Positions 1 through 33,788 of a stretch of DNA of 33,788 nucleotides are shown piece by piece (the stretch's first letter is position 1; the number at the start of each line of letters is the position of its first letter). A model generated the notes under the pieces. It worked only from the letters and a program-made list of their open reading frames with translations. It ran no database searches and was not told where the DNA came from. This stretch comes from Bacteroidales bacterium Phil12. GTDB lineage: Bacteria; Bacteroidota; Bacteroidia; Bacteroidales; P3. Position numbers and translations under genes: made by a program. The DNA is taken from the NCBI GenBank assembly GCA_002633275.1, contig NWBO01000109.1:31811-65598 (forward strand). Reading direction: 5' to 3'.

Positions 1-29
1 GTTGCTCTATCCAGCTGAGCTATTAGACC
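1..29 (-). tRNA. tRNA, 5' part only, cut by window edge
   Basis: On the minus strand the 5' acceptor strand GGTCTAA (29-23) is followed by TA and a D-arm GCTC-AGCTGGATA-GAGC, the normal start of a bacterial tRNA. The anticodon lies outside the window, so identity cannot be read. A Bacteroidetes tRNA-Arg would fit this type of 5' half, but that is a guess. It is the third member of a leftward tRNA cluster. Confidence 0.75.
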
Positions 30-82
30 ATTCCTTCTTTTCTTTAACTTAGAAAGTTCGTTTTCTTAGTTTTCAGTCTGAG

Positions 83-157
83 TCGGGGTAGTAAGATTCG
101 AACTTACGACCTCCACATCCCAAATGTGGCGCGATAACCGGACTACGCTATACCCCG
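83..157 (-). tRNA. tRNA-Pro(TGG)
   Basis: The minus strand folds as a complete tRNA. The acceptor CGGGGTA pairs with TACCCCG. The D-arm is GCG/CGC, the anticodon stem is CCACA/TGTGG with loop TTTGGGA (anticodon TGG), and the T-loop is GTTCGAATC. The discriminator base is A and CCA is not encoded. It lies 28 bases downstream of tRNA-Ser in the same cluster. Confidence 0.93.
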
Positions 158-185
158 AATATATTTCCAAGACCTTTTCTTCTGG

Positions 186-273
186 CGGAGAATGGGGGAT
201 TCGAACCCCCGGTACCCTTCACGGATACGACAGTTTAGCAAACTGTTGGTTTCAGCCACTCACCCAACTCTCC
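186..273 (-). tRNA. tRNA-Ser(GCT)
   Basis: This is an 88-nt minus-strand tRNA. The acceptor GGAGAGT pairs with ATTCTCC (one G-U pair). The anticodon loop TTGCTAA reads GCT, and a long variable arm, as expected of a class II serine tRNA, precedes the T-arm. Discriminator G73 fits serine tRNAs. The next three bases (185-183 on the minus strand) read CCA, so the 3' end is encoded, unlike in the neighbouring tRNA-Pro. It is first in the cluster and sits about 20 bases behind a good promoter. Confidence 0.93.
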
Positions 274-293
274 GTATGGCTGATTTGAGATTG

Positions 294-325
294 CAAAATT
301 ACAACCTTTTTGATTATGCACCAAC
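294..325 (-). promoter_or_regulatory. Promoter of the tRNA cluster
   Basis: On the minus strand GTTG (325-322), 20 bases, then TAATTTTG (301-294) matches the Bacteroidetes promoter form (-33 TTTG and -7 TAnnTTTG). Transcription would begin near 287, about 14 bases before tRNA-Ser. Confidence 0.6.
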
Positions 326-468
326 TTTTTTTGGATATTTTTTAGTTTTATTTTCTGTCAGTTAGAGAATATATCCTGATTATTAGTAAATTAATTATGC
401 CATAATTAAATAATTTTTTTTGAAATATTACAAAATTTTTCGTATTCTCTCATCACAAAAGTGAATTT

Positions 469-487
469 AAGCGAAAATAATTCGCTT
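469..487. terminator. Small hairpin, possible weak terminator
   Basis: AAGCGAA-AATAA-TTCGCTT forms a 7-bp stem with a 5-base loop. The T-rich tail (TTTATTAATTTTT) is on the plus strand, whereas the neighbouring genes are transcribed on the minus strand, where the tail is poorer. It could help end the methyltransferase operon, but this is uncertain. Confidence 0.3.
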
Positions 488-579
488 TTTATTAATTTTT
501 ACGCTATATAAGTTTCATTAATTTTTTCAAACAAATACACTCTTTCGATAGTAAAACTGTCTTTCAGCGTAATGATTTG

Positions 580-690
580 AGTAAATCAATATTTAACATC
601 CATAAAATAATGTGAGTGATTAATAAATTAGTGTTAAACATCAGTAAAATAATTTGGGACACTAATTTGCTAATATCACTGATTATTTTT
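580..690. repeat. 21-bp repeat array A (about 5 units)
   Basis: Units fall in exact 21-base register: 580-600, 601-621, 622-642, 643-663, 664-684 and a partial one. Each carries a core like AGTAAAATAAT or its complement, followed by about 9 variable bases. AAATTAGTGT (625-634) and ACACTAATTT (659-668) are perfect inverted copies. It belongs to the family seen in six other intergenic regions and inside aroA. Confidence 0.75.
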
Positions 691-721
691 CTGGTTTGAA
701 ATAAATACTTTTTACAGAGTA

Positions 722-1258
722 TTACAGATTGTTTATCTGCTTAAAAATCTCCCATAAAGTTATGCCACAAGAAACGCTTACGTTAAACGAATGTTTTGTT
801 CCTATCTGTGGGATTTCTATCACGTTGTCGCTTAAATCTATCGCCTCTTGATTGACTCCCTCAACCTCATTGCCGAGAATTAAGGCGATAGGTGTTTGTT
901 CAACTTTGAAGTCTTGCAACATTATGGAGTTTTGCGTTTGTTCCAATGCTATTATTTGATAACCTTTTGACTTCAAATCCTTAACGCAATCTATGGTTGA
1001 GGTGCAGTATTGCCAACTTACGCTCTCCGTTGCCCCAAGTGCCGTTTTGTTTATCTCTCTATGCGGTGGTGTTGCCGTAATTCCGCAAAGGTACAAGCCC
1101 TCCAAACGAAACGCATCGGCTGTACGAAACATCGAACCGATATTCGACATACTGCGAATGTTATCCAAAATCAATACGATAGGAGTTTTTTCCGAGGATT
1201 TGTATTGTTCAACCGATATTCGGTTCAACTGCTCCATTGACAACTTCTTTCTTTCCAT
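722..1258 (-). CDS. TrmH/SpoU-family RNA 2'-O-methyltransferase
   Basis: This 178-aa protein is a SPOUT-class SAM-dependent RNA methyltransferase, expected to methylate a ribose 2'-OH in tRNA or rRNA. The three SpoU motifs are visible: NIRSMSNIGSMFRTAD near residues 33-48 (the N..NIG..R motif), PIALILGNEVEGV near 122-134, and IEIPQIGTKHSFNVSVSCG near 146-164, where SFNVS replaces the usual SLNVS. There is no N-terminal substrate-binding extension, so it is a short TrmL/TrmH-like form. The target nucleotide cannot be assigned from sequence. It starts 10 bases after the upstream gene and is probably the last gene of the 3242-to-722 operon. Confidence 0.9.
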   Translation of the reverse strand: MERKKLSMEQLNRISVEQYKSSEKTPIVLILDNIRSMSNIGSMFRTADAFRLEGLYLCGITATPPHREINKTALGATESVSWQYCTSTIDCVKDLKSKGYQIIALEQTQNSIMLQDFKVEQTPIALILGNEVEGVNQEAIDLSDNVIEIPQIGTKHSFNVSVSCGITLWEIFKQINNL

Positions 1259-1268
1259 ACTTAATAGG

Positions 1269-2228
1269 TTAAAGTTTATTATTTCGTGAAATCCTTACGC
1301 CAAGTTGAGAAAATATTTTTTCGTCATAAGGATATAACGGTAAAAAATACTGAACTTTCTTTAATATTTCGAGATTGTATGGTTTTATCGACCAATTCTC
1401 CGCAATCCTTACCGCTGTCAAATCTTCTGGTGTCAAATCAGTGTAAGTGTTTATGAGTTTTTCATTTCCCGTTTGCTCATCTTCAACCATTGCAGTGCCT
1501 TTCAAGACAAACAAATCGTCTATCTCTTTTGGCGAAGAGAACTCCGTTCCGTCTGAATGCAATACACGGATTTTTTTATTCTGAACATTGTCAAAAATAC
1601 TTGCAGTAAATGGCATCTTTACGGGATATTTCAGTTCCAAAACACTCAAAACCGTATCAGGAATGTCTATCGCAGTTTTGTCTATCGGTTTTTTAGGATT
1701 GTCTTTCAAGGTGTCCTTTGGAAAAATCCAAAAAAGCGGCATCTGAACGGTATCCTTACCTTCTTCGCTAAACGATTTATAATGGACAATATAAGGTTGA
1801 TAGGCTATTACTTGCTTATCAATAGTCAAATTCTTGTAGTTGTATGTTACTGCTTCCTCAAAATCGTATGCAGATATGTAAGGAACGATGAAATCCAACA
1901 CATTTTTTTTATCAACAATGTTACCGCACTTTTTTTCAAAGGCTATGATTTGATTTATAATAGTGTCCAAATTCAATTCACGCTTTCTGTTGTCGTAAAT
2001 CTTGACACGCTTTTCCTTTACTCCCTGCAAAATTATTTTTGCCAACTCCTCACGAAAATATCCGGTCAAATGCTCATATTTATTAGGGTTTAACAAATGA
2101 GATATTTCCCATTCGGGATTGAAAACACCTACTTTGTGAGTTTCGTATTCAATACTGTAATCGGCTTTTTGTGCATTCAAAGAAATTATTGCCGACAGGA
2201 GTAATATAATCAAAGATAACTTTTTCAT
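1269..2228 (-). CDS. Exported protein with two GldN-like modules (B)
   Basis: This 319-aa protein has a cleavable signal peptide (MKKLSLIILLLSAIISLNAQ). I see a weak resemblance to GldN/PorN, a periplasmic type IX secretion component. A VKIYD segment is followed by FEEAVTYN...IDKQVIAYQPYI and then MPLFWIFPKD, matching the order of the GldN core (KLYD, E.W.FD...RI.GI.P, MFWVYYP). The pattern recurs in the C-terminal half: KIRVLHSDGTE, then IAENWSIKPYN...KKVQYFLPLY. It therefore looks like two copies of one module. It sits 3 bases behind a paralogue with the same plan. Gene order and length do not match a canonical gldKLMN operon, so the function is inferred only from pattern. Confidence 0.6.
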   Translation of the reverse strand: MKKLSLIILLLSAIISLNAQKADYSIEYETHKVGVFNPEWEISHLLNPNKYEHLTGYFREELAKIILQGVKEKRVKIYDNRKRELNLDTIINQIIAFEKKCGNIVDKKNVLDFIVPYISAYDFEEAVTYNYKNLTIDKQVIAYQPYIVHYKSFSEEGKDTVQMPLFWIFPKDTLKDNPKKPIDKTAIDIPDTVLSVLELKYPVKMPFTASIFDNVQNKKIRVLHSDGTEFSSPKEIDDLFVLKGTAMVEDEQTGNEKLINTYTDLTPEDLTAVRIAENWSIKPYNLEILKKVQYFLPLYPYDEKIFSQLGVRISRNNKL

Positions 2229-2231
2229 CGC

Positions 2232-3242
2232 TTATTGTTTCCTTATGTAATACAATGGATAAAAACCTATAAACTGCCCATCGGAAGAAAAGATACGAAT
2301 AACGGGAGCATAGTAATTAACATTCTTTATAAAGGCGTGGCTTTTCTTGTCGTAGAGTACTTCTTCGCCAAAACGCAATAGTTCTACTTCGTCGCTGTTA
2401 TATGTAAGGGTTATCACAGTGTCTTTTTCTGTCTCAATACCATCTTTATCCACATAAAAGACAGATGTTGTGGTGGAATGTTTCTTACGTTTTTCCAAAT
2501 CGGATAATGAAAACGGCTCAACGGCATCGGGTGTTTCGTAACTTAACACGGCTCTTAAATCGGTTTTAGCAAACAAAGTTTCAAAGAAAGGTATAGAAAA
2601 TTCCGCTTCAAGATTATTGTCCCACCAATGGTATGGTTTCGGGTTGTAGATATGCATCGTGTATTGAATATTTCGTGAAATCTGCAACACATCATCACTT
2701 GGAGTGTTGTCAGTTTGTCTTATCCAACCCAATTCAAATGAAAAGAAATTCTTAGTTTGCAAATCTTCTTCGCCCAAAGTTACAGAATCGCGTTGTATCA
2801 TCGGTTGGTAAGCAATTATCTTCTTATCGATAAGCATCGTTTGTGGATTATATGTCCATTCTTCCATAAATTTAACGGCTCTTATCTCGTTTTCCAAAAC
2901 CTTGTCAATGTCTTTTTTGGAGTATTTTCTCATATCAAGATTGTTCAACGCCTTTGTAAGGTTGCCAATCATTGTATCCCAAACAATAGTATCGCCTGAA
3001 AATGTTGAAAGATAAAGTTTCTTGTTCTTGATACTTGCCAACACATCGTCCATAGCCTCCCAAAAAAATCGCTTATTAACAATGTAATTATACGATACTG
3101 AATCCTTTTCTTGCGATGAATGTATCTTGTTTTCAGTCATATTCACCGTATAAACTATCTTCTTTGTCAGCAATTTTTGTTGTGCAAAACAATTTGCTCC
3201 GACCAATAACAAAAGTATCAAGATTGTTTTTTTCATATACAT
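2232..3242 (-). CDS. Exported protein with two GldN-like modules (A)
   Basis: This 336-aa paralogue of the next gene is first in the operon. Translation may start at 3242 or, giving a better signal peptide (MKKTILILLLLVGANCFAQ), at 3236. Residues about 127-149 (MEEWTYNPQTMLIDKKIIAYQP) carry the GldN-like EEW-aromatic...K.I.AY.P pattern, followed by FFSFELGWIR. The pattern repeats near the C-terminus as FGEEVLYDKK...IKNVNYYAPVI...FYPLYYI. The protein is probably periplasmic. A type IX secretion or gliding role is suggested by resemblance and by the type IX-sorted protein elsewhere in the window, but is unproven. Confidence 0.6.
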   Translation of the reverse strand: MYMKKTILILLLLVGANCFAQQKLLTKKIVYTVNMTENKIHSSQEKDSVSYNYIVNKRFFWEAMDDVLASIKNKKLYLSTFSGDTIVWDTMIGNLTKALNNLDMRKYSKKDIDKVLENEIRAVKFMEEWTYNPQTMLIDKKIIAYQPMIQRDSVTLGEEDLQTKNFFSFELGWIRQTDNTPSDDVLQISRNIQYTMHIYNPKPYHWWDNNLEAEFSIPFFETLFAKTDLRAVLSYETPDAVEPFSLSDLEKRKKHSTTTSVFYVDKDGIETEKDTVITLTYNSDEVELLRFGEEVLYDKKSHAFIKNVNYYAPVIRIFSSDGQFIGFYPLYYIRKQ

Positions 3243-3259
3243 ATCTCTAAAATGATTGG

Positions 3260-3267
3260 CAAAAATA
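3260..3267 (-). promoter_or_regulatory. -7 element of the GldN-like/trmH operon
   Basis: TATTTTTG on the minus strand fits TAnnTTTG and lies about 20 bases before the 3242/3236 start. No good -33 TTTG is seen at the usual distance. Confidence 0.35.
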
Positions 3268-3413
3268 ATACATTAATTGAAATTGTAAGAGTTGCAACTA
3301 TATATTTGTAACAAAATTTGCATACAATCAGTAGAACAAAAACACTTTACTGAAAAGAAATTTTTTTCTCCTAAACCTCTGCAAACAAGAAGAAAACCGC
3401 TTATTTAATCCCC

Positions 3414-4712
3414 TCAAAAAGCATTTTGGTTTATTGCAGTCATTTCGACGGAGAGTAATTTAGAAATTTGCTGCCAAAAATTCGGAAAAGACTTTGCAAC
3501 ACAAGAGGGATTTTTTATTTCTACTCCTCTGCAAACAAGAGCAATAGCACTCAACGACATTGCTATACGGTGGTCGTTGTATGTTTCAAAAACAAAAGTT
3601 TTGGTTTTCAATTGCTCCATATCAAAATCCCTGCTTTGAGGTTTAATAATCAAATCATCACCGTCTTGATAGCAACGATTATCTATTTTATTGAGTTCCG
3701 TTATCATATTATTTAATCTATCGGACTCTTTAACCCTCAGACTTGCAAGACTTTTCAACCTCGCAGACTTACCTGACAAAAAACAAGCAACAGCCAACGG
3801 GCAGAACAAATCAGGTGTTGCTATCAAATCAAATGAATACACTGTTTTAGTGTTAAACACCGTTTCATTAATGTTAAACATTGCTCCATTAGTGTTAAAC
3901 ACCGTTTCAACACCTAATTGCCGAAACATCTCCACACAAACAAAATCACCTTGCAAAACACTTGTTTGCAATCTGTTAATAAAAATATTTTTTAATTTTC
4001 CTACAAAAACATAAAGGTAAATAAATGCTGCGGAAGAATAATCTTGTTCCACATTGGCGGCATTAAATTTATATTGCGACTTACTGCAAATTAGACTTTT
4101 AGTATCTTTTTTAATATTTCCGCCGAAACTATTTACCAAATTAATTGTCATATCGATATACGGCATTGAACTCTGTCCGTTCGGCAATACCAATGTCAAT
4201 TCCCCCTTGATACGAGGCGATATTAAAAGCAACGCACTGACGATTTGGCTTGTTAAGTTTTCATTAATATAAATAGGTGTCTTTCTCGCCGATAACTCTT
4301 TGCCTACAATGGTTATAGGAAAAATATTTTTCTTGTCCGACACTTGAATATCCGCTCCCAACTGTTGCAAAATTTCCATGAGTGGTCTCAATGGTCTATC
4401 CAACATACGCCTATCTGCATCTATTATCCACTGCCCTTTTTTCAAAGACAAAAACGCTAAAAGAAAGCGTAATGTTGTCCCTGCATTACGACAATTAAAT
4501 AAGTTATTTGTTTTGTTTGCAGATGCTTGCAAAAAATCTTGCAGCATCACTGTATCTTCCGATGTAGAGAGATTTTCGATTTTCAAATCGCTATTAGACA
4601 AATATTTTATGATAAGTAAGCGGTTGCTTATGCTTTTTGACGAAGGTATTTCGATTATAATATTCCCTGATATATTCTCTTTTCTTTTCAAAAGAATACT
4701 TCCGTAATACAT
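3414..4712 (-). CDS. aroA: 3-phosphoshikimate 1-carboxyvinyltransferase (EPSP synthase)
   Basis: AroA condenses shikimate-3-phosphate with PEP in the sixth step of the shikimate pathway (cytosolic). The 432-aa protein shows SKSISNR (25-31, substrate-binding Lys), NAGTTLRFL (76-84), RPLRPL (106-111), TPDLFCPLAVAC with the catalytic-position Asp (about 301), LRVKESDRL (about 325-333) and NDHRIAMS (379-386). Its start overlaps the stop of the upstream activator by one base (TAATG), so the two are translationally linked. Residues 271-291 are unusual: three 7-residue units (VFNTNGA, MFNINET, VFNTKTV) encoded by three units of the 21-bp repeat otherwise seen between genes. This lies in a region of variable length in the family. 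Since the active-site motifs are intact, I expect a working enzyme. Confidence 0.95.
   Translation of the reverse strand: MYYGSILLKRKENISGNIIIEIPSSKSISNRLLIIKYLSNSDLKIENLSTSEDTVMLQDFLQASANKTNNLFNCRNAGTTLRFLLAFLSLKKGQWIIDADRRMLDRPLRPLMEILQQLGADIQVSDKKNIFPITIVGKELSARKTPIYINENLTSQIVSALLLISPRIKGELTLVLPNGQSSMPYIDMTINLVNSFGGNIKKDTKSLICSKSQYKFNAANVEQDYSSAAFIYLYVFVGKLKNIFINRLQTSVLQGDFVCVEMFRQLGVETVFNTNGAMFNINETVFNTKTVYSFDLIATPDLFCPLAVACFLSGKSARLKSLASLRVKESDRLNNMITELNKIDNRCYQDGDDLIIKPQSRDFDMEQLKTKTFVFETYNDHRIAMSLSAIALVCRGVEIKNPSCVAKSFPNFWQQISKLLSVEMTAINQNAF
3839..3909. repeat. 21-bp intergenic-type repeat inside aroA
   Basis: The core GTTAAACA ends at 3859, 3880 and 3901, exactly 21 bases apart. CGTTTCA occurs at 3861 and 3903, 42 bases apart. 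The unit 3860-3880 matches the intergenic family closely (TTTCATTAATGTTAAACA; compare 11177-11197). Because 21 is a multiple of 3, the reading frame is kept and the repeat encodes a heptapeptide repeat in AroA. Confidence 0.8.
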
Positions 4713-5944
4713 TAGTCTGCAATATTATAATCGTTAATTTTTCTGTAAAGCGTACGTTCGGATATGCCGAGTTCCTTTGCTGCCGAAGCGCGGTGACCGT
4801 TATTCCTCTTCAAGGCTTCTCTTATCATCTTCACTTCCATTTGCTCCAAAGTCATTATAGGCAGTTTATCCTCCACAGCGAAAACTTGTTCAGTTTCCTG
4901 CGGAGCAAAAGTTGGTGTAGCAGAGTGTTCAATTGTTGGCTCAACTTCCTGCAAATTAGAATTTTGATATGTATTAGGTGCATCCAATAAGAATGGTTGA
5001 GAAGGGTTTATACGATTTATCAAAGTGGCGACAACATTTTTCAATTGTTCTACATCTGAACGAAGAGTGGAAATCTCTCTTTTGTTTTGCAATATCATAT
5101 TCAAAGCCTCATCTTGATTGATATTGTCATTGCCATTATCCACAACAGCTGGCAAAGAACTCATCGGCGGAATATATTCTTTCAATATATCGACGCCTAT
5201 CTCCCTGTCTTTTTCTATAATAGATATTTGCTCGGCGATATTTTTCAATTGACGAACATTACCCTGCCAAGGATAATTTTTCAAATACTCTCTCGCATCC
5301 GCCGTTAAAGAAATATGAGGCATATTGTATTTTTCCGCCTGATCAACCGCAAATCGCTTAAACAACATATAAATATCGTCTTTTCGTTTGCGCAAAGGCG
5401 GAATGGTTATCGAGATTTGATTCAATCGATAATACAAATCCTCACGAAAAGTGCCTTTTTCAATCGCAGCAACAAGATTAACATTGGTCGCGGCAACCAC
5501 CCTGACATCGCAGTGCATGGTTTTGCTGCTACCAACAGGCAAATACTCCCCACTTTCCAAAACTCTAAGAAGTTTAACCTGCATATTCATCGGCAATTCT
5601 CCCACCTCATCTAAAAAGATAGTACCTTTGTCGGCTTCTGCAAAGTATCCCTTACGGTCTCTGTCCGCATTGGTAAAAGCACCCTTGATATGCCCGAACA
5701 ACTCACTCTCAATCGTCCCTTCCGGTATGGCTCCGCAATTCACGGCAATGTATTTGCCATGTTTTCGTGGGGAATTGGTATGTATAATCTTGGAAAACGC
5801 TTCCTTACCAACACCACTCTCCCCCATTACAAGCACACTCATATCCGTAACCGCCACTTCGACAGCCACGCTTATAGCACGCATCAACTGAGGGTCATTA
5901 CCTATTATTCCAAATCTTTGTTTTATCGACTGAATATCTGCCAT
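4712..5944 (-). CDS. Sigma-54-dependent transcriptional activator without receiver domain
   Basis: This 410-aa NtrC-class bacterial enhancer-binding protein uses ATP to open sigma-54 promoters. The AAA+ domain starts almost at the N-terminus: Walker A GESGVGKE (41-48), sigma-54 contact loop GAFTNA (88-93), Walker B GTIFLDEVGEL (107-117). A probable coiled coil (about 275-310, rich in Q, N, E, K and hydrophobics) leads to a Fis-type helix-turn-helix (NGHRASAAKELGISERTLYRKI, near the C-terminus; ends ...DYNIAD). There is no N-terminal receiver or PAS domain, so activity is probably controlled by level or partner. The loop reads GAFTNA rather than the textbook GAFTGA. It is 13 bases behind the phospholipase D-like gene and overlaps aroA by one base. 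Confidence 0.9.
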   Translation of the reverse strand: MADIQSIKQRFGIIGNDPQLMRAISVAVEVAVTDMSVLVMGESGVGKEAFSKIIHTNSPRKHGKYIAVNCGAIPEGTIESELFGHIKGAFTNADRDRKGYFAEADKGTIFLDEVGELPMNMQVKLLRVLESGEYLPVGSSKTMHCDVRVVAATNVNLVAAIEKGTFREDLYYRLNQISITIPPLRKRKDDIYMLFKRFAVDQAEKYNMPHISLTADAREYLKNYPWQGNVRQLKNIAEQISIIEKDREIGVDILKEYIPPMSSLPAVVDNGNDNINQDEALNMILQNKREISTLRSDVEQLKNVVATLINRINPSQPFLLDAPNTYQNSNLQEVEPTIEHSATPTFAPQETEQVFAVEDKLPIMTLEQMEVKMIREALKRNNGHRASAAKELGISERTLYRKINDYNIAD

Positions 5945-5957
5945 TGTCGTTATTATT

Positions 5958-7046
5958 CTACATTAAATACCTGAAAGGCAACAAAATAATTTCTAAAATC
6001 TTCTCAATATTTGGACGTTGTTTCCATTGCTCGTAATCAAAATCCTTACTATATTTCTCCGTGTAGGAATAATGCTCTTGAAGTTGGGACAAAATAGATT
6101 TTTCCTTGCCAACCAAAGCCAATTCATATTGATAACGAAAACTTCTATAATCAAAATTTGCGGAAGATATAGAAAAAATCTCATCATCAACCATAAGACT
6201 TTTAGCATGCAAGTTTGCAGGCACATAGAACTTGAATTTAACTCCCGCCTTATACAAAATACCACTGTAATGCCTACGAATAATATCCACAACTCTCACA
6301 TCGGAATGATAAGGTACGTGTATCGTTACATCAACACCCCTTTGGGCAGCGTCCATCAACTCTTTTCTCAAACCATGACCGGGAAGAAAATACGGAGTCT
6401 CCACAATAACTTTCTTTTTGGCCTCACGAATAAGTTTTTCGTATTTGGTTTTTATTCTTTGTCGCACGCTATCAGGGTATTCTTGGATAAAAATCCAATC
6501 TCCCACGTGATAACTTTTGTTACTTGCCACCATAGGTATATCGTACTTGTTATACGTGCGAAAAGAATCCCTAAAACTTCTACGAAATACGGTTAAAAGT
6601 TTCAAATCCGTTGTTCTAAGATTCAATTCTCTCCAAGAAACGCAGTAAGCAGTGATGTTAGAAGAACCAATATACGCAATCTCCGAATCTATGATAAGCA
6701 ATTTTCTATGATTTCTACAATGATTTTTTGCCAATAATCCCTTCGTCAAACGCACCTTTCGATACAATCTTATCTCAACACCTGCGTCTATTAACGGTTG
6801 GAAATAAGTTAAATCGCTTTTAGTTCCCCACGCATCGAGAAGCAATTTAATCAAAACACCTTCTTTTGCTTTTTTGTACAATGCCAAAAGAAATTTGTCG
6901 CCCATTGCTCCCCTGCCGAAACGAAATGTTTCCAAAAATATAACACGCTTTGCTCTGCCGATGTCGTCAAGCATCGCGTCATAAAGTTTTAGATTGTCGT
7001 CAAAGAGGATATATTTTTCGTTCTTATTTTCCAACATCTTTATCAA
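5958..7046 (-). CDS. Phospholipase D-family / cardiolipin synthase-like protein
   Basis: This 362-aa protein has two HKD motifs: NHRKLLIID (about residue 108) and HAKSLMVDD (about 278), each followed by the expected GSSN / SSANFDYRS segment. That is the double-HKD architecture of cardiolipin synthases and related phosphatidyl-transferases. Unlike typical Cls there is no pair of N-terminal membrane helices. The only hydrophobic stretch is the C-terminal ILEIILLPFRYLM, which may attach it to the membrane. Start codons at 7046 and 7037 are both possible, and the promoter at 7064-7095 gives a short leader for either. It is first in an operon with the sigma-54 activator and aroA. The substrate is not certain. 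Confidence 0.85.
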   Translation of the reverse strand: MIKMLENKNEKYILFDDNLKLYDAMLDDIGRAKRVIFLETFRFGRGAMGDKFLLALYKKAKEGVLIKLLLDAWGTKSDLTYFQPLIDAGVEIRLYRKVRLTKGLLAKNHCRNHRKLLIIDSEIAYIGSSNITAYCVSWRELNLRTTDLKLLTVFRRSFRDSFRTYNKYDIPMVASNKSYHVGDWIFIQEYPDSVRQRIKTKYEKLIREAKKKVIVETPYFLPGHGLRKELMDAAQRGVDVTIHVPYHSDVRVVDIIRRHYSGILYKAGVKFKFYVPANLHAKSLMVDDEIFSISSANFDYRSFRYQYELALVGKEKSILSQLQEHYSYTEKYSKDFDYEQWKQRPNIEKILEIILLPFRYLM

Positions 7047-7063
7047 ATATATAATATACTCTG

Positions 7064-7095
7064 CAAAGGTAAAACGATTTTTTCAAACAACCAAA
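7064..7095 (-). promoter_or_regulatory. Promoter of the PLD-activator-aroA operon
   Basis: The minus strand reads TTTG (7095-7092), 20 bases, then TACCTTTG (7071-7064), a full match to the Bacteroidetes consensus. The predicted start of transcription near 7058 leaves a 12-21 base leader before the first gene. Confidence 0.75.
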
Positions 7096-7419
7096 TTTAT
7101 CATTAGTTTTTTAGTATTAGTTAATTTTGTACAATTATTTCAGAAAGTCTTTTCACAACTAAAATTTTCTAAAAATATAACTCTCGAAAAACAAGTTATA
7201 AATAAGGCAAAATTTTTATGTATTATCCGTAAAATAATGTCTCACACTATTTCATTAATGTGAGACATTATTTTATTAGTGTTTAACACTAATTTTATCT
7301 TTTTGCGTTCTTTGATATTCCGTGCATTACAAAGGCAATTTTTCAGCCTTTTCTTTGTGTTTTTTGCACTCGAAATTCAAAATACTACATAAAAACTTTC
7401 AATAATTGATATTACAACA
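7096..7419. other. Gene-free stretch with 21-bp repeat array B
   Basis: No credible gene is seen between the operon promoter and the oxidoreductase stop. The repeat array at 7227-7298 is listed separately. A small stem AAAGGC/GCCTTT (7331-7351) is followed by a T-rich run on the plus strand, the wrong direction for the flanking genes. Confidence 0.6.
7227..7298. repeat. 21-bp repeat array B (3 units plus partial)
   Basis: Units are 7227-7247, 7248-7268 and 7269-7289, plus a partial. Units 1 and 2 form a perfect 14-bp inverted repeat, AATAATGTCTCACA (7233-7246) and its complement (7259-7272), with a 12-base loop. Unit 3 contains a palindrome, ATTAGTGTT-T-AACACTAAT (7275-7293). Confidence 0.75.
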
Positions 7420-10338
7420 TTACTTTAAGGCATCGTAAAGAATTTCTATCGGGTGCAGAGGTTTTTTTTCCGTGAAATGCGATATTTGTTCCCTGCAAGA
7501 AGTTCCCGAAGCACAGACAATGGTTGTCAAAGAAGCCTTAGCGATATGTTTTGCAATAACATCATGAACGATTTTTTCGCTTGTAGCGTAATGTTTCTTC
7601 TCATAACCGAAACTTCCTGCCATACCGCAACATCCCGAATGGATTGCCGTTGCCTTGTAATTGGTCGGCAAAGACAGTATCGCCTGCATATATTTTTCCC
7701 CGATGATTGCCTTTTGCTGACAATGGGTGTGATAAATAATTTCTTGCTCTTTATCCGTAAATTGTTCTTGACGGATATTACCTTTTTGCATTTCACAATA
7801 AATAAATTCGTCAAAACAAAGACAATTCCTTGTTATATGAGAAATATCGCCCTCAATCAACAACGGATATTCGTCCCTAAACGACAGAATGGCGGACGGC
7901 TCTATTCCAATCAAGGGATGATTGTCGCAAATCAAATCCTTTATGTTCTCAATATTCTTTTTTGCCAAACGTTTCGCACGCTTGATTAAGCCTTTTGAGA
8001 ACAAAATTCTGCCACAATTGGAAACAGGTGCCAATCTGACCTCATAACCCAAGCGAGAAAGCAATAACAAGAATTTCTCCGCTATATGAGAATCTTGGAA
8101 ATTAGAAAACTCATCGGCAAGTAAATAAACGTAATTGTCTTGTCTTACATCGTTATCGTTACGCCACTTATTATATTTTTGATTAAATGTTTTAGATTGC
8201 AGAGTAGGTAAAGAGCGTTGAGGAGCAAAGTGCATAATGTTTTTGATTATGGAAGAAGAAAATTTATTAGATATAAAGAAATTGTAAATAGACGGAAATA
8301 CACTGCCCATACGCTCAAACATAGGCAGATAACTCATAAGCAAAACATTTAACGGCGTGCCTTTTTTATCATAATAATGTTGCAAAAACTCGCTTTTAAG
8401 TTTGGTCATATCAACATTGGACGGACATTCCCTTTTACAACCTTTGCACATAAGACATTCATCTAACAATTGCTTGATTTCTTTTGACGCAAAAGCATCG
8501 TCAGGAGATGTTGTAGCGAATATTTCACGCAAAATATTGGCTCTTGCTCTTGTTGAAAATTTCTCATCATTGTCGTTTGCATGAAAGGACGGACACATCG
8601 TACCTCCAAAAACAGAGTCTTTCCTGCATACTCCCGCTCCATTGCATTGTTCTATCGCTTGAAGAAATGAATATTCTTTGTCAAAGTTGTAATACGTCTT
8701 TATCTTGTATGGATTATTCTTTTCATCGGTATTTGTTTTCAGAGCCGCATCATATCGCAAATCTATATCCATTGGCGGAGTGTCTATAATCTTACCTCTA
8801 TTGAAAATATTGTCTTTATCAAAAGTGTATTTGACTTCTTTCATCAGTTGATAGACCTCCTCTCCGTACATAAAAGGTATAAACTCCCCTCTAAGCCTGC
8901 CATCTCCGTGTTCGCCGGATAAAGACCCATGATATTTCTTTACCAACGTTGCAACGTCCGTAGCCACCTTGCGAAACAAGGCAATATCTTTCTTAGTTTT
9001 TAAGTTTAATACTGGACGCAAATGCAGTTCTCCGCTTGCGATATGTGCATGATACACGCATTTCAAATCATATCTATCCAAAATTTCGCCAAACTCCGCC
9101 ATATATTTCGGCAAATCCTGTGCTGCCACTGCCGTATCTTCTATAACGCTTACAGGTTTGTTGTCTCCCGGAACATTGGTCAAAAGCCCCAACCCTGCTT
9201 TACGCAACTCCCATACACGTTTGATATCATTACCTCGTACAACCACATATTCATATCCCAAATTGCTTGTTTTCAATGATGCAATGGTGTTATTTATCGC
9301 TTCTTCCAATTCTGCGGCAGTTGGTTTGCATAGTTCATCGACAAGTATTGCCTTAGGGTCGCCTTTAACAAAGAACAAGTTTTCGCTTTGCTCTGCATTT
9401 CTCTTTGCTGCGGCTATAATATTGTCGTCCATAAGTTCAACGGCAATAGGTAAAAATTTCAGACAATGCAAATTGGCAACAAAACTCTCTTGTAAGGAAT
9501 TAAAATGAATACATATCGCCGCACGATTATCGGACGGCAAATCCATTATTTTAAGTTTTATCTTAGTGATATAACAAAGTGTTCCCTCGCTACCTGCAAT
9601 CAATTTGCAGACATCTATAAAATTTTCATCAAGAAGTTCGTCCAAAGCATAACCGTTATTTCTTCTTATAACGGTTTGTGAAGGGAAATTTTTCTTTATT
9701 AATGTTGATAAATTTTTATCACTAACTATTTTGTCGATTAGCCTATATATTTCCCCTTCCAAATCATTTTGTTTTGTTTTGTCGATAAATTCTTGTTTGG
9801 ATAACCTATGGAAATTCACGACAGAGCCGTCCGCCAATATACATTCCAACGATATTATATTGTCTCGCGTAGTCCCCCAAGCCACAGAATGTAAGCCGCA
9901 AGAATTATTACCGACCATACCTCCGATTGTACAGCGATTGGAAGTAGATGTTTCAGGAGCAAAAAATTTGTTATATTTTTTTAATTCGGTATTTAATACG
10001 TCTCTTACAACACCTGGTTCGACGATAGCGTAATTATCTTTTGCATTTATTTCTATAATATTATTGAAATTCTTGCTTATATCCATAACGATGCCCTCGC
10101 CAACAACCTGACCAGCAAGTGATGTCCCTGCCCCTCTGACAATAAGATTTATTTTTTTTGAAGCACAAAAACCTATGATTTGCTTAATGTCTTCCAAATT
10201 ATCAGGCAAGACAACAGCCAAAGGTCTTTCGCGATACGCCGAAGCATCTGTCGAATAAAGGATAAGAGTTGTGTTGTCTGTATATATAGGGCAAGAAATC
10301 TTGTCTTGTAATAACGATAAATTTATTTGATTCATCAC
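7420..10338 (-). CDS. FAD-linked oxidase with C-terminal Fe-S and CCG domains (D-lactate/glycolate dehydrogenase type)
   Basis: This 972-aa fusion enzyme probably oxidises a 2-hydroxyacid such as D-lactate and passes electrons to the quinone pool. In order: an FAD-binding PCMH domain (VRGAGTSLAGQ near 65-75; CTIGGMVGNNSCG near 137-149), the FAD-oxidase C domain (SGELHLRP and SGEHGDGRLRG, flavin and substrate residues), a cysteine-rich CNGAGVCRKD (about 564-573), a 4Fe-4S motif CLMCKGCKRECP (about 626-637), and a C-terminal cysteine-rich domain with SGCCGMAGSFGY (about 899-910). It is full length for this single-chain GlcD-GlcF-like family. It stands alone as a transcription unit. A LutB-like protein at 28210 could belong to the same physiology. 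The substrate is inferred from family only. Confidence 0.88.
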   Translation of the reverse strand: MMNQINLSLLQDKISCPIYTDNTTLILYSTDASAYRERPLAVVLPDNLEDIKQIIGFCASKKINLIVRGAGTSLAGQVVGEGIVMDISKNFNNIIEINAKDNYAIVEPGVVRDVLNTELKKYNKFFAPETSTSNRCTIGGMVGNNSCGLHSVAWGTTRDNIISLECILADGSVVNFHRLSKQEFIDKTKQNDLEGEIYRLIDKIVSDKNLSTLIKKNFPSQTVIRRNNGYALDELLDENFIDVCKLIAGSEGTLCYITKIKLKIMDLPSDNRAAICIHFNSLQESFVANLHCLKFLPIAVELMDDNIIAAAKRNAEQSENLFFVKGDPKAILVDELCKPTAAELEEAINNTIASLKTSNLGYEYVVVRGNDIKRVWELRKAGLGLLTNVPGDNKPVSVIEDTAVAAQDLPKYMAEFGEILDRYDLKCVYHAHIASGELHLRPVLNLKTKKDIALFRKVATDVATLVKKYHGSLSGEHGDGRLRGEFIPFMYGEEVYQLMKEVKYTFDKDNIFNRGKIIDTPPMDIDLRYDAALKTNTDEKNNPYKIKTYYNFDKEYSFLQAIEQCNGAGVCRKDSVFGGTMCPSFHANDNDEKFSTRARANILREIFATTSPDDAFASKEIKQLLDECLMCKGCKRECPSNVDMTKLKSEFLQHYYDKKGTPLNVLLMSYLPMFERMGSVFPSIYNFFISNKFSSSIIKNIMHFAPQRSLPTLQSKTFNQKYNKWRNDNDVRQDNYVYLLADEFSNFQDSHIAEKFLLLLSRLGYEVRLAPVSNCGRILFSKGLIKRAKRLAKKNIENIKDLICDNHPLIGIEPSAILSFRDEYPLLIEGDISHITRNCLCFDEFIYCEMQKGNIRQEQFTDKEQEIIYHTHCQQKAIIGEKYMQAILSLPTNYKATAIHSGCCGMAGSFGYEKKHYATSEKIVHDVIAKHIAKASLTTIVCASGTSCREQISHFTEKKPLHPIEILYDALK

Positions 10339-10433
10339 AATTATTTTTCAGCAAATTTACAACTTTTTAACTATTTACGCCTCGCCAAACTCACAAAGCA
10401 AAGAAATATGAACGCTTTTCTATTGATTTGTTG

Positions 10434-10441
10434 TAATTTTG
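10434..10441 (+). promoter_or_regulatory. -7 element of the acyltransferase gene
   Basis: TAATTTTG matches TAnnTTTG 53 bases before the start codon at 10495. No consensus -33 element is seen at the expected distance. Confidence 0.4.
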
Positions 10442-10494
10442 CACCGATTGAAAAATAATAAAAAACATCGGTTAAATAGATACGAAAAAATAAT

Positions 10495-11091
10495 ATGACA
10501 ACAGCAGAACAGAAAACAAGCAATTATTTCGCTCATCAGACTTCTATCGTTGATGATGGGTGTGTTATAGGACAGGGTACTAAGATTTGGCATTTTTCTC
10601 ACATTATGCAAGGTTGCAAAATCGGTAAATCGTGTAATATCGGGCAGAATGTAGTAATTTCTCCCGATGTTGTATTGGGGGATAACTGCAAAGTGCAAAA
10701 CAATGTGAGTGTTTATACCGGTGTTAAGTGCGAAAACGATGTTTTTTTGGGTCCTTCGTGTGTTTTTACCAATGTTATAAACCCTCGAAGTGCGATTTCA
10801 CGAAAAGATGAATACAAGCCGACAATATTAAAGCATGGTTGCTCAATCGGAGCAAATGCAACAATAGTCTGCGGCCATACTTTGGGTAAATATTGTCTAA
10901 TCGGAGCAGGTGCTGTTATACGACAAGATATTGGAGACTACGAATGCTGGATAGGAAACCCTGCAACGCGATTGGGATGGGTTGGAGAATACGGGCACAG
11001 ACTTATATTCGATAAAGACAATATTGCAATAGAAAAAGAAAGCAATTTTGTTTATAAACTAAGTAACGACAAAGTAGAAAGAATCAAATAA
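10495..11091 (+). CDS. Hexapeptide-repeat sugar N-acyltransferase (WbpD/WlbB-like)
   Basis: This 198-aa left-handed beta-helix acyltransferase has repeated [VI]-G-x-x imperfect hexapeptides from about residue 18 (VIGQGTKIWHF, KIGKSCNIGQNV) to IGAGAVIRQDIGDYECWIGNPA. The segment NPRSAISRKDEYKPT and the following GCSIGANATIVCGHTLG are characteristic of WbpD/WlbB, which acetylate the 3-amino group of UDP-2-acetamido-3-amino-2,3-dideoxy-glucuronate for surface polysaccharide. No partner genes (WbpA, B or E type) are next to it. It is the only rightward gene in the left 27 kb and ends in a repeat array it shares with the convergent queG. Confidence 0.85.
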   Translation: MTTAEQKTSNYFAHQTSIVDDGCVIGQGTKIWHFSHIMQGCKIGKSCNIGQNVVISPDVVLGDNCKVQNNVSVYTGVKCENDVFLGPSCVFTNVINPRSAISRKDEYKPTILKHGCSIGANATIVCGHTLGKYCLIGAGAVIRQDIGDYECWIGNPATRLGWVGEYGHRLIFDKDNIAIEKESNFVYKLSNDKVERIK

Positions 11092-11092
11092 A

Positions 11093-11218
11093 CTATTTTA
11101 TTAATTGCTCTATTCATTTTACTAATCACTCTATTGAGTAAATTAATTTCACTGATTATTTTATTAGTGTTTAACATTATTTTAGTAATGTTAAACACTA
11201 TTTTGGTTATTTCAGCAA
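11093..11218. repeat. 21-bp repeat array C (six units, 126 bp)
   Basis: Six consecutive units of exactly 21 bases start at 11093, 11114, 11135, 11156, 11177 and 11198. Most begin with a T/C-rich ATTTTA-[CTG]-TAAT core and end in a variable segment such as GTTTAACA or CACTCTAT. Units 4 and 5 pair as a perfect 15-bp hairpin: TAGTGTTTAACATTA (11165-11179), a 6-base loop, and its complement (11186-11200). It lies between convergent genes and starts 1 base after the acyltransferase stop. Confidence 0.85.
11165..11200. terminator. 15-bp hairpin between convergent genes
   Basis: A perfect stem of 15 bp with loop TTTTAG is followed on the plus strand by CTATTTTGG and on the minus strand by T-rich DNA. 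By position it could end transcription of both the acyltransferase (+) and queG (-). It is built from two repeat units, so termination may be incidental. Confidence 0.4.
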
Positions 11219-11257
11219 TAAAAAACTGCAAACGTAATCTGCCGGTAATATCATGTG

Positions 11258-12178
11258 TTATTGGCTTTGTTTTTTGACAAAATCAATATTGGAAAGTAGT
11301 TTTGAGTATTTTATTCTGTCCATCGGAGAGAGTTTTCGTAAGTGTTGAAATTCCGTTTTGAAATCTTCGTTATTTTCTATCTTATCTAATATCCTGCAAA
11401 CAAGATTTTTAACATCTAAGTCTTGGACGTCGATTTTTTTTGCTTTATTATTCCAAATGCAGGCATTAAGACAAATATCGCAACCATAGATATAGTTTTT
11501 CAAATCTATGTCGGAAGATATATTTTCTTTGTTTTCAATAGTTTGATAAGAAATACAACGATTTGCGTCAATAGTTCCGTCCTCCAAAATAGCATTATTC
11601 GGACAAGAGGAGAAGCATTTGTTACAATTACCGCAATGATTGGGAATTTCTCGCGTATAATCCGAAGTGCAGTTAGCCAAGATTTCGCCGATAAATATCT
11701 TGTTACCAAATTGTTTTGTAACCAAAAGAGAATTTTTGCCCTTCCAACCGAGCCCACATCTCACAGCCCATTCTCGTTCCATCACAGGGGCAGAATCAAC
11801 AAAGGCTTTCGCCTGCAAATTAGGATATTGCGATTGCAGTTGAGTAATAATAGAATTAAGTTTTTGCTTTATGATATGGTGATAATCCCTTCTCTGAGTA
11901 TATGATGCTATCTTGAATTGCTTGTTTTCAGTTACGTTCTCATCGTTATAAGACATTAGAAAACAGAATACTGTCCTTGTATTTTCAAATAATAGAGTCG
12001 GGTCTTCTCTTTTATCAAAATAATTTGCAAGATAATTCATAGAAGCATTGTAACCATTTGCAAGCCAATCTTTCAGATAAGTTAAATCAAGTTTTTCACA
12101 CCTTGCTGCCCCACAATCACACAAGCCCTCTTTCAAAGCCAAAACTTTGACAATATTTAATGGTATGTAATCCGCCAT
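11258..12178 (-). CDS. queG: Epoxyqueuosine reductase
   Basis: QueG reduces epoxyqueuosine to queuosine in tRNA, using cobalamin and two 4Fe-4S clusters. Visible features are FVDSAPVMEREWAVRCGLGW with the catalytic-position Asp, the ferredoxin motif CGNCNKCFSSCP, and the second cluster region CDICLNACIWN, where Ile stands in the usual Pro position of CP. I chose ATG at 12178 (MADYIPLN, 306 aa). The longer frame would start at 12223 inside dnaE and add 15 residues atypical of the family. The chosen ATG lies one base after the dnaE stop, so the two are coupled. The C-terminal HEAT-like extension of some homologues is absent. Confidence 0.9.
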   Translation of the reverse strand: MADYIPLNIVKVLALKEGLCDCGAARCEKLDLTYLKDWLANGYNASMNYLANYFDKREDPTLLFENTRTVFCFLMSYNDENVTENKQFKIASYTQRRDYHHIIKQKLNSIITQLQSQYPNLQAKAFVDSAPVMEREWAVRCGLGWKGKNSLLVTKQFGNKIFIGEILANCTSDYTREIPNHCGNCNKCFSSCPNNAILEDGTIDANRCISYQTIENKENISSDIDLKNYIYGCDICLNACIWNNKAKKIDVQDLDVKNLVCRILDKIENNEDFKTEFQHLRKLSPMDRIKYSKLLSNIDFVKKQSQ

Positions 12179-12179
12179 A

Positions 12180-15100
12180 TCACACACTACGAGTTTGGAT
12201 AGTGTAATCATAAATATCACCACTCTTAACCAAAGGTTTTATTTCTTTGATAAAAGAAGAGGTATCTACCTTATGTTTCTTACTCTCTAACGTTACTCTC
12301 ACATCACTATTTGAATCAAATACCAAAAAGGTAATATCTTGCGTACCTTTATTATTCTTCGCCGCCGATGTTATCGCTTTAACCAAATCTTCCGTCATCT
12401 TGCTATTATCAATAGTCAATTTAACTCCCGTTGCATAAGTCTCAAACATATTTTCCAACAACTCCATTTTTTCTATACGAAACGTTATTTCGGGTGGATT
12501 TCTATGCTCCTGCATTGCTACTTTCCCCTTTACATATACATAAAGATTTTCTTTCAAGAAGTTAGAAAAAGTTATATAGTCCTTACTAAACAACGCAAAT
12601 TCATGTGAGCCTTGCTTATCTTCCAACGTGAATTTGCCGTATTGCGTATTATTTCTAGTCATTCCGGTGCCTGCTCTTGTGATTATACCTGCAAAAGATA
12701 GCGATGTCTTACCATTGTTGTATAACATTTGTAAATCTTCCAATTCCGTTACATAACTATTTGCGAAAGCCTTTATTTCGTCCGAGTAATTGTCTAACGG
12801 ATGCCCCGAAACATAGAATCCTATCATATCTCTCTCATGTTTCAATTTTTCCAACAGACTCATAGGCTCGCATTGTGGAACAAGTACAGATGCTTCCTCC
12901 ACTATTTCTTCTGTTCCGAATAAACTGACTTGTGAAGAACTCTCTCGCTCTTTTTTCTTTATACAATATTTTAATAACTTATCAAGATAGGTCATATTTG
13001 ACTTATCATCAACTTGGGCTAAGTATTGAGCCCTATCTATATCACCAAAACAATCAAATGCACCGCTTAAAACCAATGACTCCGTCGCTTTTCTATTTAC
13101 CGTTCCGAGATTTCTGGTTATAAAATCCTCAACAGACAAATAGTCTCCATTGTCTGTCCTTTCCTTGATTATGGCTTGCGAAACTTGTTCTCCCAAACTC
13201 TTTATGGCATTTAACCCGAACAAAATCTGTCCTTTCTTATTAACCATAAAATTGACGTCCGACTCATTGATATTAGGCCCTAAAACATCTATATTATGTC
13301 TTAAACAATCGTCTATATACTTGGTAATATTTTTTATATCCTTAGAATTATGAGTAAGTACGGCGGACATATACTCGGCAGGGTAATGGGCTTTTAAGTA
13401 ACCAGTTTGAAAAGCAACATAAGCATAGCAAGTGGCATGAGATTTATTAAACGCATATTTTGCAAACTCAACCCAATCGTTCCAAATCTTTTCGGTTTTG
13501 GCAGCATCAAGTTTATTTTCTGCACAACCCTTATCGAATTTGGCTTTCATCTTCGCCATAACGTCCATTTTCTTTTTACCCATTGCCTTACGCAATGTAT
13601 CGGCTTCGCCGGGTGTGAAATTTGCCAAAACTCTCGAAAGCTGCATCACTTGTTCCTGATAAACAGTAATACCATACGTATCTTTCAAATATTGCTCCAT
13701 TTGAGGAAACTCGTACTCTATCTTGGCGTCGCCGTGCTTACGTTTGATAAAATCAGGTATATATGCCATAGGCCCCGGCCTGTAAAGAGCATTCATCGCA
13801 ATCAAATCCTCAAACTTATCGGGCTTCAAATTCTGCAAATGATTCTTCATACCCTCACTTTCAAACTGAAACGTAGCACTTGTATTACCTTCGGCAAAAA
13901 GTTTCAACGTCTCTTCATCTTCAAGTGAAATATTATCAATATCAACCTTAATACCTCTTGATTTATAAACATTCTCGCAAGCATCTTTAATGATTGAAAG
14001 GTTGCTTAGTCCCAAAAAGTCCATTTTAATCATACCGACACTTTCAATCAACTTCCCCTCAAACTGCACAGCCATCATATTACTATCCTTAGGCTTGGCA
14101 ACAGGAACGTAATTACTGATGTCGTCAGGACCGATTATGACACCGCAAGCATGAACACCCGTACTACGAATCGAACCTTCCAAATCCTTTGCATATTTCA
14201 ACACCTTTTTCTCCAATTCAGTGCCTTTCTCCATTACTTCTTGCAATTCGGAAGATTCTTTAAAGGCTTGCTCCAAAGTTATACCGGGTTTGGTAGGGAC
14301 ATAACTCGCAAGACGATTGGCAGTAGGCAAATCCAATTCCAAAACACGGGCAACGTCTTTGATACTCATCTTGGCAGCCATTGTGCCAAACGTAGTAATC
14401 TGTGCAACGTGGGAAGCACCATATTTGTCTTGAACATAACGTAATGTTCTCTCCCTACCCTCATCATCGAAATCCACATCAATATCGGGCAATGAGATAC
14501 GGTCAGGATTCAAAAACCTCTCAAACAGCAAATCATACTTCATCGGTTCTATCTGAGTAATACCCAAACAATAAGCCACCACGCTACCTGCCGCCGAACC
14601 ACGACCCGGACCTATAACAACGCCCAAACTATCCCTGCTATAATTGATAAAGTCCTGCACAATAAGAAAATATCCCGGAAATCCCATCCACTCTATGGTA
14701 TCCAACTCCATATCTATTCGCTGTTTGACCTTATCGTCAAAATTCTCCCCATAACGCTTCTTAGCACCCTCATAAGTAAGATGTTTTAAGTACGCAAAAT
14801 CAAATTTGGTTCTTACAAGTTTATCATATCCACCTTTATCGCTTAAAGACTTACTCACAACTTGTTGTTTCTCTTCTTCACTTGCCGTTTCAGAGATTTT
14901 ATCACGCTTAATCAAACTCTGCAAAATATCTTCTTCAAGAACTTTTTGAGGGAATTTCTCATAATAATCCTCTATCTTGCCAAACGATTGCGGAATATCG
15001 AAAACAGGAAGTATAGGACCACGTTCCAATTCATAAACCTCAACCTTATCGGCTATTTCTTGCGTATTTGTTATGGCATCGGGGATTTCCTTGAACAATT

Positions 15101-15851
15101 CCGCCATTTCATCGGGAGTTTTCAAGTATTCCTCACCCGAATACATCAATTTGGTAGTATCATTGATTTTATTACCGGTCGATAAACAAATAAGAATACG
15201 ATGAGCATAAAAATCATCTTTATTGATGAAATGAACGTCATTTGTGGCAATCAATTTAATATCAAGTTTCCTCGCCAACGCAGTCAGTTTGGGATTGACA
15301 TCGTTTTGCATTTCGTTTTTGCCGCAAAAGTCTTGCAATTCGATATAATAATCGTCCTTAAAAACTTCTTTATACTCCATTGCAACTCTTTCGGCTTCCT
15401 CGATTTTACCCTCGTACAACAAACGGGGAATAATTCCTGCCACACAAGCGGACGAACATATCAATCCTTCGCTATGTTCAAACAAAAGATTTTTATCAAT
15501 ACGGGAATTATAATAAAATGCATTAGGGTCAAAGCCCAAAGAATCCAATTTGATAAGATTTTGATAACCCGTAATGTTTTTTGCCAACAATATAAGGTGG
15601 TTTCCCCTACCCTCTTTCTTATCAAATCTGTCGTTGGGAACGACATACATTTCACAGCCGAGAATTGGTTTAATTCCCTCTTTTACGCATGTATTTCTGA
15701 AATCCAAAACCCCATACATCGCTCCATGGTCGGTTATCGCCAAGGAATTCATACCTAATTCCTTCGTTTTCTTAACTAATTTCTTGATACCGCATGCCCC
15801 GTCCAATATGGAGTATTGCGTATGTACGTGTAAATGTGTGAAATCTGTCAT
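12180..15851 (-). CDS. dnaE: DNA polymerase III alpha subunit
   Basis: This is the replicative polymerase catalytic subunit, 1223 aa from ATG at 15851 (MTDFTHLHVHTQYSI). The upstream in-frame ATG at 15878 lies inside the predicted -7 promoter element, so the shorter start is favoured. Domains in order: PHP (HLHVHTQYSILDGACG, AITDHGAMYG), the catalytic palm with PDIDVDFDD, the fingers region with RPGPMAYIPDFI and QEQVMQLSR, tandem helix-hairpin-helix, an OB fold (LSFAGIITRAGTG... KFTLEDKQG) and a short tail. It is a DnaE1-type enzyme with no fused exonuclease (not PolC). It is followed by queG one base later. Confidence 0.97.
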   Translation of the reverse strand: MTDFTHLHVHTQYSILDGACGIKKLVKKTKELGMNSLAITDHGAMYGVLDFRNTCVKEGIKPILGCEMYVVPNDRFDKKEGRGNHLILLAKNITGYQNLIKLDSLGFDPNAFYYNSRIDKNLLFEHSEGLICSSACVAGIIPRLLYEGKIEEAERVAMEYKEVFKDDYYIELQDFCGKNEMQNDVNPKLTALARKLDIKLIATNDVHFINKDDFYAHRILICLSTGNKINDTTKLMYSGEEYLKTPDEMAELFKEIPDAITNTQEIADKVEVYELERGPILPVFDIPQSFGKIEDYYEKFPQKVLEEDILQSLIKRDKISETASEEEKQQVVSKSLSDKGGYDKLVRTKFDFAYLKHLTYEGAKKRYGENFDDKVKQRIDMELDTIEWMGFPGYFLIVQDFINYSRDSLGVVIGPGRGSAAGSVVAYCLGITQIEPMKYDLLFERFLNPDRISLPDIDVDFDDEGRERTLRYVQDKYGASHVAQITTFGTMAAKMSIKDVARVLELDLPTANRLASYVPTKPGITLEQAFKESSELQEVMEKGTELEKKVLKYAKDLEGSIRSTGVHACGVIIGPDDISNYVPVAKPKDSNMMAVQFEGKLIESVGMIKMDFLGLSNLSIIKDACENVYKSRGIKVDIDNISLEDEETLKLFAEGNTSATFQFESEGMKNHLQNLKPDKFEDLIAMNALYRPGPMAYIPDFIKRKHGDAKIEYEFPQMEQYLKDTYGITVYQEQVMQLSRVLANFTPGEADTLRKAMGKKKMDVMAKMKAKFDKGCAENKLDAAKTEKIWNDWVEFAKYAFNKSHATCYAYVAFQTGYLKAHYPAEYMSAVLTHNSKDIKNITKYIDDCLRHNIDVLGPNINESDVNFMVNKKGQILFGLNAIKSLGEQVSQAIIKERTDNGDYLSVEDFITRNLGTVNRKATESLVLSGAFDCFGDIDRAQYLAQVDDKSNMTYLDKLLKYCIKKKERESSSQVSLFGTEEIVEEASVLVPQCEPMSLLEKLKHERDMIGFYVSGHPLDNYSDEIKAFANSYVTELEDLQMLYNNGKTSLSFAGIITRAGTGMTRNNTQYGKFTLEDKQGSHEFALFSKDYITFSNFLKENLYVYVKGKVAMQEHRNPPEITFRIEKMELLENMFETYATGVKLTIDNSKMTEDLVKAITSAAKNNKGTQDITFLVFDSNSDVRVTLESKKHKVDTSSFIKEIKPLVKSGDIYDYTIQTRSV

Positions 15852-15875
15852 AATTATTCCCGTTATTTTATTCTG

Positions 15876-15883
15876 CAAATATA
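15876..15883 (-). promoter_or_regulatory. -7 element of dnaE-queG
   Basis: TATATTTG on the minus strand matches TAnnTTTG. Transcription near 15870 would leave about 20 bases before ATG 15851. This argues against the longer dnaE start at 15878. Confidence 0.5.
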
Positions 15884-15948
15884 CAAAAATTACTTTTACT
15901 TACCCTCTAACGATATAGAAGATTGCAAAGACAAAATTCAAACTACGG

Positions 15949-16043
15949 ATACGAAAAATAATCACTCATATAAGTAAATTAGTGTTAAACACTAATAAAT
16001 TAATCTCAATAACTAATTTACTAATGTCCCTAACTAATTTCGC
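15949..16043. repeat. 21-bp repeat array D (4 units plus partial)
   Basis: Units are 15949-15969, 15970-15990, 15991-16011 and 16012-16032, then a partial ACTAATTTCGC. The second and third units abut as the palindrome ATTAGTGTT-A-AACACTAAT (15979-15997). It lies between the dnaE promoter and the stop of the secreted-protein gene. Confidence 0.75.
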
Positions 16044-16104
16044 TACTTATGATAATTAATTTTACATAGGTATATACACAAAAACCGAATTGCCTTACAG
16101 ATGA

Positions 16105-17637
16105 TTATTCAACTATCAATTTATTATTTTCAACATTTGAACCGTCTTGGATTTGTAAAACATAAATACCTTTTGGTAATGCACTCAAATAGATTGATAT
16201 TTTAGACTCGTTTGCAGGTATTTGCAGCGTTTTAACAACTATCCCCAAGTTATTGATAATATTTATAACTCTCTTGTTTGCAATAGTCTGTAAATTTACA
16301 ACAATAGTGTTGTTAGCAGGATTAGGAAAAATTTCCGTTTTACGTATATTTGATACTTCGTCAATACTTGAACTTACTGTAATTTTAGTTGTTACGATGC
16401 TGTCGCAACCGTTTATACTTTGAAGAGTATCAATGTATGTTCCTTTCTTGGTATATGTGTTGTTCCCAACAGTATAAGACTCTCCCTTTATGATAGTTAC
16501 CGCTGTATCTACCTTATATACAGGATTTACAATAAGATTTAATGCAATAATACTATCGCAGCCATAATAATTTTGCAGGGTGTCAAAATATTCTCCCGAC
16601 AACAAAAGTTCATTATCTGCAAACAAATATGTTTCACCTTCACAAATTTCAGCGATAATCGGCTCAATTGATTGGTTTGCAGGAGATATTGTAAGAGTGT
16701 ATGACACTATGCTATCGCAACCGGTTATTGCAAAAAGAGTGTCATTTATCGATAAAGTGGTAACTGTATCTACATTTTTCTTTCCATAATTCGTTCCGTC
16801 AGATAATACAAAATCTTGATTGGAACATATAGAAGTATCTTTGGCTGTATAAATTATGGGATTGACTGCCAAGTGCAGATAAACGACACTATCGCAATTG
16901 TTTCCGGTTTGTAACGTATCGCAATACAAACCTGCCGATATTATTTGCTTTTCATTAAAAGTATATGTATTACCCTCGCAAATAGTATCTTTCAAAAGAG
17001 TTGGAACACCTTTCAAAACTATGTTATCCACAATAGCACCCGGCATAGTACCACTTGTATTGTCGTTACGCCAAACAAAGACAAGATAAGCCTGAGAACA
17101 CGAAAAAGTATTTTTTATTTTAGATACAATATGTTTTTGACCGTTAGTAATTGAAAGATAGACATTACCGTCATCAAAAACAAAGGCGCTGTCTTTGTAG
17201 TATGGTGCTGTAAAACCAGTGTATGAGGTCAAAGAATTAGGAAAAGACATATTGAAATTTTTTGGCAATACCATAACTTTCAAATAATCCTTAGTACCTT
17301 CTCCACCAATATTAACATCAAATTCTATTTGCAGAGTATCACTTGCAATCAACTCTATTTCTCTGTATGCTAAGGATATAGATGAAGAAGTTTTACTATA
17401 AGAAGTATCACTGCCGTTGTTTGAAACAAATAAACGATAATTATCATTGTCATTTGTGTTTATCGTCCATTTATTCTTGCCCGAAGAATGTTTGAATTGC
17501 CAAAGATTGTTTTCATTTGTATCTTGGAAATCGCAAGAATATATTTCTATTAAATTTATTGTGTCATTATCTGCAAACAAAGTAGTTACACTTGCAAATA
17601 ACAACACAATAAAAAAGTTTTTCAATAAAGTTTTCAC
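16105..17637 (-). CDS. Secreted repeat protein with type IX sorting domain
   Basis: This 510-aa protein has a signal peptide (MKTLLKNFFIVLLFASVTTLFA) and an N-terminal beta-rich domain (about 30-210; no catalytic motif recognised). Four cysteine-containing repeats follow, each with the pattern ICEG-x-x-YxF ... GxYxDTLQ ... GCDSIV-x-L-x-VNP (about 215-425). The C-terminus has the type IX (Por) secretion sorting signature: IFPNPANNTIVVNL, INNLGIVVKTLQI, LPKGIYVLQIQDG and a final KLIVE. It should be exported to the periplasm and then moved to the cell surface. It lies 24 bases after sppA and may be cotranscribed. The binding partner is unknown. Confidence 0.88.
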   Translation of the reverse strand: MKTLLKNFFIVLLFASVTTLFADNDTINLIEIYSCDFQDTNENNLWQFKHSSGKNKWTINTNDNDNYRLFVSNNGSDTSYSKTSSSISLAYREIELIASDTLQIEFDVNIGGEGTKDYLKVMVLPKNFNMSFPNSLTSYTGFTAPYYKDSAFVFDDGNVYLSITNGQKHIVSKIKNTFSCSQAYLVFVWRNDNTSGTMPGAIVDNIVLKGVPTLLKDTICEGNTYTFNEKQIISAGLYCDTLQTGNNCDSVVYLHLAVNPIIYTAKDTSICSNQDFVLSDGTNYGKKNVDTVTTLSINDTLFAITGCDSIVSYTLTISPANQSIEPIIAEICEGETYLFADNELLLSGEYFDTLQNYYGCDSIIALNLIVNPVYKVDTAVTIIKGESYTVGNNTYTKKGTYIDTLQSINGCDSIVTTKITVSSSIDEVSNIRKTEIFPNPANNTIVVNLQTIANKRVINIINNLGIVVKTLQIPANESKISIYLSALPKGIYVLQIQDGSNVENNKLIVE

Positions 17638-17661
17638 CTTTTTAAGCCTAAGAAGGCATTA

Positions 17662-19449
17662 TTAGAAGTTAATAATATAATCCATTCTCATCTGTACTCC
17701 CTGCATTTGGGCTATATCACGCAGTTGTAAGAAGAAAGTATAAGGTTTACCCAATTCCTTTGTCAATGACTTCATCTTGACTTCGTTGGATTGAGTATCT
17801 ATAAATTGAGCAAATATACCTTGTGTTTTAGGATATGTAATAATTCCGTAAGATTTAAGATTTACTTTGGCAGCAGCCACTTGTATCGCTTTTTTCAATC
17901 CACCGAACTCATCTATAAGTCCCAAAGGTTTAGCATCTACCCCACTCCACACTCTGCCTTTGGCAATGGTGTTGATGTATTGAGGAGTTTTTCCTCTGCC
18001 TTGTGCGACCTTTGTAATGAAATTATTATAGAAATTCTCAACATTTCGCTGCATCATCATCTTTGCATCGGCTGTCATAGGCGTTGTAACACTTATCGGA
18101 TTACTATTACGATGAGTTTTTACGGTGTCAAACGTTATACCTATTTTGTTCTTCAACGCTCTATTGAAATTAGGTAACACGCCGAAAACTCCAATAGACC
18201 CAGTCAGAGTTGTTGGATTTGCAACGATATAAGAAGCATTTGACGACATCTCATAACCTGCCGAAGCAGCCATATCCCCCATTGAAACGATGACAGGTTT
18301 CTTTCTTTTGGCTTTAATAACTTCGTTTGTTATAAGTTCGGACGCTATCGCATCGCCACCGGGAGAATTTACCCTTAATACTATGGCTTTAACTTTGTCA
18401 TTATTTGCTGCTTTTTCAATAGCCTTACAAACCGTTTCGCTACCTATACTCAAATCACTTCCTTTGCCTTGATTAACATCGCCATAAGCATACACGATAG
18501 CAATATTATCCGTTTGTACCTTGTTAATATCGGCTATTGTTTTCCTATATGCACCGTATGAGATATAATTAATCTTTGAATTTTTTGAAAGTTTATTTTG
18601 AGCAATAACATATTTATTTATAGTATCCTTATAATCGGATTTGAAACCAAGATAATCAACCAATTTGTTCTTATAAGCATCTTGCGGAAGAAATCCTTGC
18701 AAGGACGCAACCAAATCATTGAATTTTGTTTCGTTTATATTTCTTGACGCAGCAATTTGTGAAGACAATACACTCCAAATAGAAGTAAGATATTGGCGTG
18801 TTTGCACCCTATTGGAGTCTGACATATGGTTCATAATATATGTTTCACCTGCGGATTTGTAAGCATTATTCGTTGGACGTATCAAATCGACGTCAATATC
18901 CAATTTATTAATCAAATCCTTATAATACATAACCTCACCGCCCATACCTGACAAGGTAAGCATACCGGCAGGATTTAGCATAATCTTATCAGCAACGGTT
19001 GCAACATAATAAGATTTTTGGTCAATCATATCTCCATACGCATAAATCTTTTTACCGGAAGTTTTGAAATCTTGTAATACCTCCCTTATTTCTTGTGCAG
19101 TCGCCATACCGTTTGCTTGGAACACCGAAAGATTAAGCATTATGGCTTTAATATTTTTATCATTCTTTGCTTTGTCTATAACTTGGATAAACTCAGTAAG
19201 ACCTATTACCTTATTGTTTATTCCGTCTGCCGAAAACATAGATGAAATATCTTCAACCTCTCTATCATATATCGGATTGGATAAATCAACAACCAAAACA
19301 GAATTGCTTTTTACCGAAATATCATCGGAACTTTTACCAATAGAGGCTATTATTGAGGAGATAATTCCAAGAATTAGGAAAAAAGAAATTATCATCGCCA
19401 AACCGCTTCCTAAACACGAAGCAAAAAGGAACTTGAAAAACTGTTTCAT
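17662..19449 (-). CDS. sppA: Signal peptide peptidase SppA, 67K type
   Basis: This is a membrane-anchored serine protease that degrades leftover signal peptides. From ATG 19449 (MKQFFKFLFASCLGSG) it is 595 aa; an in-frame start four codons upstream (19461) is also possible. One N-terminal membrane helix (about 17-40) is followed by two tandem S49 domains. The catalytic Lys is expected in NNAYKSAGETY (about 197) in the first half, and the nucleophilic Ser in SMGDMAASAGY (about 396) in the second. The usual motif is ASGGY, here ASAGY. RVNSPGGDA marks the second domain. The length is normal for tandem SppA. Confidence 0.92.
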   Translation of the reverse strand: MKQFFKFLFASCLGSGLAMIISFFLILGIISSIIASIGKSSDDISVKSNSVLVVDLSNPIYDREVEDISSMFSADGINNKVIGLTEFIQVIDKAKNDKNIKAIMLNLSVFQANGMATAQEIREVLQDFKTSGKKIYAYGDMIDQKSYYVATVADKIMLNPAGMLTLSGMGGEVMYYKDLINKLDIDVDLIRPTNNAYKSAGETYIMNHMSDSNRVQTRQYLTSIWSVLSSQIAASRNINETKFNDLVASLQGFLPQDAYKNKLVDYLGFKSDYKDTINKYVIAQNKLSKNSKINYISYGAYRKTIADINKVQTDNIAIVYAYGDVNQGKGSDLSIGSETVCKAIEKAANNDKVKAIVLRVNSPGGDAIASELITNEVIKAKRKKPVIVSMGDMAASAGYEMSSNASYIVANPTTLTGSIGVFGVLPNFNRALKNKIGITFDTVKTHRNSNPISVTTPMTADAKMMMQRNVENFYNNFITKVAQGRGKTPQYINTIAKGRVWSGVDAKPLGLIDEFGGLKKAIQVAAAKVNLKSYGIITYPKTQGIFAQFIDTQSNEVKMKSLTKELGKPYTFFLQLRDIAQMQGVQMRMDYIINF

Positions 19450-19541
19450 AATATTTATCAATTATAAAATCAAAATGGCAAAAAGCAGTAATCAAGAAAT
19501 CAAAACACTACTCTTTGCCATAAACATTATCTTTTATATTA

Positions 19542-19553
19542 GTTTCACGTGAA
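19542..19553. other. parS-like palindrome
   Basis: GTTTCACGTGAA matches 12 consecutive bases of the widely conserved ParB-binding site core GTTTCACGTGAAAC; the remaining bases differ (TT instead of AC). It is intergenic, between hutU and sppA. CACGTGAAAC half-matches occur at 22245 and 23717 and CACGTGAAACA at 33205. Confidence 0.4.
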
Positions 19554-19558
19554 TTTGA

Positions 19559-21556
19559 CTAAAAAAGAGAATCAATAAACTTCTCGTCAGTCAAATTAGG
19601 CAATGTAACAGTAAGGTTAGGATTCAAATCCATTGCACGTTTGATTGCAAACATTGCACCTTCGTTTCTTGCCCAAGAACGACGTGAAATACCATTATTA
19701 ACATCCCAATAAAGCATATTGGTAATTCTACGGTCTGATTCAGGAGTACCGTCGATAGCCATACCAAAGCCACCGTTGATTACTTCTCCCCAACCAACGC
19801 CACCACCATTGTGGATACTTACCCAAGTAGCGCCACGGAAAGAATCTCCAATAACATTCTGAACTGCCATATCGGCACAGAATTGCGAACCATCGTAGAT
19901 ATTTGAAGTTTCTCTGAAAGGAGAATCCGTACCGGATACATCGTGGTGGTCTCTACCCAATACTATCGGAGCAGATATTTTACCCTCACGTATTGCTTTA
20001 TTAAAGGCTAATGCAATCTTTGTTCTACCTTCACAATCTGCATAAAGAATTCTTGCCTGAGAGCCTACGACCAAATGATTTTCCTTAGCACCTTTAATCC
20101 ATTGGATATTATCTCTCATTTGTTGCTGTATCTCTTTTGGAGAGTTCTTAGCGATTTCTTCCAATACCTCCATTGCGATATGGTCTGAGGCATCCAAATC
20201 TTCCGGTTTGCCACTTGTACAAACCCAACGGAATGGACCAAAACCATAATCGAAACACATAGGTCCCATTATATCCTGAACATACGAAGGATACTTAAAC
20301 GTTCCGTCTTCTTTCATAATATCGGCACCTGCACGGCTTGATTCCAATAGGAATGCGTTACCGTAATCAAAGAAATACATACCGTTTGCAGCCAATTTAT
20401 TGATAGCAGCAACATGACGACGCAAAGTTTTTTCTACTTCTTTTTTGAATTGCTCAGGATTGTCAGCCATCATTTTCTGACTTTCTTCCAAAGTCAAACC
20501 AACAGGATAATAACCGCCGGCAAACGGATTATGCAACGAAGTTTGGTCGCTACCCAAATCAACTTTAATGTTCTTTTCAGCCAAATACTCCCACAAATCA
20601 ACAACATTGCCGTCGTATGCAAACGATACAACTTCCTTGTTTTCCTGTGCTTTCTTAACTCTTGCCATCAATTCGTCAAGATTGGAATAAACCTCATCAA
20701 CCCAACCTTGTTCTTTTCTCTTATATGTTGCCTTAGGATTGATTTCTGCTGTAATGGAAACAACTCCTGCAATGTTACCAGCCTTTGGTTGAGCACCCGA
20801 CATACCGCCCAAACCTGCGGTAACAAACAATTTACCTGCCAATCCTTCACCGTGTTTGGATACTTTTCTTCCTGCATTCAAGACAGTTATAGTTGTTCCA
20901 TGAACGATACCCTGAGGACCTATATACATATAAGAGCCGGCAGTCATCTGACCATATTGGGAAACCCCCAAAGCATTGTAACGTTCGTAATCGTCTTGTT
21001 TTGAATAGTTAGGAATAACCATACCATTGGTAACAACAACTCTCGGAGCCTCTTTATGAGAAGGATATAATCCCATAGGATGACCGGAATACATAACCAA
21101 AGTTTGCTCATCAGTCATAGTTGCTAAATACTTCATAGCCAAACGATATTGAGCCCAGTTCATAAAAGCGGCACCATTTCCGCCATAAACAATCAATTCA
21201 TGCGGATGCTGTGCAACAGCAGGGTTCAAATTGTTCTGTATCATAAGCATTATTGCAGCAGCCTGACGAGATTTTGCAGGGTATTCATCGATACTACGTG
21301 CGTACATATCATAATCAGGACGATAACGATACATATAAATTCTACCGTAAGTATCCAATTCTTCTAAAAACTCAGGAGCAAGTTCTGCATGGAATTTTTG
21401 AGGGAAATATCTCAAAGCATTCTTCAAAGCAAGTTTTTTTTGTTCCTTAGTAAGTATATCCTTACGTTTAGGAGCATGATTAATAGTCGTATCATAAGGT
21501 TTTTTAGCCGGCAAATAATCCGGAATACCTTCCAAAATTGCTTGTTTAAAATCCAT
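19559..21556 (-). CDS. hutU: Urocanate hydratase
   Basis: HutU converts urocanate to imidazolone propionate, the second step of histidine degradation, with tightly bound NAD. The 665-aa length matches the long Bacteroidetes form (the proteobacterial enzyme is about 555). Conserved segments: VYGGNGAAFMNWAQYRLA, MYSGHPMGLYPSH, TAGSYMYIGPQGIVHG, VTAGLGGMSGAQPKAG (NAD binding), the active-site Cys region YGFGPFRWVCTSGKPEDL, and GRDHHDVSGTDSPFRET. No hutH, hutI or formiminotransferase gene is adjacent, so the other steps must be encoded elsewhere or be missing. Its -7 element is listed separately. Confidence 0.96.
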   Translation of the reverse strand: MDFKQAILEGIPDYLPAKKPYDTTINHAPKRKDILTKEQKKLALKNALRYFPQKFHAELAPEFLEELDTYGRIYMYRYRPDYDMYARSIDEYPAKSRQAAAIMLMIQNNLNPAVAQHPHELIVYGGNGAAFMNWAQYRLAMKYLATMTDEQTLVMYSGHPMGLYPSHKEAPRVVVTNGMVIPNYSKQDDYERYNALGVSQYGQMTAGSYMYIGPQGIVHGTTITVLNAGRKVSKHGEGLAGKLFVTAGLGGMSGAQPKAGNIAGVVSITAEINPKATYKRKEQGWVDEVYSNLDELMARVKKAQENKEVVSFAYDGNVVDLWEYLAEKNIKVDLGSDQTSLHNPFAGGYYPVGLTLEESQKMMADNPEQFKKEVEKTLRRHVAAINKLAANGMYFFDYGNAFLLESSRAGADIMKEDGTFKYPSYVQDIMGPMCFDYGFGPFRWVCTSGKPEDLDASDHIAMEVLEEIAKNSPKEIQQQMRDNIQWIKGAKENHLVVGSQARILYADCEGRTKIALAFNKAIREGKISAPIVLGRDHHDVSGTDSPFRETSNIYDGSQFCADMAVQNVIGDSFRGATWVSIHNGGGVGWGEVINGGFGMAIDGTPESDRRITNMLYWDVNNGISRRSWARNEGAMFAIKRAMDLNPNLTVTLPNLTDEKFIDSLF

Positions 21557-21609
21557 TTTCTATTATTTTTTAATTATTCTTATTCTTTCAAGTCTATGAT
21601 TTCAACCTG

Positions 21610-21617
21610 CAAAATTA
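21610..21617 (-). promoter_or_regulatory. -7 element of hutU
   Basis: TAATTTTG on the minus strand lies 53 bases before the hutU start. TTTC, one mismatch from TTTG, stands 20 bases upstream (21641-21638). Confidence 0.45.
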
Positions 21618-21756
21618 AGCAATTTTTACTATTTTCTGAAATTATATAAAATAATTTTGTCAAATATATAAAACAATGAAATCGAAGTCACGATTAATTA
21701 ATAATTAATTCGATTATTAATCCAATCTATGACACCGATTTCACACAAAATAAAAT

Positions 21757-22170
21757 TTATTCTACTACTTTACCTTTTATTTTAAGTATTAATTTGTTAT
21801 CATTTATAGAATTGTTTCTAACAAGTATAGTCTTCTTGAAATCCCCGACTTGCTCTGTATTATACGTAACAGTCAAAGCAGTGGTATCATCGGCAGCAAT
21901 CTCTTTTCTATTTATTGCCACAACGGTACAACCGCAAGAAGTTACAACTTCGCCAATATGCAATGGTTTTTTACCAACATTGTAAATAACAAAAGTACAT
22001 TTGGCTTCGCTGTTTTGTTTAATTGTATTAAAATCATATTCCAATGTACTTACACCTATTCTTGGCGGTACTTTCTTCTTATATATTGAAAATCCAAGTT
22101 GCATACCAAATATAACTATTATACCAATAAGGCATATAATTGTTATCTTCTTTTTAGTTTTCTCTTTCAT
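21757..22170 (-). CDS. DUF1573 membrane-anchored protein
   Basis: This 137-aa protein has one N-terminal membrane segment (about 8-28, KKKITIICLIGIIVIFGMQL) and then a single Ig-like DUF1573 domain. The family hallmark TSCGCTV is present (about residues 77-83), along with EYDFNTIKQNSEAKCTF and YNTEQVGDFKKTI. DUF1573 proteins are common in Bacteroidetes cell envelopes and their function is not established. The domain should face the periplasm. It appears to be a single-gene unit. Confidence 0.82.
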   Translation of the reverse strand: MKEKTKKKITIICLIGIIVIFGMQLGFSIYKKKVPPRIGVSTLEYDFNTIKQNSEAKCTFVIYNVGKKPLHIGEVVTSCGCTVVAINRKEIAADDTTALTVTYNTEQVGDFKKTILVRNNSINDNKLILKIKGKVVE

Positions 22171-22229
22171 AATTTATCCCTCATATAATGACAATTATTT
22201 ATTACTAACTTTTGAAACTATCGATATAA

Positions 22230-22410
22230 ACTTTATTCAAATTACACGTGAAACCATAAAATTAGTGTTAATGATTATTTTACTGATGTGAGTAATTATT
22301 TTACTGATGTCTCTAACTAATTTCGCAAATGTAATATCTTGCAAACAAATAACTTTAATTAATTATTATTAACGTCTATTGCTTATAATTTTTGATGATT
22401 TCAAATATTT
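22230..22410. repeat. Copy 1 of a 181-bp direct duplication (contains repeat array E)
   Basis: This block is repeated at 23702-23882, offset exactly 1472 bases, with only two mismatches (22325 G/A and 22375 T/A). It spans CACGTGAAAC, a 21-bp repeat array (22259-22325; full units 22274-22294 and 22295-22315), a spacer, and the last 11-12 codons plus stop of the downstream-facing gene (protein end FEIIKNYKQ). Confidence 0.9.
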
Positions 22411-23623
22411 CCGAATACTGTTCTTCATGTAAACTTCCGTTATGAAAATATAAAACTTTCTTATCAGGAGACAAAAGATACTCGGTCGGCATACGTCCAA
22501 TATCCATTATTTTACTCAAACCGACAGCAGAATAAGAAAAACCATCTATCCCATATTTTAACGACTCTTGTTTTAATCTATTTATATCAGAAGCAAAAGA
22601 ATTTATACAAATAACTCTTATTCCGTTTTGTTCAAAAATAGTTTTACCGTAATCTTGTTTTTCTTTTTTAACCACTTCAAACCATAACTTACAACTCGTA
22701 CAACTATAAAACCAAAAATATAATAAAGTAAAACCATCGTAACTTCCAATCGTCGTAGTATCATTATCAATGCTTATCAGAGGATAATTTAATACCTCGT
22801 CAGTCATTGTTTGATTGCTTGATAATTTGAAACTTAACGAATGATTCTCATCATCACAACGATTGTAAGTAGCATATTTCTTATTGCTAAAATCAAAAAC
22901 AGAATCTATCTCGGCTTGTTTATTTTCAGTTGAAAAGTTTGAAAACTCATATACGATTTTTTTACTATTATGACTATAAATATTAGGATCTATACCTTTA
23001 TTAACAGTATCAATAAAATTCATTTCCATTTTGTCAATAAATTTTGTTGCTTTATTGTAAAAATAACAAAAAACATATTGTTCAAAATACTTTTCACCTG
23101 TTGCAATAATAGTCATTTCTTTAAGTTGTGATTTACCTTTATACAAGGTATAATCAATACCATTAATTGTCGTATCTATACTTTTTGCAACAAAACCAAA
23201 CGGATTTTTTTGCCAATAAGGAGAATAAATATTAATATTATTATCACGCAATACAGATGCATCAAGATATAGATCATAAGATCTTTTATCTGAAAAACTT
23301 TTTTTCACAGGATAATTTTTTTTGTAAAAAGCAATTTCTTCAAAATTATTATCAATCATTGTAAGATCTTTATTATTAACTTTTATGATTTGGGAATTTG
23401 TATCAATAAATACAAATTCCGAATCTTTATTATTAACAATACATCTTTCAGTATACCACAAATCGCCATCAGTTATTTTTGTAAAATCATAAGAAAACCA
23501 ATCATTTTTCTGAAATTCCTTATTTATCTTTTGTAATTTAGCAGAAGATATAATATTTATCTGACAATGTAACAAAGAAATAAATACGATTTGAGTAAAT
23601 AACAGACAAATTATTTTTTTCAT
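22376..23623 (-). CDS. Exported thioredoxin-fold (TlpA/AhpC-like) protein, paralogue 1
   Basis: I set the start at ATG 23623 (MKKIICLLFTQIVFISLLHCQ, signal peptide). The longer frame would begin upstream of the promoter at 23661-23690. The mature protein has about 270 residues of unrecognised sequence and then a C-terminal thioredoxin-like domain: LLYFWFYSCTSCKLW with CTSC in the redox-active position, and GRMPTEYLLSP with the cis-Pro region. Its action would be periplasmic thiol-disulfide exchange or sensing. It is a full-length paralogue of the next gene, sharing FQK..WFSYD, IYSPYW, TIxGxxYTxxKxKS and an identical C-terminus. A lipobox is doubtful (LLHC). Confidence 0.75.
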   Translation of the reverse strand: MKKIICLLFTQIVFISLLHCQINIISSAKLQKINKEFQKNDWFSYDFTKITDGDLWYTERCIVNNKDSEFVFIDTNSQIIKVNNKDLTMIDNNFEEIAFYKKNYPVKKSFSDKRSYDLYLDASVLRDNNINIYSPYWQKNPFGFVAKSIDTTINGIDYTLYKGKSQLKEMTIIATGEKYFEQYVFCYFYNKATKFIDKMEMNFIDTVNKGIDPNIYSHNSKKIVYEFSNFSTENKQAEIDSVFDFSNKKYATYNRCDDENHSLSFKLSSNQTMTDEVLNYPLISIDNDTTTIGSYDGFTLLYFWFYSCTSCKLWFEVVKKEKQDYGKTIFEQNGIRVICINSFASDINRLKQESLKYGIDGFSYSAVGLSKIMDIGRMPTEYLLSPDKKVLYFHNGSLHEEQYSEIFEIIKNYKQ

Positions 23624-23660
23624 AAATATTATTTCAATTCTTATCACTTTATTTGAATTG

Positions 23661-23690
23661 CAAGTATACAACTTTATTTGAAAACTACAA
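23661..23690 (-). promoter_or_regulatory. Promoter of thioredoxin-fold paralogue 1
   Basis: TTG (23690-23688), 19 bases, then TATACTTG (23668-23661), one mismatch from TAnnTTTG. A similar sequence with TATATTTG (25272-25265) precedes paralogue 2, so the promoter region seems to be copied with the gene. Confidence 0.45.
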
Positions 23691-23701
23691 AATTATTCAA
23701 T

Positions 23702-23882
23702 ACTTTATTCAAATTACACGTGAAACCATAAAATTAGTGTTAATGATTATTTTACTGATGTGAGTAATTATTTTACTGATGTCTCTAACTAATTTCACAA
23801 ATGTAATATCTTGCAAACAAATAACTTTAATTAATTATTATTAACGACTATTGCTTATAATTTTTGATGATTTCAAATATTT
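23702..23882. repeat. Copy 2 of the 181-bp direct duplication (contains repeat array F)
   Basis: It is 179 of 181 bases identical to 22230-22410. It includes 21-bp units at 23746-23766 and 23767-23787, and the stop region of paralogue 2. The near identity contrasts with the strong divergence of the two coding regions it flanks. Confidence 0.9.
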
Positions 23883-25113
23883 TATCATAATCTTTATTAT
23901 CCAAAAGTCCGGCATGTTTATAAACTATTTGCTTATCCGGTGAAACCAAAAAGCCTAATGGATAAACATTCAACTTTATCTGTTTTTCTATATCGAGAGC
24001 AGAATAAAAATAATCATCCATACCACACTCTGTCGCATTGTTCTTTAACTTTGAAATATCTCTTGCATAAGGATTGATACACAAAATCTTTATTCCATTC
24101 TTTTCTAAAATTGTCTGACCATAATCTTGTTTTTCCTTTACAAGATTTTCAAAATTTTCATAACAAACACTGCAACCATAAAACCAAAAATCCAAAAATA
24201 TCCAACCATTTATATTTTCAATATTCGTGGTATCGCCATAGATATTTACCAACGGGTAAGTAAGAAGTTCGTCTGTAATGGATGTATCATTTTTAGAAAT
24301 TGAATTTAATGAAGTTTCGTCATTAGATATCTTATATGCCAAGTATTCCTTTCTCTTAAAATTAAATACAGAATCCAACACGTATTGTTTATCTTCCTTT
24401 GAAATATTTGAATACTTGTAAATTACTTTCTCATTGGTAGTATACGATTTTCCACCTTTCAAATCAATAGTATTCTGTTCTATTCTATCTATATACTTAC
24501 TTCTTTTATTATAGAAATAGGAAATATCATACATATACTGAGAAATTTTATTATTTTTTTCAGCCTCTTCCATTGTATATCCATAATCCCAAAAATAGTA
24601 TATAGCCGATTTATACTTAAATATGGTATAATTCACTCCATCTATTATAGTATCATTTTTGCCATAAACATAATTTTTTTCATCGAAACGCCAATAAGGA
24701 GAATATATATTTTCATGATTTTCAAAAACTAAATATGAATTCTTTAAATTAGAATACATGTTTGCATTGGTATCTCCATGATATTTACTATAACAAGCAA
24801 TTTCGTCCTTATTTCTATTAATAATTTTAATATTTTCATCATCCACAATTACATCTTTATTGTGTAGTCCTATTTGTGCATATAGATGATTTTTATTATT
24901 ATTTATGACACTGTAATTATAGATATAAATCGAATCATTACGAGTATATATTGCCTTTTCAACATCGTAAGAAAACCAAGTACTTTTTTGAAAGTCTTTA
25001 TGTATTTTATATATTTTATAACTACCGCTAATATTTGGCTTTTGTGCAAATAATAAAATCGATGATGAAAAATATATAAAAAATAAGCATATAAACACGT
25101 AACCTTTCTTCAT
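23848..25113 (-). CDS. Exported thioredoxin-fold (TlpA/AhpC-like) protein, paralogue 2
   Basis: This 421-aa protein has a signal peptide (MKKGYVFICLFFIYFSSSILLFAQ). An N-terminal region of unknown function has the same landmarks as paralogue 1 (FQKSTWFSYD, NIYSPYWR, IDGVNYTIFKYKS). The C-terminal thioredoxin-like domain has FLDFWFYGCSVCYENF (CSVC) and NVYPLGFLVSP. It ends in FEIIKNYKQ, identical to paralogue 1. The probable promoter TATATTTG at 25265-25272 implies an unusually long leader of about 150 bases. Function is unknown; a redox role rests on the CxxC motif only. Confidence 0.75.
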   Translation of the reverse strand: MKKGYVFICLFFIYFSSSILLFAQKPNISGSYKIYKIHKDFQKSTWFSYDVEKAIYTRNDSIYIYNYSVINNNKNHLYAQIGLHNKDVIVDDENIKIINRNKDEIACYSKYHGDTNANMYSNLKNSYLVFENHENIYSPYWRFDEKNYVYGKNDTIIDGVNYTIFKYKSAIYYFWDYGYTMEEAEKNNKISQYMYDISYFYNKRSKYIDRIEQNTIDLKGGKSYTTNEKVIYKYSNISKEDKQYVLDSVFNFKRKEYLAYKISNDETSLNSISKNDTSITDELLTYPLVNIYGDTTNIENINGWIFLDFWFYGCSVCYENFENLVKEKQDYGQTILEKNGIKILCINPYARDISKLKNNATECGMDDYFYSALDIEKQIKLNVYPLGFLVSPDKQIVYKHAGLLDNKDYDKIFEIIKNYKQ

Positions 25114-25264
25114 TTTTGTTAAATTTTAACTGTACTGTTTTTAATTTACAATTTGCCAAAATTGGCGTTAAATTCTAAAAATTTCAAATAATAATCGTTC
25201 AATAATAATTACATATCTATATCATATCAAAATCAACCTCCTTTCTTATTATTTTTTTGAACTG

Positions 25265-25272
25265 CAAATATA
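25265..25272 (-). promoter_or_regulatory. -7 element of thioredoxin-fold paralogue 2
   Basis: TATATTTG matches TAnnTTTG and sits in a context (GCAAATATATAACTTTA) similar to that before paralogue 1. It lies about 150 bases upstream of the start codon. Confidence 0.35.
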
Positions 25273-25321
25273 TAACTTTAATCTGAAAATTAGGAAATTA
25301 TTACAACAAAAGTTAAAAATA

Positions 25322-25924
25322 TTATTCATCGGAATTAACAAGCACACGACGATTTACCCATGAGAATTTCCATTCTTCTTTTGGAATTATATCACCGTTA
25401 ATATCCAAACTTTCAGAGTTTTTATTCTTTTTTATAACTTTTGCTTTACCTTGAATAATTATATTTTCTATTTCTTTGAAAACAAGTGATTTATCTTCAA
25501 TAGTTTTACTAAGACTAATTCCTAAATCATTGTTAAATAAATCCATAGCCATTCCAACACTGTCATACCCGCTCAAAGGCTTTTGAGTGAAAACGTAGTA
25601 ATTGTAATTTTCATAAATCTCTCCTATTCTTCTTGCGTTCTTCTCCCCTATTTCATTTGAAAGACTATACATCCAATATATATGACGAAAAGCATCAAAC
25701 TTTCCGCCCTCCGAGTTACCACCAAACAATTTCTCATTATCCAAACTATCCATAGTTTTCATAACATCCTTTGAAATATTAATGGCAGTCATAACGGAAT
25801 TGTAATGTCTTACTGCCCAAAACTTATCTTTTGAACTCATACTCTCATAAATTACCTTAAAATTTTGAGCAGACAAAAAAATTGAAGAAAACAATAAAAT
25901 TATAAATAGTAAATTCCTTTTCAT
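25322..25924 (-). CDS. Small exported protein with DUF6973-like segment
   Basis: This 200-aa protein has a signal peptide (MKRNLLFIILLFSSIFLSAQ). The central segment GGKFDAFRHIYWMYSLSNEI followed by GEKNARRIGEIYEN resembles the DAFRHAxW...GEExAxxxxDAHE pattern of the DUF6973 family, which is found in exported bacterial proteins and has no settled function. The His in FRH is the most conserved feature I can see. The C-terminal part (ESLDINGDIIPKEEWKFSWVNRR) is polar. It probably forms its own transcription unit. A hairpin-forming inverted repeat lies between it and nadA. Confidence 0.6.
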   Translation of the reverse strand: MKRNLLFIILLFSSIFLSAQNFKVIYESMSSKDKFWAVRHYNSVMTAINISKDVMKTMDSLDNEKLFGGNSEGGKFDAFRHIYWMYSLSNEIGEKNARRIGEIYENYNYYVFTQKPLSGYDSVGMAMDLFNNDLGISLSKTIEDKSLVFKEIENIIIQGKAKVIKKNKNSESLDINGDIIPKEEWKFSWVNRRVLVNSDE

Positions 25925-25976
25925 TATTCAATAAATAAAATTTTTCAAAGCATAAAAAAACAAAACAAAAAATAAA

Positions 25977-26037
25977 CTCTGAGAAAAGAATAATCAAGGT
26001 AGTTGATAATACACTAAAAAATATTCAATTCTCAGAG
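25977..26037. repeat. Nested inverted repeat downstream of nadA
   Basis: CTCTGAGAA (25977-25985) and TTCTCAGAG (26029-26037) are perfect inverted copies 43 bases apart. Between them AATAATCAA and TTGATAAT form an imperfect inner pair. On the minus strand, downstream of nadA, the outer stem is followed by TTTATTTTTTG. It may be a terminator with a large loop or another structured element. Confidence 0.4.
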
Positions 26038-26111
26038 GTTTTAATTAATTAAATTTATTAATTATAACAATTATTAATCAATAAATTATAAATTAATAAT
26101 AAAACACTACT

Positions 26112-27065
26112 TTATTTGATAATTCCAAGTTTTTTACTTATTTCAAGCATTTTTTCTATCGGCTTTCTTGCATCTGCAATAGTTTGTTCATCTAAATTGA
26201 TTTCGTACTTTTCTTCTTCCAATGAAGCAAGAACTTTTTCCATAGTGTTCAACTTCATATGACGACAATCGTTGCAAGCACAACTTGGATTTTGAGTAAC
26301 GACAACAAAGTTTTTATCCGGATTATCATTTTGTAATTTATGCAAAATTCCATTCTCCGTCGCCACAAGGAAATTTTTCTCTTTACTTTCTTTTACAAAT
26401 TTTATCATTCCTTGCGTAGAACCTACATAATCTGCCAACTGCAAAACAGCATCATTACATTCCGGATGAGCAATCATTACATAATTCGGATACTGCTCTT
26501 TCATTTTCAAAGTATATTCGGCAGTAAGCAAATTATGAACTTCACAACTTCCGTGATACAGTACCATATTTCTTCCGGTCATACGGTTGATGTATCCTCC
26601 AAGATTTTTGTCGGGAGCAAATATAATCTTCTGATTCTTCGGTAAGGAATTTACAATTTGCAAAGCATTGCCCGAAGTACAGATTATATCACTCAAAGTC
26701 TTTATCTTCGCACTGCAATTTACGTATGATATAACAATATGGTCGGGATATTGAGCCTTGAATTGCTTAAACTCTTCGTATTGACAACTGTCTGCAAGAG
26801 AACAACCTGCATTCAAATCAGGAATTATTACTTTCTTTGTCGGGTTAAGAATTTTTGCTGTTTCGCCCATAAAATGAACTCCACAAAACAATATTATGCT
26901 TTTATCGGTTTCAACTGCCTTTTGTGCCAACGCCAATGAGTCTCCAACGTAGTCGGATATATCTTGAATTTCAGGTATTTGATAATAATGTCCAAGTATT
27001 ACGACTTCCTTTTGTTTTTTCAGTTGAAGAATTTTTTCTTTAATATCCGCAGCCATTTTTAACAT
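26112..27065 (-). CDS. nadA: Quinolinate synthase A
   Basis: NadA condenses iminoaspartate with dihydroxyacetone phosphate to quinolinate for NAD synthesis, using one 4Fe-4S cluster. The 317-aa protein begins MLKMAADIKEK (ATG 27065, or 27056 at the second Met). Expected segments are present: VILGHYYQIPEIQDISDYVGDS, the cluster Cys in ICTSGNA, HPECNDAV and CNDCRHMK, plus NAGCSLADSC. The length is normal. nadB and nadC are not adjacent. The leader carries a perfect 9-bp palindrome (27127-27152) just downstream of the -7 element, a typical operator position. Confidence 0.95.
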   Translation of the reverse strand: MLKMAADIKEKILQLKKQKEVVILGHYYQIPEIQDISDYVGDSLALAQKAVETDKSIILFCGVHFMGETAKILNPTKKVIIPDLNAGCSLADSCQYEEFKQFKAQYPDHIVISYVNCSAKIKTLSDIICTSGNALQIVNSLPKNQKIIFAPDKNLGGYINRMTGRNMVLYHGSCEVHNLLTAEYTLKMKEQYPNYVMIAHPECNDAVLQLADYVGSTQGMIKFVKESKEKNFLVATENGILHKLQNDNPDKNFVVVTQNPSCACNDCRHMKLNTMEKVLASLEEEKYEINLDEQTIADARKPIEKMLEISKKLGIIK

Positions 27066-27126
27066 TTGATTTTTTATTATTTTTTCTTTTTATATAAAAT
27101 AATAATATTTAATATATTTGTTAATT

Positions 27127-27152
27127 ATGTTGATAAAATTTTCTATCAACAT
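27127..27152. promoter_or_regulatory. Palindromic operator candidate for nadA
   Basis: ATGTTGATA, 8 bases, TATCAACAT is a perfect inverted repeat covering the predicted transcription start of nadA. A repressor of NAD synthesis would bind here; its identity is unknown. Confidence 0.5.
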
Positions 27153-27160
27153 TCGATGTG

Positions 27161-27168
27161 CAAAATTA
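27161..27168 (-). promoter_or_regulatory. -7 element of nadA
   Basis: TAATTTTG on the minus strand matches TAnnTTTG. Transcription near 27155 would leave a leader of about 90 bases. No clear -33 is seen. Confidence 0.45.
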
Positions 27169-27428
27169 ATATATTTATAAACAATTTTAATATAAAACGA
27201 TAATTTTTCAAATTATTTATTATTAAAAGATTAAACAAATAACGTTTATTTTATCAACACAATTAACACTATTGTTTATAATTTTATTAACAATGTTAGA
27301 AATGTTGATAATAAGTGTTAAAACTGTTGATTTTTTGTATACTTTTTAACAATATTGAGTGAGTGATATTTTTGAAAACATTAAAATAACATAGTTATTA
27401 ACAATTTTTTGTGTATTTCTGTTATTGT

Positions 27429-27560
27429 CATTAAAATAATATTTAATTTCGTTTTTCTGATTATTGAGATTTGTAAATTAATCATTGATATTAACAAAAT
27501 AGTGTTAAACATTATTTTACTAATCATTGAGATTATTTTGCTAATGTTTAACACTAATTT
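27429..27560. repeat. 21-bp repeat array G (about six units)
   Basis: Units keep 21-base register from 27429 (27429, 27450, 27471, 27492, 27513, 27534). The left half is more degenerate. TAGTGTTAAACATTA (27500-27514) and its exact complement (27542-27556) form a 15-bp inverted repeat with a 27-base spacer that holds one whole unit core. Confidence 0.7.
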
Positions 27561-27589
27561 TTTAATTAACGAAAAATGTTTTTTTCTAT

Positions 27590-27624
27590 TGTTTTGTATT
27601 ATATCATAAATATAATACAAAACA
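27590..27624 (+). terminator. Perfect 15-bp hairpin followed by T-rich tract
   Basis: TGTTTTGTATTATAT, loop CATAA, then the exact complement, followed by TTTTTCTCTTTT. This is terminator-like on the plus strand. No coding gene reads into it from the left, since nadA runs away. GAAAAATGTT (27571-27580) and AACATTTTTC (27621-27630) could form an alternative pairing. Confidence 0.45.
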
Positions 27625-27718
27625 TTTTTCTCTTTTATTTAGAAAAACATAAGTGTTAAAACAAGTGCTATATGTAAAATTTATTCACTATAAGGCACAA
27701 TAATAATTTTTTTTGTTT

Positions 27719-27726
27719 TACCTTTG
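27719..27726 (+). promoter_or_regulatory. -7 element of rpiB
   Basis: TACCTTTG matches TAnnTTTG, 29 bases before the rpiB ATG. The -33 position is not recognisable. Confidence 0.5.
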
Positions 27727-27755
27727 CAAAGCTAATTTATAAAAAATTAAGAGAA

Positions 27756-28196
27756 ATGTCAAGAATTATACCTATGGCATCGGATCATGCCGGTTTTGAA
27801 TTGAAAAAACATCTTAAAAAATACCTTGAAAACAAAGGTTTTACAATAGAAGATTTTGGATGTAATTCTCCCGACAGCGTTGATTATCCGGATATGATTC
27901 ACCCGATAGCAAAGAAAATAGATGCAGGTGAATATGAGTTTGGATTCATAATGTGTGGAAGTGGCAATGGTGTCAGTATGGTTGCCAATAAGTATCAGAA
28001 TGTTCGTTGCGCCCTTTGTTGGAATGAGGAGATTGCTTGTCTTGCAAAACAACATAATAATGCAAATATAGTGGCTCTTCCTGCAAGATTTATTTCGCAA
28101 CAAGAAGCCGAAAACATAGTTGATGCATACTTAAATGCAAGTTTTGAAGGCGGAAGACACCAAAGAAGAGTAGAGAAGATACCTGCTGTAAAATAA
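27756..28196 (+). CDS. rpiB: Ribose-5-phosphate isomerase B
   Basis: RpiB interconverts ribose-5-phosphate and ribulose-5-phosphate in the pentose phosphate pathway. The 146-aa protein has the family landmarks ASDHAGFELK (8-17), the active-site Cys loop MCGSGNGVSM, NVRCALCWNEEIA, and the C-terminal FEGGRHQRRVEKI. Length and start (MSRIIPMASDHAG) are normal. It is the first gene of the rightward half, 13 bases before the LutB-like gene, and probably heads that operon. deoC two genes later also handles pentose phosphates. Confidence 0.95.
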   Translation: MSRIIPMASDHAGFELKKHLKKYLENKGFTIEDFGCNSPDSVDYPDMIHPIAKKIDAGEYEFGFIMCGSGNGVSMVANKYQNVRCALCWNEEIACLAKQHNNANIVALPARFISQQEAENIVDAYLNASFEGGRHQRRVEKIPAVK

Positions 28197-28209
28197 ATAG
28201 CGTAAATTA

Positions 28210-29370
28210 ATGAACAATAGCGATTACAGAGATTTTTTAGATGCTTGTAAAACTGCAATAAGTCAAAGAAAAGACGAGGTTATGACGCCTCATAATTTTG
28301 AACTTATTGCAAGTGGTGTGTTCCGCAATAAGGAATACGTCAAACAAGTGGCTTCAAATATCCGTAATAAGTTCATTAATGGTATTGTTGATAATTTGGT
28401 AAGTTTCAACAAAAACTTTTCTGCCAATGGGGGAGAGGTGTTTTGGTGTGTGGATTACAATGATTTTCTTTTGAAGTTGGATAAAATTCTTCAAAAGGAT
28501 AAAGTTAAGAAAGTCAATATTTTTTCTTCTTATTTCACTAAGGAATTAGGTATAAATAAGTTCTTTGAGAACGATGATTATACGGTAGATAGTCAAACGG
28601 ATGATTGCGTTATTTTTCACCCGAAATTCGGTATTGTTTCCACCGGTAGTTTGATTCTTAACTTCAATTCCGCTTATGATATGGAGTTGGTTTTGAACAG
28701 TAAGACAAAGATTTTTGTTTTACCGATAACCGATTTTCTTTTCAAGGCAGAGGAATCCGAGATATTCTCACATTTGGATAGTATATACCGTTCGGAAGTT
28801 GATTTTCCTTATCTTACCTCTATTTACACGCCTTCGCCGGTTGATAGCAGCGAGAAAACTTATTTGTTTTTGGTTGATAATGGTAGGAGTGATGTGTTGG
28901 AGAATAAGGATATAAGGCAGGCATTGACTTGTATCAATTGCGGGGCTTGTAAAAAGGTTTGTCCTGTTTATAATATAATAGGAGATGAGCCTTACAACAA
29001 TGTCTTTACCGGTCCTATCGCCAATGTTATTTTACCTTTCATTGAAAATACAGAGTCTTATAAACATCTTTGTTTTTCGTGTGTATCTTGTGGTAATTGT
29101 TCGGCTGTTTGTCCGATGAAAATCCCTGTTGCAGAGTCTATTGTATTGAATAAAAAATATTTCTTCGACAACAAATTGATGGATATGAAAGACGAGAGAA
29201 TTGCAAAGTCTCTTAGCAAATATCTTTTGTCAAGAAAGAAGATGAACGGCAAACAATGGATGAAAAACATAAGGGTTAAAACTATTATAAACTCAAAGAT
29301 AATTGACGGTTATAAATTTGCAAAATCTACCTTTAATTTACAATATACTGATAATAATGATGGAAAATAA
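28210..29370 (+). CDS. LutB-like LUD-domain Fe-S protein, shortened
   Basis: This 386-aa protein resembles LutB, the iron-sulfur subunit of L-lactate oxidation. The C-terminal part carries CINCGACKKVCPVY, FTGPIANVILPFIE and CVSCGNCSAVCPMKIPV, a typical dicluster ferredoxin arrangement. The N-terminal LUD core is recognisable (FGIVSTGSLIL, KIFVLPITDF), but the region between the nucleotide-binding-like strand and this core is shorter than in LutB, which is usually about 460-475 aa. lutA and lutC are not adjacent. It lies 13 bases after rpiB and overlaps deoC. It could act in lactate oxidation or as an electron-transfer protein for another dehydrogenase. Confidence 0.75.
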   Translation: MNNSDYRDFLDACKTAISQRKDEVMTPHNFELIASGVFRNKEYVKQVASNIRNKFINGIVDNLVSFNKNFSANGGEVFWCVDYNDFLLKLDKILQKDKVKKVNIFSSYFTKELGINKFFENDDYTVDSQTDDCVIFHPKFGIVSTGSLILNFNSAYDMELVLNSKTKIFVLPITDFLFKAEESEIFSHLDSIYRSEVDFPYLTSIYTPSPVDSSEKTYLFLVDNGRSDVLENKDIRQALTCINCGACKKVCPVYNIIGDEPYNNVFTGPIANVILPFIENTESYKHLCFSCVSCGNCSAVCPMKIPVAESIVLNKKYFFDNKLMDMKDERIAKSLSKYLLSRKKMNGKQWMKNIRVKTIINSKIIDGYKFAKSTFNLQYTDNNDGK

Positions 29371-30220
29371 TATTTGTGATAACTTGTTGGAATTAGCATT
29401 TTCTGAGCCGAAGAAGTTTAACGAAAGGGTGGATAAAATAGTAAGTACTACGCTTGAAAGTTTGGATAAAGACTTTGTACTTAGAAAATTATTATCTTTA
29501 TTAGACATTACTACGTTGCATGATGACGACTATAAACAGGCGATAGAAGATATTGCTTTGCAATCCACATTTGAGATTGAGGGTAATAGTGGAGTTGTTG
29601 CAGGTATTTGCGTCTATTCAAATTTATTACCATTACTAAACGCAGCAAATATAGATAAGCGCATTTCAAAGGTTGTTGTTTCGGGGGGATTTCCTACTGG
29701 ACAAATGTCTTTGGAGGGTAAATTACACGATATTGGGTTTGCTATTGAGAATAAAGCCGATGAAATTGATGTACCAATAAACAGAGGATTGTTTTTTGAG
29801 AATGTCGAAGAATTGTGTATAGAGTTAAATGCAATGAATAGCATTGTTAAACAAAATCCAAAGTCCAAACTAAAAGTAATAATAGAAGCGGGAGAATTGA
29901 AAGATTTCAAAAATGTTTATACGGCTTCTAAACTTGCAATGACTTGTGGTGCAGACTTTATCAAAACTTCGACAGGTAAAGTTTCACGTGGTGCCGATAT
30001 TTATTCTTCTGCTGTTATGATGCTTGCCATTAAAGAATTTATGGATAGTAATCTGAATCGAACCATTGGATTTAAGGCAGCAGGAGGGATAAGAACCTCT
30101 GTTCAGGCTATGCAGTATTATGCGTTGATGACTTACTTTTTTGGAGAAGAATATATAACGAAAGATACTTTTCGTATAGGGTGTAGTAACTTAAAACAAG
30201 AAATAATTAATAATATATAA
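29357..30220 (+). CDS. deoC: Deoxyribose-phosphate aldolase
   Basis: DeoC splits 2-deoxyribose-5-phosphate into glyceraldehyde-3-phosphate and acetaldehyde in deoxynucleoside breakdown. The Schiff-base Lys lies in ADFIKTSTGKV, and a second conserved Lys in IGFKAAGGIRT. KVIIEAGEL and DITTLHDDDYKQAIED are also typical. I chose ATG 29357 (MMENNICDN; 29360 is equally possible), which overlaps the LutB-like gene by 14 bases. The open frame extends to 29303, but that extension would overlap much further and has no family counterpart. It is about 287 aa, the longer class of DeoC. Confidence 0.93.
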   Translation: MMENNICDNLLELAFSEPKKFNERVDKIVSTTLESLDKDFVLRKLLSLLDITTLHDDDYKQAIEDIALQSTFEIEGNSGVVAGICVYSNLLPLLNAANIDKRISKVVVSGGFPTGQMSLEGKLHDIGFAIENKADEIDVPINRGLFFENVEELCIELNAMNSIVKQNPKSKLKVIIEAGELKDFKNVYTASKLAMTCGADFIKTSTGKVSRGADIYSSAVMMLAIKEFMDSNLNRTIGFKAAGGIRTSVQAMQYYALMTYFFGEEYITKDTFRIGCSNLKQEIINNI

Positions 30221-30237
30221 TAGGAAATAATTTTAGG

Positions 30238-31434
30238 ATGAAACAACTAACTTATAAATTGGGGAAAGCTCCTCTTTTGGAGGAAGAGCGTCAGACAAAG
30301 GCATTGGGTATTTATCCGTATTTTCGTCCTATCTCCTCAGATCAAGATGCTGAGGTGGAAATAAACGGTAAAAAGGTTTTGATGTTTGGTTCCAATTCTT
30401 ATTTGGGACTTACAAATCACATCAAAGTCAAGCAAGCTGGTATTGAAGCCATAAAAAAATACGGTACAGGTTGTGCAGGAAGTCCTTTTTTGAACGGATA
30501 TATGGATATTCACGTTGAGTTGGAGGATAAGTTAGCTAAATTTGTAGGTAAAGATAAAGCGATAGTTTATTCTACGGGATTTCAATCAAATTTGGGGGCT
30601 TTATCTTGCGTTGTTGGAAGAGGCGATTATATTATATGTGATGAAAGAGATCACGCATCTATTGTAGATGGCAGAAGATTATCTTTTGCAGCTCAGTTGA
30701 AGTTTAAGCATAATGATATGGACTCTTTGGAAGAAATATTAAAGAAACTTCCACCAGATGCCATTAAAATGATTGTTGTTGATGGAGTGTTTTCAATGGA
30801 AGGGGACATTGCTCCATTGCCGCAGATAGTTGAATTGGCAGAAAAATATAATGGCAGTATATATGTCGATGAAGCACATTCTTTGGGTGTTTTAGGTGAG
30901 CAGGGTAGAGGTGTTTGTAATTATTTTGGAGTAACGGATAAAGTGGATATAATAATAGGAACTTTCTCTAAATCGCTTGCAACTATCGGTGGTTTTGTTG
31001 CTGCGAATGATACGGTTATCGACTTTTTGCGTCATCATTCACGTCCTTATATATTCTCTGCAAGTATTTCACCTGCTGCAACGGCAAGTGTTCTCAAAGC
31101 ATTGGATATTATCCAGGAAGAGCCGGAAAGACTTAAAAATCTTTGGGAGATGACACATTACTCTTTGAATTTATTTAGAAGTTACGGCTTTGAAATAGGT
31201 CCGACGCAGACACCTATAATTCCGTTGTATATTCACGATGTGAGAAAGACTTTTGCAGTTACAAGAGATTTGTTGAACGAAGGTATCTTTGTTTCTCCCG
31301 TTATGCCGCCTGCATGCGCTCCGGAAGATACTTTGATACGTTTTGCGTTGATGGCAACACATACCAAATCTCAGATTGATCGTGCTATTGATACAATAGT
31401 TAAAATTTTTAGAGAATATCAAATTATCAAATAA
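30238..31434 (+). CDS. spt: Serine palmitoyltransferase (alpha-oxoamine synthase family)
   Basis: This 398-aa PLP enzyme condenses serine with a long-chain acyl-CoA or acyl-ACP to 3-ketosphinganine, the first step of sphingolipid synthesis. Landmarks: GIYPYFRPISS and VLMFGSNSYLGLTNH (typical of bacterial SPT), DERDHASIVDG (His stacking on PLP), VDEAHSLGVLG, and GTFSKSLATIGGF (PLP-binding Lys). Related enzymes (BioF, Kbl) share the fold. The N-terminal PYFR segment and the neighbouring GNAT and epimerase genes favour SPT. It lies 17 bases after deoC. A hairpin at 31444 separates it from the next gene. Confidence 0.88.
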   Translation: MKQLTYKLGKAPLLEEERQTKALGIYPYFRPISSDQDAEVEINGKKVLMFGSNSYLGLTNHIKVKQAGIEAIKKYGTGCAGSPFLNGYMDIHVELEDKLAKFVGKDKAIVYSTGFQSNLGALSCVVGRGDYIICDERDHASIVDGRRLSFAAQLKFKHNDMDSLEEILKKLPPDAIKMIVVDGVFSMEGDIAPLPQIVELAEKYNGSIYVDEAHSLGVLGEQGRGVCNYFGVTDKVDIIIGTFSKSLATIGGFVAANDTVIDFLRHHSRPYIFSASISPAATASVLKALDIIQEEPERLKNLWEMTHYSLNLFRSYGFEIGPTQTPIIPLYIHDVRKTFAVTRDLLNEGIFVSPVMPPACAPEDTLIRFALMATHTKSQIDRAIDTIVKIFREYQIIK

Positions 31435-31443
31435 AATTATTTG

Positions 31444-31474
31444 AAGTGCCTTGTCGAATACCGATGAGGCACTT
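31444..31474 (+). terminator. Hairpin between serine palmitoyltransferase and GNAT genes
   Basis: AAGTGCCT (31444-31451) pairs with AGGCACTT (31467-31474). Inside, TCG-AATAC-CGA can also pair. It is one of the few GC-containing stems between genes here. The tail ATTATA is not a T-run, so partial termination or RNA processing is possible. Confidence 0.45.
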
Positions 31475-31496
31475 ATTATAGTCAAAATATCAATTT

Positions 31497-32648
31497 ATGT
31501 CCATAATTACCATAAAAGAAGTACCATATAATAAAGGTAAGTATCGTATAACCTCTTCCAAGTTGTTTAACGATTTCTTGGATTTTCCTTTTAAACTGTT
31601 CAAAAACGATAAAATGTTTGTTCCATCTTTGTATATGGATGAGAGGAATACATTCAACAAAAAAATAAATCCTGCCCTTGCATGGTGCGAGTATAAGATA
31701 TTTTTGGCATACAAAGATGATGAACTTTGCGGAAGAATAGTTGGTATTATCAATAATAAGGCAAATGAAATATGGAAGCGTAAATACATACGTTTTGGTT
31801 GGTTTGATACAATCGATGATGCCGATGTTGCGCAGGCATTATTTAATGCTGTTATTGATTGGGGAAAGAGTAGGGGACTTGATAAAATTGTAGGTCCTAT
31901 GGGCTTTACGGATATGGATAAAGAAGGTATGATTGTAGAGGGTTTTGATACTCTTTGCTCTATGGCTTCGCTGTATAATCCTACGTATTATCCTAATATA
32001 ATGGATAGATTGGGTTTTCAAAAAGAAGTGGATTGGGTTCAATATGAAATATCTGCCAATCAACCTGTGCCTGAGAAGGTAAGCCGTATCAATGATTTGA
32101 TAAAAGAAAAATATAATCTTCATATTGTTGAGGGGCTTTCCAAAAAAGAAGTTGCAAAACGTTATGGCAGGAAAATTTTTATTACTTTGAACAAGGCTTT
32201 TCAAGGTCTTTACGGGTATGTTCCTTTGACTAACGAGATGATAGATTTTTATATCAAACAATATCTGACTTTCGTGGATTTGAATTTGATGTGTTTGGTT
32301 GTCGATGACAAAGACGATGTTGTGGCTTTTGGTATTTCAATGCCGACTCTTTCCAAAGCGTTCCAAAAGACCAAAGGTAAGTTGTTCCCATTCGGGTGGT
32401 ATCATATTCTGAAAGCGATGAAGAATTACGAATATATAGATTTGTATCTTAACGGCGTTGATCCTCAGTGGCAGAACAAAGGAATTCATTCCATATATTA
32501 TGCACAGATGAATAAAAACTATATTCGTCTTGGTTCAAAAATGGCTCTTGCAAATCCTCAATTGGAATACAATCAAGCAGCACATATTTGGACAAAATAT
32601 GACAGCAAAATAGCAATAAGAAGACGTGCTTATATAAAAGATATATAA
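31497..32648 (+). CDS. GNAT-fold protein, candidate ceramide synthase
   Basis: This 383-aa protein has a GNAT-like acyltransferase appearance: an N-terminal segment LAYKDDELCGRIVGIINNKAN (strand-strand of an acetyltransferase fold), then GPMGFTDMDKEGMIVEGFD and NPTYYPNIMDRLGF, with a C-terminal half QWQNKGIHSIYYAQMNKNYI that looks like a second GNAT-type acyl-CoA binding turn. Its place between serine palmitoyltransferase and an epimerase-like reductase fits the bacterial ceramide pathway, in which an acyltransferase of this fold N-acylates 3-ketosphinganine. The function is inferred from context and fold impression, not from a diagnostic motif. No signal peptide or membrane segment is seen. 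Confidence 0.65.
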   Translation: MSIITIKEVPYNKGKYRITSSKLFNDFLDFPFKLFKNDKMFVPSLYMDERNTFNKKINPALAWCEYKIFLAYKDDELCGRIVGIINNKANEIWKRKYIRFGWFDTIDDADVAQALFNAVIDWGKSRGLDKIVGPMGFTDMDKEGMIVEGFDTLCSMASLYNPTYYPNIMDRLGFQKEVDWVQYEISANQPVPEKVSRINDLIKEKYNLHIVEGLSKKEVAKRYGRKIFITLNKAFQGLYGYVPLTNEMIDFYIKQYLTFVDLNLMCLVVDDKDDVVAFGISMPTLSKAFQKTKGKLFPFGWYHILKAMKNYEYIDLYLNGVDPQWQNKGIHSIYYAQMNKNYIRLGSKMALANPQLEYNQAAHIWTKYDSKIAIRRRAYIKDI

Positions 32649-32693
32649 TAGCAGATAGTGTGGGAGAGATTATCAAACAATGATGAAAAAGCG

Positions 32694-33677
32694 ATGAAAA
32701 AGGTATTGGTTACAGGAGCAAGTGGTTTCATAGGTTCAACTCTTGTGGATTTGTTGTTGGAAAAAGGCGATTACGAGGTATATGCAGGTATAAGAAAGAC
32801 TTCTTCAAAAAAATATCTGACAGATAGCCGCATACATTTCATTGATTTGAAATACACCGACACTGCCACGTTGAGAAATCAATTGCAAACAGAGAATTTT
32901 TCAACGATATTTCATTTAGCTGGATTGACCAAAGCAAAGAAAACGGAAGACTTCTTTACGGTTAATTTCTTTTATACCAAAAACCTCGTAGATGCAATAA
33001 AGGATTTGCCGACTAAACTTATATACGTTTCTTCTTTTGCTGCTCACGGACCCGCACCAGATAATCCTTTTGCTCCTGCTAAAACTACGGATAAGAATAA
33101 ACCGAACACTTTTTACGGCAAATCTAAACTTAAAGGCGAAGAATATATAAACGAAAATTGCACTAATCCGTATATAATTTTACGTCCTACCGGAGTTTAT
33201 GGCCCACGTGAAACAGATTATTTTATATATTTCAAAACTATTAAAAATCATATAGATGCAACGCTTGGCAAACCTGCTCAACGTTTGACATTTATCTATG
33301 GTGAGGATTTGTGTGAGGCTTGTATTTTGGCAGCAAATAGTGATATATCGGGCAAAACCTATTTTGTATCGGATAGTAATGTTTATTTGGATACTGAATT
33401 TGCACGTATTACCAAAGAAATATTTGCCACATGGGTTCTTAGCATTCGTTTTCCGTTGTGGATAGTTAGGTTTATATCTACCTTTTTGGATGTTTTTGGC
33501 AGTATTATACACAAGCAATTCACGTTAAACAAAGATAAATACAATATTCTTGCTGCCCGCAATTGGGATTGCGACACGTCGGACATTGAGCGTGATTTGA
33601 ATTTCCATCCAAAATACGATTTACGCACTGGTTGTGAGCGTACCATAGCATGGTACAAAGAAAACAAGTGGTTATAA
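32694..33677 (+). CDS. NAD-dependent epimerase/dehydratase-family protein, candidate ceramide reductase
   Basis: This is an extended short-chain dehydrogenase of about 327 aa from ATG 32694 (MKKVLVTGASGFIGST). The frame is open from 32658, but that leader lacks family similarity. The NAD-binding GASGFIG (8-14), catalytic YGKSKLKGEE (Tyr and Lys), FHLAGLTKAK, and RPTGVYGPRE are all present. Near the C-terminus the hydrophobic FPLWIVRFISTFLDVFGSII may associate with membrane. In bacterial sphingolipid clusters such a protein reduces the 3-keto group of ceramide (CerR). This assignment depends on the neighbours; a nucleotide-sugar role cannot be excluded. The CRISPR array begins 13 bases after its stop. 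Confidence 0.8.
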   Translation: MKKVLVTGASGFIGSTLVDLLLEKGDYEVYAGIRKTSSKKYLTDSRIHFIDLKYTDTATLRNQLQTENFSTIFHLAGLTKAKKTEDFFTVNFFYTKNLVDAIKDLPTKLIYVSSFAAHGPAPDNPFAPAKTTDKNKPNTFYGKSKLKGEEYINENCTNPYIILRPTGVYGPRETDYFIYFKTIKNHIDATLGKPAQRLTFIYGEDLCEACILAANSDISGKTYFVSDSNVYLDTEFARITKEIFATWVLSIRFPLWIVRFISTFLDVFGSIIHKQFTLNKDKYNILAARNWDCDTSDIERDLNFHPKYDLRTGCERTIAWYKENKWL

Positions 33678-33690
33678 TTTGTTAAAGATA

Positions 33691-33788
33691 GTTGTGAGTT
33701 ATGTGAAAATCCGTAACTTGGCACTTGCAAAAACAACCTACGTTGAGCAATGAGGACCAGTCAGGCGTTGTGATTTGCTCTAAAATCC
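33691..33788 (+). CRISPR. Edge of a CRISPR array, probably type II-C (runs out of window)
   Basis: Repeat 1 (33691-33737) is 47 bp, beginning GTTGTGAGTT and ending AAACAAC, with inverted ends GTTGT/ACAAC. A 29-bp spacer (33738-33766) follows, about 55% G+C. Repeat 2 starts at 33767 (GTTGTGATTTGCTCT...) and is cut after 22 bases. The two repeats agree at 16 of these 22 positions, including GTTGTGA and AAAATCC. From memory, Bacteroidetes type II-C repeats are 47 bp and start GTTGTGATTTGCTTT. Repeat 1 is probably the degenerate terminal repeat. cas genes and tracrRNA are not in the window. Confidence 0.72.

Follow-up and report, generated by a model that had tools for sequence, protein, structure and literature searches.

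The window analyzed here, a stretch of 33,788 nucleotides, ends in 98 bases that look like the edge of a CRISPR array, and its final base (33788) is also the last base of contig C109 in a source genome of 2.96 Mb and 174 contigs. Is this a genuine array end, which end is it, and how would such an array be transcribed? The original prediction described a 47-bp element, 29 bases, and then a second copy, and we found that arrangement exact to the base. A degenerate 47-bp CRISPR repeat (33691 to 33737, plus strand) is followed by a 29-nt spacer (33738 to 33766, plus strand), by position the oldest of the array, and then by an intact repeat of which the contig retains the first 22 nt (33767 to 33788, plus strand). 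The agreement at 16 of 22 positions reported earlier compares these two copies with each other, the first being degenerate. Against the consensus of seven perfect copies on a second contig, C34, the cut copy matches at 22/22 positions and the first copy at 39/47, with mismatches at repeat positions 8, 11 to 15, 30, and 34. The terminal copy is indeed degenerate and is the 5'-most "extra" repeat. The gene whose 3' end lies 13 nt before the array on the same strand (32658 to 33677, plus strand) does border the array, as had been claimed, but the claim of a lipid-synthesis gene needs correction: the open reading frame encodes an NAD-dependent epimerase/dehydratase (PF01370, 1.2e-32), which lies outside the CRISPR system.

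The 13-mer GTTGTGATTTGCT occurs eight times genome-wide, once in the window and seven times on C34, 76 to 77 bp apart; a reversed control of this 13-mer had no occurrence in the genome. Further 47-bp repeats had been predicted at that spacing, and they were seen on C34, not beyond 33788, where C109 ends. The C34 array consists of seven perfect 47-bp copies that run off the contig end. Together with the window's spacer, eight spacers are known, each 29 to 30 nt long.

The cas9, cas1, and cas2 genes and the anti-repeat, which the original prediction had proposed to look for, were all found next to the seven-copy array on C34, whose repeat is that of the window. Along C34, a cinA-type gene (TIGR00200) comes first. 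A tracrRNA gene is predicted next, on the opposite strand; cas9, cas1, and cas2 follow and, after a further 753 bp, the array, which is on the opposite strand. Cas9 has 1,391 aa and matches TIGR01865 (522.9 bits, 2.1e-156) and the HNH domain PF13395 (1.4e-16). The type II Cas1 matches TIGR03639 (310.2 bits, 1.2e-92), and Cas2 matches TIGR01573 (64.1 bits, 1.1e-17); all three NCBIfam matches are above the cut-off. The cas1 and cas2 reading frames overlap, and their top PADLOC models are Cas1_II and Cas2_II. Between the end of cas2 (12582) and the start of the array (13336) there is no open reading frame of at least 60 aa, and csn2 and cas4 models matched none of the nine C34 proteins. The top PADLOC Cas9 models are common to II-A, II-B, and II-C. 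The type II-C assignment, which is supported and agrees with the earlier description of the array as type II-C-like, comes from the gene content of C34. Among the best 80 of 420 relatives (49 to 56% identity in the best segment), 77 are titled as Bacteroidota groups. CRISPR1 of Riemerella anatipestifer, as far as it is described in the available text of two papers (PMC5006608, PMC6008519), shares with the present system the cas9-cas1-cas2 order, 47-bp repeats, spacers of about 30 bp, an anti-repeat upstream of cas9, and an AT-rich leader between cas2 and the array. Unlike CRISPR1, the present array is cut by a contig end. The locus is thus one more ordinary II-C system, and the comparative promoter result set out below is a testable side product of it.

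To compare repeats, we used arrays chosen by nearness to cas9 and not by subtype. The first sample was made up of 85 loci: that of the present genome, those of the best 80 of 420 named relatives, and four congener regions. Arrays were present in 57 of these loci, 58 arrays in all. It was enlarged by 60 Bacteroidales regions, taken from 149 Cas9-bearing genomes, and by two loci of the same order, which gave 145 loci, 36 of them without an array. Some regions duplicate named loci (L230 = L015, L236 = L053), and each distinct repeat sequence entered the counts once. Some records counted as Bacteroidales are titled merely Bacteroidetes or Bacteroidia. The count of 92 long repeats used below omits L041, which has an incomplete repeat 5' end, and the unrelated second repeat of L169. 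The long repeats of L224, L231, L245, and L250 and six short repeats were oriented by hand and included.

Cas9-bearing Bacteroidales loci yielded 92 distinct long repeats, and 79 of them have the motif TAnnTTTG on the crRNA strand. On the other strand it occurs in none of the 92, and all seven short repeats are without it. When the repeats were clustered at 70% identity, 17/26 clusters contained the box, versus a mean of 0.6 and a maximum of 4 after shuffling beyond position 15. The box starts at repeat position 23 to 28 (at 24 in 43/79), which is 18 to 23 nt after the first four bases, and it ends 16 nt before the repeat 3' end in 51/79. Deviations from TATCTTTG at the successive box positions number 5, 5, 15, 11, 3, 0, 4, and 4 of 92; the most variable positions are the two n (15/92 and 11/92, against 0 to 5 in the core). 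Even so, the n positions read TC in 64 of the 79 box-bearing repeats. In the intact repeats of the present genome the box is TAACTTTG, at repeat positions 24 to 31, and the corresponding site of the window's extra repeat (33714 to 33721, plus strand) reads TAACTTGG. The first sample alone had the box on the crRNA strand in 49 of 54 distinct Bacteroidota repeats and on the other strand in 0/54, and its two Fibrobacterota repeats were without it.

We also examined a phylum sample, in which 67 of 392 genomes had a Cas9 over the cut-off (66 genomes with 67 regions, plus the present genome). Of 25 long oriented repeats from other orders, three had the exact box, which in L158 sits elsewhere in the repeat, and 13 had TAnnTT (shuffle mean 4.1, maximum 10). 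The box was found in 1/25 of the oriented 36-bp repeats. L176, which is probably wrongly oriented, was counted as box-less in this sample. The exact box is therefore a Bacteroidales feature that is weaker elsewhere in the phylum.

The same arrays also bear on the polarity of the locus. In arrays with box-bearing repeats, the last (3') repeat was changed in 0/77 arrays and internal copies in 22/1,250, versus 39/57 for the first copy, the window included. Among relatives, summed conservation amounts to 31.7 bits in the 80 nt that follow the last repeat (77 sequences), versus 7.4 bits in the 80 nt that precede the first (56 sequences). This comparison supports the prediction that there is no leader on the window side. 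Of the box-bearing arrays of named loci, 44/45 lie on the strand opposite cas9, so the last repeat generally faces cas2; L046 and L049 are exceptions by position. A second array in L070 has a strongly changed last repeat, and since its repeat is without the box it is outside the last-repeat counts. According to the published text available, spacer adaptation in Riemerella takes place at the cas2 side (PMC6008519), and new spacers of II-C systems are generally added at the last repeat (PMC12080349). The unchanged last repeats and the conserved leader-like 3' flank agree with this published adaptation and make the window the oldest end. We regard it as almost certain that the last bases of the window belong to a type II-C CRISPR array, of which they form the upstream and oldest part, and that the contig end truncates this array. 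New spacers would enter at the leader-like end after the last repeat. A hairpin after the last repeat was considered as a general terminator and rejected, because a z score below -2 was found in 12/78 leaders versus 7/78 controls (P = 0.23). A long hairpin with a T-run does lie directly after the last C34 repeat (L010, 13280 to 13337, minus strand; z = -5.5), and strong hairpins also follow the last repeat in the same-family genomes L243 and L256, but they are not general.

The box is not confined to the repeats. The C34 anti-repeat (L010, 7041 to 7021, minus strand) forms a predicted duplex of -23.1 kcal/mol with the repeat. A box, TATTTTTG, lies 4 nt before it (L010, 7053 to 7046, minus strand), and a hairpin with a T-run is predicted after it. 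From the anti-repeat, box, and hairpin we predict a tracrRNA gene here; no Rfam family was over the cut-off on C34. Across loci, the box was found close upstream of 58/72 anti-repeat matches with a score of at least 24, versus 27/1,440 random places. This share is lowered by a few of the 72 that are not tracrRNA genes but sequences of the other strand resembling the repeat. A loose pattern for the tracrRNA core gave 70 matches, and 64 of them had the box within 50 nt upstream. The n positions of these tracrRNA promoter boxes are varied, with TC in 17/64. The tracrRNA core itself, TAAGGATTATTCCGTTGTGAAAACAT, is very similar in most loci of the anti-repeat survey.

What might the box in the repeats do? 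TAnnTTTG at -7 is the sigma-ABfr promoter consensus of Bacteroidota in the available text of PMC7366714. The present repeats have the same TAnnTTTG, but here it lies inside a CRISPR repeat, where it would start transcription. Repeat-embedded II-C promoters have been described in Flavobacterium columnare (PMC8092290) and F. psychrophilum (PMC10309648). In those arrays each repeat has a promoter and transcription runs towards the variable end, and we propose the same here. In the portions available, TTG is the only repeat motif that the Flavobacterium papers name, whereas the -7 element TAnnTTTG is present in the majority of long Bacteroidales repeats. The 2016 study of R. anatipestifer (PMC5006608), again in its available portion, found no promoters in repeats, while the present repeats have the box as a putative promoter element. 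The accessible parts of two Bacteroides fragilis papers (PMC5704556, PMC9367070) contain no statement of a repeat box, and the word "promoter" is absent from that of PMC9367070. No statement of a TAnnTTTG box in CRISPR repeats was found in the open-licence papers searched. On these sequence comparisons, we consider it probable that the repeats carry an embedded promoter.

The main alternative is that TAnnTTTG is not a promoter, and is instead recognized by Cas1-Cas2 or by some other factor that binds the repeat, or was inherited from a common ancestor. Because the n positions are mostly TC in the repeats versus varied in the tracrRNA promoters, there must be either a further constraint on the repeats or shared ancestry, and the TC preference thus speaks for this alternative. 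So do the occurrence of TTCTTTGA or a TAnnTT variant at a similar place in repeats of other orders and the finding, described below, that the box of first repeats is not better kept than the tail. However, the same box, with varied n, precedes most predicted tracrRNA anti-repeats, where a promoter is needed. Within the repeats it is the two n positions that vary most, and the two Fibrobacterota repeats, which accompany a related Cas9, have no box. We therefore consider a non-promoter motif unlikely, though it is the strongest of the competing explanations.

Under the promoter reading, the -7 box of each repeat (TAACTTTG) would drive transcription of the following spacer and the tracrRNA-pairing part of the next repeat. 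The transcript would then pair with tracrRNA and guide Cas9. We suggest, somewhat less firmly than the promoter itself, that the 46- to 48-bp Bacteroidales II-C repeat is a composite. Its 5' half would pair with tracrRNA, and its 3' half would be a complete sigma-ABfr promoter about 16 nt before the spacer, so that each repeat would end one crRNA and start the next. The added length relative to 36-bp repeats would hold the promoter, and the oldest repeat could lose its first half and keep the promoter half for the first spacer. This model predicts a start for each pre-crRNA within the repeat tail, about 10 nt ahead of the spacer, so that the tail would be part of the transcript. If the box works, it would explain how Bacteroidales II-C arrays are transcribed without a leader promoter, give a reason for their long repeats, and fix the crRNA 5' ends. 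It would also revise the papers that report no promoter, or only TTG, in such repeats. Finally, the repeat would have to suit the host sigma factor, which may limit spread between phyla. We are highly confident in the account as a whole, with the array end in the window and the remainder on C34; within it, the repeat promoter and guide production are proposed.

We consider it very likely that the C109 end and C34 are a single array split by assembly, a join that we infer from the following. In crRNA orientation, the window is the upstream end and C34 is the downstream end. The repeat is found at only two places in the genome, both at contig ends and both oriented as expected of one array. The cut copies cover repeat positions 1 to 22 in the window and 27 to 47 on C34, and may be halves of one repeat. 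Alternatively, the two ends could be distinct arrays that have their repeat in common, as is seen where a genome has an orphan array: in the relative L070 one repeat is used by two arrays, and in the sister species G012 the array and the tracrRNA gene are on different contigs. That is improbable here, because the only two repeat sites are each at a contig end in an orientation that fits one array, the two cut copies could make up one, and the window has the changed first repeat while the other end is on C34. Gene neighborhood is no proof of the join: cinA and the epimerase gene share a contig in 7/13 congeners, but are separated there by about 11 to 135 kb. Both genes are near contig ends in G012, the closest congener. 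No epimerase gene was found near the array in 144 loci of relatives (tblastn, E 1e-15).

The degenerate first repeat can now be considered in more detail. Six of its eight changes fall in positions 1 to 15, the tracrRNA-pairing part (hypergeometric P = 0.009). Feussner et al. (2025, PMC12080349) describe, in the text available, an extra repeat of II-C systems, which is the first (oldest) repeat and is changed mostly in its first 15 nt; 60% of extra repeats were changed. Those authors propose that the changes may limit useless crRNA, while stating themselves that selection is not shown. An upstream intrinsic terminator is one of three strategies that they propose, present in 31/260 systems. The window's extra repeat resembles theirs in being the first repeat, changed mostly in the first 15 nt, in an array where adaptation would take place at the other end. 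It differs in that its box is also changed and in that the predicted loss of pairing is within random expectation. Pairing with the anti-repeat is predicted at -23.1 kcal/mol for the intact repeat and at -16.4 kcal/mol for the extra repeat, but 68% of 5,000 random sets of eight changes weaken the duplex at least equally. A special weakening of tracrRNA pairing was therefore rejected, and selection is not shown for this extra repeat; that its changes were selected rather than tolerated as decay is at best a tentative suggestion.

Window positions 33400 to 33788 hold no terminator-like site, and with the epimerase gene 13 nt upstream on the same strand, read-through is plausible, which makes that gene a possible source of transcription into the array. 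Since no spacer precedes the first repeat, transcription that came in from the epimerase gene would yield a useless crRNA, and the changes in the pairing half would weaken this effect. Because the box of the first repeat is altered (TAACTTGG), the oldest spacer is probably weakly expressed.

Among the first repeats of 57 box-bearing arrays, changes were found at 287/1,321 sites 5' of the box, 5/342 sites of the box core, 5/114 nn sites, and 21/892 sites of the tail. These counts omit 14 box-less arrays, four non-Bacteroidales arrays, four duplicates, and the C34 part. The exact box is kept in 35 of the 39 changed first repeats, and the window's extra repeat is among the four in which it is changed. 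Special protection of the box was nevertheless rejected: within the 3' half, the core had 5 changes versus 7.75 expected (P = 0.17) and was thus not significantly better kept than the tail, and the case was weaker still without an identity threshold. That threshold-free search added five upstream half-repeats with identities of 0.75 to 1.0 (null 99%, 0.59; 99.9%, 0.85), and a sixth, weaker match (L080, 0.62), which reads TATTTTTG, was left uncounted. Only one of the five has the exact box, for a combined total of 36/44, so box retention is partly an outside-in gradient. In L051, the first repeat is without its 5' half, and a detached copy of the lost half was seen by eye about one unit upstream.

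The degenerate copy could in principle be a functional guide-like or regulatory RNA (scaRNA-like) instead of a decayed repeat. Most of its differences from the consensus fall in the pairing region, and the available text of PMC6199352 and PMC13431127 describes scaRNAs in type II systems. This is nonetheless very improbable, as first-repeat changes are common, both here and in the published set cited above, and differ between genomes. Chance resemblance, or a repeat other than CRISPR, is practically dismissed by the 22/22 and 39/47 matches to a repeat beside cas9 in the same genome, the best consensus match elsewhere in the window being 26/47 (bases 1 to 33668, both strands) and the chance of at least 39/47 being about 2e-15 per site at a 27% match chance per base.

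Exact searches of viral contigs with parts of six of the eight spacers, among them the first 20 nt of the window spacer, and with 44 nt of the repeat itself gave no match in any case. A 16-mer common to the other two spacers was found in 82 stretches in viral contigs, and the best matches to those two whole spacers among the loci compared were 22/30 and 23/30. A search of phage records gave two weak matches of one phage (E 0.6), and the target was not found. The 16-nt sequence GATAAGATAGATGTTG is common to two neighboring C34 spacers (L010, 13537 to 13643) but offset by 10 nt between them, as though related invaders had been sampled at overlapping sites. A 7-bp hairpin with a 4-nt loop lies within the spacer closest to the leader end (L010, 13386 to 13403, minus strand).

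The sister species G012 has no Cas9 match, and its tracrRNA gene is kept beside cinA (L364; G012:C52, 1 to 3200), where homology ends about 26 nt before the cas9 start. An array of 11 copies of the identical 47-bp repeat lies on a contig other than that of the tracrRNA gene (G012:C65; L368, 1485 to 2299), with a phage-type kinase-like gene (PHROG 236) upstream. Its ten spacers have at most 9 nt in common with the eight here, and no leader-like sequence was seen by eye in the 144 nt after its last copy. The G012 locus looks like a scattered II-C remnant. At the start of G012:C65 (L367), cas1 adjoins a gene whose product contains the Pfam domains NUC and RuvC_1. We take these to be Cas12a domains, and G012 may thus possess a type V-A system instead of II-C.
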